A DNA stretch of 54,346 nt from a bacterium (GTDB taxonomy: Bacteria > SAR324 > XYD2-FULL-50-16), in NCBI GenBank assembly GCA_024275165.1, contig JAJRZQ010000008.1:1-54346 (forward strand), given 5' to 3'. The notes beneath the pieces were generated by a model. That model was not told the DNA's origin. It saw only the letters and a program-made list of their open reading frames with translations, and searched no databases. Below, one piece after another: positions 1 through 54,346 of the stretch; position 1 is the stretch's first letter; the number at the start of each line of letters is the position of its first letter. Position numbers and translations under genes: made by a program.

Positions 1-670
1 CGTGCAAAATGGCGGGGCTGCGGTAGGTTTTTAAGCGGCGTTCGACCTCGATCCAGGTGTTATTGAGGTATTCGATATCGCTTTTGAATTCGTCTTCACT
101 GCGCCCTGCCGCTACGGTACGGACGATGAACCCGGTTTTTTACGGTTTTAAGGCGGTGACGATTTTTCGCAAACGAGCCCGTTCTTTATCATCGCGAATC
201 TGGCTAGAAATCCCCACATTATTGACATGGGGCATAAAGACCAAGTTTCGGCCCGGCAGGGTAATGTTGCAGGTAATTCTCGCCCCCTTGGTGCCGATTG
301 GGCCTTTGGATACTTGAACCATTAATTCCTGGCCCTCTTTGATCAAGTCGGCGATTTTATGCTTGTGCTGGCGGCGGCGGGAGGAAGAGGGTTCCTCGTT
401 GAGGTCGATGCCCGGCTCTTCGTCTAGATCGTGATCATCAATGCGGATGTCGTCGACATATAAAAAGGCGGCCTTTTTTAAGCCAATGTCGATAAAGGCC
501 GACTCCATTCCGGGTAAGATTTTTAATACCTTGCCTTTATAGATGTTTCCCACTACACTTTTGTTCTTCTCTCTTTCGTAGAAGATTTCTGAAACCATTC
601 CGTTTTCAACCACGGCCACACGAATCTCATGTTTGGTGTGGTTGATAATAATTTTCTTTCCCATGAACAC
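1..670 (-). pseudogene. Ribonuclease E/G family protein, N-terminal part, interrupted by an in-frame TAA
   Basis: RNase E/G endonucleases process rRNA and start mRNA decay. The protein begins MGKKIIINHT and has the S1-like RNA-binding region with the family pattern VVGNIYKGKVLKILPGMES, followed by an acidic then basic insert (about residues 75-105) inside the S1 region. Translation hits TAA at 142-140, just after RKIVTALKP. The same frame stays open from there to the window edge and reads KTGFIVRTVAAGRSED, which is normal family sequence, so only one codon is wrong. The ATG at 664 is preferred over a GTG at 670 because AGGTG lies 5 nt upstream of it. The catalytic half lies outside the window. 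A sequencing error, a pseudogene or readthrough are all possible. Confidence 0.85.
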
Positions 671-1006
671 ACCTGATTGGTGCAGAGTCGGGCCTTGGTC
701 TTTTGCTGCGCTGGGGCCTTGGATGCTTCTGTTTTGTTCCAGTTTGCGTGGTTAGGCTTTGAGCGTTTCTCCAGTTGTGGTGAAAAGGCGCGGGGTTTAA
801 GGCGAAGTTAAGCGGCCCAGGTGATACCCCTTCCAAGTCGAATCTGCGTTTGTTTTAAAGCTGTTGTTTCTTTTCCCCGATTTGGATTGGATTTGGTTTT
901 TCCGTCCTATCGGCTTGGTTTTGGGGCAGTGAACCCTGGTTTACTAAGGCATAGAATAACCCGTAGCGTTAAGAATTGCAAGTATTTAGAGGCTCCCTCA
1001 AGGGGG
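665..1006. other. Gene-free stretch between ribH and the RNase E/G gene
   Basis: This interval of about 340 bases holds no convincing coding sequence. Short open frames on both strands have low-complexity, Pro/Arg-rich or improbable translations and no ribosome site. It should contain the leader and promoter of the RNase E/G gene, but I see no clear -35/-10 pair. Just downstream of the ribH stop, on the minus strand (about 1000-982), is a GGGAGCCTCTAAATA motif resembling one found after the LppC-like gene near 10464. Confidence 0.5.
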
Positions 1007-1480
1007 CTAGCGCGGGATTTTAGAAAAGAGGTCTAAGGTTTCAATCAAGCCCAGCATGGCATCGGCTCCCTTGTTGCCCGCCTTGGAACCGGCGCGTTCC
1101 ACGGCCTGCTCGATATTGTCGGTCGTTAAAACCCCAAAGGAAACCGGGACGCCGCTGGTCAGGCCAACCTGGGCGACTCCTTTAGATACTTCGCTGGAGA
1201 CATAATCAAAATGGGGGGTGCTGCCGCGAATAACGGCCCCTAAAGCTAAAATGCCATCATAACGGCCCGTGTTGGCAAGCTTTTGGCAAGTGAGAGGAAT
1301 CTCAAAAGCGCCGGGTACCCGGGCTAAGGTGAGGTCTTTTTCATTTCCCCCGTTGCGAACAAAGGCGTCGATTGCCCCTTCGATGAGCTTGGAGGTGATA
1401 AAGTCATTGAAACGGGCGGCAACCAGGGCGACCTTAAGCCCCTTGGCGGTGAAATGGCCTTCTAAAATGGACATGGGCAT
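1007..1480 (-). CDS. ribH: 6,7-dimethyl-8-ribityllumazine synthase
   Basis: Cytosolic lumazine synthase. It condenses 5-amino-6-ribitylaminouracil with 3,4-dihydroxy-2-butanone 4-phosphate, the penultimate step of riboflavin synthesis. The 157-residue protein has the usual family length and landmarks: [12 protein letters not shown] near the N-terminus, [25 protein letters not shown] with the substrate-binding segment and catalytic His, and [20 protein letters not shown] sits 8 nt before the ATG. It starts 11 bases after the ribBA stop, so the two are almost certainly cotranscribed and supply adjacent steps. Riboflavin synthase and the deaminase/reductase are not in the window. Confidence 0.97.
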
Positions 1481-1491
1481 GGTGATTTCTC

Positions 1492-2712
1492 CTATGGATG
1501 ATCATGAAGATTGAGCATGTGGCCCAATTTATCTTTTTTGGTTTTTAAATATTTCTCGTTATGGGATTTAGGGTCGATCTCTAAGGGGACACGACCGGTA
1601 ATCTGAATCCCATAGCCCTCTAAGCCGACAATCTTTCTTGGATTGTTGGTCAAAAGGCGGATCTTGGTCAAGCCTAGGCTCATCAAGACTTGAGCCCCAA
1701 AACCATAATCGCGCAAATCCGCTTTAAAACCCAGTTTTTCGTTGGCCTCGACCGTGTCGGCTCCTTCATCTTGCAGGTGATAGGCTTTGATTTTGTTGAT
1801 AATGCCGATTCCCCGTCCCTCTTGGGCCAGATACAAAACAACCCCTTTACCGACTTCTTCGATCATCTTCATGGCTTGATGCAATTGCGGGCCGCAGTCG
1901 CAACGAGCCGAGCCGAATACATCCCCGGTCAGGCATTCGCTGTGCACCCGGACGAGGACTTCTTCACCCGGTTCCCACTCGCCCTTGACTAAGGCAATGT
2001 AGTTTTCCCCGTTCAATTGGTTTTGATAACCCATTAAGATGAAGTCGCCTCCAAAATCGGTAGGGAGGTTCGCCTCGGCGACCTTTTCAACCATGATCTC
2101 TTTATTCAGGCGGTACTGGATCAAGTCTTTGATGGTCACGATTTTTAGGTCGTGCTTTTCGGCGAATTGAAACAGGTCGTCTCGCCGGGCCATGGTGCCA
2201 TCCTCATTCATGATTTCGCAAATCGCCCCAGAGGGGTTGCGTCCAGCCAAACGGGATAAATCCACGCTGCCTTCGGTTTGCCCGGCGCGACACAAGACCC
2301 CGCCTTTTCTCGCCTTGAGGGGGAAAATATGCCCTGGGGTGGCAATGTCAACGGGTTTCGCGTTGGGTTGGATGGCCGTTAAAATCGTATGGCTGCGGTC
2401 TGCCGCGCTGATTCCCGTGGTTACCCCTTGGGCCGCCTCAATGGAAACCGTAAAATTGGTGCCGAAGACCGAGGTGTTGTTGCGCGCCATCATGGGGAGG
2501 TTGAGCCGCTCCACCTGTTCTTTTTCTAAAGTGAGGCAGATTAAGCCCCGGCCGTTTTTGGCCATGAAATTGATGATTTCCGGGGTTGCCGCGTCCGCGG
2601 CGCAATAGAGGTCTCCCTCGTTTTCTCGATCTTCATCGTCAACAAGGATAATCATGCGGCCTTGACGGATATCCTCAATGGCTTCTTCAATGCTGTGAAA
2701 TGGATGACTCAT
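1492..2712 (-). CDS. ribBA: Bifunctional 3,4-dihydroxy-2-butanone-4-phosphate synthase / GTP cyclohydrolase II
   Basis: This enzyme opens both branches of riboflavin synthesis, from ribulose 5-phosphate and from GTP. The N-terminal half (about residues 1-205) is the RibB domain with the acidic [11 protein letters not shown] active-site loop and TPGHIFPL. The C-terminal half (about 210-400) is the RibA domain with the zinc-site [15 protein letters not shown] cysteines, EGRGIG and RLLTNNPRK. The 406-residue length fits an intact fusion. AAGGT lies 5 nt before the ATG. It lies 74 bases downstream of dnaE and 11 upstream of ribH. I see no FMN-riboswitch-like element in the short leader. Confidence 0.97.
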
Positions 2713-2786
2713 AATACCTTAAACTATACAGGTCGGGTCGGAACCCAAAAAAGAAGCATACCCTTTAGGGGAGAAAATGGGAAGGG

Positions 2787-5700
2787 CTAGCCCGCCTGAG
2801 CGAGCGATTCCGCTGGGGGCAGCTCAATGCGAAAAGAAAGCGAGTCCGGGCCGAGCAATTCTTCTAAAGCCTCGACCAAGCGTTCCCCCGGGTGGACCCG
2901 ATCCGCCAGTTTGAGCCGCGCCTCGCAAGCCTCATCGGTTACGGGCTGGATCAAGCGCACCCTGCATTGGCCGGGGTGCTGGGCTAAAAGCAAACTTAAT
3001 TTCTGTAAGGATTCCGGGCTCGGTTGTGGGGGGAGGTAAACCTCCATGAGGCCTGCGTACTGCGCCCTCAAGGCGGGGAGGCTGCTGATTTTTTCCGCGG
3101 TCAAGCCCTCCCCTTTTTGTTTCAGATAACCGGTAACCAAAAGCGGGTCGTCCCCTTCTAAGAGCCCTTCTGTCTCGCTATAGAGTTCAGGGAAAACCAC
3201 CACCTCCAAACTCCCGAAGGGGTCTTCGAGTTGTAGAATCGCCATATGGCGGTTTGTTTTGGTTAGCTTGATGATTTTGCTCGATACCACTGCGGCGACG
3301 CGGATTTTCTGCCGGGACTTAAAGCGTTGTTGTGCCCCCTCTTCTTTAATCTCATAGCTCGGGGTCAAGTGGGCCAAGGCGCGAATCTCGTTTAAATAGG
3401 GCTCGACAGGATGACCGGAAACATAAAAGCCGAGGGCCTCTTTTTCGTTTTTTAAACGGATCTTCGGCTTCCAGTCCTTTAGGGGCTTTAAGGTTAAAGC
3501 GGCTTTGGATTTGGCCAGTTCCTCTTCGGGGAGTTGCTCAAAAAAGCTTACCTGGTTTTCTCGCTGCATGGAGCGTTCTGCCTGGGCGAGGTTCAATAAT
3601 TCCTCGATATGCTCATAGACTTGCCTGCGGTTGGGCTCTAAGGAATCAAAAACCCCTGATTTAACCAAGGCCTCCATGACGCGGCTGTTCACCTTAGAAC
3701 TGTCGATGCGGGTAAAGAGGTCGATCAAGTCGGTAAAGGCCCCCCCGGCGGCGCTGCGAGCTTCTAAGATGCTGTTCAGCGCCGCGGTGCCTACATTTTT
3801 AATCGCGTTGAGCCCGAAATGAATGATCGCTCCATTGGTGGCGAAAGCGAGGTCGGAACGATTGATATCGGGGGGCAAAACCTCGATTTTCATCTCTTTG
3901 CATTCGTGAATGAGCTTGACCACCGCGTCGGGTTTGTTCATCTCCGAAGTCATCAAGGCGGCCATGAACTCCACGGGGAAGTTTGCCTTTAAAAAGGCGG
4001 TCTGGTAACTGACCAAAGCGTAGGCGGCAGAGTGGGATTTATTAAAGCCGTAACCGGCGAAGTAATCTATGAGGTCGAAAATCTCCCCCGCCAGCTCCGC
4101 GCTGATCTGGTTTTTCGCGCAGCCCTCCACAAAGGATTTTCGTTGTTCCGCTAAAACCTCGGGGATTTTTTTCCCAATGGCGCGGCGCAATAGGTCGGCC
4201 TCGCCTAAGCTGAACCCGGCCAAGACCTGCACCACCTTCATGACCTGCTCTTGGTAGACCATCACCCCATAGGTTTCTTGCAGTACATCTTGCAAAAGAG
4301 GGTGCTGGTAGACGATGGGCTTTCTTCCATGTTTGCATTCCACAAAGTCTTCCACCATTCCACTGCCTAAGGGGCCCGGTCGGTATAGGGCCACCAGGGC
4401 GATGATGTCTTCAAAGCAATCGGGTTTGAGCTTTTGGATGAGGCTTTTCATCCCGTCCGATTCCAGTTGGAACACTCCGGTGGTATCCCCCCGGCTTAAG
4501 AGTTCAAAGGTTTTTTTATCTTTGAGGGGGATCAAGCTGATCTCAATCCGCTTTTCTGCGGGCAGCCGCTCATTGACCAGTTCAACGGCCCGGTCGATGA
4601 TGGAGAGGTTTTTGAGGCCCAAGAAGTCGAATTTGACCGCGCCTTGATCCTCGGCGTACTTCATGGTGTACTGCGATTGAATCGTTTCCCCCTTGGTGGG
4701 GGTGCAGACCGGCATCACTTCGGTCACCGCCGAGTTCATGATGATCACCCCGGCGGCGTGGGTGGAAAGGTTGTTGTTCAATCCTTCTAAGGCCAAGCTG
4801 TGGCGGATCAGGCTTTGCTCCAACTCGCTACCCGAATCGGCCATTTCTTGCAGTTTCGCTTCCTTTTTCATGGCTTTAGCCAGGGTAATGCCCAGTTCAT
4901 CGGGGATGAGCTTGGCGATGCCGTCGGCCTCGGCGTAGGGGATGTCCAAAACCCGGGCAACGCCCCGCACCACCCCCTTAGCCATTAAGGAGCCAATGGC
5001 GGAGATCTGGCAAACCTTGTCTTCTCCGTATTTTTGCCGCACATATTCAATGACCCGCTCGCGCCCTTCGACCTCGAAGTCGATATCAAAATCGGGCATG
5101 GAGATACGCTCGGGGTTTAAAAAGCGCTCAAAGAGCAAGCCATATTGCAGGGGGTCGATATCGGTGATCCGCAAGGAGTAGGCAACCAGGCTGCCCGCCC
5201 CGGAGCCCCGCCCGGGCCCGACGGGCACCTGATTGTTTTTCGCCCAGTTGATGAAGTCGGCAACGATTAAGAAATAACCGGGAAACCCCATTTCGTTGAT
5301 GACGGTCATCTCAAATTCTAGCCGTTGTTGGTAGCGTTTTTGCTGTTTTTGCTCTTCTTCTGGGCTCCATTCATAGAGTTTGGTTAAATCTTTCAGGCGT
5401 TTTTTTAAGCCCTCGCGGCTCTGTTCAATCAGTTCGTCGTCTAAGGTCTTGTTTGGGGGCACCGGGTAATCGGGGAGGTAGTAGCCCTTATGGGTTAAGT
5501 CGAGGTCGCATTGCTCCGCGATTTTGACCGTGTTTGCCAAGGCCTCTTGCGGTAGCTCGGCAAAGGCGGAGTACATTTCTTCGGGGCTTTTAATGTAGAG
5601 TTCCTTGGTTTCTAACGCCCTGACCCCTGGGTCGGTTACTTTTTTTTGCCAGCCCATGAGCTGTAAGAGGCGATGGGATTCGGCCAACTCAGGGGTGGCG

Positions 5701-6332
5701 TAGTGGCAATCATTGGTAGCGACCAAGGGTAGATTGAGTTGCCGCGCGATTTCGATGAGTTGGGGGTTGACTCGGTTTTGCTTTTCTAACCCATTGGCTT
5801 GCAGCTCCACGAAATAACGCCCCGGGAAATGTTCTTGGTACCACTGGGCGGCCTCCAGCGCTCCGGCGCGGTCTTCATCTATCAATCTTCGGGCCAACTC
5901 CCCCTGCAAGCAGGCGGAAAGCACGATGATGCCCTTTGCGTGTTGCTCTAAGAGCTCGCGGTCGATTCTGGGCTTGCCGTAAAACTTCCCTTCTTGAAAG
6001 GCGAGGCTCGAAAGCTTACAGAGGTTTTGGTAGCCCTCTTTATTTTGGCAGAGCAACACAGCGTGAAAGGCATTGGGGCCCGGTTGGGGGTATTTTCGTA
6101 AAGTGCGGTGCCCCTTGGCTACATAGGCCTCCATCCCGATAATCGGTTGGATGCCTACCTTTTTCATTTCCTGGTGAAACTCGATGGCCCCATGCAGGTT
6201 CCCATGATCGGTAATGGCACTGGCGCTAAAGCCTTTTTCCGCTAAAAGCTTACCCAAGCCCTTGACCTTGATTGCTCCATCCAAAAGAGAATAATGGGTG
6301 TGGAAGTGGAGGTGTACGAATTGGGAAGACAT
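2787..6332 (-). CDS. dnaE: DNA polymerase III subunit alpha
   Basis: Catalytic subunit of the replicative DNA polymerase (C-family). The 1181-residue protein has the PHP domain at its start (HLHFHTHYSLLDG), the polymerase core with GPGRGSGAGSL and the acidic PDFDIDFE triad (roughly residues 370-420), a helix-hairpin-helix region, and an OB-fold near 990-1090 (IRVAAVVSSKIIKLTKTN). It matches the usual DnaE1 length and shows no frame damage. The leader (6333-6564) has an A/T-rich stretch before the ATG but no strong Shine-Dalgarno. It heads the minus-strand group dnaE-ribBA-ribH. Confidence 0.98.
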   Translation of the reverse strand: MSSQFVHLHFHTHYSLLDGAIKVKGLGKLLAEKGFSASAITDHGNLHGAIEFHQEMKKVGIQPIIGMEAYVAKGHRTLRKYPQPGPNAFHAVLLCQNKEGYQNLCKLSSLAFQEGKFYGKPRIDRELLEQHAKGIIVLSACLQGELARRLIDEDRAGALEAAQWYQEHFPGRYFVELQANGLEKQNRVNPQLIEIARQLNLPLVATNDCHYATPELAESHRLLQLMGWQKKVTDPGVRALETKELYIKSPEEMYSAFAELPQEALANTVKIAEQCDLDLTHKGYYLPDYPVPPNKTLDDELIEQSREGLKKRLKDLTKLYEWSPEEEQKQQKRYQQRLEFEMTVINEMGFPGYFLIVADFINWAKNNQVPVGPGRGSGAGSLVAYSLRITDIDPLQYGLLFERFLNPERISMPDFDIDFEVEGRERVIEYVRQKYGEDKVCQISAIGSLMAKGVVRGVARVLDIPYAEADGIAKLIPDELGITLAKAMKKEAKLQEMADSGSELEQSLIRHSLALEGLNNNLSTHAAGVIIMNSAVTEVMPVCTPTKGETIQSQYTMKYAEDQGAVKFDFLGLKNLSIIDRAVELVNERLPAEKRIEISLIPLKDKKTFELLSRGDTTGVFQLESDGMKSLIQKLKPDCFEDIIALVALYRPGPLGSGMVEDFVECKHGRKPIVYQHPLLQDVLQETYGVMVYQEQVMKVVQVLAGFSLGEADLLRRAIGKKIPEVLAEQRKSFVEGCAKNQISAELAGEIFDLIDYFAGYGFNKSHSAAYALVSYQTAFLKANFPVEFMAALMTSEMNKPDAVVKLIHECKEMKIEVLPPDINRSDLAFATNGAIIHFGLNAIKNVGTAALNSILEARSAAGGAFTDLIDLFTRIDSSKVNSRVMEALVKSGVFDSLEPNRRQVYEHIEELLNLAQAERSMQRENQVSFFEQLPEEELAKSKAALTLKPLKDWKPKIRLKNEKEALGFYVSGHPVEPYLNEIRALAHLTPSYEIKEEGAQQRFKSRQKIRVAAVVSSKIIKLTKTNRHMAILQLEDPFGSLEVVVFPELYSETEGLLEGDDPLLVTGYLKQKGEGLTAEKISSLPALRAQYAGLMEVYLPPQPSPESLQKLSLLLAQHPGQCRVRLIQPVTDEACEARLKLADRVHPGERLVEALEELLGPDSLSFRIELPPAESLAQAG

Positions 6333-6564
6333 CTTTTTTTAGAGTTGCTAGTTTTGTAGTTTCATAGAGAAGCCCTGTTTTAGAATGAAGTTGTTTAATC
6401 TCCAAGTAAAAAGAGATCGGGCAGGGTGCAATGACTTATTCTAATAGGTTTAAACCCCGTTGCAAAGTCTGGCGGAAGGGAGCTGAGCCTTTGGCGAACC
6501 TGAAAGCCTTATGGAGTCAGGTTGAAAAAGGGCAGAACTTCCGTCTAAACTCATCATAGAAAAA

Positions 6565-7482
6565 ATGTGCCCTATGCTTCAAGGTGCTTTTCGTTCTTGG
6601 CGAAAAAATTGGGTTATGCTGGCTTGGCTGCTCCTTTTGCCGTCTTCGGCCCCAGCAAAGACCCTGCTTCCTATTGAGTTGATGGATCAGATGCTCAAGG
6701 CTCATCAGAGCATTGGGCAGTTTGTCTTGCAAACCGAGGTCACGGTTTATGACCCAGAAGCTTTTATTCCGCTCAATCAAGAGGGTGACCCCGGCATCCC
6801 TTATGAACTTTCCGCAAGAGGGTACCGGCAAACCCTCACCTTTTTACGCGATGAATTGATCGTGATTGAAAGTAGGGATAAAAAAAATAAGCTGTTACAC
6901 CTCTACCTAGAAACTCCAAAAGGGCGTTTTTCTAAGTCCTTTGAGCGGCCCGTTTCTCTCTCAGAACTCGATACCGCCTTTACTCCCCTTGCTTTTTATA
7001 CCAAAAGGGCAGCCTCTTTGCGCAAGCATCTAGGGGGGCTGGGCATTGCCCCTTTAGAGGTCACGATTGATGAGGTCAAGGGGCGGATTCTTTACCGTTT
7101 CGGTTGGGGAGAGGAATATATTCTCGTGGACCCAGATAGTTTCCGCATTGAAGAGGTACATCGACTCGTTCAGGCAGGAGGCCGTTATTACCCCTTGAGG
7201 GAGGTTTTTTCTCATTGGCACTCCATCAAAAAGCAAGTTCCCTTAAGGGTAGATCAATACATTCAAGGGCGCCTGTTTAAGCAGATTCAAGTGAAAAGTT
7301 TGTCCTATCGGGGCATGAGGCGCAAGATTTTAGACTTGAAGAAAAAATATCGCGCTCGGTTTTCCGAGCTTCAACCCAACGAGGTTTATACTCAGCCGAT
7401 TAATCTAGAAGAATTGATTCAAGAAAGTAAAAATAAAAATGCGAGACAAGATGTTTCCGGTGATCAAAAAAACCGTCCTTAG
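6565..7482 (+). CDS. Secreted protein of unknown function, possibly LolA-like
   Basis: I do not recognise a named family. The 305-residue product has a basic start, a hydrophobic stretch and an SAPA cleavage-like site near residue 32, which suggests export to the periplasm. The rest is mostly beta-rich (YRQTLTFLRDELIVIESRD, RILYRFGWGEEYILV), in the style of LolA/outer-membrane lipoprotein-sorting folds, and ends in a basic helical tail. That fold assignment is a guess from pattern. It is the first gene of a three-gene set with a SurA-like isomerase and an LppC-like protein, overlapping the next gene by 44 bases. This suggests a role in envelope assembly. The start could also be an internal ATG (codon 4 or 18). 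Confidence 0.75.
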   Translation: MCPMLQGAFRSWRKNWVMLAWLLLLPSSAPAKTLLPIELMDQMLKAHQSIGQFVLQTEVTVYDPEAFIPLNQEGDPGIPYELSARGYRQTLTFLRDELIVIESRDKKNKLLHLYLETPKGRFSKSFERPVSLSELDTAFTPLAFYTKRAASLRKHLGGLGIAPLEVTIDEVKGRILYRFGWGEEYILVDPDSFRIEEVHRLVQAGGRYYPLREVFSHWHSIKKQVPLRVDQYIQGRLFKQIQVKSLSYRGMRRKILDLKKKYRARFSELQPNEVYTQPINLEELIQESKNKNARQDVSGDQKNRP

Positions 7483-8416
7483 TTTAGTGGCCTTTGCCTG
7501 CGGCCTCTTACCGGCGCTCGGGGCGGAATCCCTCTATGACCGAGTTATTCTCATCGTCAATGATGTAGCCATTACGCAAAATCAGGTGAATCTACAGCTG
7601 GTTGAGGAAGCTTCGCAAAAGGGGTTGAACCTGAAGGACGCCCAAGCCAAACGGCAAATGAAAGAGCAAATCATCCAAACCTTGATTGACCAAGCGCTTT
7701 TAGAAAGCCGCAGCCGCGAACTCAAGCTTAAGGTTCCCCAAAGCATGGTGGATGACGAGTTGGCAAACATCCTTAAGGCAAGAAGATTGACCCCAATCAT
7801 GTTTGAGCTGTTTTTAGAGAAATCGAAGACAAGTCTCTTCGCCTTTAAAAAACAGATTCATAAAAAACTGCTTCGAGAACGCCTGCTCATGACCGAGGTG
7901 CGCTCTCAGGTGATCATGGATAGTAAAGCCTTAAAAAAACAATTCGCAAACGCAAAAGGGTGGGATTTAGAAGTTCACGCGAGGCATATCTTAATCCAGG
8001 TTCCGCAGGGGGCCACTGCCGCCACGATTCAGCGGGCCCGTAAGCGTATTTTGGAATTGCGGCGCAAGCTTGTAAAACATCCTTCTCAATTTAATCATTT
8101 GGCGGAACAATTTTCAGAAGACCCTTCTGCAAAAACCAACCAAGGGGATTTAGGTTATTTCAACCGAGGGCAAATGGTGCAGGAGTTTTCTAAAGTAGCG
8201 TTTAGCCTGCCTTTGCATACGATTAGTCCGCCGGTTCGCACCTCCTTTGGCTTTCACCTGATTGAAGTGCTGGATCGCAGAAAAAATGAAAAATTGGATT
8301 TTGCTCACTTGGAAAAGCAATTTCAATCCCAAGCTTACCAGAAGGCCTATTTAAAAGAGTATCATCGCTACTTAAAGAAATTAAAGGCTCAAGCCGAAAT
8401 CATTGACCAAAGATGA
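7439..8416 (+). CDS. Periplasmic parvulin-type peptidyl-prolyl isomerase, SurA-like
   Basis: SurA-type chaperone/isomerase that would help fold outer-membrane proteins. The 325-residue protein has a signal peptide ending near LPALGAES, a SurA-like N-terminal helical domain (YDRVILIVNDVAITQNQ, IIQTLIDQALLESR), and one parvulin domain at about residues 180-285 (ARHILIQV, FNHLAEQFSEDPSA, GDLGYFNRGQMVQEFS, TSFGFHLIEVLDRR). E. coli SurA has two parvulin domains and this has one. The start at 7439 overlaps the upstream gene by 44 bases; an ATG at 7451 is an alternative. The stop overlaps the next start (ATGA). Confidence 0.9.
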   Translation: MRDKMFPVIKKTVLSLVAFACGLLPALGAESLYDRVILIVNDVAITQNQVNLQLVEEASQKGLNLKDAQAKRQMKEQIIQTLIDQALLESRSRELKLKVPQSMVDDELANILKARRLTPIMFELFLEKSKTSLFAFKKQIHKKLLRERLLMTEVRSQVIMDSKALKKQFANAKGWDLEVHARHILIQVPQGATAATIQRARKRILELRRKLVKHPSQFNHLAEQFSEDPSAKTNQGDLGYFNRGQMVQEFSKVAFSLPLHTISPPVRTSFGFHLIEVLDRRKNEKLDFAHLEKQFQSQAYQKAYLKEYHRYLKKLKAQAEIIDQR

Positions 8417-10464
8417 AAAAAGGTCTTTTATTCCTTTGTCTGTTTTTTACCTTTGCCCCCCTACTCTGGGCGGGAAGCTTTTTAAGCCACCGCCGTGGGT
8501 CCGAAGAGAGCCAGAGGGTTCTTGGGGGCCTGGAAACAAAACGGGGTTTTAGCTTGGGCTTTGGGCAAGAAGCAGAGGTGGCGCAAGAAACCGATGCCTT
8601 ACGGTTTACCTCAGAAACCCTCGCTTCGATTGGCGAGCTTTGGAGTCAGGGCGAATTCAACCGCGCCTTGGAGCGGTTGAAGAGGCTGCCGGACACCCCG
8701 ACAGAGGGCAACGAGTTTGAGTTGAAAGAGCAAAAGCAATATTATCTCGTGGTCTTGCATGCCAAGCTGGGTCACTATGAACGCACCGTAAACCAAGCGC
8801 GTCAATATTTAGCTCAATTCTCAGGCAGCCCCCATCACGCAGAGGTTTATTACTACTTTGCCCAGGGGTTGGCGATGCTGCGCCAACCCTTGGAGGGGAC
8901 CCGGCAAATCTCTCCTGATTTGTTGGGGGAACTCCCCCCCTCTCAAGCGGGCCCGCTGCGAGACCAACTCATTGAAGACGCCCTGAAAAAGGGAGAATAT
9001 TCCGCTGCCTTCCGGTTTTTGGAAGATGAGCAGGGTCGCTTGGTCCCGGGCTATGAGCGCTGGGTCAGTGAGATTGTAGAAGGGCTCAGCGAACCCGATG
9101 ATATCTCGGATGTTCTGTCGCGTTATGAAGAGCATAAAGATCTTCAAGCCCTGGCCCATCTGCGGATGATTCGGGTCTTGGTGAAAGAGCAAAAAATCGA
9201 AGAGGCGAAAAAATATTTGCAAGAGCGCTTGGATGAAAAAGGGATTGAGCCGAAATTTTTGGCTGAACTCCAAGCATTAGAGGGGTTTATTGACAACAAC
9301 CAGGAGCTGGTTCCCTATCGGATCGGGGTGATTCTCCCCTTGAGTCACCCCCGTTTTGGTCGCCTGGCACAAGAGGTTTTAGACGGGCTGGAAGTGGCTT
9401 TACAGAAATTCCTCCTCAATGGGCAGAGTTTTGAGTTGGTGATCAAAGATTCGGGGCTGGGGAAAAAGTCAAAAAAATTAGGCGGAAAGCAGCGTAAAAA
9501 AGAACAAGAAGATAAGGTCAAAGATTTGGTACGGGAGTTGGCCATTGAAGAAAAGGTGATTGCCATTTTAGGCCCCCTCGCCCGAGATACCAGCATTGCC
9601 GCCGGAGCGGCGGCGGATAAATACAAGTTGCCCGTCCTCTCGTTTTCCTTAACCGAAAACATCGGCGAGGGGAAGGGGCACCTTTTTCGTTATCAAAAAA
9701 CCCCCTTGCGTGAAGCTCGTTTAATGGCGGAGTACGCCGTGGATTACCTCCAGGCGAAACGGTTTGTTCTCTTCTACCCCGCGGGCAATGCCGGTTACGC
9801 TAAAATGAAGGCCTTTCGAGAACGCGTTGAAGCCCTAGGCGGCAGTATCGCGGGAATGGCGAGGGTCAAAGCGAAACAGGTGGACCTGCGGCGAGATTTC
9901 CTCGCCATGACCGGAGGTTTTCGCCCCTTAAGCCCCGAAGAGCAAGAGGAATTGGCGCTAACGAGAGAGCAACCGACCTCCATTGTGGATTTCGATGCCA
10001 TCTATGCTCCTTTTAAGCCGGAACGGCTCAATGTGATCAGCAATTTTGCCGCTCTTTTTGACGCAGGTAAGGTGTGGATTTTAGCGGGTCATGAAGCCAA
10101 TACCCGAGAGTTGCGCTTGATCGACGAACCGGATCACCTGCTTTTTGCCGATTCCTACTCCGGCTCGATCAACAACGCGGCCTTGCGCCCCTTTAACGAA
10201 GCGCATTGGAAGATGTTTAATTTTCGCGCCCATTATCGCGCTCCGAGCAATTACAGCTTGCATGGCTATGAGTCGCTGGAGCTTTTGAGCCGCCTTCTTT
10301 TAACTCGTGAAAACCAGACTCGGGAAGCGCTGACCCAAGCGTTGAAAGAGATGAAAAACCTTCCCGTTTTATCGGGTAAGGTGACCCATCAAGGGCAGGG
10401 GGAACTGGTGAAGGATTTGAAGGTATATCGCTTCAAGGGAAGAATCCCCCGACCCTTGTTTTAG
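8413..10464 (+). CDS. LppC/LpoA-like protein with periplasmic-binding-protein fold
   Basis: A 683-residue exported protein with a signal peptide (MKKGLLFLCLFF to LLWAG). Residues about 45-290 are helical and TPR-like (ERLKRLPDTPTEG, YFAQGLAMLRQP). From about 300 comes a type 1 periplasmic binding protein fold (YRIGVILPLSHPRFGRLAQE, IAILGPLARDTSIAAG, RFVLFYPAGNAGYA). This architecture resembles LpoA/LppC, outer-membrane activators of penicillin-binding proteins, though no lipobox cysteine is present, so it is probably soluble or anchored differently. It overlaps the SurA-like gene by 4 bases. A role in cell-wall synthesis is inferred from family and context only. Confidence 0.8.
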   Translation: MKKGLLFLCLFFTFAPLLWAGSFLSHRRGSEESQRVLGGLETKRGFSLGFGQEAEVAQETDALRFTSETLASIGELWSQGEFNRALERLKRLPDTPTEGNEFELKEQKQYYLVVLHAKLGHYERTVNQARQYLAQFSGSPHHAEVYYYFAQGLAMLRQPLEGTRQISPDLLGELPPSQAGPLRDQLIEDALKKGEYSAAFRFLEDEQGRLVPGYERWVSEIVEGLSEPDDISDVLSRYEEHKDLQALAHLRMIRVLVKEQKIEEAKKYLQERLDEKGIEPKFLAELQALEGFIDNNQELVPYRIGVILPLSHPRFGRLAQEVLDGLEVALQKFLLNGQSFELVIKDSGLGKKSKKLGGKQRKKEQEDKVKDLVRELAIEEKVIAILGPLARDTSIAAGAAADKYKLPVLSFSLTENIGEGKGHLFRYQKTPLREARLMAEYAVDYLQAKRFVLFYPAGNAGYAKMKAFRERVEALGGSIAGMARVKAKQVDLRRDFLAMTGGFRPLSPEEQEELALTREQPTSIVDFDAIYAPFKPERLNVISNFAALFDAGKVWILAGHEANTRELRLIDEPDHLLFADSYSGSINNAALRPFNEAHWKMFNFRAHYRAPSNYSLHGYESLELLSRLLLTRENQTREALTQALKEMKNLPVLSGKVTHQGQGELVKDLKVYRFKGRIPRPLF

Positions 10465-10486
10465 GGAACCTCTAAAAAACTCCTTG

Positions 10487-10546
10487 CCTACCGCTTGTTC
10501 AAGCGGTAGGACTCGTGCCCTTCGGGCTGATTATAGCCCTTGGGGC
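10487..10546 (+). other. Chain of overlapping hairpins downstream of the LppC-like gene
   Basis: A perfect 11-base inverted repeat (CCTACCGCTTG at 10487-10497 and its complement at 10500-10510) is followed by three mutually overlapping small stems: GCCC/GGGC (10517-10527), GGGCT/AGCCC (10524-10539) and GCCC/GGGC (10536-10546). No T-tract follows directly, so this is not a simple terminator. It could be a 3' UTR structure, a small RNA or a palindromic repeat element. It begins 23 bases after the stop codon. Confidence 0.5.
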
Positions 10547-10637
10547 GCGTCAAGTTTTTCCGTCTTTTCGGTTGGGAATGAAACCCATAACCTTAATAGC
10601 GAATCAATAAGTTCCGTTTTTTGATTTGGCAAGGCAT

Positions 10638-10667
10638 AAAAAAAAGGGGCTCAAGGCCCCTTTTTTT
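10638..10667. terminator. Bidirectional intrinsic terminator
   Basis: An A8 run, a GGGGC stem, a TCAAG loop, a GCCCC stem and a T7 run form a symmetric terminator working on both strands. It closes the plus-strand LppC-like transcription unit and the minus-strand ahcY unit, whose stop codon lies 20 bases away. Confidence 0.9.
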
Positions 10668-10686
10668 AGATCAGAACGCGCTGTCG

Positions 10687-12162
<1,476 letters not shown>

Positions 12163-12240
12163 TCAGTCAGGGCATAGAAAAACTGTAAAGTAAAGAAAAT
12201 AACATAGCAGGTCGAAAGGATACTGTCACCCGTAAAGGGG

Positions 12241-13341
12241 TTATATGCCCATGCTAAAATAGGCTACGGTGCGGTGGCTGGGGAATTGGCCCGCATATTC
12301 ACCGGTTTCTTCCCAGTATTTGGTGAGGCCGATTACGATAGTATGGAAGAGGTTGATTTCCGCGCCTGTAGATTGGTTGCCCTGGGCAAATCCGGTGCGG
12401 ATATTAATGAGGCTGTCTCCCTTGTTGAGAGGAATCAAACCCAGCTCAAAGCCGAGGTGGGTGCGGCGGGCAATGGATTTGTCTCCAACGGCGCCCCCCT
12501 TAAAGGTGAGGTCGCGAAAATCCAAGGCGCTCACTAAACGGACAGGGCCGAAGTTGTGCAGCATCCCAAAACCTAAGGCCACTTCTTCGGGGATGGGGGT
12601 GGCGGTGCCTAAAAGGATCTTTTGTCGGAACACCCCCCCGATGATCAGCTTGGATGCGGTATCGGTACGGTATACAAAGCCTAAGTCATAGCCCTGGCCG
12701 CTTCCCTTACCCCCATCATTGGCTAAGGTGGGGAAGGGTTTGTTTTCTAGGGCGTCTCCCATGCCATAGTTGAAAATCAATTCTTGGCGTTCTAATTTTT
12801 TAACGCTCACCCCCAATACGAACTGCCCTACGCCAAAGGGGATTGAAGCGCCGTATTGGCGTATATGATCTAAACGGGTGAGGCCGTTGATTTCGGGCAG
12901 GCTGGGGTTGCGAACCCGTAAATCCAGCAGGGCCTCATAGGTGTAGTTTGCCCCTAAGGTAAAGCCTTTGGAATTGAGGTTTACAAAGAAGTTGCTCCCA
13001 AGGCGGACCTTCATATAGGGGTTTTTACCAATAAAGCTATTCATGAAGTCGAATTGTTCCTGCTGGGTATTGAGGGCAAAACTCCCCGTTTTAGCTTGAT
13101 TGTAAAGGTATTTGGCATCGTCGGAGTAGGTGGCTTCCAGCATAGGTAGGTCGAGCCACCAACTGAAGATATTCGACATGGTTGCGGGGTTGTAAAAAAG
13201 CGCGGAGGAATTATTTGCGGTGGCGATTCCCGTGTTGCCCATGGCTAAGGCGCGATAGTCCTGCCCTAAGCGGCGGTACTCCCCCCCCCATGCGGTCAGG
13301 GCATAGAGGCTGAGAATGCAGAGAAATAAAACTCTTTTCAT
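12241..13341 (-). CDS. Outer-membrane beta-barrel protein, FadL/PorV-like
   Basis: A 366-residue exported protein with a signal peptide (MKRVLFLCILSLYALTAWG). The mature start YRRLGQDYRALAMGNTGIATANNSSALFYNPA is typical of the FadL/OmpP1 and PorV/UPF0164 barrels. It is followed by alternating amphipathic strands and ends in FSMGI, close to an outer-membrane C-terminal pattern. Cargo or function is not evident. It lies 12 bases after a lipoprotein gene and probably forms an outer-membrane pair with it. Confidence 0.75.
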   Translation of the reverse strand: MKRVLFLCILSLYALTAWGGEYRRLGQDYRALAMGNTGIATANNSSALFYNPATMSNIFSWWLDLPMLEATYSDDAKYLYNQAKTGSFALNTQQEQFDFMNSFIGKNPYMKVRLGSNFFVNLNSKGFTLGANYTYEALLDLRVRNPSLPEINGLTRLDHIRQYGASIPFGVGQFVLGVSVKKLERQELIFNYGMGDALENKPFPTLANDGGKGSGQGYDLGFVYRTDTASKLIIGGVFRQKILLGTATPIPEEVALGFGMLHNFGPVRLVSALDFRDLTFKGGAVGDKSIARRTHLGFELGLIPLNKGDSLINIRTGFAQGNQSTGAEINLFHTIVIGLTKYWEETGEYAGQFPSHRTVAYFSMGI

Positions 13342-13353
13342 GATAAAACTACT

Positions 13354-14340
13354 TTAGGGAGGGTTGAAATAACCTAGAACTTCACAGTCGTTCAAAATAC
13401 CGTCTCCCGCTATGGGGGGCTCAACGAATCCAGTGTTGCAAAGCTTAATCGGGTCGCGTAGGTCGCTTGCGCTTTGGGCAAAATTCAGCCCCTTATCCAT
13501 CTCAGAGAAGATTTTTAACTTAGCCAAAGAGGTCGCCAAATCCGTAAAGCCCACGATGGCAGCCCCGGCGGCTTGATTGTAGGCCAGGTTGCTTTTGGGT
13601 TGAGCGGTACAGCCATTGATGGTCAGAGTATAATTGACATCCAGGGGCTGGCTGAGGCTGACAATGAAATTGGTGACCTTGTGCGTTAAGCTGGCCGTGG
13701 TGGCGATGGCCGTGCTGGAGGCGGGGTCTTGGCAGATCGCTTCATAAAAAGCGGTGCCAAGGCCCGTAAAGGTCAACCCGCTGGCGTAGCTGGTGGTAGT
13801 GGTGATGCTGAAGGCAAAGGGGCAGCCTTCTAGGGTGCCGCCGCTACCGCAATTGGTTACGACTCCATTGACGACCTTGAGATCGAAGAGAGCGGATAAC
13901 TCTTTATAGACCAACATCGAGCTGAGCAGTAAGGCCTCTAAATTGGTGGTATCGGTCGGGGTGGCGATGTTTTCCATCAAAATCTCTAAAGCGGCGCGAT
14001 AGTCCTTGGCTTTGGCCGCTGTGGAGGGGATGGAGGTGAGGATCAGGCTGGTGGGGTCGGCCGCGCCGCCCAAAGCGGTCAACATGCCAAACAGGCTCAA
14101 CCCCGCTCGCCCCATATAGGCTTGAGCGGCGAGATGCTTCCCCTCATCGGTGGTGACCTTGGTGCAGGCGGCAATCGCGTCGGTCCATTTTTTTTGATCG
14201 CTCAAGGCCTTGCAGGTTTCCAACAGGCCTGCGGGATGGGTGGCCTTGGTCTCTTTGCAGGCCGTAGCCCCCAGCAGAGTCATTCCTAAAAACAAGGAGA
14301 TGAAAAGTTTGTACAGGGAACGGGAGGATTGGTGATACAT
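13354..14340 (-). CDS. Putative lipoprotein, helical repeat type
   Basis: A 328-residue protein with a signal sequence followed by a lipobox-like LLGATAC, so Cys28 would be lipidated. The mature part is Ala/Thr/Ser-rich with TPR-like helices (CKALSDQKKWTDAIAACTK). Internal cysteines (for example CGSGGTLEGCPF, INGCTAQ, KLCNTGF and DCEVLG) may form disulfides. I do not recognise a specific family. It lies between ispH and the beta-barrel gene, 12 bases from the latter, which supports joint work at the outer membrane. Confidence 0.7.
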   Translation of the reverse strand: MYHQSSRSLYKLFISLFLGMTLLGATACKETKATHPAGLLETCKALSDQKKWTDAIAACTKVTTDEGKHLAAQAYMGRAGLSLFGMLTALGGAADPTSLILTSIPSTAAKAKDYRAALEILMENIATPTDTTNLEALLLSSMLVYKELSALFDLKVVNGVVTNCGSGGTLEGCPFAFSITTTTSYASGLTFTGLGTAFYEAICQDPASSTAIATTASLTHKVTNFIVSLSQPLDVNYTLTINGCTAQPKSNLAYNQAAGAAIVGFTDLATSLAKLKIFSEMDKGLNFAQSASDLRDPIKLCNTGFVEPPIAGDGILNDCEVLGYFNPP

Positions 14341-14404
14341 AGAGATTTGCCTTGGAGTGAGCGCTTAAAAAGCAATCTGGTCTATCTTCTTACAAAAAGC
14401 ATGC

Positions 14405-15223
14405 CTAAGCAAAGCTGGCGATTTGATCGGCGATTTCTTCAATGATCCAGTCCGCTGTACTGGCACCTGCTGTAATGCCGATTTCGTTTTTTTCCTTAAA
14501 CCAGCTTTCCTTTAATTGCGTTGCCGTTTCAATGTGGTGGGTTTCGACATATTTGCTGGTTAGGGTGGCGAGTTTTTTGGTGTTGGAAGAATGAAACCCC
14601 CCGACCACCACCATGACCTCAACCTGTTTGGCTAGGGTTTCTGCCGATTCCTGTCTGCGTTTGGTGGGGGCGCAGATGGTGTTTTTTACCTTGACCTCTT
14701 CGCAGCGGGCCCGCACGGCTTCGACCATTTGGTCGAATATCTTGGGGGAAAAGGTACTCTGGCAGATGACTCCCACCCGCTCAGGCAGCTTGGCGGCAGA
14801 GAGGTCTGCAAAGCTGTTGGCGATGATGGGTTCGCGCATGCGGCTGGCGATGCCTCGAACTTCGACATGGTTGCGGTCGCCTAAGATCAGAATATGATAG
14901 CCCTCTTGCTCCAGTTTGGCGCCCTCTTCGTAGATGCTGCTCACTAAGGGGCAGGTGGTGTCGATAAGCTGCATGTCGAGATTTCGCACCTTGGCGATGT
15001 TTTCCGTGGTGGTACCGTGGGCGGTAATTACAATGGGGGTGTTTTCCTTGCCGGTGACCTCGTGGATCACTCGCTTGCCCTTAGCCTCCAGTTTGCCGAC
15101 CACCTGTTTGTTGTGGATTAAATCTCCTAAAATCGACAGCTCGCCGTGTTTTTCCACAATGTCCAAGGCCCGGCGCACGCCCCAGCAGAACCCTTGGGCC
15201 TCGGCGACAATGATGTTTTTCAT
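14405..15223 (-). CDS. ispH: 4-hydroxy-3-methylbut-2-enyl diphosphate reductase
   Basis: A [4Fe-4S] enzyme and last step of the MEP isoprenoid pathway, yielding IPP and DMAPP. The 272-residue protein has the three cluster cysteines in context (GFCWGVRRA, DTTCPLV, KNTICAPTKRRQ), substrate residues ILGDLIHN and TAHGTTTE, and the C-terminal GITAGAST. No clear Shine-Dalgarno precedes the ATG. TTGTCA and TATACA with 16-base spacing lie immediately upstream on the minus strand, so a very short or absent leader is possible. It is divergent from iscR across about 135 bases, a sensible pairing since IspH needs Fe-S clusters. Confidence 0.96.
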   Translation of the reverse strand: MKNIIVAEAQGFCWGVRRALDIVEKHGELSILGDLIHNKQVVGKLEAKGKRVIHEVTGKENTPIVITAHGTTTENIAKVRNLDMQLIDTTCPLVSSIYEEGAKLEQEGYHILILGDRNHVEVRGIASRMREPIIANSFADLSAAKLPERVGVICQSTFSPKIFDQMVEAVRARCEEVKVKNTICAPTKRRQESAETLAKQVEVMVVVGGFHSSNTKKLATLTSKYVETHHIETATQLKESWFKEKNEIGITAGASTADWIIEEIADQIASFA

Positions 15224-15253
15224 AGAAAAAAATGTATAAAATAGAGGAATCGC

Positions 15254-15317
15254 TTGACAAATAGCACTAAATTGGTACCATTTAAATTATAGAAAACGAA
15301 ACTCTCGTTTTTATAAT
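15254..15317 (+). promoter_or_regulatory. iscR promoter region with candidate Rrf2-family operators
   Basis: A perfect 7-base inverted repeat with 5-base spacer (AAAACGA at 15293-15299, TCGTTTT at 15305-15311) abuts TATAAT at 15312-15317, a good -10 for the isc operon. Further upstream is TTGACA (15254-15259) next to the near-palindrome AAATTGGTACCATTT. Rrf2/IscR proteins repress their own operons by binding dyads over the promoter, so these are candidate operators. The exact -35 for the TATAAT is weak. Confidence 0.5.
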
Positions 15318-15358
15318 TATGCGGTATCCAAACCAAAGGGGCAAGGGGTCTTCAAAAG

Positions 15359-15793
15359 ATGCTCAAGTTATCGAAAAAAGCCGATTACGCCTTGGTCGCT
15401 TTAAGCCACCTTCACCACAAGGGGGTAGCGGCCAGCGCGAAAGAGATTGCCCAAGCTTATGAGTTGAGCAGTCCCATGTTGGCGAATGTCTTAAAAGCCT
15501 TGGCCGGGGCGGGCTTTTTGACCAGCACGAGAGGGAGCCAAGGGGGCTATTGTTTAGGCAAACAACCCCAACAGATCAGCTTAGGGGAAGTGATCACCCT
15601 CTTTGATGGGGAAAGCGCCTTTTCGGATTGCTCCTCCAGTAAGAAAGATTGCGCCTCGGCGGCGAAATGCCCCACCCGTCGGCCCCTGTTGGTGATTAAT
15701 AAAAAAATTAAGGAATTCATGCACGCGATTAGCCTGGCAGACCTTGTCGGCAGCACCGAATCCATTCGCTTTCAAAGCATTTTCTCTAGGTAG
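15359..15793 (+). CDS. iscR: Rrf2-family transcriptional regulator, IscR-like
   Basis: A 144-residue winged-helix regulator. The N-terminal half is the DNA-binding domain ([28 protein letters not shown]). Cysteines 91, 98 and 104 have the spacing of the [2Fe-2S]-ligating cysteines of E. coli IscR (92, 98, 104), so it probably senses Fe-S status. It is the first gene of the isc operon, 5 bases before iscS, and should autoregulate. The C-terminus is short, which is normal for the family. Confidence 0.9.
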
Positions 15794-15798
15794 ATTTT

Positions 15799-17013
15799 AT
15801 GAGTAAACCCATTTATCTCGATTACGCGGCCACAACCCCCGTAGACCCTCGGGTCTTAGAGGCCATGCTGCCTTATTTTACCGAGCGCTTCGGCAACGCG
15901 GCGAGTCGCAATCACTTGTTTGGTTGGAAGGCCGAAGAAGCGGTGGATCAAGCTCGTCAAGAGGTGGCAGCCTTAATCGGCGCCCAAGCCAAAGAGATTG
16001 TTTTTACCTCCGGCGCCACCGAGTCGGACAACCTGGCTTTGCTGGGGGTGGCGGAGATGTACCAAGAGCAGGGCAAACATATCATTACCTGCGTGACCGA
16101 GCACAAGGCGGTGCTGGATACGGCCCACTACTTGGAGACAAAAGGCTTTGAGGTGACCTTTTTACCGGTGGACAAAGCGGGGAGGATCGACTTGACTCAA
16201 TTGGAAGCGACGATTCGTGAAGACACCATTTTGATCAGCTTGATGGCGGCCAACAACGAGATCGGCACCCTGCACCCCATCAAGGAAATCGGGGCGATTG
16301 CCAAAAAACATGGGGTCTTGTTTCATTCCGACGCCACCCAGGCAGTGGGTAAGATCCCGGTGGATGTACAAGAGATGGGGGTTGACCTGTTGAGTATCTC
16401 GGCCCACAAGATGTACGGCCCCAAGGGGGTCGGGGCCTTGTATGTACGCAGACGGAAGCCTCGGGTCCGGTTGGCCCCGCAGATTCACGGCGGTGGGCAC
16501 GAGCGGGGGATGCGCTCGGGCACCCTGGCGGTGCCCCAGTTGGTCGGGTTGGGTGCCGCTTGCCGCATTGCCGGGGAAGAAATGGCAGCGGAAGCGATCA
16601 GGGTACGGGCTCTCAGAGACCGACTCCACAAAAAATTTACCACTGCTTTGGATTTTGTTCACCTCAATGGGCATGAAGAGTTGCGGCTTCCCGGCTTGGT
16701 GAATTTGAGTTTTGCCTTTGTCGAGGGGGAAAGCCTGATGATGGGGCTGGAAAACATCGCTGTTTCTTCGGGCAGCGCCTGCACCTCTGCCAGTTTGGAG
16801 CCCTCTTATGTATTGCGCGCTTTAGGCGTGGGCGATGAGTTGGCCCATTGCTCGATTCGTTTTTCTTTGGGGCGATTTACCACCGAAGAAGAGCTGGATC
16901 GGGCGGCGGAAAAAGTGATTGCCACGGTAACCCGTTTAAGGGAGATGTCCCCTTTATATGACATGGCCAAGGAAGGGATTGATTTGAAAAGTATCCAATG
17001 GGCAGCACATTAA
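15799..17013 (+). CDS. iscS: Cysteine desulfurase IscS
   Basis: A PLP enzyme that takes sulfur from cysteine and passes it as persulfide to IscU and other acceptors. The 404-residue protein shows [14 protein letters not shown] at the start, the [11 protein letters not shown] cofactor region, [10 protein letters not shown] with the PLP lysine (about residue 205), and SSGSACTS with the catalytic cysteine (about 330). It ends with the IscS-type tail ([10 protein letters not shown]), which contacts partners. It sits between iscR and iscU. Confidence 0.98.
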
Positions 17014-17028
17014 AATAGGAGTAGAATT

Positions 17029-17397
17029 ATGTATAGCGATAAAGTGATTGATCATTACAACGCGCCCCGCAATGTGGGCAAATTGGATGGTGAGGATGTG
17101 GGCACCGGAATTGTCGGCGCCCCTGAATGCGGTGATGTGATGAAGCTGCAAGTCAAGGTGGAAGAAGGCCGCATTGTAGACGCCAAGTTTAAGACCTTTG
17201 GCTGCGGTTCGGCAATCGCCAGTTCCAGCCTCGCCACCGAATGGATCAAGGGCAAGACCCTAGACGAAGCGGCGCAGATCACCAATTCGGATATCGCTGA
17301 GGAATTGAACCTGCCTCCGGTTAAGATTCATTGTTCCGTACTGGCAGAGGACGCGATTAAGGCGGCGGTGAAAGATTATAAAGAGCGAAACCAATAA
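17029..17397 (+). CDS. iscU: Fe-S cluster scaffold protein IscU
   Basis: Scaffold on which [2Fe-2S] clusters are built before HscA/HscB-aided transfer. The 122-residue protein has the three ligand cysteines (Cys34 in APECGD, Cys59 in GCGSA, Cys102 in HCSVLAED) and the LPPVK motif (95-99) recognised by HscA. It lies 15 bases after iscS. Confidence 0.98.
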   Translation: MYSDKVIDHYNAPRNVGKLDGEDVGTGIVGAPECGDVMKLQVKVEEGRIVDAKFKTFGCGSAIASSSLATEWIKGKTLDEAAQITNSDIAEELNLPPVKIHCSVLAEDAIKAAVKDYKERNQ

Positions 17398-17416
17398 TAG
17401 AGGAAGAGGAGGGGAA

Positions 17417-17764
17417 ATGGCAATCGAACTGACGGAAAACGCGAGAGATGAAATCTTGCGCATCATTCAAGAAAACAAGCTTTCGCAACAAACCGGGTTG
17501 CGCTTGGGGATCAAGGGCGGCGGTTGCGCCGGCTTTACCTATGTTTTTGATTTCGATGACAACCCCGATGAATTCGATGAGGTTTTTGAATCCTTAGGGG
17601 TCCGCATCTTTGTGGATAAAAAAAGCCTGCTTTATATTGACGGCACGGTGGTGGATTTCAACACCAGTTTGATGGATCGGGGTTTTAAGTTCAACAATCC
17701 TAAAGCCAATGCCGCTTGCGGTTGCGGGACCAGTTTCACCCCCAAAGAGGCGAGCTTCATCTAG
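17417..17764 (+). CDS. iscA: A-type Fe-S carrier IscA
   Basis: A-type carrier that receives and delivers Fe-S clusters. The 115-residue protein has the conserved Cys37 in GGGCAGF and the C-terminal CGCG pair (ANAACGCGTSF). A strong GGAGGGG site precedes the ATG. It sits in the standard position between iscU and hscB; a single base separates its stop from the hscB start. Confidence 0.97.
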   Translation: MAIELTENARDEILRIIQENKLSQQTGLRLGIKGGGCAGFTYVFDFDDNPDEFDEVFESLGVRIFVDKKSLLYIDGTVVDFNTSLMDRGFKFNNPKANAACGCGTSFTPKEASFI

Positions 17765-17765
17765 C

Positions 17766-18386
17766 ATGGGGAGGGATCAACCGCAGTGCGACTCTTGCGA
17801 GTCTACCTTAAAAAGCGCTCTTTTTTGCAGCGCCTGCGAACGCTTGCAGCAGGTGGACGATAGGGAGGATTATTTTACCCTGTTCAGCCAACCGCGGCGG
17901 TTTAAGGTGGATAAAAAAGCCATTGAGGCGGTGTTTGACGAGTTGATTTTAAACCTGCATCCCGATTTTTTTGCCCAGGCCGATGAACGAGATCAAGCTT
18001 TAAGCCTGCACCACACCAGCTTGCTGCACGAGGCGAAAGCCTGCCTGTTTAACCCCTTTGAGCGGGGGAAGTACCTTCTTCGTTTGCTCTACCCAGGGGA
18101 AGAAGTGCGGTTGGGCCGGCCCCCGGCAGACTTCATTATGGATATGTTTGACTTGCAAGAGGGTTTAGACGCCTTAGAACAAGGTAGCGGGCAGGGTCGC
18201 GCCATGTCGGATCAGATTGGAGAAGAGCTGCGAGGGGTTTGCCAAGCCTTGGAAGAGGGCTATCAAAAACTGGCGCAAAACAAGCACCAACCGGCCATAA
18301 GGCAAACTTTTCTGGACAATCTGGCAAAACTCAAGTTTCTTTTAAACTTAGAGCAACGACTCTCTGAAATCTTAAGGAAAAGATAA
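17766..18386 (+). CDS. hscB: Co-chaperone HscB with N-terminal four-cysteine zinc motif
   Basis: J-protein that brings IscU to HscA and stimulates its ATPase. The 206-residue protein carries YFTLFSQPRRF, the HPD motif (65-67 in LNLHPDFF) and the C-terminal helical IscU-binding domain. Before the J-domain, residues 8-24 form CxxC-x9-CxxC, a four-cysteine metal site like that of eukaryotic HSC20 rather than of E. coli HscB, which lacks it. The ATG at 17766 is chosen because it follows the iscA stop. An in-frame start at 17709 would lie inside iscA. Confidence 0.92.
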   Translation: MGRDQPQCDSCESTLKSALFCSACERLQQVDDREDYFTLFSQPRRFKVDKKAIEAVFDELILNLHPDFFAQADERDQALSLHHTSLLHEAKACLFNPFERGKYLLRLLYPGEEVRLGRPPADFIMDMFDLQEGLDALEQGSGQGRAMSDQIGEELRGVCQALEEGYQKLAQNKHQPAIRQTFLDNLAKLKFLLNLEQRLSEILRKR

Positions 18387-18388
18387 CC

Positions 18389-20173
18389 ATGGAACGCATC
18401 CTCGGCATTGATCTGGGTACGACCAATTCGATGGCCGCCTTTGTTGGGCCGAAAGGCTTAGAAGTGGTGGAAAACGAAAGGGCGACCACCCAAACCCCTT
18501 CGGTGGTGACTCTCTCCCCTACCGGCGTACTTGTAGGGCGGGATGCCCTGGCGGCGCGTATCACCTACCCCGACACCACCTTTTACAGCTTTAAGCGCTT
18601 CATGGGCCGGGGGGCTGAGGATGTGGCCGAAGACCTCTCTCGCCTGCCCTATGAGGTGCGTATCGGTGAACGAGACCACCTGCTTTTAGGGCCTTTGGGC
18701 CAGGGGAAGTCTCCAGAAGAACTCAGTGCCTTGGTGCTGAGGCAGATTAAAAAAGAAGCGGAAACGGTATTGGGCGAAGAGATCAAAAAAGCGGTGATCA
18801 CCGTGCCCGCCTACTTTGATGACGGCCAACGCCAGGCGACAAGGGTGGCGGCGGAACTCGCCGGGTTGGAGCCCGTGCGTATCCTGAATGAGCCCACTGC
18901 CGCGGCCCTGGCTTATGGCTTGGAAGAAAAGGGAGAGGGCAAGATTTTAGTGTATGATTTCGGTTGGGGCACTTTTGATGTCTCTATTTTAGAATTGAAA
19001 GGAAAACTCTTTAAGGTCTTGGCCACCCATGGGGACACGCATCTTGGGGGAGACGATCTCGATCAAATCTTGATGGATTGGGCGCAAGAAGAACTCTTGA
19101 CAAAGCCTACCCCGCAAGATCGCCAAGCTTTAAAGCAGGGCTGCGAGGCCTTGAAAATCGCCCTGACCGGCCAGTTGGAAGCGGAGGTGGAACTGAATTT
19201 AGAAAGGGGAAGGCATGTCTTAAAGCTTACCCGTGAAGAATTTAACCGCTTGATCACCCCAAAGGTGGCAGAAACCCTAGAGCATATTCACCTCGCTTTG
19301 CGGGCCGCCGACTTGACTCCTGGTGAGATTGCGGAGGTGGTGATGGTGGGCGGCTCGAGTCGTATTCCTTGGGTGCGCCAAAAAATCCAAGAGCTTTTTG
19401 GCAAGTCGCCCCATGTGCGCCTCAACCCCGATCAAGTGGTGGCCTTGGGCGCGGGGCGCCAGGCGCATCTGCTTGCGGGGGGGGAAAAGAATTTTTTATT
19501 GATGGATGTCATCCCCCTTTCCTTGGGGTTGGAAACGCTAGGCGGGGCGTTTAACAAGATGATCATGAAGAACGCCAGTATCCCCGCCAAGGTGACCGAG
19601 GAGTTTTCCACCAGCGCGGACAACCAGACGGGGATCACCTTGAATATCTTTCAAGGGGAACGGGAGTTTGTCAAAGATTGCAGAAAGCTCGGCCAGTTTA
19701 TTTTAAAGGGCATTCCCCCCATGCCCGCCGGGCTGCCTCGGGTCAAGGTGACCTTTTTTGTCGACGCCAACGGGTTGTTGGTGGTTTCTGCCAAGGAAGA
19801 GCGGAGCGGGGTGGAGGCCGAGATTGAGGTGATCCCCACTCACGGCTTGAAACAAAGCGAGGTGAGCCGGATGATCAAGGATTCTTTCGAGCACGCGGCC
19901 GAAGACTTCGCCAGCCGCAATTTAGTGGAATTCCGGGCCAAGGCGGAGATGGTCGAGGCGGGTTTGCGGCGGGTCTGGGAAAAGGTGAAGAGCCTGCGCG
20001 GCCCGGAAGAGATCCAGGCTTTAGAAGCCCAAATGGCCAGGGTAAAAGCGGCGGCAGAGGGCGAGGAAGCGACCCTGTTGAAAAAAGAATTGGATCTGCT
20101 CGGCGACCTCACCCGTGACCTGGCCGATGAAATCATGGGCCTTGCCGCGAAAGAGGTCCTGTTGGAGCCTTAA
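18389..20173 (+). CDS. hscA: Fe-S assembly chaperone HscA (Hsp70 family) with an unusual Trp in the ATPase core
   Basis: Hsp70-class chaperone dedicated to IscU. The 594-residue protein has the ATPase start GIDLGTTNSMAAF, AVITVPAYFDDGQRQATR, LNEPTAAALAYG, VVMVGGSSRIP, and a substrate-binding half with IPLSLGLETLGG. The length fits HscA. The phosphate-binding loop, normally DLGGGTFD, reads DFGWGTFD: Gly is replaced by Trp at residue 193 (codon 18965-18967, TGG). This glycine contacts nucleotide phosphate in Hsp70s, so the change should harm activity if real. fdx, which usually follows, is absent; the next gene converges with a 4-base overlap. Confidence 0.95.
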   Translation: MERILGIDLGTTNSMAAFVGPKGLEVVENERATTQTPSVVTLSPTGVLVGRDALAARITYPDTTFYSFKRFMGRGAEDVAEDLSRLPYEVRIGERDHLLLGPLGQGKSPEELSALVLRQIKKEAETVLGEEIKKAVITVPAYFDDGQRQATRVAAELAGLEPVRILNEPTAAALAYGLEEKGEGKILVYDFGWGTFDVSILELKGKLFKVLATHGDTHLGGDDLDQILMDWAQEELLTKPTPQDRQALKQGCEALKIALTGQLEAEVELNLERGRHVLKLTREEFNRLITPKVAETLEHIHLALRAADLTPGEIAEVVMVGGSSRIPWVRQKIQELFGKSPHVRLNPDQVVALGAGRQAHLLAGGEKNFLLMDVIPLSLGLETLGGAFNKMIMKNASIPAKVTEEFSTSADNQTGITLNIFQGEREFVKDCRKLGQFILKGIPPMPAGLPRVKVTFFVDANGLLVVSAKEERSGVEAEIEVIPTHGLKQSEVSRMIKDSFEHAAEDFASRNLVEFRAKAEMVEAGLRRVWEKVKSLRGPEEIQALEAQMARVKAAAEGEEATLLKKELDLLGDLTRDLADEIMGLAAKEVLLEP

Positions 20174-20505
20174 GCCCAAAGCAGAGTTCGTGTTTCCAAA
20201 AAGCTGACTTTCGCCCCCATGCGCTCAATGAGGCGGTAGTTGCCCATCCAGGTGCGGTCTAAAAAGATCAAGTCCGGGTTGTACTGGAGGCAATTTGCTC
20301 TTAATTGATTCCAGAGTTTGAGGCCTTCGGCCATGTAGTTGGGGTGTTTTTTACAATCCCAAATTTTCTCTTGATAGGGTTGAGTGAACCACTTGATCCA
20401 TTTTCCCAACAACTCTCGAGTGGATGGCGCGGAGTTAAAGCGTACCCCCAACGCTTTATAGGCTTGATCAATTTGTTGTTGTTGGCCGGAGAGGATATGC
20501 TTCAT
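20170..20505 (-). pseudogene. C-terminal fragment resembling ABC1/AarF (UbiB-like) kinase
   Basis: This 111-residue frame does not look like a whole protein. Its sequence (YKALGVRF, LLGKWIKWFTQPY, PDLIFLDRTWMGNYRLIERMGAKV) resembles the last hundred or so residues of ABC1/AarF/UbiB-type atypical kinases, where a FLxRT-GxYRLLxRLGA pattern is common. No kinase motifs are present and no kinase domain lies upstream; a TetR gene occupies that place. GAGGG lies 8 nt before the ATG, so it may still be translated. Family assignment is from memory of the C-terminal pattern. It could be a deletion remnant or a small stand-alone protein. Confidence 0.5.
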
Positions 20506-20548
20506 TATTTCATCCCTCGGCGGAGCTTGCCTTGGGGTATCTCTCCTT

Positions 20549-21259
20549 TCATGACTTGGCCCCTTTGGTGGCTAAAATCTCTTCGAGTAGGTCCGCAAAG
20601 CCGCTCATGTGTCGGCGTAAGAAAAAGTGTAATAAATCCATTCCTTTATTTAAAAGTCCGCTTTTGAGCAGGGAGCTATAAAAGCTTAAAGAGAGGTCGT
20701 TGAGTTGGGTGGTGCTGCGGCGTCCGGGGGTTTCGTCTTTGCTCCAATAATATACCAACATGTGGAAGTGATCGGCAAAAAGATGCTCTAGTAATCTTTG
20801 CCCTGGGGGTTGAACGATTTCACCTGATTCAGCGGCATCTGCGAAAATTTGGTGAACCGGTTTTAAAAAAATCTCTTTGATTCGTTTCATATCCGCCAGA
20901 AAGGAAAAGGGGGTTAAGCTGAGTTGCTGACCTACTTCGAGTAAAAAGGCGCGATCTTGTTCATAGCGTTCTAAAATAACATCTACATAGAGCTGCAAGC
21001 TTTCTTGAAAGTCATAATCGGATAAATCAGGGGTTTGCTGAAATTGACTTTGCGCCTCTTTTAAGAGTTCTTCTAAAACGGCAAAAAGAATTTTTTCTTT
21101 GGATTGAAAATAGTTGTAGATGGTTGAACTGCCGATTCCTGCCCCTTTGGCAACCATGCTGAGACTGGTTTTATGGTAACCCTTTTCCGAGACTAAGAGG
21201 CGGAATTTATCGGTAATGCGTTGGGATACGGCGTCCCGTTCTTTTTTTGAAATTTTCAT
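20549..21259 (-). CDS. TetR-family transcriptional regulator
   Basis: A 236-residue regulator. The N-terminal TetR helix-turn-helix is clear (RITDKFRLLVSEKGYHKTSLSMVAKGAGIGSSTIYNYF, about residues 14-50). The C-terminal ligand domain is unspecific. It lies 43 bases upstream of the ABC1-kinase-like fragment on the same strand, and TetR genes are often seen beside ABC1 kinases, so the pair may once have been a working operon. The effector is unknown. Confidence 0.9.
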   Translation of the reverse strand: MKISKKERDAVSQRITDKFRLLVSEKGYHKTSLSMVAKGAGIGSSTIYNYFQSKEKILFAVLEELLKEAQSQFQQTPDLSDYDFQESLQLYVDVILERYEQDRAFLLEVGQQLSLTPFSFLADMKRIKEIFLKPVHQIFADAAESGEIVQPPGQRLLEHLFADHFHMLVYYWSKDETPGRRSTTQLNDLSLSFYSSLLKSGLLNKGMDLLHFFLRRHMSGFADLLEEILATKGAKS

Positions 21260-21730
21260 AATATATCTCCATTAAGGTTTGGTTTTTACTTAATAATAGA
21301 TAGTAATTCTTAAAAATACAAGAAGTTTGTTGTTGGGAGTTTGCGACAGGGAGGAATGCGCGGCAAAATTTCGGCGAAAAGGGAGGTTTTATTCTTGGTG
21401 CCCGGTCTTACGCCGAAAACAGGGGCATTGCGTCTCTATGGATAAAAAAATGTTTTTTAGGTACTTTTTCTCTATTCCCTCTTGGAATTAATATGCTATC
21501 ATAAAATTGCTATTTTGCGATTGTCGGAGATCAGTACAGGAGGGGAGCTAGAGGCCCCTCCTGTGCTGATTCAAGCCCACCTTTGTTTCCTTCTCGTCGA
21601 CAACTTCCCCCTTTTCAGTCAAGCTCGCCTTAAAAAACGCATGGAGAAAAGGAGCAATATCGCCGCCCTTTGGGCTCTGGCCAGGGGGCAATGTCAACCC
21701 GATTCACTTTTTGAGGATAAGCTTATAATT
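21260..21730. other. AT-rich intergenic stretch between TetR and the nuclease, with a strong hairpin
   Basis: About 470 bases without a convincing gene. The nuclease frame is formally open from a TTG at 21482, but the extra N-terminal residues look unlike protein and cover a large hairpin (21530-21570), so I treat it as leader. A 30-codon frame from ATG 21356 has GGAGGA almost touching its start and is not supported. TTTCGGCG near 21369 and CGCCGAAA near 21411 form a second, spaced inverted repeat. Confidence 0.5.
21530..21570. repeat. 16-base inverted repeat (hairpin) upstream of the nuclease gene
   Basis: The left arm at 21530-21545 (ATCAGTACAGGAGGGG) pairs with 21555-21570 with a single G-U wobble around a 9-base loop. 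No T-tract follows, so it is not an ordinary terminator. It lies 160 bases before the preferred nuclease start. It may be an attenuating or protective leader structure, a protein-binding dyad or the footprint of a small mobile element. Confidence 0.7.
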
Positions 21731-22954
21731 ATGGACAAATTAATCAATCAGTATAAAAATAATCCTGATTTTGTCTATCACACTTGGTTTGTGAACAATG
21801 ACGAGCGGCTCAAAGCCTTTCGCTCCATTCAGCGAGGTGTGAAGCAGGTTATTGAGGATATCAAAAAAGAAAGATTCCCCAATGATTTTAAGGGGAGCTC
21901 GTTAGAGGTTGTTTTAAATTGCATTACCGAACAAAAACAGGTTTTTGAAGGCGCGGCGCATCCTTTTTACTGGAAGCCGAAATTACGCATTCCCGATATT
22001 TATGAAAATCAAGATAATAAAGTGTATTTTGGCCGGTTTTTAGAAAACTGTCTGAACGCATCGTCGGTGATAGACGAGATTTTGAGCCTGGAGCAAAAAA
22101 AGATTAAGGGCTTAGGCCCCGCGGTGGCCAGTATTTTGTATTTTTTGCACCCTACCTTAATTCCTCCCTGCAATACGGCGATTGTAAGGGGGTTTAACTC
22201 TTTGTTTGGTGAGAAAATAAAACTGGGGTCTTGGAAAGATTATTTAAAAATGCGCGAGATCATCCTGCAAAAAAATGAGGAGTTTAAAGCAGATTTTTCG
22301 AATGATTTAGGGGCCTTTTCCGGATTTTTGTTTGAAGTTGGAGTCAATAATATCTTGGCCGATGAAAGCTACGGGTTAAGTGAACAAGAACGGGAAAAAG
22401 TTCTAAAACGCTTAAGGGCGCGTCAGCAAAAAACATCCGATGAAACTCAAGAAAAGCAGCGGCATAATGAAATTCAATTTCAGTTGCTTAGAATTGGTCA
22501 GGCCTTGGGCTATGATGTTATCGCCGCTGCCAATGACCGTTCTAAATCCTTTGGCGACAATAAATTCTCTTTCATTTCCTTAGGTGAGTTTCCCCATATA
22601 GAGGTGCGCCCAGAAGACAACAAAACAATTCAATTGATTGATGTGGTTTGGTTTGTAAAAAATACCCATCAGATATCCTGTGCTTTTGAGGTGGAAACCA
22701 GCACCTCAATCTATTCGGGTATCTTGCGGCTTCATGATCTGGCGGCCTCTCTGCCTTCTCACAACTCTAAATTGTATATCATTGTACCAGACGCGAGGGA
22801 AACGGAGGCTCAAACTCAATTAAAAAGAGCCTGGATTCAACAAAGCGGGTTGGAGGTTTTTTATATTTTATCTTCCGACCTGCTTGATTATTGCGATGCC
22901 CTGTGTAAATTTGGAGAGGATTACTCCATTTTGGAAAAAATAGCGCGTAAATAA
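21731..22954 (+). CDS. Predicted PD-(D/E)XK restriction-like endonuclease with helix-hairpin-helix-like domain
   Basis: A 407-residue predicted DNA-cleaving protein. The N-terminal half has a conserved-looking block (DFKGSSLE, EQKQVFEGAAHPFYWKPKL) and a glycosylase-like helix-hairpin-helix segment (KIKGLGPAVASILYFLHP, then NTAIVRGFN). The C-terminal half contains LIDVVWF, then AFEVETSTSIYSGILRL, which gives the D...ExE pattern of a PD-(D/E)XK nuclease core seen in restriction-like proteins. No methyltransferase or specificity gene is nearby. Base composition is more AT-rich than in neighbours, which suggests acquisition. The start is uncertain: an in-frame ATG at 21641 and a TTG at 21482 also exist, and none has a good ribosome site. 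Confidence 0.7.
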   Translation: MDKLINQYKNNPDFVYHTWFVNNDERLKAFRSIQRGVKQVIEDIKKERFPNDFKGSSLEVVLNCITEQKQVFEGAAHPFYWKPKLRIPDIYENQDNKVYFGRFLENCLNASSVIDEILSLEQKKIKGLGPAVASILYFLHPTLIPPCNTAIVRGFNSLFGEKIKLGSWKDYLKMREIILQKNEEFKADFSNDLGAFSGFLFEVGVNNILADESYGLSEQEREKVLKRLRARQQKTSDETQEKQRHNEIQFQLLRIGQALGYDVIAAANDRSKSFGDNKFSFISLGEFPHIEVRPEDNKTIQLIDVVWFVKNTHQISCAFEVETSTSIYSGILRLHDLAASLPSHNSKLYIIVPDARETEAQTQLKRAWIQQSGLEVFYILSSDLLDYCDALCKFGEDYSILEKIARK

Positions 22955-23010
22955 AAAACAGGTTTTGTGTTTGCCCTGGTTGAACGGGGCCGTTTGCCTA
23001 AAAAGGTTTT

Positions 23011-23493
23011 ATGACCAGGGTTCATCTTATTTGCGGCTCCACCGGAGCGGGCAAGACCACCTATTCCATGGCCTTGGCAAAAGAGCGCCAGGCGATTCGT
23101 TATTCGATTGACGAGTGGATGATGCATTTTTTTGGCACCGACCGCCCAGAGGATGCTTCCTTTGCTTGGTATATGGACCGGATCAATCGTTGCGAGCCCT
23201 GGATCTGGCAAGAGGCGAGCAAGCATCTGGGCCGGGGGGTGGAGGTGATTTTGGATCTCGGATTCAGTCAGCGTGAACATCGCCAGAGATTTCGCGAGCG
23301 GATTGAGCGGGCCGGTTTCACCCATTGGCTGCATTACTTGGATATTGACCAAGAGCTACGCTGGCAACGGGTGCAACATCGAAACAGAGAACAGGGGGCG
23401 ACCTTCCAACTCAAGATTGATCGAGGCATGTTTGATTTTGTGGAAGCCCGTTTTGAGCCGCCTCTGGCGGAGGAATTGGAAGCAGCCCCTTAA
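23011..23493 (+). CDS. Small P-loop ATPase/kinase (AAA_33 / zeta-toxin-like fold)
   Basis: A 160-residue P-loop protein. Walker A is GSTGAGKTT (9-17). It has the DEWM segment (around 35) and VILDLGFSQREHRQRF, typical of the AAA_33 group of small-molecule or nucleoside kinase-like proteins. The substrate is unknown; the family includes stand-alone kinases and zeta-toxin relatives, but no antitoxin-like gene is adjacent. It lies 56 bases after the nuclease gene and 122 before secA. Confidence 0.8.
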   Translation: MTRVHLICGSTGAGKTTYSMALAKERQAIRYSIDEWMMHFFGTDRPEDASFAWYMDRINRCEPWIWQEASKHLGRGVEVILDLGFSQREHRQRFRERIERAGFTHWLHYLDIDQELRWQRVQHRNREQGATFQLKIDRGMFDFVEARFEPPLAEELEAAP

Positions 23494-23615
23494 GCACGCG
23501 GCGTCTTGGTTTGAGGCGGTTTTTGTAGGCGGTCTGTCGCTTTCCACCCTAGCCTTTTTTTCTTTGGTCTGTTAATAAATCAAGATTGATCCTAAGTTTT
23601 TAGCAGGAACCTCTT

Positions 23616-26330
23616 ATGCTCAGCTTTGTCACCAAAAAAATCTTTGGCACCTATTCCGACCGGGAGTTAAAGAAATATCGCCCTCTTGCCGAAAAAATCA
23701 ATGCCTTAGAAAGCCGCTTTGCAAACCTGACCCAGGCGCAATGCCAGGAGCAGGTCAAAGAATTAAAAGCTCGCTACCAAAAGGGAGAAGAACTCAAATC
23801 CTTATTGCCCGAATGCTTCGCCTTAGTGCGCAAGGCGGCGCAGGATTCCTTGGGGCAGCGGCATTTTGATGTGCAGATGCTGGGCGGCATTGCCCTGTTT
23901 TCCGGCCAAATTGCCGAGATGAAAACCGGAGAGGGCAAAACCCTAACCGCGACCCTGCCCTTGGTTTTATATGCCCTTACGGGCAAAGGGGCGCATCTGG
24001 TTACGGTCAACGATTACCTAGCCAAACGAGACGCGGAATGGATGGGGGTGGTGTATGCCTATTTGGGGTTGAGCGTCGGGGTGATCGTCAACGGGTTGGA
24101 TGAAGTCGAGCGGCGCGAGGCCTACGGCTGCGACATCACCTACGGCACCAATAACGAGTACGGTTTCGATTACCTGCGCGACAACATGAAATTCGATTTA
24201 GAAGATTATGTGCAAAGGGAGCATCACTTTGCGATTGTCGATGAGGTGGACTCGATTTTAATCGACGAAGCGCGGACCCCCTTGATCATCTCCGGCCCGG
24301 CCGAAGCCAGCACCGATTTGTACAGCTTGATCAATAAAGAGGTCTACGGCCTAACCCGCGCTTGGAAGGTGACCGACAACCCGGAGCCGGAACTGGTTTC
24401 TAAAATTCAAGAGATCCCCCTAGATCAGGTCAAGCCTTTTTTGGCTCAGCAAGAAGATATTAATATTGTGGTGCCCGGGGATTACACCTTGGAAGAAAAA
24501 TCCAAAAACATCCAACTCACTGAAGAGGGCGCGATCAAGATTGAAGAACGCTTGCGCAAATGCGATCTTTTGAGGGAAGGGACGCTGTACGACTTGGAAA
24601 ATATTGATTTGCTGCATCATACCAATCAAGCGATCAAGTCCCATTATATCTTTAAGCGCGATGTGGATTATGTGGTGCAAAACGGCAAGGTGATCATTGT
24701 CGATGAGTTCACGGGCCGCTTGATGGAAGGGCGCCGTTTCTCCGAGGGCTTGCATCAGGCCTTGGAAGCAAAAGAGCGAGTCGAGATTGAGCGGGAAAAC
24801 CAAACCTTAGCCAGTGTGACCTTTCAAAATTACTTCCGCAAATACGACCGACTCGCCGGGATGACCGGCACGGCGGAAACCGAAGCCGAAGAATTCATGA
24901 AGATTTACGGCTTGGGCGTGGTGGTGGTGCCTACCAACCTGCCCTTGCGGCGAAAGGATCACTCCGATGTGATCTATAAGACCAAGGCGGCCAAACAGCG
25001 GGCCATTGTCGCTAAGATTAAGGAACTCTACAGCTTCGAGCAGCCTGTTTTGGTGGGTACGGCTAGTATTGAGTCTTCCGAGGTGTTGAGTCAGGCCTTA
25101 AAGCAGGTCAAGATTCCCCATAGCGTACTCAATGCCAAGCACCATGACCAAGAAGCGCAGATCATCGCCGATGCCGGTAAGGCCGGATCGGTAACCATCG
25201 CCACCAATATGGCGGGGCGAGGAACCGATATCAAGGTGGGGGCAGATGAGTTGAGCAAGGGGGGCTTGTTCATTCTAGGTACCGAGCGAAACGAATCCCG
25301 TCGGGTAGACAACCAACTCCGTGGCCGCTCCGGCCGCCAGGGGGATCAGGGGGAAAGCCGTTTCTTTTTGAGTTTGGAAGACGACCTCTTGCGGATTTTT
25401 GGCGGCGAGCGTATCGCCAACTTGATGACACGCTTGAAAATTGAAGAGGATGAAGCGATTGAGCATGTTTTGATTTCCAAAGCGATTGCCAATAGCCAGA
25501 AAAAGGTAGAAGCCTATCACTTTGATGTTCGTAAGCATTTATTGGAATACGACGATGTGATGAACAAGCAGCGCGAGATCATCTACAAGCGGCGGCGCGG
25601 CATTTTAGGGGAAGACACCGAAGAGGTCTTTTTTGAGATGCTGGAAGACAAGATTGAGGCTCTCTTAGATGACTATTGCCATGAAAAGCACTTGGACCAA
25701 TGGGATGTCGATGGCTTGTTCCAAGAGTTGTATAATGTCTTTGGTCACAAGATCGGCTGGGATACAAGTAGAGCCGACGGGGGGGCGCCCGCTGAAAACG
25801 AGATTTTCGATTGGGTTTATGATGAGGTGATCCAGGTCTATGAGGGAAAGAAAAAAGAGTTCGGGGAAATCAATGAACTGGTATTGCGCCGTATCCTTTT
25901 GGAGATTACCGACAACCTGTGGAAGGATCACCTGCTTTCGATGGATCACCTCAAAGAGGGAATCGGAATGCGTGGTTATGCCCAAAAGAACCCGCTGACG
26001 GAATATAAAAAAGAAGGCTTTGAGATGTTTAAGGGCCTGATGAACCGCATTCATGATGAAGCGATTCGGATGTATTTCCATGTCGCGGTGGTGCGTGAGC
26101 CACCCAAAGAGATGCCGAAGCGGGAACAGCCGATGGAGATGATCCACGAATCCTTAAGTCCCGCGGCCGCGGCTCAAGCGGCGGCGGCTCAACCCCCACA
26201 ACTCGAACCCCCCAAGCCGCAACCGATCCACAAAGAAGCGCTGCCGGGCCGCAATGACCCTTGCTATTGCGGGAGCGGCAAGAAATTCAAACATTGTCAT
26301 GGTGGCGCCCATGGCCAACAATCCGCTTAG
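23616..26330 (+). CDS. secA: Preprotein translocase ATPase SecA
   Basis: ATP-driven motor that pushes unfolded preproteins through SecYEG. The 904-residue protein contains QMLGGIALFSGQIAEMKTGEGKT (Walker A), VDEVDSILIDEARTPLIISG (Walker B), the cross-linking domain, TNMAGRGTDIK, LRGRSGRQGD and the C-terminal zinc tail CYCGSGKKFKHCH for SecB/lipid binding. An Ala/Pro-rich linker precedes the tail. AGGA lies 8 nt before the ATG. Confidence 0.98.
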   Translation: MLSFVTKKIFGTYSDRELKKYRPLAEKINALESRFANLTQAQCQEQVKELKARYQKGEELKSLLPECFALVRKAAQDSLGQRHFDVQMLGGIALFSGQIAEMKTGEGKTLTATLPLVLYALTGKGAHLVTVNDYLAKRDAEWMGVVYAYLGLSVGVIVNGLDEVERREAYGCDITYGTNNEYGFDYLRDNMKFDLEDYVQREHHFAIVDEVDSILIDEARTPLIISGPAEASTDLYSLINKEVYGLTRAWKVTDNPEPELVSKIQEIPLDQVKPFLAQQEDINIVVPGDYTLEEKSKNIQLTEEGAIKIEERLRKCDLLREGTLYDLENIDLLHHTNQAIKSHYIFKRDVDYVVQNGKVIIVDEFTGRLMEGRRFSEGLHQALEAKERVEIERENQTLASVTFQNYFRKYDRLAGMTGTAETEAEEFMKIYGLGVVVVPTNLPLRRKDHSDVIYKTKAAKQRAIVAKIKELYSFEQPVLVGTASIESSEVLSQALKQVKIPHSVLNAKHHDQEAQIIADAGKAGSVTIATNMAGRGTDIKVGADELSKGGLFILGTERNESRRVDNQLRGRSGRQGDQGESRFFLSLEDDLLRIFGGERIANLMTRLKIEEDEAIEHVLISKAIANSQKKVEAYHFDVRKHLLEYDDVMNKQREIIYKRRRGILGEDTEEVFFEMLEDKIEALLDDYCHEKHLDQWDVDGLFQELYNVFGHKIGWDTSRADGGAPAENEIFDWVYDEVIQVYEGKKKEFGEINELVLRRILLEITDNLWKDHLLSMDHLKEGIGMRGYAQKNPLTEYKKEGFEMFKGLMNRIHDEAIRMYFHVAVVREPPKEMPKREQPMEMIHESLSPAAAAQAAAAQPPQLEPPKPQPIHKEALPGRNDPCYCGSGKKFKHCHGGAHGQQSA

Positions 26331-26333
26331 TTG

Positions 26334-27602
26334 ATGGCCTGGTCTAAGACCCGGCGGCAGGCCTCTGGTTTTTTTTTGGGGTTGCTGTTTTTGGCTCTGC
26401 CGATCAGTATTGCGGCCGATGACTTGGCGAGTTTTTTTTTAAGCCTGCTTTTTTTAAGCGCCTTGTTTCGCAAAGAGGCGAAGATTCCCTTAGGGCCCGT
26501 GGCCCTGGGGATGGGAATTTTTATCTTGGGGTTTCTTTTAGCGAGTTTTTTTTCGGGCGACCCTTTGCATAGCCTCGGTTACAGTCGCAACCTTTGGCGT
26601 TTCCTGTTGCCCTTCGCGGTTGCTTGGGCTTTGCGGGGCCGTGATCCCCTTCCCTTTTTAAAGCTGACCCTCTATACCAGCCTGCCGATTACCCTATACG
26701 CCTTGTTGCAATATTTTACCGGCTTGGATTGGTTGCGCTCCAGCCGGTTGCAGGCAGAATATCAACCAGAGTATGGGGTATGGCACGCGGTGGGGGCCTT
26801 TAGCCATCACCTGACCTTTGGCGGGGTCTGTTTGTTGCTCTTTGGCCTTTTTGGGGGGCTGGCCTTGGTGCGGCAACCTCGATTTTGGCGGGGCTGGTTT
26901 GCCCTTGCCGCCGTAGCCAACCTAATCGGCTTGGTGTTAAGCTTAGGGCGCAGTGTTTGGTTGGGGGCCATGATGACGATTTTTGCCGCCGCCTTGTTTC
27001 TCTTGCCGAAACGGCTTGCCGTTGTTTTGCTGGGATTGGCGCTTTTGGCGGGCTTCGGGTTGGCCGGGGTGAAGGATCAAGCCTGGTTTCAAGAGAGTTT
27101 ACGGCCCTACTCGATTGGGCAGCGGGCCTTGGCCGGTTTAAAGAGTGAAAAGAACCAAGACCGCTTGATGATGTGGAAGGCGGCCAACGCGGTCTTGGCC
27201 GAGCATCCTTTTTTGGGGCTGGGGCCTGCTTCAGGCCAAGCCATGCAGTTTTATTACGATGAAGTGGCTCAGCAAGAACAATTTCAGTTCCAACACAAGG
27301 CCTCGGTGGGGGTGCATAATCTCTACCTGCAATCTTGGATTGATTTTGGGCTGATCGGCCTGGTGGGTTTGTTGATCTGGTGGTTTGGTTTGGTGGGGGC
27401 CTTGTTTTACCGCGCCACCTTAACCCCGCCCGGTTGCCTGGGCCGGGGGTTGAGCTTAGGGATTGCCTGCGGCCTCTTGGGCAGTCTTGTTGCCGCTTTT
27501 TTTGAAAACAATTTTCGCGACGGAGAGGTACAAACCGTGATTTTGGTTTTACAGGGCCTCGGCTTGACTCTCTTGAGCCAAAAGACAGAGCGGCCCGCCT
27601 AA
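26334..27602 (+). CDS. O-antigen ligase / polymerase family membrane protein (Wzy_C)
   Basis: A 422-residue inner-membrane protein with about ten to twelve hydrophobic segments. The large periplasmic loop region contains SEKNQDRLMMWKAANAVLAEHPFLGLGPA and the downstream GVHNLYLQSWIDFGLIG, the signature area of the Wzy_C/WaaL family that joins or polymerises surface polysaccharide. The ATG at 26334 follows the secA stop by 3 bases, with a TTG at 26331 as alternative. No ribosome site is seen, so translational coupling to secA is likely. The substrate is unknown. Confidence 0.85.
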   Translation: MAWSKTRRQASGFFLGLLFLALPISIAADDLASFFLSLLFLSALFRKEAKIPLGPVALGMGIFILGFLLASFFSGDPLHSLGYSRNLWRFLLPFAVAWALRGRDPLPFLKLTLYTSLPITLYALLQYFTGLDWLRSSRLQAEYQPEYGVWHAVGAFSHHLTFGGVCLLLFGLFGGLALVRQPRFWRGWFALAAVANLIGLVLSLGRSVWLGAMMTIFAAALFLLPKRLAVVLLGLALLAGFGLAGVKDQAWFQESLRPYSIGQRALAGLKSEKNQDRLMMWKAANAVLAEHPFLGLGPASGQAMQFYYDEVAQQEQFQFQHKASVGVHNLYLQSWIDFGLIGLVGLLIWWFGLVGALFYRATLTPPGCLGRGLSLGIACGLLGSLVAAFFENNFRDGEVQTVILVLQGLGLTLLSQKTERPA

Positions 27603-27810
27603 GGGCTTTGATGGTTTTTTTGGGGTGGGAAAATACATCCTTTACCTTAAAATAAATCAATGAGCCGCCTGATTGAGGTGGCGAGTCCCCTTTAGATTTG
27701 TCGAGGGGCTTTTGAATACTCAAAGGTTCCTTACTTCAACCTGTAGCTTGCTTGACTTTAGCCCCAGAGGCGGCTAAGGAAGAGGTGAGCAATCCAATCC
27801 TACCCAAGCC

Positions 27811-28716
27811 ATGACCAGCGAACTGAGCCATTCCCGACAACTTTTTGACTTTGCAGAGCTTTTTGATCCCTGGGGGATCGAAACCTTAAGTCATTTCCCT
27901 GCCTTGTTGCTTTTAATCGAAATTCTCGCCCTGCTGTGGGTGGCCAAAAAGGTGTTTGCTTGGCTGCATCCCTTTGCCTTGGATTATCAACTGGTCAAGG
28001 TAGACAACAAGGCGGTGACTTTGGCCTTTGTGGGGTATCTGGCGGGGGTGGCGATTATTCTGGAGGGAGTTGCCGAGGGGCCTTGGCGCGGAGTGGGGCA
28101 GAACCTCTTGGAAATGGCGTTGTGGGGAATCATCGGTATTTTGTTGCTGAATTTAGCGGGCAAGCTCAATGATCTTTGGATTTTGCGGGGGATTGACAAT
28201 AAAAAAGAACTGGTAGAGCGTTCCAACCTCGCTGTGGCAGCGGCGGAAGCAGGCAGCTTTATCGGGTCCGCCTTTTTGATTCGCTCGGTGGTCGCGGGTG
28301 AAAGTCTCGGTTGGGTGTTAGACCTCAGTCTGACCTTGGGTTATTTTTTCTTGGCGCAACTGGGTTTTGTTCTCTTTGGATATTTATACGATAAGATCAC
28401 CCGGTTTGATTTGCTCAAAGAACTGGCCGAAGGCAACATTGCCGTAGGAATCAGTTTGGGGATGAATCTTGCCGCCTTGGGCGGCTTGTTGGCTATTCCC
28501 TTACGGCTCAGTTACTCCTTGTTGCTCTTTTCCGCTTGGTTTATCGTTGGCGCGGCGGTGTTGGGCTTTTTTCGTTTTGTGATGGATCGGGTGATCATTC
28601 CCACAGAAAAGCTGGATTCGGAGATTCATCAAGACCAAAATTGGGGCATTGCCTTATTAGAGGGGAGTTTTGCCCTCATGGCCCTGCTCTTTTTACAGGT
28701 ACTTTTTACCCCTTGA
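27811..28716 (+). CDS. DUF350 family membrane protein
   Basis: A 301-residue integral membrane protein with about eight transmembrane segments in two similar halves (DNKAVTLAFVGYLAGVAII and EGNIAVGISLGMNLAALGG), the DUF350 repeat pattern. The function of DUF350 is not established; homologues such as YjfL occur in stress-associated operons. The stop overlaps the next start (TGATG), so it forms an operon with a zinc-motif protein and a CheX-like protein. Confidence 0.85.
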   Translation: MTSELSHSRQLFDFAELFDPWGIETLSHFPALLLLIEILALLWVAKKVFAWLHPFALDYQLVKVDNKAVTLAFVGYLAGVAIILEGVAEGPWRGVGQNLLEMALWGIIGILLLNLAGKLNDLWILRGIDNKKELVERSNLAVAAAEAGSFIGSAFLIRSVVAGESLGWVLDLSLTLGYFFLAQLGFVLFGYLYDKITRFDLLKELAEGNIAVGISLGMNLAALGGLLAIPLRLSYSLLLFSAWFIVGAAVLGFFRFVMDRVIIPTEKLDSEIHQDQNWGIALLEGSFALMALLFLQVLFTP

Positions 28717-29237
28717 TGCACATGGCAGAGCCCATTAATTTAGAGGCCTTTCGTCAAAAGAAGGCGCAAAAGCTGCAAAAAAATTGGCTTGGCCGTTTTG
28801 TTTGGCTCTATTGCCCTGCTTGCGAAACCATTGAATACAGTGAAGTTTTATCTTCTTTTGGGCGCAAACATAAATGCGGTACTACCGTGGAAGAACAAGA
28901 GGTGGAATTGGATTTATCTGTCGAGGCCACGATTACGCTGTATAATTTAGGGATCATTCAGGCTAAATTGGCGGAAGCGAAAAAAGGGGGCCTATTGAAG
29001 CTGGCAATGAAGGGGATGTATAAGCTTTTAAAGCAATTGGAAGAAAATGAAAAAACCTATCTGGCGCGCTTAGAGGCCGCGGGGAATTGCCGTTTAGAGC
29101 CCTTAGAAGGGGAGTGGGAAGAGCTTAAAAAAAATCTACCCATTAAAGAAACCAATGTACTAGGGTTGGAGGTGAGTGAATTCCGCTTTGATCCGATGCG
29201 GCGATTTCGCCCAAACCAAAAAGGGGAAAGGGAATGA
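28716..29237 (+). CDS. Small protein with cysteine zinc-ribbon-like motif, unknown function
   Basis: A 173-residue protein I do not recognise. Residues about 30-55 contain YCPACETIEY and HKCGTT, a CxxC...C metal-binding-like pattern. The centre is helical and basic (AKLAEAKKGGLLKLAMKGMYKLLKQLEENEKTYLARLEA), possibly coiled coil. A second ATG at 28722 is an alternative start. It is translationally coupled on both sides, overlapping the DUF350 gene and the CheX-like gene by a few bases, so the three products probably act together. Confidence 0.75.
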   Translation: MHMAEPINLEAFRQKKAQKLQKNWLGRFVWLYCPACETIEYSEVLSSFGRKHKCGTTVEEQEVELDLSVEATITLYNLGIIQAKLAEAKKGGLLKLAMKGMYKLLKQLEENEKTYLARLEAAGNCRLEPLEGEWEELKKNLPIKETNVLGLEVSEFRFDPMRRFRPNQKGERE

Positions 29238-29920
29238 TACAAAGCTCCGAGACCATGAACGCGCTGGCGCGAATTTTTCACAAGGCGGCAAAAGAGGTGA
29301 TTGAAAGCTCTACGGGGGCTCCGGTCAGCTCTGCCCAGACCATGCAAAAGATTGCCCAAGTGTCGATGCGGCCCGATATCGCCTGTTTTGTGCTTTTTTC
29401 CGGGGATTATTCCGGGTTGCTTTTGATGAATTTTTCTGGGGACGCGGCGCTGGCGATCTATCACCAGAGCATGATTCGTCTAGGCATTCCCGCTGAGGAA
29501 CTGGCGCAAGAGTTTACCTCCGATGAGGTGGTTAATTTCGTAGGAGAAATGATCAATCAGATCATTGGCAAGGCCCGTAGAGAGGTGGAGCATCATTATG
29601 GGTTGACGGCGAAGGCGACCCAGCCGAGAGCGATTGCCCTAACCAGTCCGATTTTGTTGACCGTGGATTCGCATGATGTGACAGAAGAGTTGTGCCGTAG
29701 GCTCTCCTTTAAAGTCGCGGGGCATAGTTTTCATATTGAAATGGCGATGGAAAAGATGGAGTTTCTCAGTCTGGCGGGGGGGAACCCCCATGAGGAGAAA
29801 TCGGAACTGAGCCATGGGGTGGACTTGAAAGACTACCAAAAACAAGCGGCAGAGCCCCCTGCTAAGGTTTCTTCTTCCGAACAGCCCGACTTTGAAAGCT
29901 TGATGGCCCAAAATAAATAA
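29234..29920 (+). CDS. CheX-like (DUF3334) protein
   Basis: A 228-residue cytosolic protein. The core (YSGLLLMNFSGDAALAIYHQ, then EVVNFVGEMINQIIGKARREVEH) has the E-x2-N pattern of CheC/CheX-type phosphatases of CheY~P and fits DUF3334. The C-terminal 40 residues are low-complexity and charged. No chemotaxis genes are in the window, so its partner may be another response regulator. It overlaps the upstream gene by 4 bases (ATGA). Confidence 0.75.
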   Translation: MIQSSETMNALARIFHKAAKEVIESSTGAPVSSAQTMQKIAQVSMRPDIACFVLFSGDYSGLLLMNFSGDAALAIYHQSMIRLGIPAEELAQEFTSDEVVNFVGEMINQIIGKARREVEHHYGLTAKATQPRAIALTSPILLTVDSHDVTEELCRRLSFKVAGHSFHIEMAMEKMEFLSLAGGNPHEEKSELSHGVDLKDYQKQAAEPPAKVSSSEQPDFESLMAQNK

Positions 29921-29963
29921 ACAAGTTTTCGCATAGGTTGTGGTTTTAAGGCAAAAGGCGTGG

Positions 29964-31100
29964 CTAGATTAGGGAGAGTTCCAGGAGTTCGATTTTTTTA
30001 GGGGCCTTGCTCCATTTTGTATTCCAGGTAAAGCGCACCAAGGCGCGCGCCCGTTTTCCCCGGTTTTTTATTTTCAATCCCCACTCAAAGAGGGCCAATT
30101 CGGTTTGGCTGGTCAGCAACCCTTGTTCTTTGGGGTTTAAGTCGATTCCCTCGTCGGTGAGTAAGTTGGCTAAGCTAGACCCGTGGGTAAACAGCGCTTC
30201 TGGACTGATTTTAAACCGCTCCCCGGTGATGCGGCTGCGATTGGCGCTTAAAAGTTCCGCTAGTCTTTGCCGATTCCCATAGAGGGTGGCGTAATCTTGC
30301 AGTCCCTTATAGCGCGCGAAAAACTGGGTCATCTCTTGTTGGCTCGCTAGATTGATATTGATCGCCTCAATGGGTTCCGCGTCGTTGCGAGAGCCTTCCT
30401 TGGGCAACGAGGCAATGCGAAAATTTCTTCTCAATTGGGCGGGGTTGATCCTTAAGTCTTTATAACTCGGTAGAATTTTCACCTCGCTGAGGCGATCCCA
30501 TTGTCGGTTTTTTACCTCAAAAGGGATCGCTTGATTGTAATAGTTCTCCGGGCCTAAGAAAAATTGTTTGTCAATGAAGCTATCCATATCAATGAAATCG
30601 TTGAGGGCGCTTAAAAAAGGGGCTGAGTCTGGGGGGATGAAGTCTACCTCCTGAGCGTGGATTTGCTCTAGCAGGTTGGCAAAGAGCAGGTCTCGTTTTT
30701 TCTTTCCGCTCTCTTTTTTGGCGCGGATTTGATATTGCAAGGGAAAGGCGGAATCTAAGAGCAAGACCCTTAACCCGACAAAATAAGCATTGGGGCCTAA
30801 AGGGAGGGTGAGGTCGAGGCAATAAGAAAAGAATTGCTTGCCCATATAGCAATTGGCCTGTTTGTGATAGGGCAAGAGGTCGGATTGCAGCAAAACCCAT
30901 AACCCCTGCTGGGTAATCACCGTGGAAAGGGCGCGAAAGGAGGAGCGGGCCTGTAGGCGCATCTCGAAGTCGATGCGGCTTGCTTCTACAAATTGAACCT
31001 CCTTAACGCGCTCCTCAATGCTGGTCATCAAGGCGGCGGTGAGTACCACCAAAACCGAGAGCGTCATTAAAAGGGCGATGCCTCGTTGTCGTTGTTTCAT
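29964..31100 (-). CDS. gspK: Type II secretion system minor pseudopilin GspK
   Basis: Largest minor pseudopilin of the type II secretion pseudopilus tip, processed by the prepilin peptidase. The 378-residue protein starts MKQRQRGIALLMTLSVLVVL; the motif lacks Glu at +5, as is usual for GspK. The large periplasmic domain contains FPLQYQIRAK, DFIDMDSFID and the helical region typical of GspK. The start at 31100 is chosen because its ATGA overlaps the gspJ stop. It is last in gspG-H-I-J-K. Confidence 0.9.
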   Translation of the reverse strand: MKQRQRGIALLMTLSVLVVLTAALMTSIEERVKEVQFVEASRIDFEMRLQARSSFRALSTVITQQGLWVLLQSDLLPYHKQANCYMGKQFFSYCLDLTLPLGPNAYFVGLRVLLLDSAFPLQYQIRAKKESGKKKRDLLFANLLEQIHAQEVDFIPPDSAPFLSALNDFIDMDSFIDKQFFLGPENYYNQAIPFEVKNRQWDRLSEVKILPSYKDLRINPAQLRRNFRIASLPKEGSRNDAEPIEAININLASQQEMTQFFARYKGLQDYATLYGNRQRLAELLSANRSRITGERFKISPEALFTHGSSLANLLTDEGIDLNPKEQGLLTSQTELALFEWGLKIKNRGKRARALVRFTWNTKWSKAPKKIELLELSLI

Positions 31101-31822
31101 GGGTTGCCCCATTTCGCGGGGTTCATGGGGGGGCGGAGGTTGCGGCTAAATTGGTGGCGCAGCCGTTCTCCCGCTTCATTTTCTATCTCCAGGGTCAGGG
31201 TAACCCCTAGGGGAAGCGGGTGTTTTGCTTCGGAAGTCCAAGAGTTACGCGGTTTTCGGTCCCCTGAGTCGTGATATTTTATATCAAAGTGGCGCACCCG
31301 GGTCACGATTCCCACCCCTAAGCTGCGCGGGCCTTGGGTCATGTCTCCATCGAGGTAATATTCCTCTCGCCGCACGAGGCTGGGGCGGCCTTGGTCGTCG
31401 GGGGCAACAAACCAACTCACCTCGTGGAGTTGGGGGTCAAAGGGGCGGTTGCTCCCGCGGAAAAAGCGGCTGGCCCTGGCTACATGCAGATGGAGTTCGT
31501 CTTCATCATGATCGCCAAAACTGTGGTCAATGCCTTGAATGCCACTTTTGCGCTTTTCATCGGGCTGATCTGGATTGGGTTCAACAAAATGAGTGGCGTA
31601 GATTGCCGCTTCCAAATCTTGACTTAAAAGGGTTTCCGCCATTTGCAATTGCTTGCGCAAGGCATTTTGGGTGGTGAGGCGTGATTTGCCTTTTTGAAAC
31701 TGGAAAAAGCTACCCAGCAAGAGCGCCATCATGGCCCCGAAGAGGGTGAGGGTCAACAGCAGCTCTAAGAGGCTAAAAGCTCGTTGTCGGTCCATAAAAA
31801 CTGATTTGATAGTTTTGCTCAT
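31097..31822 (-). CDS. gspJ: Type II secretion system minor pseudopilin GspJ
   Basis: Minor pseudopilin of the type II pseudopilus tip complex. The 241-residue protein has a leader then AFSLLELLLTLTLFGAMM with Glu at +5. The residue before the cleavage site is Ala, not the usual Gly. The ATG at 31822 has AAGGA/AAAGG upstream and overlaps gspI by 50 bases; an in-frame ATG at 31795 would give a six-residue leader. It overlaps gspK by 4 bases. Confidence 0.88.
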   Translation of the reverse strand: MSKTIKSVFMDRQRAFSLLELLLTLTLFGAMMALLLGSFFQFQKGKSRLTTQNALRKQLQMAETLLSQDLEAAIYATHFVEPNPDQPDEKRKSGIQGIDHSFGDHDEDELHLHVARASRFFRGSNRPFDPQLHEVSWFVAPDDQGRPSLVRREEYYLDGDMTQGPRSLGVGIVTRVRHFDIKYHDSGDRKPRNSWTSEAKHPLPLGVTLTLEIENEAGERLRHQFSRNLRPPMNPAKWGNP

Positions 31823-32159
31823 GACCTTTTTCCTTCCAGGAGATACTTAAAAGGGTACGGGTTACGGGGACTTGTCCCAATAAAAGTTCCATCTCTTGGC
31901 TGTGGGTAAAGTGAAACCCCGCTAATTCGTGACCGGGGGGGAAGACCCCGCTTGCTGGAGCCCAGAGGGCAGCCTTGTCACCGCGCTCGATTGCCAGGGC
32001 CTGATATTCCAATTCTTGGCGTACCTTTTCTTGGGTGGCCAACTTGCTGGAAAAATAGAACTGTTCACCCTGGGTTTGCAAGATCAAGGTTAACAGGCCG
32101 GCTAAAATGGCAAAGGCGACCAATACCTCTAAAAGGGTAAAGCCCGGTTGCCGCTTCAT
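31773..32159 (-). CDS. gspI: Type II secretion system minor pseudopilin GspI
   Basis: A 128-residue minor pseudopilin that nucleates the pseudopilus tip with GspJ and GspK. The leader MKRQPG is followed by FTLLEVLVAFAILAGLLTL with Glu at +5, the class III signal. The length fits the family. It overlaps gspH by 4 bases (ATGA) and gspJ by about 50. Confidence 0.9.
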   Translation of the reverse strand: MKRQPGFTLLEVLVAFAILAGLLTLILQTQGEQFYFSSKLATQEKVRQELEYQALAIERGDKAALWAPASGVFPPGHELAGFHFTHSQEMELLLGQVPVTRTLLSISWKEKGHEQNYQISFYGPTTSF

Positions 32160-32683
32160 AGAGCTTCCGGGGCAGAGAGGGACAACTTCCCCAGCAGGTT
32201 GGGGTTGGAGAGCTTAAGGCGTTGGGTTTCGTCTGCCAGTTCGATTTCAAAGGGGTCGATCAGACCGGAGTCGTCGATTTCGATGAGAAACTCTTCCCCA
32301 AAGATTTTTTCAAAGCGCAGGGGGGTGAATCCGAAGCGGGAAGCCTGGGCCACTTTGGTGTCGAAATGATAAAAGCGAATTCCCCGGGCTAGGGGGTGGG
32401 GGTTGTCTTTTTGTTCCAAGAGGGTAAATTCCCAAGTTTGGGGGTCTCGGGTGAAAATCGTCAATGTTTGCTCGCCGCTGTTGAAGCGGAGGCGAAACTC
32501 TTGGCCCCTTAACAGGGCCTCGTCTTGCAGATGGGCGATGATGCCTGCCAAGCGTTTCCCTTCTTTTTCTAGGGGGGAGTCGGTCAGGAGGGAAAAACGA
32601 GGCAACGCGAAGCTAAATAAAATAGAGAGCAGCAACAAAACCAGGCTCACCTCTAAAAGCGACATTCCTCTTTGGCGGGTCAT
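32156..32683 (-). CDS. gspH: Type II secretion system minor pseudopilin GspH
   Basis: A 175-residue minor pseudopilin. The leader MTRQRG precedes MSLLEVSLVLLLLSILFSFALP with Glu at +5. The globular part has GspH-like features (KRLAGIIAHLQDEALLRGQEFRLRF). It starts one base after the gspG stop and overlaps gspI, so the five genes are one tightly coupled unit. Confidence 0.88.
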   Translation of the reverse strand: MTRQRGMSLLEVSLVLLLLSILFSFALPRFSLLTDSPLEKEGKRLAGIIAHLQDEALLRGQEFRLRFNSGEQTLTIFTRDPQTWEFTLLEQKDNPHPLARGIRFYHFDTKVAQASRFGFTPLRFEKIFGEEFLIEIDDSGLIDPFEIELADETQRLKLSNPNLLGKLSLSAPEAL

Positions 32684-32684
32684 C

Positions 32685-33200
32685 TCATTCTAACAAAATA
32701 TCAGCGTCCCGGCCTTCGCCTCCCGCCTTACCATCGGCCCCTAAGCTCTGGATGCTTTGGTTTGATCCATTGGATCGATAGAGGTAAGGCCGGTTCCAAG
32801 GGTCGAGGGGGAGGGTTTTGGCCCGTAGATAAGGCCCCTTCCAGTTGAGGGGAATTTGCCCTCTGGTGGGTTTGTTGAGGAGGGCCTCTAACCCTTGATC
32901 GCTGGTGGGAAAGCTGCTGTTGTCGAGTTGGTAGAGGTCGAGGGCTTGGCGGAAGCTTTTCATCTGGATTTTCGCCTGGTCGATTTTCGCGTCATCCAGC
33001 TTAGAAAACAGCATGGGCCCGACCAAGGCGGCAATGCTTGCCATAATGACGATGACGATCATGATCTCTAAGAAGCTGAATCCCTTTTGTCGCTTCCTGC
33101 TCTGCTTGGCGCATCTTTTGCTTACCCTTAAGGGTAAACCTTGCACCAAGGATGAAGGCGATTTTTTCTTTTTCTTGCTTGGTTGAGGGTGAACTTGCAT
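32685..33200 (-). CDS. gspG: Type II secretion system major pseudopilin GspG
   Basis: Major subunit of the type II pseudopilus. The 171-residue protein has the prepilin motif KGFSFLEIMIVIVIMASIAALVGP and the calcium-site/C-terminal region GLEALLNKP ... GPYLRAKTLPLDPWNRPYLY ... GADGKAGGEGRDADI. The start at 33200 (AAGGA about 10 nt upstream) gives a 40-residue, strongly basic leader, far longer than the usual 6-10. A longer open frame upstream overlaps the divergent gene and is not credible. The secretin, ATPase and platform genes are elsewhere. Confidence 0.92.
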   Translation of the reverse strand: MQVHPQPSKKKKKSPSSLVQGLPLRVSKRCAKQSRKRQKGFSFLEIMIVIVIMASIAALVGPMLFSKLDDAKIDQAKIQMKSFRQALDLYQLDNSSFPTSDQGLEALLNKPTRGQIPLNWKGPYLRAKTLPLDPWNRPYLYRSNGSNQSIQSLGADGKAGGEGRDADILLE

Positions 33201-33289
33201 GGGCTTTGCATCCTTATTGAAAAAGTGGATTATTTGACTTTTATCTAGAATAGCCTTCCAAAACGAAAAAGACAAACGCTGAAACCTTG

Positions 33290-33868
33290 ATGATAAAAAA
33301 AGCGCTTTGCTTAACCCTTTCTTGTTTGCTGATGCTGGCGCCACCTTTGCTGGCGCAGGAAGGCTCTCCCTTTTTGCCCGATGGCAGTATGCACTACCAA
33401 GAGGATGAAGGGGGAGACCTCTGGCAGCAAGATCGCTTTGTCGACCCAACCGGTGAGGTGGGGGTGGATTCGGGCGGTGGGGAATACATTGGCTCTGAAG
33501 AGGCTAAAAGCCTGCAAGAAGCCGCGCGCCGCGCCGCGGGGCCGAATATCAATATTGCCGCTGCTTTGGAAAATGAGAAGAAATACCTACCCAGCAACAT
33601 GGGCTGGGGACTGGGCACCGGTTTATTGATCGGGGGCTGGTTTGCTTTGCTGGACGGCAAAAGCGCGCGGGACAACTCTCGTTATGTTGGTTTAGGGATT
33701 GTATTAGGGAGTATACTCGGGGTCGCCGTGGGAACCAAGTCGGTTTACAAACCCCTGCTGAACCAGCGGTCGCAGTGGTTGCGTGCTCCGAAAGACCCCT
33801 TTGCGCCCGATTTTACCCCCTCAAGGCGGCCCGTGTTGGCTCGTTTGAGTTGGAGTGTGAAGTTTTAG
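33290..33868 (+). CDS. Secreted protein of unknown function with a glycine-rich hydrophobic segment
   Basis: A 192-residue protein with a signal peptide (MIKKALCLTLSCLLMLAPPLLAQ). An acidic, Gly-rich N-terminal region is followed by a glycine-zipper-like hydrophobic stretch (GWGLGTGLLIGGWFALL, then GLGIVLGSILGVAVG) and a basic C-terminus. I do not recognise it. It diverges from gspG and converges with the ABC-F gene (4-base overlap). An outer- or inner-membrane association is possible. A TTG at 33287 is an alternative start. Confidence 0.7.
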   Translation: MIKKALCLTLSCLLMLAPPLLAQEGSPFLPDGSMHYQEDEGGDLWQQDRFVDPTGEVGVDSGGGEYIGSEEAKSLQEAARRAAGPNINIAAALENEKKYLPSNMGWGLGTGLLIGGWFALLDGKSARDNSRYVGLGIVLGSILGVAVGTKSVYKPLLNQRSQWLRAPKDPFAPDFTPSRRPVLARLSWSVKF

Positions 33869-35820
33869 GCCTCTCCTAATTTTTTCAATAACTCTTCGAG
33901 TTTGCCTTGTTCTTCTTCCCATTTGGCGTTGATGGGGGCAAGTTCGTTGGCAAGCGCTTTTTTCTTATCTTCTGCGGTTGCCCGTTCCGTTTCTTTGCCG
34001 GGGGCAAAAAGTTGGTTTTGGGTGATTTCTTCTTCCAGGGCGGTCAGGTCTGTTTCCAGTTTTTGAATCCGCTCTTCTTTATTTTTGATCCGTTTTTTTA
34101 GGTTTTTTGCCTCTTTCTGCGCCTTAAAGAGTTCTTTGCCCGTGAGCTGGCATTGCGTTTTTGCAAGGGGCTTGTCTTGGGTTTGTTCGGAGGAGGCTGT
34201 TTGGGTGTTTGCTGCCTTGGCCCCGCTGCGATCAAGGTAGTCGAGTCCTTCTTTTTCGATGAACTCCTTATAGGAGCCGGGGAAATGGCGAAAGCCCTCA
34301 TAGGTTAATTCCAAGACCTGGGTGGCGCTCGATTCAATAAAGGCGCGGTCGTGGCTCACCAAGATGACCGTGCCCTCATAACTTTTTAAGGCCTTGGATA
34401 AAGCGTCAATGGATTCGATATCCATGTGGTTGGTGGGCTCGTCGATTAAGAGTAGGTTGGGTTGAAGGAGCATCAATTGGGCTAAAATCAAGCGAGCCGC
34501 CTCCCCCCCAGAGAGGTTTTGGGTGAGTTTATGCACCTGGTCGCCCTGGAGCAACACGGCGCCGAGGGTGCCCCGGATGCGACCAATGCTTGCCCCGGGC
34601 TCAAAACTGTAGAGCCATTCATAGGGGGTGGTATCTTTGGGCAAGATCTCGTGGTGATCTTGGGGGAAGTAGCCGGGGCGCAATTCGTGACCGAATTCAA
34701 CCAAACCTTCGGTGGGCTCGATATGGCTTGCGAGAATTTTGAGCAAGGTGGATTTGCCGATTCCGTTGGGGCCAATCACCGCCAATCTTTGGCCCCGTTC
34801 TAAGGAGAGACTTAAGTTGTGGATGACTTTATGCTCGCCATAATATTTACTCAGGTTTTTTATTTTCAAGGCTTCACGGCCACTAGGCCGAATTTGGAGG
34901 AAGCGAAAGTTCGGGGCAACCCGATTGGAGCGCTTGATGGTGATTTCATCCATTTTTTCGATTTGTTTCGCTCGGCTAGCGGCTTGTTTCGCTTTGGATG
35001 CCTTGGCCTTGAAACGATCCACAAAGGCTTGGAGGTCTTCTTTTTTCTTTTCCTGGCGCTCGATTTCGTTTTCTTTTTGTTCCCGCTCTAAGGCCTTTTG
35101 CGCCATAAATCTGTCATAATTGCCCTTGTATTGGCGTACCGTCTCGTAATCAATATCGAGAATATGGGTGCAGACCCGGTTTAAGAAGTGCCGATCATGG
35201 CTGATGATCACCGCGCCGCCGGCATAGGCTTGTAAATGCTGCTCCAACCAGTGGATGGAACTCAAATCCAAGTGGTTGGTGGGCTCATCCAGCATGATAA
35301 AATCGGGGGTGGAAAAGAGGCATTGGGCCAAAAGGATGCGGATGCGGTACCCCCCGGAGAATTCTTTGAGTTTCGCTAAAGGATCTTTAACCCCTAGCCC
35401 GTGTAAAAGCTCGGCGGCTTGCGCTTCGGCTTGGTAGCCTTCCTGATCGGCGATGATGCCTTCTAAGACGGCGAGGCGGTGCCCCTCCTCATCGTTGAGT
35501 TCGCCTTGGGCGGTGAGGCGGTTTTTTTCTTGCAGGGCCGACCATAAGATGGGTTTGCCTTGCAAGGTAACATCCAGGGCGCGCTCTTCACTGTGTTCAA
35601 AGTGGTCTTGTTGCAATAATCCTAAGCGCAACTCGTTGGGGATCAAGATTTCTCCCGCTTCAGGGTGAACCAAGCCAGAAAGAATTTTTAAAAGCGTTGA
35701 CTTGCCGGACCCGTTTGCTCCGGCAAGGCCGTAAATATTGCCGCTGCTCAGTTGGAAGCTCACCTCTTCAAAAAGGATTTGCTTGCCGAAATTCATTGAA
35801 AGTTGGTTTACCGTTATCAT
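33865..35820 (-). CDS. ABC-F family ATP-binding protein (Uup/YheS type)
   Basis: A soluble ABC-F ATPase of 651 residues with two nucleotide-binding domains. Walker A motifs are GANGSGKST and GPNGIGKST; signatures are FSGGYRIRILLAQ and LSGGEAARLILAQ; Walker B segments end in MLDEPTNHLD and LIDEPTNHMD. The interdomain linker is rich in Lys/Gln/Glu, and the C-terminus is a coiled coil of about 85 residues (FKAQKEAKNLKKRIKNKEE). Such proteins act on ribosomes or DNA branches rather than in transport. The start at 35820 has GGGAG 7 nt upstream; a longer frame to 35913 lacks support. Confidence 0.92.
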   Translation of the reverse strand: MITVNQLSMNFGKQILFEEVSFQLSSGNIYGLAGANGSGKSTLLKILSGLVHPEAGEILIPNELRLGLLQQDHFEHSEERALDVTLQGKPILWSALQEKNRLTAQGELNDEEGHRLAVLEGIIADQEGYQAEAQAAELLHGLGVKDPLAKLKEFSGGYRIRILLAQCLFSTPDFIMLDEPTNHLDLSSIHWLEQHLQAYAGGAVIISHDRHFLNRVCTHILDIDYETVRQYKGNYDRFMAQKALEREQKENEIERQEKKKEDLQAFVDRFKAKASKAKQAASRAKQIEKMDEITIKRSNRVAPNFRFLQIRPSGREALKIKNLSKYYGEHKVIHNLSLSLERGQRLAVIGPNGIGKSTLLKILASHIEPTEGLVEFGHELRPGYFPQDHHEILPKDTTPYEWLYSFEPGASIGRIRGTLGAVLLQGDQVHKLTQNLSGGEAARLILAQLMLLQPNLLLIDEPTNHMDIESIDALSKALKSYEGTVILVSHDRAFIESSATQVLELTYEGFRHFPGSYKEFIEKEGLDYLDRSGAKAANTQTASSEQTQDKPLAKTQCQLTGKELFKAQKEAKNLKKRIKNKEERIQKLETDLTALEEEITQNQLFAPGKETERATAEDKKKALANELAPINAKWEEEQGKLEELLKKLGEA

Positions 35821-35923
35821 GCTTTGTCTCCCTATCCCTTCAGAATGTATTGCGGGGTTGTTACTGTCAATCCTAGAGACTGAAAACTGATTTTCCATTG
35901 CTCCTGAGGGCAAATGGGGTTAT

Positions 35924-35962
35924 GGGAAGAGAGGAAACTAAACCCTTTTGTTCTCTCTTCCC
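35924..35962 (+). promoter_or_regulatory. Hairpin abutting the start codon of the channel-like gene
   Basis: GGGAAGAGAG (35924-35933) is perfectly complementary to CTCTCTTCCC (35953-35962), which ends immediately before the ATG at 35963. The only Shine-Dalgarno-like sequence (GAGAGGA) is inside the left arm. Pairing would therefore place the start codon against a stem and hide the ribosome site. Confidence 0.45.
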
Positions 35963-37900
35963 ATGCAAGATCGCTTTCGTTCCTCTTTTGATCGGTTCTT
36001 TTCCAAAGGGGGGTGGGCGATTTCCACCGCCTTGCTGACCTGTTGCGTCGCGGTTTTGCTGCTGCTGGGGGGCTTGCGGGTTTTAATCAACCTCGTGGCG
36101 GAGGGTGATTTATCTCATGGGGGAGAGCATTTTTGGGCCACTTGGCTGCAATTGATGCACCTTGGCGGGGTGGACAAGGCGGCCTCATCCGCCTGGTTCA
36201 ATCAGGCGATGGGGGCGCTGGCCAGCTTGTTGGGCTTGGCCTTGATCGCGACCTGGTTTGCCTGGGTAAGCGCTCTGGTGAAAGAAAAGCGAGAGGATTT
36301 AAAAAAGGGCCGCGGCGCGGTACTGGAAGAGGATCACACCTTGATTTTGGGGCTGAATGTCCGCACTTTAGAAATTATTGGAGAGTTGATCGAAGCCAAT
36401 GCCTCGCAACCCGATGCCGCGATTGTAGTCTTGAGCGAGGAAGAGAAAGAGGAGATGGATGACCTGTTCCACTACGCTCTGCCTGATCGCGCGTCCACTC
36501 GTTTGATCACCCGTTCGGGCCCTGTTTCCAGCCCTCTGTTTTTAAAGCGCATGGGCGTGGGGCAATGTCGCAGCGTGATTTTACTCAATACCGCCCAGCC
36601 CGCGGACCCCCCCGAGGTGAAAATCGCGGCGGATGACAAGGTGTTAAAAACCATCCTGGCCATTTTGGCCGCTGCGGGCGACCGACCTCCTCCCATTATT
36701 GCCCAGTTTTTTTATGCGAGAAATCGGGAGTTGGCCTTGGGGATCAGCCCAAAGAATATTTTGGCCCTGGATGAAGAGGCGATATTGGCCAAGATTTTAG
36801 CGCAAACCAGTCGGCAGCCGGGCTTGGCATTGGTTTACTCTGATCTGGTGGGGTTTATGGGGCATGAGGTTTATTTCTCGACCCCACCGGAGTGGATGCA
36901 GGGCAAGACCTTTGGGGAGGCGGCGTTTCATTTTCAGCAATCCATCCCCCTTGGGGTGCGCACCCTCTTAGGGCAGCTTTTGCTCAATCCCTCTCCCGAG
37001 AGACCGCTTCAAGAGGGGGAACAGTTGTTGATTTTAGCTGAGGACGACTCCAGTATTGTTTATTTTGCCGAGCCTCAGGCCAAGCCCAGCGCGCTGCCTC
37101 CCCCTGGTCAACGGCAAAACCCTGTGCGCCCGGAACGATTTTTGGTTCTCGGTTGGAGCCACAAAAGCCCCGTTTTGATTCAAGAATATGCCGGTTATGT
37201 GGCGCAACAGAGTCAGATTGATGTGGCGGTGAGCAAAAAGACGCCTGAGATTCAACAAGAATTTCAAGAGCTCCGTCAGGCCTACCCGTCCATTCATATG
37301 ACCTTGAGCGAAGTCGATCCGCTCAGTTCCGGCGGTCTCCGGTCATTGAGACCGGAAGAATACGACAATGTGATTCTGCTCGCCGGAGAGGGGGGCGGGG
37401 CGGAAGAGGCAGACGCGGAAACGATCAGCTTCCTTTTGCGCTTTCGCCAGTACTTTCAACGCTTGGAAGAAGCTAGCGGGCTGGCGGTGACGACCCAGTT
37501 GATCAGCGAGGTGATGAATTATGAAAATGTAGAGATCATCCAACAAACAGGGGTGCAGGATGTTTTAATCTCGAATCAGTTTGTCTCTAAAATCATGGCC
37601 CAATTGAGTGAAGAGCCCGCGGTGAACCAGGTTTATGAAGAGCTTTTTCGCGCCGAAGGCAGTGAAATCTATCTGAAGCCGGCATGGCTTTATTTTGCGG
37701 AGGCCCCCCTGGAGGTTTCCTTTGCCGAGATGGTGGGCGCGGCGCAACGGCGAGGGGAAGTTTGTTTTGGCTTTCGGGTTCAAGCTGAAGCGAGGAGCAA
37801 AGAAAAGAATTATGGGTTTTATCTCCTGGCGAAAAAGGGGCAGAAGGTTTGTTTGACTCCCGAAGACCGCCTGCTCGTCTTGGCGGAAGAGGAGAGCTGA
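35963..37900 (+). CDS. CASTOR/POLLUX-like ion-channel protein with RCK-type domains
   Basis: A 645-residue protein with N-terminal membrane segments (TALLTCCVAVLLLLGGLRVLI and QAMGALASLLGLALIATWFAW) framing a pore-like region, followed by a long cytosolic part with Rossmann-like segments (DHTLILGLNVRTLEIIGELIEAN; RFLVLGWSHKSPVLIQEY). This layout, with KEKREDLKKGRG after the last helix, fits the CASTOR/POLLUX/DMI1 family, regulators of K+/Ca2+-type fluxes. Ion specificity is unknown. ATG 35963 is taken; a TTG at 35948 is possible. It diverges from the ABC-F gene. Confidence 0.82.
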   Translation: MQDRFRSSFDRFFSKGGWAISTALLTCCVAVLLLLGGLRVLINLVAEGDLSHGGEHFWATWLQLMHLGGVDKAASSAWFNQAMGALASLLGLALIATWFAWVSALVKEKREDLKKGRGAVLEEDHTLILGLNVRTLEIIGELIEANASQPDAAIVVLSEEEKEEMDDLFHYALPDRASTRLITRSGPVSSPLFLKRMGVGQCRSVILLNTAQPADPPEVKIAADDKVLKTILAILAAAGDRPPPIIAQFFYARNRELALGISPKNILALDEEAILAKILAQTSRQPGLALVYSDLVGFMGHEVYFSTPPEWMQGKTFGEAAFHFQQSIPLGVRTLLGQLLLNPSPERPLQEGEQLLILAEDDSSIVYFAEPQAKPSALPPPGQRQNPVRPERFLVLGWSHKSPVLIQEYAGYVAQQSQIDVAVSKKTPEIQQEFQELRQAYPSIHMTLSEVDPLSSGGLRSLRPEEYDNVILLAGEGGGAEEADAETISFLLRFRQYFQRLEEASGLAVTTQLISEVMNYENVEIIQQTGVQDVLISNQFVSKIMAQLSEEPAVNQVYEELFRAEGSEIYLKPAWLYFAEAPLEVSFAEMVGAAQRRGEVCFGFRVQAEARSKEKNYGFYLLAKKGQKVCLTPEDRLLVLAEEES

Positions 37901-37903
37901 AGG

Positions 37904-39670
37904 CTATTTTTCCTTTTCTTCTGCGTTTCCTTGTTTTTCTCTTTGTTTATCCTTGTCGTACTTGGCCATGCGGTCTGCGTGTTCGAGCATTTTACCCCAG
38001 CGCTCGATGAGGCTGTTTAGCTCTTCGGTTTTTTTTAAGCCCTTATATAACCCAGCGAGCTGTAAAAATACTTGTTTGTCGAGCTTCATGCGAAAGGCGG
38101 ATTCAAGCTTTTCAATCGCCTTGAACCATTGTTTTTGCTTGGATGAGGCCTTGGCCTCGGCAATGAGGGCTAATCTTTCTTCTTCGTTTTCCGCCTCCTT
38201 TTCCGCTACGATAATCTCTTCGACCTCGTCGAGATATTTTTGCGCGTCATCGTGCAGGCCTAATTCACGGCATACGGAAGCGATTTTTTTTAAGGTTTTG
38301 GAGATGCGTAAGACGCTTAAGGATTTGCGGTAATATTCTAAAGCGGGTTTGAATTTTCGTTCCGATACGAGGCTATCCCCCTTGCTGGCGTAGTAGTCAT
38401 GGATTTTTTTTAGATTTTCATCTGCTTCTTTGCTATTGGGGTCGATGGTTTTAAGCTGGCGAAAGCGTTCTACCGCCTCGTCGTATTTTTTTAGCTGCAC
38501 TAAGATGTCGCCTAAGGCGAGCCAAATGGACTTGTCTTTGATCTCTAAAGAAGCGATTTCAAAAAAGCTGTAGGCTTTTTTTAGGTTTCCTTCATTTTTA
38601 GCCGCTTCCGCGGCGGCAACGAGATCTTTCATGGAGTAGAGCCCGCCGGAGCGCTCGAGTAAGAAGGCGGTTTTTAAGAGGTACTTGACCGAAAGAAATC
38701 GCTTGCCCGCTTTTTTAAACATCAAGCCGAGGTTGACATTATTATAGCGGCTGTATTCGTTTTCGCCCAGATTTTGGGTTACCCGGTCGATTGCTTCGTC
38801 CAAATGCCCATCGTAATCCAAAGCAATGGCGTAGAGCAGGTCAAGCTTGTCGAATTCCTTTTTTTTTAAATCGGCAAAGGCCCAGAGGGCTTCTTTGGGA
38901 TGACGCGCGGAAAGGGCATAGATTCCAAAATTATAGCGCTCGGTTTTACTTTGTTCTGGCGGTTGGGATTCAAGATGTTCCCGCATGGCTTGGAGAATTT
39001 CTTTGGGTTCAACCGTAAGGGGTTCTTTTTTCAGTTGATTGATTTGGAACTCCAATTGACCGGCTTCCACCATGGCCCCCAATTCTTTTTTTTGCTCCAG
39101 TTCGGTAGTGAGGTGGGCCAAGTCCTCGGAGCGCTTTTTTTCTTTTTCTTCTAAGAGCTTTTGCTGGAATTGCTCTGCCGGGTCGGCAGCGCCAATATAC
39201 TCAGGGAGGATGTAATCGTCTAAACTTTCAAATTGCTCAATTGAGGCCTTAGCCCCTTCATCGTACAGATTCACCTTGGCCGCCGTAGCCGCCAGATTGT
39301 AAAAAGCGGGTTCAAATTTTCGGTTGGCTTTAATGGCCATTTTATAGAGATTGCTCGCCTGCTCCCAGTTGCCCAGTTCGCGGGCGAAATTGCCCAATTT
39401 GTTGGCCAGTTCGAAGTCGTCGGACTTTTCTTGCAAGATATTGACCCCAATGGCGAGGCTCGCTTCCAGTTCCCCGCTGGAAGAAAAGCTATCCAACTCG
39501 GCCATGAGCCTGGGGTAGGCTGCTTCTTGATCAATCTCCAAAGCTTTTTTGAATTCGATCATCGCCCGATTGTAAAACTTATTGGCTAGGTGCTGCATCC
39601 CTTGGGAGAGGTGCAGCTCTAGGGCGGCCTTTTGTTTTTCTTCCGAGCCTTTAAAGAGAGCGTCTAACAT
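37904..39670 (-). CDS. TPR-repeat protein
   Basis: A 588-residue, highly charged, probably cytosolic protein built of tetratricopeptide-like repeats from end to end (FYNRAMIEFKKALEIDQEA, LGNWEQASNLYKMAIKANRK, KKYDEAVERFRQLKTIDPN, KFKPALEYYRKSLSVLR). A charged coiled-coil segment lies near 175-200. No signal peptide or catalytic domain is seen. It converges with the channel-like gene and diverges from rsmH. It is probably a scaffold or adaptor; the partner is unknown. Confidence 0.8.
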   Translation of the reverse strand: MLDALFKGSEEKQKAALELHLSQGMQHLANKFYNRAMIEFKKALEIDQEAAYPRLMAELDSFSSSGELEASLAIGVNILQEKSDDFELANKLGNFARELGNWEQASNLYKMAIKANRKFEPAFYNLAATAAKVNLYDEGAKASIEQFESLDDYILPEYIGAADPAEQFQQKLLEEKEKKRSEDLAHLTTELEQKKELGAMVEAGQLEFQINQLKKEPLTVEPKEILQAMREHLESQPPEQSKTERYNFGIYALSARHPKEALWAFADLKKKEFDKLDLLYAIALDYDGHLDEAIDRVTQNLGENEYSRYNNVNLGLMFKKAGKRFLSVKYLLKTAFLLERSGGLYSMKDLVAAAEAAKNEGNLKKAYSFFEIASLEIKDKSIWLALGDILVQLKKYDEAVERFRQLKTIDPNSKEADENLKKIHDYYASKGDSLVSERKFKPALEYYRKSLSVLRISKTLKKIASVCRELGLHDDAQKYLDEVEEIIVAEKEAENEEERLALIAEAKASSKQKQWFKAIEKLESAFRMKLDKQVFLQLAGLYKGLKKTEELNSLIERWGKMLEHADRMAKYDKDKQREKQGNAEEKEK

Positions 39671-39849
39671 GGGCGATCCAATCGGAGTGGTCGTTTTAGA
39701 GTATCAGGTTGAACTACAAGCTTGCAACGAGAATAGTACCGGGGCTCTTCTCCCGCTGATGGGCCTAGCTGCTGGAAAAGCAAAGGCTATGCCTTTCCCT
39801 TTCTTTTTGCCGCGCCTTCGGTCATGCTGAGAGCAGAGTTTGTTTTACC

Positions 39850-40788
39850 ATGGAGTTTTTTTTGTCTCTCAAGCCCGCGCATCAGCCTGTTTTATTGCAA
39901 GAGGTCTTAGAGCTGGCGCCGAACCCCTGCCCGGTGATTTTCGACTTTACCTTAGGCCGCGCCGGTCACGCCCTTGCTTTGTTGCGGGCTCGGCCCGAGG
40001 CGAAGCTTTACGGTTCGGATCGTGACCCAGAAGCCTTAAGCGAGGCTCAGCAGCGTTTAGCCCCCTTTCAAGATCGGGTGGAATTGTTTTTGGGAACCTT
40101 TACAGAAGCGCTGGCCCAGTGGAAAAAGCAAGCTTTGCAAGGGAGCCTCGTCTTGGCCGATCTAGGGGTTTCCAGCCCGCAAATCGATCGAGCTGAGCGG
40201 GGTTTTAGTTTTATGCAGGCGGGCCCCTTAGACATGCGGATGGACCCGAGCCGCGGCCAAACCGCCTTAGACCTCATGCGGCAAACCCCTGAAGGGGATT
40301 TGGCGCGGATTTTTTTTCAATTTGGGGAAGAGCCCTTTGGCCGCAAAATCGCCCGGAGAATTAAAGAGCTGATTGAGGATTTACAGGGAACCCAAGACTT
40401 GGCCAAGCTTGTCGCGGAGGCGATTCCTAAAAAACGCTGGCCCAAAAAAATCCACCCTGCCACCAAAACCTTTCAAGCCTTAAGAATAGCGGTGAATGAG
40501 GAGTTGAAAGAGATTGAGGCCCTGCTGGACCACTTGCCCAATCTGCTCTTGCCGAAGGGGCGGGCGATGTTGATTAGTTTTCACTCCTTAGAGGATCGTT
40601 TAGTCAAGCAGGCCTTTCGCAGGTGGGTCGACCCTTGTACCTGCTCGAAAGAGTTCCCCTATTGTCAATGTGGGGCGGTGCCCTTAGCCCGGCTCTTGCG
40701 AAAAAAGCCGATAGTTGCTACTCAAGAAGAAACCTTCTCCAACCCCAGAGCGCGTAGCGCGAAGCTGCGAATCGCGGTGAGGCTATGA
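39850..40788 (+). CDS. rsmH: 16S rRNA (cytosine(1402)-N(4))-methyltransferase
   Basis: SAM-dependent methyltransferase that modifies C1402 in the 30S P-site. The 312-residue protein has HQPVLLQEVLELA, the SAM-binding segment VIFDFTLGRAGHALALL, LADLGVSSPQIDRAERGFSF, GPLDMRMDP, and the C-terminal LISFHSLEDRLVK and PRARSAKLR. The classical GGGGHS motif reads GRAGHA here. It starts the cell-division cluster; mraZ is absent. It overlaps ftsL by 4 bases. Confidence 0.96.
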   Translation: MEFFLSLKPAHQPVLLQEVLELAPNPCPVIFDFTLGRAGHALALLRARPEAKLYGSDRDPEALSEAQQRLAPFQDRVELFLGTFTEALAQWKKQALQGSLVLADLGVSSPQIDRAERGFSFMQAGPLDMRMDPSRGQTALDLMRQTPEGDLARIFFQFGEEPFGRKIARRIKELIEDLQGTQDLAKLVAEAIPKKRWPKKIHPATKTFQALRIAVNEELKEIEALLDHLPNLLLPKGRAMLISFHSLEDRLVKQAFRRWVDPCTCSKEFPYCQCGAVPLARLLRKKPIVATQEETFSNPRARSAKLRIAVRL

Positions 40789-41219
40789 AAGATTTCCCCG
40801 CTTACGGCAAAGGCAATACGGGCAGGCTGCGGCGCAGCAAAGAAAAGCTGCCTACCGTGGCGTCCTTTCGTTTTTTAGCTATTTTAGGGCTTTTGTTCGC
40901 GGTGGCTTTATTTTTTGTGGCGCAACGCATTGAGTTTATCCGTACGGAACGGCGGATTCGCGATCTCTTGATCGAACGGCGCAAAATTACGGAGTCTATC
41001 CTCCCTCTTCAATTGGAAGTTTATAATTTGAGTCGGTTGGAGCGAATTGAAGCGGTCGCTCAGGGGAAGTTGCGTTTGCATGATCCTTACCCCAGCCAGT
41101 TGATTCGCTCTGTTCCGCCTGCTCCACCCAACGAGCCGAGCGCGGCCTTGCCTTTGGGGAGCCGGCCCCTTGCCTCAATGCAGCCAAAGCCGGATAGGCA
41201 GGAAGTGGAAGCGCGATGA
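40785..41219 (+). CDS. ftsL: FtsL-like cell division protein
   Basis: A 144-residue bitopic protein. It has a short basic cytosolic N-terminus, one transmembrane helix (FRFLAILGLLFAVALFFVAQ, about 28-48) and a periplasmic coiled-coil (IRDLLIERRKITESILPLQLEVYNLSRLERIEAVA), the FtsL pattern. The Pro-rich tail is variable. Position between rsmH and ftsI with ATGA overlaps on both sides supports the call more than sequence identity does. It would link FtsQB to FtsWI. Confidence 0.85.
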   Translation: MKDFPAYGKGNTGRLRRSKEKLPTVASFRFLAILGLLFAVALFFVAQRIEFIRTERRIRDLLIERRKITESILPLQLEVYNLSRLERIEAVAQGKLRLHDPYPSQLIRSVPPAPPNEPSAALPLGSRPLASMQPKPDRQEVEAR

Positions 41220-43108
41220 GGGCCCTCAACCAAACCTCCTTTAGTTTTCGGGTTCGTTTAGTGCGGGGCTTATTTTTGCTCTTGGCCGCAATCGCTTTGG
41301 GTAGAGCGATTCAATTGCAGGTGGTGGAGCAAGAAAGCTTAGAAAAACGAGCGGCGCGCCAATACGAACAACGCCAGTCCATCCAATTGCAACGAGGCCC
41401 CATTGTAGACCGTAACGGGGTTCCCTTAGCGGTGAGCTTGCCCATGCAATCGCTTTACGCGGTGCCCCAAGAGGTAGAAAACCCCCTGGAAATCGCTGAT
41501 TTGCTCTCTGGGGTATTGCATCTAGAGCAGAATAATTTGGCGGCCCAGCTTGCGGGGAAAGCCAGTTTTATCTGGCTCAAGCGTCATATTAAGCCCAGCG
41601 AGAGTAAAGCGCTGCTCGATTTAAACCTAAAAGGGGTCTATGCCTTAAAAGAGTATGAACGCTTTTACCCTCAGTTGAACCTAGCCAGTCATGTGGTGGG
41701 TTTCGCGGGAACGGATTCGCGGGGTTTGGAGGGGTTGGAATATCAGTTCAACTCCCACTTGATGAACCCGAAGCTGAGTAATGACACCTGGAACCCCGTT
41801 GAACTGAGCCCTAAGGTAGACAGCTTCAGCGGGGGGGGCTTGCAGCTCACCTTGGATTTAAAACTGCAACATTTTGTGCAAAGGCAGCTTTCTCAGGCCG
41901 TGAAATCCATGGAGGCCAAGTTTGGGGTGGCTATCGTCATGGAGAGCCAGACCGGTGAGATTTTAGCCCTGGCGGGCACCCCGAACTATGACCCCAATAA
42001 TTTTTCGGATTATCACGAGGCGATTTATTTTAATCGCGCCGTGGCCCAGGCCTATGAGCCGGGGAGTACCTTTAAGATTGTCACCATGGCCGCGGCGTTG
42101 CAGGCGGGGGTGATCACTAAGGATAACTATTTTTTTTGCGAAAATGGAGCATTCGCCGTGGGGGATCGAGTGATCCATGATGTCGCCCCTTATGGGTTTT
42201 TAAACCTGGAAAAGATTATCCAGAAATCGTCGAATATCTGTATGGCCAAAATCGCTCAATTGATTCCTCGGGATCAATTCTACAATATCATTAAGGATTT
42301 TGGTTTTGGTAAAAAAACAGGGGTGGAACTCCCCGGCGAGGTGCGGGGAACGCTGCACAAACCGAAGAATTGGAACGAGGTCAGCGTAGCGACCTTAGCT
42401 TACGGCCATGGCATTAGCGGCTCTGCGATGCAGGTTTTGGCCGCGGGCAATGTCTTTGCTACCGGGGGCTATTGGTTGCGCCCCAGGATCATCAAAGCGC
42501 AAACGAGAGCCGATGGCGAGCAGGTCGAGTTGCCCCAGCCGTCGCCCCAACAAGTGATTCGCCCCGAAGTCGCCGAGGCGGTGGCAGGTTTTATGGCCAC
42601 GGTGACGCAACCGGGGGGAACAGGGATCAAAGCCCATTTGCCGGGAATCGAAATCGCGGGGAAAACCGGCACCAGCCGCAAGTTTGACGCAAAGCTTAAA
42701 GAATATTCCAAAACCAAACATATTTCTAGTTTTATTGGGTTTTTTCCTGCCCAAGCCCCGAAGTTTACGATTTTTGTGATGGTTGATGAGCCGACCAAAC
42801 CCTATTTGGACTCGAAATCCGCTGCCGTGATTGTTAGAGAAATTGTGCGCCAGGCGAAACGGCATTACCCTCTGCTGGGCAAGGAGTACGCGCCTCCTCT
42901 AGAGCGGGCAAACCCCTTTTTGCCCCCTGAGCGGCCCTTACCCCAAGGGCTGGGCGAGGTGCAAACCCTGCAACGCATGCAAGGCAAGAGCCTGCGCAGG
43001 GTCTTGCGCTTGGCCGCTCAAGCGGGGCTGAGCCTGCAAGCCCGGGGGAGCGGTCGAGTCCGCCGCGTCGAGCGGCAGGGAAAAACATTTTTAGCTATCT
43101 TAGATTAA
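41216..43108 (+). CDS. ftsI: Division transpeptidase (class B penicillin-binding protein) with C-terminal PASTA-like domain
   Basis: Septal peptidoglycan transpeptidase. The 630-residue protein has an N-terminal membrane anchor (LVRGLFLLLAAIALGRAIQL), a dimerisation region (RGPIVDRNGVPLAVS), and transpeptidase motifs STFK (in AYEPGSTFKIVT), SSN (KSSNICM) and KTGT (AGKTGTSRK). The last 50 residues (MQGKSLRRVLRLAAQAGLSL) look like one PASTA domain, as in SpoVD/PBP-type homologues. murE, which normally follows, is absent here; an RDD protein follows instead. Confidence 0.94.
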   Translation: MRALNQTSFSFRVRLVRGLFLLLAAIALGRAIQLQVVEQESLEKRAARQYEQRQSIQLQRGPIVDRNGVPLAVSLPMQSLYAVPQEVENPLEIADLLSGVLHLEQNNLAAQLAGKASFIWLKRHIKPSESKALLDLNLKGVYALKEYERFYPQLNLASHVVGFAGTDSRGLEGLEYQFNSHLMNPKLSNDTWNPVELSPKVDSFSGGGLQLTLDLKLQHFVQRQLSQAVKSMEAKFGVAIVMESQTGEILALAGTPNYDPNNFSDYHEAIYFNRAVAQAYEPGSTFKIVTMAAALQAGVITKDNYFFCENGAFAVGDRVIHDVAPYGFLNLEKIIQKSSNICMAKIAQLIPRDQFYNIIKDFGFGKKTGVELPGEVRGTLHKPKNWNEVSVATLAYGHGISGSAMQVLAAGNVFATGGYWLRPRIIKAQTRADGEQVELPQPSPQQVIRPEVAEAVAGFMATVTQPGGTGIKAHLPGIEIAGKTGTSRKFDAKLKEYSKTKHISSFIGFFPAQAPKFTIFVMVDEPTKPYLDSKSAAVIVREIVRQAKRHYPLLGKEYAPPLERANPFLPPERPLPQGLGEVQTLQRMQGKSLRRVLRLAAQAGLSLQARGSGRVRRVERQGKTFLAILD

Positions 43109-43117
43109 TAAAGGATC

Positions 43118-43933
43118 ATGAAAGAACAAAAAACAACCCCTTCAACTCCACCCCCAGAGGGGGTTTTGCAGGTGGTGGTAGCCCATAGCATGAAGCGAAT
43201 CTTAGCTTTTTCCATTGATTATTTGACCATTGCCTTAGCGGTGCAGGCCTTGCTGCCTCTCTTTTTGCCCGATGGCTGGGATGACTTGAGTGAAGAGAGC
43301 TTGTTGCGGAGCTTAGCCCCCACTTACGGGGTGGCGGCCTTGCTGTTTTTGTTGAAGGATCATTGGCAGGGGCGCTCTGTGGGCAAGCGAATCATGAACC
43401 TCTATGTGGCAAAGATGCAAGAGAGCCTGCCCCCGGCGGGGGCAAAGCAGTTGTTGGCGCGCAATCTGTGGCTGCTGCTCTTGCCGGTGGAAGCCTTTAA
43501 GATGGTTTTTGATCCCTACTGCCGCCGTTTTGGGGATTATTACGCTCACACGGTGGTGATGGAGCGGCGCTATCCGCCCGTGGTGCGGCGACTTACGGTA
43601 AAGGTTTTAGGGGTGATCTTGGTGATCTCGACGCTCTGGTCGGCCTACATTTACTTAACCCCGGTGAAGATCAAAAAAAGTCGCGGTTATCAGTTGGCTC
43701 GGGAGGCGGCCTTGAACGACCCCTTAGTGATCCAGGCCCTGGGCAGTCAACCAGAAATCAGCTATTGGCCTGAAGTGACTTATGAGCAGGGCAAAGAGAT
43801 CTATATTCTCAAGGTTTTTGGGCCTGCTAAGGAAGAGCGGCGGGTGCAAATCGTAATGGAAAAGAAAGCGGGGTATCGACGGGTTGTCGGAGTGCTGTTG
43901 TTGGAGCCGCAAAGGGAGGAAGAATCCCCCTAA
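43118..43933 (+). CDS. RDD-family membrane protein with Coa1-like C-terminal region
   Basis: A 271-residue membrane protein. Residues about 20-150 form an RDD domain (SMKRILAFSIDYLTIALAVQALLPL, then HWQGRSVGKRIMNLYV and RRFGDYYAHTVVMERR). After a further membrane helix (VLGVILVISTLWSAYIYLTP), the last 85 residues (YQLAREAALNDPLVIQALGSQ to the end) resemble the periplasmic part of Coa1/TIM21-like proteins. The Coa1 resemblance is weak pattern evidence. Function is unknown. AAAGGATC lies just before the ATG. Confidence 0.75.
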   Translation: MKEQKTTPSTPPPEGVLQVVVAHSMKRILAFSIDYLTIALAVQALLPLFLPDGWDDLSEESLLRSLAPTYGVAALLFLLKDHWQGRSVGKRIMNLYVAKMQESLPPAGAKQLLARNLWLLLLPVEAFKMVFDPYCRRFGDYYAHTVVMERRYPPVVRRLTVKVLGVILVISTLWSAYIYLTPVKIKKSRGYQLAREAALNDPLVIQALGSQPEISYWPEVTYEQGKEIYILKVFGPAKEERRVQIVMEKKAGYRRVVGVLLLEPQREEESP

Positions 43934-44028
43934 CTGACCCTAGGGCAGAAGGGGAAAAACTCATTGACCAAGGGGAAGGAAAGCCTTCAAACTTGGTTTT
44001 TTGCAGCAACGAACCGAATTAGAAGAAT

Positions 44029-45603
44029 ATGGCGCAAATTAGCTGGCCGAAGCAAGAAGCGGAAAAAATACTAAAAGCCCACTCGAGTCTGGACCAAGAG
44101 ATTCTTTTTGAGACCGGGTTTGGCCCTTCCGGTTTGCCTCATTTGGGTACCTTTGCCGAGGTGGCCCGCACGCTTTTTGTTGTAGAAGCGGTGAAGCAGC
44201 TTGAACCCAAAGCAAAAACCCGTTTGCTGGTTTTTTGCGATGATCTCGACGGCTTGCGGGCGGTGCCGGAAAATCTACCCCAAGCCGAGCTTTTGTCCAA
44301 ACACCTTGGTGAGCCCTTGAGCGGCATTCCCGACCCCTTTGGTGAGGAGTCGAGCTTTTCTGCTTATATGAACGGGCAGTTGCGCAAGTTTTTAGATGGC
44401 TTCGGTTTTGATTACGAGTATCGCTCTTCCACGGCTTGTTATCAATCCGGGGAATTCGATTCGGGGCTCAAAGCGGTGATGGATCATTACGATGCGATTC
44501 GCGACCTCTTTATCCAAACCATTGCCTCAGAAAAACGCGCTGCCTGGAGCCCTTTTTTCGTGATTTGCGAACAATGCGGAAAGATTTACAGCGCGCGGGT
44601 CACGGAGGTGGATCGGGCAAATTACGAGGTCGCCTATCATTGCGACCTCGATGGCAAAGGCTTTCAGGCTTGCGGGTACCAGGGCAAGAGCAGTATTTTA
44701 GGGGGTCGAGCCAAGGTAGGCTGGAAGGTGGATTGGGCCTTGCGCTGGTTTGTTTTTGGGGTGGATTACGAGATGTACGGCAAGGATTTAATGGAATCTG
44801 CCGGCTTGAGCGCCAAGATTTGCCGCGTTCTGGGGGGCAAGGCCCCGACACCTTACAAGTATGAACTTTTTTTGGACGAGACCGGGGCAAAGATCTCTAA
44901 AAAAATCGGGAACGGCATCAATATGGAGCAATGGATGCGCTTTGCCCCCTTGGGCGCCTTGCTGAGTTTTTTGCTGGGCAACCCCAACAAGGCCAAAAAA
45001 ATGGGCATGCCCATTTTGCCCCGTTTGATTGACGAATACATGCAGGTTGCCCGCTCCGAAGCCTCGGCAGAGCCCTTTTGCGCTGCTTGGTTTATCGCCA
45101 AAACCAGGCGGCAACCTTTGAGAGAGGCCCCGGAAATCCGTTCTGAAGTCTCCTTTGGTTTGCTCTATAATGTAGCGGAGTCCTTAAACCTAAACGACGC
45201 GGGCTTGCTTTTTGATTATGCCCGCAAGTATGACCCTCGGGTGGAAGAGGATGTGGAGTTTTATCGAGAGATCACCGCTAAGGTGGTCTCTTTGGTGGAG
45301 GATGCCGCTTTGCGGGCGGGCTCCTTTGAGTTTCGGCCCGATCCCGCTTTTGTGCCCCTCTTTCGGGAGTTGGTCGCTTTTTTAGAGGCGCAACCTGAAA
45401 CAATGGAGGGGGACCAGGTACAGACAAAAATCTTCAGCCTCGCCAAAGAGGCGGGGCGCAACCCCCGGGAGTTCTTCGCCTTTTTGTATGGGGCCCTTTT
45501 AGGCAAGGACCAAGGGCCGAAACTCGGGCCTTTTTTCGCCATTTTGGGTCAGGAGGCGGCCTTGGCCAAATGCCGCGTCGCCTTGGCTAAGCTTGAGGTT
45601 TAA
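44029..45603 (+). CDS. lysS: Lysyl-tRNA synthetase, class I
   Basis: Charges tRNA-Lys. The 524-residue protein is the class I (archaeal-type) enzyme, unrelated to the usual bacterial class II LysRS. It has the HIGH-like GPSGLPHLGTFAEVART, a zinc-binding cysteine set (CEQCGKIY and CDLDGKGFQACGY), the DWALRW/GVDYEMYGKDLMES region and the KMSKS-like AKISKKIGNG. It occurs in many archaea, alphaproteobacteria and spirochaetes, so its presence is a taxonomic clue or a sign of old transfer. It lies 3 bases before a hydrolase gene. Confidence 0.96.
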   Translation: MAQISWPKQEAEKILKAHSSLDQEILFETGFGPSGLPHLGTFAEVARTLFVVEAVKQLEPKAKTRLLVFCDDLDGLRAVPENLPQAELLSKHLGEPLSGIPDPFGEESSFSAYMNGQLRKFLDGFGFDYEYRSSTACYQSGEFDSGLKAVMDHYDAIRDLFIQTIASEKRAAWSPFFVICEQCGKIYSARVTEVDRANYEVAYHCDLDGKGFQACGYQGKSSILGGRAKVGWKVDWALRWFVFGVDYEMYGKDLMESAGLSAKICRVLGGKAPTPYKYELFLDETGAKISKKIGNGINMEQWMRFAPLGALLSFLLGNPNKAKKMGMPILPRLIDEYMQVARSEASAEPFCAAWFIAKTRRQPLREAPEIRSEVSFGLLYNVAESLNLNDAGLLFDYARKYDPRVEEDVEFYREITAKVVSLVEDAALRAGSFEFRPDPAFVPLFRELVAFLEAQPETMEGDQVQTKIFSLAKEAGRNPREFFAFLYGALLGKDQGPKLGPFFAILGQEAALAKCRVALAKLEV

Positions 45604-45606
45604 ACC

Positions 45607-46239
45607 ATGGCTTTATTGATCCAAACCCTAGTGGTCTCTCCCTTGATGCAAAATTGCAGTCTTTTGGCTTGCGGCGAAACCAAAGAGGCGCTTTTGATTG
45701 ATCCCGGTGACGACGCGGGGCTTATTTTAAGGGCCGTGGACCAGAGCGGTCTTCAAGTAAAGTATATGCTCGCCACGCACGGGCATGTGGATCACATCTC
45801 CGCGGTGGCGGAACTGCAACGCCGTCGGGGTTGGCCCTTTTATATTCATGAAAAAGAAAAAACAACCCTGGAAATGCTCACCGCCTCGCAGGCCTTTTAC
45901 GGTTTTGGCGATGGCAAGCAGCCGCAAGTGGATGCTTGGCTGAATCCCCAAGAGCGCTATCACCTAGGTCGTCTCCGCTTTTCTGTGATCGAGACCCCGG
46001 GCCATACCCCGGGCGGGGTTTGTTTTGACTTTGGGGAGCATCTCTTTGTAGGGGATACCCTCTTTCAGGGGAGTATTGGCCGCACCGACTTGCCTGGGGG
46101 GGATTATGCGACCTTGATTCGTTCCATCAAGACAAAATTGTGGCCCCTCGACGATGAATTGACTGTTTACAGCGGTCATGGCCCCACCACCACCCTAGGG
46201 GTGGAAAAACAAACCAACCCTTTTTTACTCGCATGCTAG
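45607..46239 (+). CDS. Metallo-beta-lactamase-fold hydrolase, glyoxalase II-like
   Basis: A 210-residue MBL-fold hydrolase with the metal motif THGHVDH, a second His in TPGHTPGG and Asp in VGDTLFQGSIGRTD, ending with SGHGPTTTLG. This subgroup (YcbL-like) is annotated as hydroxyacylglutathione hydrolase-like; the true substrate is unknown. It follows lysS by 3 bases and overlaps mraY by 7. Confidence 0.88.
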   Translation: MALLIQTLVVSPLMQNCSLLACGETKEALLIDPGDDAGLILRAVDQSGLQVKYMLATHGHVDHISAVAELQRRRGWPFYIHEKEKTTLEMLTASQAFYGFGDGKQPQVDAWLNPQERYHLGRLRFSVIETPGHTPGGVCFDFGEHLFVGDTLFQGSIGRTDLPGGDYATLIRSIKTKLWPLDDELTVYSGHGPTTTLGVEKQTNPFLLAC

Positions 46240-47492
46240 CCGACCTCCTCTACCATCTATACAGCTACCAGATTTTCAAGTCGGTCACCTTTCGGGGGGG
46301 GATGGCCTATTTGACAACCTACCTGATCATCAATTTTTTGATGCCCAAGCTGGTTCATGCCTTTCGCCGTCAGGGGATCACGGCAGATTTTAAGGCCCCG
46401 CAAAAATTTAAGGGCCCTTACCAGGGGGCGACCCCGATTTTGGGAGGGGCGCTGCTGATCCCCGCGGTCGCGGTTTCGGTGTTGCTCTGGGCCTGGATTA
46501 ATTCTTATACTTTGATGTTGTTGTGGGTCATGCTTAGCTTTGGTTTGGTCGGCGGTTGGGATGACTGGGCCAAGGTGCTGCAAAAAAGAAGAGTGCTCAA
46601 GGGCTTGGAAAAGCAAAAATCCTATGCGGAAAAAGCGGACGGAATCAGCGGCAAATTGCGTCTTTTGTTAGAGTTTTCCGCCGCTTTTTTGGCTTTGGGC
46701 GGGGTGTTTTGGTTTAACGGTGGGCTGGACGGGCATTTGCATATCCCTGGGGTGCCCCTTAAAAGCCTTTACCCTGAATTACCCATGTGGGGGATTATCC
46801 TTTTAGGGGCCTTTATCATCGTGGGGGGGGCCAATGCGGTCAACCTCACCGACGGCTTAGATACCTTAGTGAGCGTGCCGCTTGTTACCACCGCCTTTTT
46901 TGTGGTCTCTGCCGCTTATATCGCGGGGGATTTAGAATGGTCTGAGCGTTTAAAGCTGCAATTTATGGACGAAGAGATCAAAGAGGTGGTGATTTTCGCC
47001 ATTGCTTTAATCAGCGCCTGTTTCGCCTTTTTAAAGTTCAACAGTCCCCCGGCCAGTATTTATATGGGGGATGTGGGAAGCCTCGGGTTAGGCGCCGCGG
47101 TTTGCGCCATGTTTGTGATCATCAAGGCGGAATTGTACCTTCCCATTGTGGGCGGGATATTCGTTCTCGCTGCCATGAGTACGATCCTGCAACGCCTTTG
47201 GTTTAAGTTTGCCTTGCTGAAAAAAGGCCGGGCCTGGGCGGAGAAACATCGTTTCTTTTTTCGCGCCCCCTATCACCATCATCAGCAAAGCTTGCTCACC
47301 TATCGAGAGCGCCCTTTGGAGATCCAAAGCCTGTGGCACCGATTTTGGAAAAAATTTGGCCTTGGGCGCGTTCCGGAAGAGGATCAATACCTTCGGCCCG
47401 ATCAGGTCAACAACAAGGTGATTTGGTCTTCCCACCTGCGTAGCCTGTTGCTGTTGGTGATTAGCTTAATCATCTATTTTAAGGTACGCTAA
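46233..47492 (+). CDS. mraY: Phospho-N-acetylmuramoyl-pentapeptide transferase
   Basis: Inner-membrane enzyme making lipid I from UDP-MurNAc-pentapeptide and undecaprenyl phosphate. The 419-residue polytopic protein has GPYQGATPILGGALL, the Asp pair in GGWDDWAKV, NAVNLTDGLDTL, YMGDVGSLGLGA and the HHH box FFRAPYHHHQQ. It is longer than E. coli MraY (360), mainly through an extended C-terminus (from about residue 355). It is separated from rsmH-ftsL-ftsI by four genes, and murE/murF/murD are missing, so the dcw cluster is rearranged. Confidence 0.93.
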   Translation: MLADLLYHLYSYQIFKSVTFRGGMAYLTTYLIINFLMPKLVHAFRRQGITADFKAPQKFKGPYQGATPILGGALLIPAVAVSVLLWAWINSYTLMLLWVMLSFGLVGGWDDWAKVLQKRRVLKGLEKQKSYAEKADGISGKLRLLLEFSAAFLALGGVFWFNGGLDGHLHIPGVPLKSLYPELPMWGIILLGAFIIVGGANAVNLTDGLDTLVSVPLVTTAFFVVSAAYIAGDLEWSERLKLQFMDEEIKEVVIFAIALISACFAFLKFNSPPASIYMGDVGSLGLGAAVCAMFVIIKAELYLPIVGGIFVLAAMSTILQRLWFKFALLKKGRAWAEKHRFFFRAPYHHHQQSLLTYRERPLEIQSLWHRFWKKFGLGRVPEEDQYLRPDQVNNKVIWSSHLRSLLLLVISLIIYFKVR

Positions 47493-47540
47493 GCCTAGGT
47501 TGGGCCGAGCTTGCGAGGAGCAGGCAAACCCAAGCGCCGG

Positions 47541-48239
47541 TTAGGCGGTTCCGCAATTTAAGTTGGCGGGCAAAGCTACATCGAGTTTTTTAGGGTAGTC
47601 GAGGTGAAGCTGGTTCATGATCTGGGTGAATTCTTCCAGGCTTTTGTTTTGCCCTAAGCGGGGGTTGAAGGCTTTTTCCTCCCCAATGCTGCTGCTCATC
47701 ACTCCCTTGTAATCATGCCCCGGGTAGAGCTTGGTGCTCTCGGGCAAGCTGAAGAGCTGGGTATGGATGCTGTGATAGAGTGTTTCGGGGTTTCCCTGTT
47801 GGAAGTCGGTGCGCCCGCAGCCACGAATCAGCAGCGCGTCGCCCGTAAAGACGAGGTTCTCGACAAGGTAGCTGGTGCAGCCGTTGGTATGGCCGGGGGT
47901 GGCCAGCGCTCTAAGGTTTGTGGAGCCAAAGGTGAGCGTTTCTCCATCCTGGGCCAAAACATCGGCACAGGCGACTTGAGCGGCGGCTCCATAGACGATT
48001 TTCGCCCCGGTTTGCTCTCGCAAGGCACGGGCTCCGGTAATGTGATCGGCGTGAACATGGGTTTCTAAGGTATACTTCAGCTTTATTTTTAATTCCCTTA
48101 GCGTTTGTAGGTCTCGTTGGACCTGTTCAAAGACGGGGTCGATCAGAATCCCTTCTTTGCTGAGGGGGTCAAAGAGCAGGTAGCTGTAGGTCCAGGTATC
48201 GCGATCAAAAAACTGACGGAATTCAAAGTGAGTTGTCAT
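47541..48239 (-). CDS. Persulfide dioxygenase-like metallo-beta-lactamase-fold protein (ETHE1 family)
   Basis: A 232-residue MBL-fold protein of the ETHE1/persulfide dioxygenase group, which oxidises glutathione persulfide to sulfite using one iron. It shows the ETHE1-type order: FRQFFDRDTWTYSYLL, ETHVHADHITGA, TPGHTNGCTSYL, FTGDALLIRGCGRTDFQQG and LYPGHDYKG. A longer frame to 48320 begins in the regulatory region; ATG 48239 fits homologues. It is divergent from a rhodanese-rubrerythrin fusion across a palindromic AT-rich region, which suggests a sulfide/persulfide-response pair. Confidence 0.88.
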   Translation of the reverse strand: MTTHFEFRQFFDRDTWTYSYLLFDPLSKEGILIDPVFEQVQRDLQTLRELKIKLKYTLETHVHADHITGARALREQTGAKIVYGAAAQVACADVLAQDGETLTFGSTNLRALATPGHTNGCTSYLVENLVFTGDALLIRGCGRTDFQQGNPETLYHSIHTQLFSLPESTKLYPGHDYKGVMSSSIGEEKAFNPRLGQNKSLEEFTQIMNQLHLDYPKKLDVALPANLNCGTA

Positions 48240-48287
48240 GTGGCCTCTGAAGGATGCGGTTTTGCTTGCCAAGTAATGATTAAATAA

Positions 48288-48305
48288 TATATGAATATAC
48301 ATATA
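48288..48305. promoter_or_regulatory. Palindromic candidate operator between divergent sulfur genes
   Basis: TATATG (48288-48293), a 6-base spacer AATATA and CATATA (48300-48305) form a perfect dyad, overlapping a TATAAT -10-like hexamer at 48302-48307 on the plus strand. It lies between two divergent genes of persulfide metabolism. Such AT-rich dyads are typical of ArsR-family regulators, including sulfur sensors, but no regulator gene is in the window. Confidence 0.5.
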
Positions 48306-48395
48306 ATAGCAACCTACCAATGCCGTCTTTCGTTTTCAGGCAGCGAACCCTTTGCCTGAGCGTTGATGCTCCTAACCGAAAATAAAGAGGTCGAA

Positions 48396-49226
48396 ATGCA
48401 ATGGAAGCAAGTGATGCAAAAAGGGGGGGTTACCCTCTTTAGCGTAGAACAGGCAAAAGAGTTTTGCCAAGCGAATCCTTTAACCGAGTATCAGGTGGTG
48501 GATGTACGCCAGCCCGGTGAATACGCGGTTGGCCATATCCCCGGGGCGACGCTGATCCCGTTGGATCAATTGCTGAGCGGCCAGGGGGAGCTGGATCAAA
48601 CGAAGCCCACCTTGGTTTATTGCCACGCGGGCCGCCGCAGTGCCGTGGCCGCGCAATGGATGGTGGAAAACGGTTTTGAGCGGGTCTTGGATATGCAAGG
48701 GGGGTTTCAGGTTTGGTCTGGTTTGGCGGCCTCGGGGCCCGCAGAACATAATTTGAACTTGATCGGGCAGGACGCGGAATATCCCGATGCCCTGTCCCTG
48801 TCCTACGCCATGGAAGAGGGGTTGCAGATTTTTTATCAAAAGCTCGCTGAGCGGGTGGAACAACCAAAACTGCAAGAATTGCTGTTGCGTCTGGCCAGTT
48901 TTGAGGATCACCATAAAGATAGCCTTCAAGCCAAGGGAGGGGCAGAGTTTGCCCCAAACCCGCGGCAATACGCGGGGATTATGGAGGGAGGGTTTTCGGT
49001 CGAGCAGCTTGTCGAGCAGCTTTTACCCCGGATGACCAACGCGGAAGAACTCTTTAGCTTAGCCCTGGCCATTGAGGCGCAAGCTTATGATTTTTATGGT
49101 CGCTTGGCGAAACATGCCCAAAAAGAGGAGAGCGCGAAGCTTTTTTTGGAAATGGCGGAGGAGGAAAAAAAGCATTTAGGGCTCTTGGCCCAGGAGCTGG
49201 ATCAGGTTTTAGCGGCCAGGGCTTAA
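48396..49226 (+). CDS. Rhodanese domain fused to rubrerythrin/ferritin-like domain
   Basis: A 276-residue fusion. Residues about 8-118 are a rhodanese domain (VVDVRQPGEYAVGHIPGA) with the active-site Cys76 in VYCHAGRRSA, so it is probably a persulfide-carrying sulfurtransferase. Residues about 125-276 are a four-helix ferritin-like domain with paired metal motifs (EEGLQIFYQKLAE, FEDHHKD; ALAIEAQAYDFY, EMAEEEKKHLG). AGAGG 6 nt upstream fixes the ATG at 48396; starts at 48363-48366 lack support. It is divergent from the persulfide dioxygenase-like gene and probably part of sulfide or peroxide defence. Confidence 0.88.
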   Translation: MQWKQVMQKGGVTLFSVEQAKEFCQANPLTEYQVVDVRQPGEYAVGHIPGATLIPLDQLLSGQGELDQTKPTLVYCHAGRRSAVAAQWMVENGFERVLDMQGGFQVWSGLAASGPAEHNLNLIGQDAEYPDALSLSYAMEEGLQIFYQKLAERVEQPKLQELLLRLASFEDHHKDSLQAKGGAEFAPNPRQYAGIMEGGFSVEQLVEQLLPRMTNAEELFSLALAIEAQAYDFYGRLAKHAQKEESAKLFLEMAEEEKKHLGLLAQELDQVLAARA

Positions 49227-50713
49227 GGCCGACTTTCTAGCTGGACAGCGGTGTTTGCGTCTGCAAATCGCTGGGCAAGACGGTAAAAGGTTTCTTGAAT
49301 TTCCAAAAAAGCTTGTACGAGTCGGGGGTCGAAGTGAGAACCCTCCCCCTGGGTAAGAATCTCTACCGCTTTTTCATGGGGAAAAGCGGGTTTATAGACC
49401 CGTTTGCTGATCAAGGCGTCATAGACATCGGCCAAGGCCATCAAACGGCCGGCCAGGGGGATTTTTTCCCCCTTTAACCCTTTGGGGTAGCCGCTTCCGT
49501 CCCATTTCTCGTGGTGGGTTAAGGCAATGTCTCTAGCGGCAGACAAAAAACTATCGCCTCCCAAGCGTTTTAAAGCCCCCTCTAAGGCCTCTGCCCCCAA
49601 TAGGGGGTGGCGTTTCATGGTCGCGAATTCCGCTTCGGTTAATTTTCCAGGTTTGAGCAAAATCGCGTCGGGAATCCCGACCTTGCCGATATCGTGCAGG
49701 GGAGCGGATTGGAAGAAGAGGTCGATTTGCGCAGGAGGAAGCTGAGCCGCAAATTCCGGTTTTTCGGCTAATTGACGCGCCAAGGCGGCAACATAGGCTT
49801 GGGTTCTTAAGATGTGGGCCCCTGTTTCATTGTCGCGGGTTTCCGCTAAGCTTGCCAGCGCGAGAATGGTCGCCTCTTGGGTGGTTTTAAGGGCCTGGGT
49901 CTGGTGGTGCAAGGCTTGAATCATCCGGTTGGTGCGCAAGGCCATGAGCCCGAATTCATCTAGGCTCGCCACGGGAACAAGCTGATGAAAATCCCCTGTA
50001 GCGGCATGGGCGAGGGCTTGATTTTCTTGGGTAAAAAAGAGGGCGAGGTTTTTATTGTAGGCTAAGATCAGGTTAGTGAGGTGCAAAAAGGCAACGGTGA
50101 CGACAAACAGCACCTCGATGAGGATACTCCGCCTCGCCTCGAAGAGAGATAAGCGGGGGCCCTGTGCTAAGATCCAGTCTAAATCCTTGCTGATTAAAAG
50201 GAAAAAGACCCCGATCATCAAAGCGCTTAAACTGGTAACCAAGACAAACAAGCGCCGTGGGTGAGAAAAAAAGAGTTGCTCTGGGTTCAGGCCTTCCCCG
50301 CTTTGGGCAAAGCGAGAATTGAGTTTTCGTTCTTGGGCCAAGCTTAAGTCAAAGGCGCAAAATACCCCGAGGGCAAGAAAGCCGACAAAGAGTTTCAAAC
50401 CGCTGCTCAAGGGGAAGTCATAGAGGGCGAGGTTCCAAAAGCTTAAAGCCATACCGCCGGTGGCAAAGGTGGCTAAAACAAATTCCAAGGCTCTTTTTGC
50501 CTGACGCTCTAAGGGGGCTTGGTCCACCATCGGGGCCCAAAAAAGCAGATGGATGAGGAATTGCGTCCCTAAAGCGCCAGCGAGCAAGGCCGCCAACTCG
50601 AGCAGGGGTAAAGATTCCAAATAGGGGCAGACCTGCCCTCCGTAGATCGTCAAGATGGCGAGAGCGCTGAGGTAATGGAAGAAGGGCTTGCTCATGGCTT
50701 GGCTGGAGTTCAT
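49223..50713 (-). CDS. Membrane-anchored HD-GYP domain protein (putative c-di-GMP phosphodiesterase)
   Basis: A 496-residue protein. The N-terminal half has about six transmembrane helices in three pairs. A HAMP-like linker follows (about 220-275, ATGDFHQLVPVASLDEFGLMALRTN), then an HD-GYP domain with HDIGKVGIPDAILLKPGKL, HHEKWDGSGYPKGL and ADVYDAL. All metal and GYP residues are present, so c-di-GMP hydrolysis is likely. No ribosome site is clear at 50713; ATG 50695 is an alternative. It converges with the rhodanese fusion gene (4-base overlap). Confidence 0.9.
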   Translation of the reverse strand: MNSSQAMSKPFFHYLSALAILTIYGGQVCPYLESLPLLELAALLAGALGTQFLIHLLFWAPMVDQAPLERQAKRALEFVLATFATGGMALSFWNLALYDFPLSSGLKLFVGFLALGVFCAFDLSLAQERKLNSRFAQSGEGLNPEQLFFSHPRRLFVLVTSLSALMIGVFFLLISKDLDWILAQGPRLSLFEARRSILIEVLFVVTVAFLHLTNLILAYNKNLALFFTQENQALAHAATGDFHQLVPVASLDEFGLMALRTNRMIQALHHQTQALKTTQEATILALASLAETRDNETGAHILRTQAYVAALARQLAEKPEFAAQLPPAQIDLFFQSAPLHDIGKVGIPDAILLKPGKLTEAEFATMKRHPLLGAEALEGALKRLGGDSFLSAARDIALTHHEKWDGSGYPKGLKGEKIPLAGRLMALADVYDALISKRVYKPAFPHEKAVEILTQGEGSHFDPRLVQAFLEIQETFYRLAQRFADANTAVQLESRP

Positions 50714-50757
50714 TTTTCTGCTTTTTATCGGCGGATTGAAGGAACTTTTGAAAAATT

Positions 50758-51104
50758 TTACGGCTCTTTAAATAACTTTATTAATTGCTCTAGCCTCGCG
50801 TCGGCCTGTTCCGGAAAGGGTCGGTGGTGCCCTCGAGGGGGCCGGGCCAGGCGCGGTCTGTAGTATAGCGGGCAATGACATGAAAGCGCAATGGAGGGGT
50901 CAGGTTGCCCCAAAGCCCCAATATTGATTTTTTTAGGTTGAAAGCTTTGTGGAGTAGCTTGGAGCAAAATGCCAGTTCCTCAATGAAGATCGCCCGTTGT
51001 TGGCTGGACAATGCATGGAATAAAGGGCCCCATGGGGGTTCCTCCTCAGCATAAGCGGAGGAAGAGGCCAAGGCAAAGGAAAAATCATCTTGTTTTGGCC
51101 CTCT
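50758..51104 (-). pseudogene. HIT-family protein gene broken by several frameshifts
   Basis: Pieces in two frames together read like a HIT (histidine-triad) nucleotide-binding protein. From the N-terminus: SSQQRAIFIEELAFCSKLLHKAF, then KKINIGALG in the alternate frame, then NLTPPLRFHVIARYTTDRAWPGPLEG back in the first, then PFPEQADARLEQLIKLF in the alternate frame again. The shifts sit at homopolymers (an A7 run, a G4 run and a G3 run). The first His of the triad motif appears as Arg (LRFHVIAR). It directly follows another broken gene on the same strand. Decay or sequence error are both possible. Confidence 0.6.
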
Positions 51105-51371
51105 TCAAATCGCTTTGATGGAGGTCAAGTCGTGGAAGATTTTTTTATACTCGATTTCTACCTGCGAGCCGATGGGTAATAATGCCGGGTCATCGCTCCC
51201 TCGGGGGACTCGGCCATCGACTAAAAAAAATTTTAGGGGTGAGACCTCACCCTTTGGCCGGATAAATACTAAATCCGGGGGGAAGCCTCAGCTTCGGTAG
51301 CGCTTGTCACGGTGGGTTTCTACGGCTTCCAGTACGCCTTGCAGCTTTAAAATGGGATATTGTACAGTCAT
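51105..51371 (-). pseudogene. Small protein of unknown family with in-frame TGA at codon 28
   Basis: From ATG 51371 the frame reads MTVQYPILKLQGVLEAVETH and on to RYRS, then TGA (51290-51288), then continues open for 60 codons (GFPPDLVFIRPKGEVSPLKF, LPIGSQVEIEYKKIFHD) to TGA at 51105. The downstream part looks like real protein. I do not recognise a family. Two short perfect hairpins follow the TGA (CCGGAT/ATCCGG and GGGTGAG/CTCACCC). A nonsense mutation or sequencing error is the simplest explanation. Selenocysteine recoding cannot be excluded, but the hairpin loop lacks the guanine expected at its 5' side. Confidence 0.5.
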
Positions 51372-51455
51372 GTGTTAAGCGGTTCGGGTGGTGAAAGAAT
51401 ATATGTTTATAAGAATATCTTAAAAATAAAAATCAAGCAAGAAACCTCTTGAAAA

Positions 51456-51483
51456 AGCCCTCCGTCATTCTCGGAGGAGGGCT
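51456..51483 (-). terminator. Hairpin with short T-run on the minus strand, upstream of the broken small gene
   Basis: AGCCCTCC and GGAGGGCT form a perfect 8-base stem followed by TTTT on the minus strand. No minus-strand gene lies just upstream, so if real it could attenuate or insulate the gene starting at 51371. On the plus strand it is a hairpin in the serS leader, about 100 bases before the start, without a T-tract and without T-box motifs. Confidence 0.35.
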
Positions 51484-51582
51484 CCATGGCTTGCGACCTC
51501 CTTCCCCTTGCCCAAATGAGCCGAAGCGGATTACCCTGCCTTTAAACCGCCCTGTTGGGCCTTTAGATAGAGAGAATTTGAG

Positions 51583-52863
51583 ATGATCGACCCGAAAACC
51601 TTAAGGGAGGCCCCCGAGCTTGTCGCATAGAGTTTAAAAAAGAGGGGAAACCCAATGGATTTAGGCCCCCTCTTGGCGATGGACGCAGAACGGCGAAAGC
51701 TCATGGTGAAGGTGGAAACCCTACAAGCGGAGCGCAAGCGCAATAGCCAAAAAATTGGGAAAAAAGAGGTCGCGGGGGGGGGGCTGCAAGCCTTGATCGA
51801 GCGCACCAAGGCTGTTGGGGGAGAGATTAAAGAGTTGGATGTTCAGCTCAAGGAGTTGGCGCTCGCCTTTGAGCAGGGTATGTTATCCCTGCCCAACCTC
51901 TTAAGCGACGCGACCCCCTTTGGCACCAAGGAAGAGGATAACCCGATGATCCGCTCTTGGGGCGCGCCACGAGCCTTTTCGTTTGAGCCGAAGCATCATG
52001 CCGATTTAGGCGAGTCCTTGGATATTTTAGACGCTCCCCGCGGGGTGAAGCTCGCCCAGAGCCGCTTTACTTTGGTGAAGGGCGCCGGGGCCAAGCTGGA
52101 ACGGGCCTTGATTAATTTTATGCTGGACCTGCATACGCTGGAGCACGGTTATCAAGAGGTTCAGCCGCCGCTGTTGGTCAATGCCCAGACCATGATGGGT
52201 ACGGGCCAATTGCCTAAATTCGAGGCCGACCTGTTTAAAACGACCGAGGGGTTGTATCTCATCCCCTCGGCCGAGGTGCCGGTGACGAATATTTATGCAG
52301 ATGAAGTCCTCCCCGAAGAGAAATTACCTGTTTATTTCACCGCCTATACCCCCTGTTTTCGTTCTGAGGCGGGCAGTTATGGGAAGGATACCAAGGGCTA
52401 TATCCGCCAGCATCAATTTAATAAGGTGGAGTTGGTGAAGTTTGTCAAACCCGAAGAGAGCGACGCGGAGTTGGAAAAGCTGGTCGCAAATGCCGAAGAG
52501 GCGCTAAAGCGTTTAGAACTCCCCTACCGAGTGGTGCAGCTTTGCAGCGGGGACTTGGGGTTTTCCGCTGCCAAGTGTTATGATATTGAGGTCTGGATTC
52601 CTTCGGAAAACCGCTACCGAGAGATTTCTTCTTGCTCGAATTGCACTGATTTTCAAGCGAGGCGGGCCAAGATTCGCTATAAACCCAAAGAGGGGGGCAA
52701 GCCCCGTTTGCTGCACACCTTAAACGGTTCGGGTCTGGCCGTGGGCCGCACCCTGGTGGCGATTTTAGAGAATTACCAGCAAGAAGACGGCAGCCTGTTG
52801 ATCCCTCAGGCTTTACAGCCTTATCTAAAAGGGCTAACCCAGGTTAGGCGCCCAAAGCGATAA
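51583..52863 (+). CDS. serS: Seryl-tRNA synthetase, with an in-frame TAG near its N-terminus
   Basis: Class II synthetase for tRNA-Ser. The frame starts [15 protein letters not shown], the normal SerRS start, but codon 16 is TAG (51628-51630), where homologues commonly have Glu (VAESL). It continues [23 protein letters not shown] into the coiled-coil arm, then motif 2 ([18 protein letters not shown]) and motif 3 ([19 protein letters not shown]). The next ATG (51655) has GAGGGG 8 nt upstream by chance of the coding sequence and could give a 402-residue protein lacking 24 residues. serS is essential, so error, reinitiation or suppression must apply. Confidence 0.93.
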
Positions 52864-52894
52864 GCTTTTTTTTAAACCCCATGGGGAGAAAAAG

Positions 52895-53380
52895 ATGAAA
52901 AAAACAAATCTATCTCAAGTGGAGATGAAGCGACGCGATGACGGAGAATACGGGTTTTTACGCGGCTCCTTGACGCAGGGGACCGCTGCTCAGCAACTCA
53001 CCTGCTCGGTTTATGAACTGGCTCCGGGGAAGAAGTCCTTCCCCTTTCATTTTCATTACGCGAGTGAAGAGGCGATTTTGGTTTTGGAAGGGGAAGGGAG
53101 CTTGCGCCTCGGTGAAGAAAAACTCGTGGTCTCAAAAGGGGATTATATCCCTTTACCGATAGGGAGGGCGCACGCCCATCAAATGATCAACGAATCTTCG
53201 GCTAGTTTACGCTATATTGCCTTTTCTACCTTTGCGCCCTTAGAAATCGCGGAATACCCCGATTCCAATAAAGTGGGGATTTTTGCGGGGATGACTCCAG
53301 GGAAGTCGATTCGAGAGGCGGAACTATGTCAATTTCATGATAAAGGGGCAAACAAGGGTTATTATGAGGGTGAAAAGTAA
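52895..53380 (+). CDS. Cupin-domain protein
   Basis: A 161-residue cupin. The core has the metal-binding pattern FPFHFHYASEEAILVLEGEG followed by GDYIPLPIGRAHAHQMINES, so a metal site with three or more His and one Glu is likely. The substrate is unknown; the family includes isomerases, dioxygenases and sugar-binding proteins. GGGGAG lies upstream of the ATG. It lies 31 bases after serS, with no obvious functional link. Confidence 0.88.
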   Translation: MKKTNLSQVEMKRRDDGEYGFLRGSLTQGTAAQQLTCSVYELAPGKKSFPFHFHYASEEAILVLEGEGSLRLGEEKLVVSKGDYIPLPIGRAHAHQMINESSASLRYIAFSTFAPLEIAEYPDSNKVGIFAGMTPGKSIREAELCQFHDKGANKGYYEGEK

Positions 53381-53463
53381 GGGAGGTCCATTGAGCGCGA
53401 GCTGTTGAATTTTCAAACAGGGGCAGAAGCTCTGTATTGAGACAAATAATTGGTTGAGAGGAA

Positions 53464-53492
53464 ATAGCTTGCAGGCAAAGCCTGCAAGCTAT
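53464..53492. repeat. Perfect 13-base hairpin
   Basis: ATAGCTTGCAGGC (53464-53476), loop AAA and its exact complement (53480-53492). It sits between the convergent cupin and lipoprotein genes, 4 bases from the lipoprotein stop. It is a plausible transcript end for both, although neither side has a long T-run. Confidence 0.7.
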
Positions 53493-53496
53493 GAAA

Positions 53497-53871
53497 TTAC
53501 ATCGCGCAGGCGGGCTGCTTGCTGGGGTGTTGCTGACAAAAGGTTTTCAACAAGCGAGTTTTTAACTGCGCTCCCTTTTTCGCGTTTTCTAATACTACGG
53601 TTTCCCCGTTGGGGCCGAGCCCTAAAAAGGTCTTGGTATAGGGGAGGTGAGGGGCTTGGCCTGCCTTTAAGCCTGCGTTTTTTTGAATGAGCTTGGTCGA
53701 GCCTAAAACATAGATTCGGCCTTCGGCCTTGATTTCTAAGTAGGGCCCTTCTGTTGAGCTTGCGGATTGGCTTTCCATTGCAGAGCTAGATGGCTTGGTG
53801 GTTTTTGAAGTGTTGTCGCACCCGGCGATCAGGAGGACTCCAAGAAGTAGGGATAGGGTTAAGTTTCTCAT
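53497..53871 (-). CDS. Small lipoprotein of unknown function
   Basis: A 124-residue lipoprotein with signal MRNLTLSLLLGVLLIAGC; LIAGC is a clean lipobox with Cys18. A Ser/Thr-rich linker is followed by a small domain (GPYLEIKAEGRIYVLGSTKLI, TKTFLGLGPNGETVVLENAK) and two further Cys near the C-terminus. I do not recognise the family. It is transcribed alone on the minus strand and converges with the cupin gene. Confidence 0.8.
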   Translation of the reverse strand: MRNLTLSLLLGVLLIAGCDNTSKTTKPSSSAMESQSASSTEGPYLEIKAEGRIYVLGSTKLIQKNAGLKAGQAPHLPYTKTFLGLGPNGETVVLENAKKGAQLKTRLLKTFCQQHPSKQPACAM

Positions 53872-54038
53872 CTTTTCCTTTCAGGGTTAATGGACTATCA
53901 AAGCGAACTAAGGATAGAAAAACATCCTTTTGTTAGGCTTAGGTTAGGAAAAGAAAAAAAAGGAATTGGAAAAGAGAGCCTTGATTGGATGATTTTGTGG
54001 GCCAGGGGCGGCGCTGTTTTTTTAAAGGAACGGGCTTC

Positions 54039-54067
54039 TTGACAAAAATCAAGGCTTAAGGTCTAAT
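54039..54067 (+). promoter_or_regulatory. Promoter of the tRNA-Ser genes
   Basis: TTGACA (54039-54044), a 17-base spacer and TCTAAT (54062-54067) form a near-consensus sigma-70 promoter whose expected start is a few bases before the first tRNA at 54078. Confidence 0.8.
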
Positions 54068-54077
54068 TCTCTTTTTC

Positions 54078-54165
54078 GGAGGGTTGGCCGAGCGGTTGAA
54101 GGCAACGGTCTTGAAAACCGTCGAGTGTTAAAGCTCCGTGGGTTCGAATCCCACACCCTCTTCCA
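54078..54165 (+). tRNA. tRNA-Ser (anticodon UGA)
   Basis: An 88-base tRNA with a class II long variable arm. The D-arm TGGCCGAGCGGTTGAAGGCA, anticodon loop CTTGAAA (anticodon TGA) and T-arm GTGGGTTCGAATCCCAC are all normal, and CCA is encoded. The acceptor end is odd: G1 faces U72 as a wobble and the discriminator is U73, whereas bacterial tRNA-Ser usually has C72 and G73. Confidence 0.93.
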
Positions 54166-54183
54166 AAAAAGTCCCCAATTGTC

Positions 54184-54273
54184 GGAGAGATGCCAGAGAG
54201 GCCGAATGGGGCAGATTGCTAATCTGTTGTTCTCGCAAGGGAACCCGGGGTTCGAATCCCCGTCTCTCCGCCA
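54184..54273 (+). tRNA. tRNA-Ser (anticodon GCU)
   Basis: A 90-base tRNA with a long variable arm. Acceptor GGAGAGA pairs with TCTCTCC, discriminator G and encoded CCA follow. The anticodon stem-loop GCAGA-TTGCTAA-TCTGT gives anticodon GCT. It lies 18 bases after the first tRNA-Ser and is probably cotranscribed with it. Confidence 0.93.
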
Positions 54274-54346
54274 GTATTTTTGTTTTCCGCCGGGAGCGCC
54301 ATCGGTTCGCATCCCCGTCTCTCCGCCAGTATTTTTGTTTTCCGCC
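54249..54346 (+). repeat. Direct repeat duplicating the 3' end of tRNA-Ser(GCU) at the window edge
   Basis: A 43-base unit at 54249-54291, made of the last 25 bases of the tRNA plus 18 downstream, recurs at 54304-54346 with one mismatch (T-loop A at 54255 becomes C at 54310). The window ends exactly at the end of the second copy. Such repeats mark integration sites of elements that use tRNA 3' ends, a decayed tandem tRNA copy, or an assembly break at a repeat. Confidence 0.85.

Follow-up and report, generated by a model that had tools for sequence, protein, structure and literature searches.

Introduction

Tandem repeats known as RtT in Escherichia coli are co-transcribed with a tRNA and yield small RNAs. 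In the tyrT-tyrV locus of E. coli K-12, a 178-base unit, present in 3.1 copies, begins precisely with the final 19 bases of tyrV, and the whole run measures 559 bases, i.e. 3 x 178 + 25; the Rfam family RtT (RF00391) matched this locus, used as a control, four times.

Repeated tRNA ends are also left by integrating elements. According to the Islander paper (PMC4383910), integration into a tRNA gene creates pairs of tRNA-end copies, and a classic site consists of the tRNA, a single displaced fragment and, between the two, the island together with its integrase. The same paper also describes tandem islands that share a tRNA, with 125 entries of two or more in Islander's table.

In the open-licence literature searched, we recognized no description of tandem tRNA-end arrays. 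The array reported here is of a kind already known from E. coli, and its sequence is unrelated. As in tyrT-tyrV, the units lie directly behind a tRNA, each of them carries the 3' end of that tRNA (the RtT layout), and the edges of the run fall at the tRNA end; unlike in tyrT-tyrV, the unit is 55 instead of 178 bases long, the tRNA end accounts for 25 instead of 19 bases, the tRNA is a different one, and foreign-looking DNA with an integrase trace comes after the array. Finding the same geometry, a run bounded on both sides by the tRNA 3' end, in a second case of unrelated sequence lends support to the view that arrays of this kind begin with a duplicated tRNA end and are enlarged afterwards.

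Results

The repeated end of tRNA-Ser(GCT)

The window, i.e. the whole stretch of DNA analysed, is the complete contig C43 (54,346 bases) of an incomplete assembly of 47 contigs and 2.69 Mb. The following features lie at its right edge:

54078..54165, + strand: tRNA-Ser(TGA) (ARAGORN), adjacent member of the conserved tRNA row, without repeated copies
54184..54273, + strand: tRNA-Ser(GCT), intact, CCA encoded (ARAGORN; Rfam tRNA, 52.3 bits), source of the repeated end
54249..54275, + strand: first copy of the repeated 27 bases, i.e. 25 bases from the tRNA end followed by GT
54276..54303, + strand: 28-base spacer between the first and the second copy
54304..54330, + strand: second copy; its C at 54310 corresponds to A at 54255 in the tRNA
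54331..54346, + strand: first part of a further spacer, which the contig end interrupts; the array resumes at C22:1-141

Positions 54249-54273 are the final 25 bases of the tRNA-Ser(GCT) gene and open a direct repeat of period 55 (54249-54291 and 54304-54346), in which 42 of 43 bases (98%) are identical, the A/C difference between 54255 and 54310 being the sole mismatch. The 43-mer, with up to three mismatches allowed, occurs twice in the window and in none of 100 dinucleotide-preserving shuffles, so that the 43-base repeat containing 25 bases of the tRNA end, first pointed out in an earlier note on this DNA, is real.

An ORF at 51655-52863, located some 1.2 kb upstream of the two tRNA-Ser genes, resembles a seryl-tRNA synthetase as judged by eye. 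Similar ORFs are also found beside the tRNA-Ser pair in two other genomes, G004 and G002.

The contig break and the continuation on C22

The end of the window coincides with the end of the contig, and the interruption at the second copy is an assembly break, as the earlier note had supposed. When the genome was searched with 54240-54346, four matches came up: the window, two places on C22 (5-102 and 115-141) and, identical to the repeated tRNA end, the end of tRNA-Ser(GGA) on C1. The further copies of the unit expected downstream were thus located on C22, the first 141 bases of which are a period-55 array (2.6 units, 100% matches) consisting of two full units and a final 27-base copy, with unique sequence afterwards. 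A 20-base spacer pattern (up to three mismatches) matched three times in the whole genome, all three times on C43 or C22, and the final 47 bases of C43 are the initial 47 bases of C22. We infer that the two contigs adjoin via the array; if they overlap by these 47 bases, three extra copies of the tRNA end are seen after the gene.

Because the right ends of C22 and C19 share exactly 141 bases, the assembler appears to have used k = 141. With this k, a period-55 run stays unresolved only from 196 bases upward, and since the exact run measures 20+55n bases, the total number n of extra copies, as judged from the assembler k-mer, is probably at least four, i.e. beyond the three seen. Short-read assemblies can break at such arrays, hiding the DNA behind the tRNA.

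That all copies lie at contig ends, and that the window ends with 91 and not 141 periodic bases, might suggest that the array is an assembly artefact. However, two contigs with different unique flanks bear the identical unit, and the exact 141 periodic bases of C22, together with the 141-base overlap of two other ends, are what a genuine repeat exceeding k would produce; we therefore give an artefact very little credence. The right end of C43, which has 91 periodic bases where the k = 141 logic predicts 141, perhaps reflects mixed continuations in the population. If the array were a living multi-site landing pad, whose tandem cores would let elements enter and leave beside an untouched tRNA and whose copy number would vary among cells, this end would represent mixed array states in the population, but we consider such a landing pad highly improbable.

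The right ends of C19 and C22 contain similar tyrosine-integrase genes, the first 141 bases of which are exactly in common. One of these two genes is near tRNA-Gly(GCC).

Run length and origin of the copies

From 54249, in the tRNA, to C22:141, the run measures 27+55n bases (A/C difference counted in), where 27 stands for the tRNA end plus GT, a sequence that bounds the run on either side. Every extra copy carries C where the tRNA has A and, because all of them share this change, the extra copies descend from one displaced copy and not from the gene repeatedly. The length of 27+55n bases, in turn, points to a pre-existing pair of 27-base copies, 28 bases apart, that was expanded later, since a fresh 55-base duplication would have produced a multiple of 55.

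This bears on the main and serious rival explanation, an ordinary minisatellite in which a 55-base segment that included the tRNA end by chance was duplicated and slipped, with no integration at this site and with the foreign-looking DNA present by coincidence. Slippage by itself accounts for identical units, and it is also in keeping with this explanation that a complete attachment-site pair was not found and that the integrase trace described below is weak. On the other hand, a minisatellite should measure 55(n+1) and not 27+55n bases, so that it would additionally take a 28-base deletion with its endpoint at the tRNA end, and tRNA-end arrays are rare in the genomes scanned. We regard it as possible, although rather doubtful.

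In these scans, which allowed a pattern gap of 15-45 bases and which a 178-base array of the E. coli type would escape, the tandem tRNA-Ser-end pattern was found in one of the 52 genomes of the phylum (the present one), and a slightly looser pattern in none of 291 genomes of another phylum. With the same gap, a generic tandem tRNA-end pattern matched two of the 52 genomes, the present one and G028, where the match, judged by eye, does not resemble a tRNA end, and none in two further genome sets (0/17 and 0/77).

The tRNA row in related genomes

The row Ser(TGA)-Ser(GCT)-Arg(GCG)-Ser(GGA) is kept in six of nine family relatives; Arg(GCG) comes directly after Ser(GCT) in seven of the nine, and in G009 the SRP RNA follows the four tRNAs. 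In the present genome, Arg(GCG), Ser(GGA) and the SRP RNA are found in this order on C1, and the row is therefore broken right after the repeated end. A tRNA array just beyond the contig end, one of the two possibilities raised earlier, is absent, and the rest of the ancestral row is on C1. Such breaks are not unique to the present genome, as Arg does not follow Ser(GCT) in G002 and G004 either; because no integrase was recognized at the broken rows of these two genomes, a broken row does not by itself call for integration.

The family relative G002 carries two full tRNA-Ser(GCT) genes on the same strand, 1.15 kb apart (C54, 1276-1365 and 2515-2604).

The DNA beyond the array

The GC content of C22:142-1970 is 38.8%, compared with 49.4% for the rest of the first 20 kb of C22 and 51.3% for the window. 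This tract of about 1.8 kb contains one orphan gene and a weak, frameshifted integrase trace, and gives way to ordinary chromosome, with a yaeQ gene (PF07152) on the opposite strand at C22:1971-2513. The orphan gene is a 329-aa ORF with no relatives among the 51 other genomes of the phylum and no match in Pfam, NCBIfam, PADLOC, plasmids, phages or viral contigs, and a blastn search of C22:1-2000 against phages and plasmids gave no match.

Behind the orphan gene, about 1.2 kb past the array, a frame near C22:1370-1430 on the strand of the tRNA resembles the N-terminus of DUF6538 (Pfam E 0.0032), with scores of 17.6 and 16.3 bits that are under the curated Pfam cut-off of 27. When a clade profile of DUF6538 was used (16 sequences, taken from 17 hits), this segment ranked first of 3300 with an E value of 0.026, which misses the inclusion threshold, and the adjoining segment C22:1416-1577 fitted the remainder of the profile (E 0.36). 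The two segments are probably the frameshifted remnant of the N-terminus of a DUF6538-type tyrosine integrase. The catalytic domain PF00589 is absent at the trace, the three hits in the genome being on C38, on C19 and at C22:56160-56720, and the 42 residues of the trace had no convincing match in phages or plasmids (best E 2). The tyrosine integrase anticipated downstream is thus represented by this trace, and no intact integrase was found.

In the incomplete assembly, the only further copy of the tRNA end found genome-wide was that of tRNA-Ser(GGA). Local alignment of C22:142-3000 and of C1:1-2147, each judged against 100 shuffles, revealed no degenerate copy; on C1, eight of the 100 shuffles attained the top score of 11. 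Because neither an intact integrase nor a displaced distal tRNA fragment was found, a bounded genomic island is not demonstrated at this locus; what stands of the island suggested in the earlier note is the foreign-looking, low-GC DNA. Its description of the locus as the classic geometry of an attachment site is not borne out in that wording, because the copies follow each other at 55-base intervals and enclose no gene, the integrase trace is outside the array, no distal fragment was found, and at least four tRNA ends, including that of the gene, follow one another.

A comparison with the islands described in the Islander paper (PMC4383910) gives a mixed picture. The direct repeat of the tRNA 3' end and a low-GC tract with an integrase trace 3' of the tRNA are shared features, and an intact tRNA with a same-orientation 3'-end fragment downstream is present; unlike in those islands, there are several fragments 55 bases apart and no distal one. 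Only 28-base spacers, and no integrase, separate the tRNA and the fragments, the trace being past the last copy, and no interval of 2-200 kb with a far-end fragment was found in the incomplete assembly. The locus would accord with the tandem islands of that source if a first element had shrunk to 28 bases and a second one, farther out, had decayed.

Genomic setting of DUF6538 integrases in the clade

DUF6538 (PF20172) gave 17 hits across the 19 genomes searched, of which 11 were positive. Nine of the 17 hits are preceded, at a distance of about 30-420 bases, by a tRNA or tmRNA of the same orientation, and one of these tRNA/tmRNA-linked proteins also contains PF00589; the other eight loci contain no tRNA. 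The present genome accounts for two of the hits, one downstream of tRNA-Cys (C28) and the other downstream of tmRNA (C14). The trace on C22 agrees with the linked integrases in its N-terminal domain and in being on the strand of the tRNA; unlike them, it is a frameshifted remnant, farther off and behind an orphan gene. No repeated tRNA end, and no array, was present at the tRNA/tmRNA-linked loci scanned.

The right ends of C28 and C14 contain DUF6538 N-terminal pieces, and a common 126-base repeat is near both.

Discussion

We consider the locus most probably a remnant of an integration event at a tRNA end, followed by multiplication of the short repeats. More specifically, we see about an even chance that the array is an att-type duplication of the tRNA end that was left by a decayed integrating element and then amplified through slippage or unequal exchange. 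The 3' end of tRNA-Ser(GCT) would have served as the attachment site of an element with a tyrosine integrase, probably a DUF6538-type one, and integration with later decay would have produced the direct repeat, i.e. two tRNA ends of 27 bases each, including GT, with 28 bases between them. Replication slippage or unequal exchange could then have turned this pair into a tandem array of 55-base units, which would have no function of its own and would join C43 to C22, with about 1.8 kb of decayed foreign DNA afterwards. The array itself, the break between the contigs, the units common to both, the low-GC tract and the broken row are observed directly; the att-type seed, the mode of expansion and the copy number are what we infer here.

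This att-type reading is favoured by the run of 27+55n bases, the shared A-to-C change, the broken row, the low GC content, the DUF6538 trace and the linkage of DUF6538 to tRNA and tmRNA genes. Against it, there is no displaced tRNA fragment past the trace; the trace is under both the Pfam cut-off and the clade inclusion threshold; its distance from the array, about 1.2 kb, compares with at most 420 bases from the tRNA in the intact cases; no tRNA end is repeated at the tRNA/tmRNA-linked DUF6538 loci scanned; and the rows of G002 and G004 are broken with no recognized integrase. Overall, the observation is larger than is visible in the window alone, but it is modest in weight.

By analogy with E. 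coli RtT, it is also conceivable that the repeats are co-transcribed with the tRNA to give small RNAs: the layout is that of tyrT-tyrV, and array and tRNA are on one strand. However, RtT (RF00391) had no match on the loci L001 and L004 with E values up to 1, folding was no better than that of shuffles (z 1.40 and -0.24), and an array present in one of the 52 genomes of the phylum is not conserved, so that a functional RNA array seems most unlikely. The Rfam search on L001 and L004 gave two tRNAs above the gathering score, and the three matches below it are look-alikes of antisense tRNA and sX4.

Alternatively, the element itself might have carried several tandem attachment cores, integration via one of them setting the whole array beside the tRNA. 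The extra copies share both the A-to-C change and the left flank, and an orphan tRNA-Ser end in G024 has the left flank CATC. Nevertheless, the core with the substitution, the spacer and the CATC-core pattern are all absent from viral contigs, no array was found in phages or plasmids, and none is present at the other DUF6538 loci scanned; we deem this origin improbable.

The orphan tRNA-Ser 3' end of G024 (C139, 209-238) is not part of a tRNA and is preceded by CATC as in the array; it may mark the distal boundary of an island in a different SAR324 genome.
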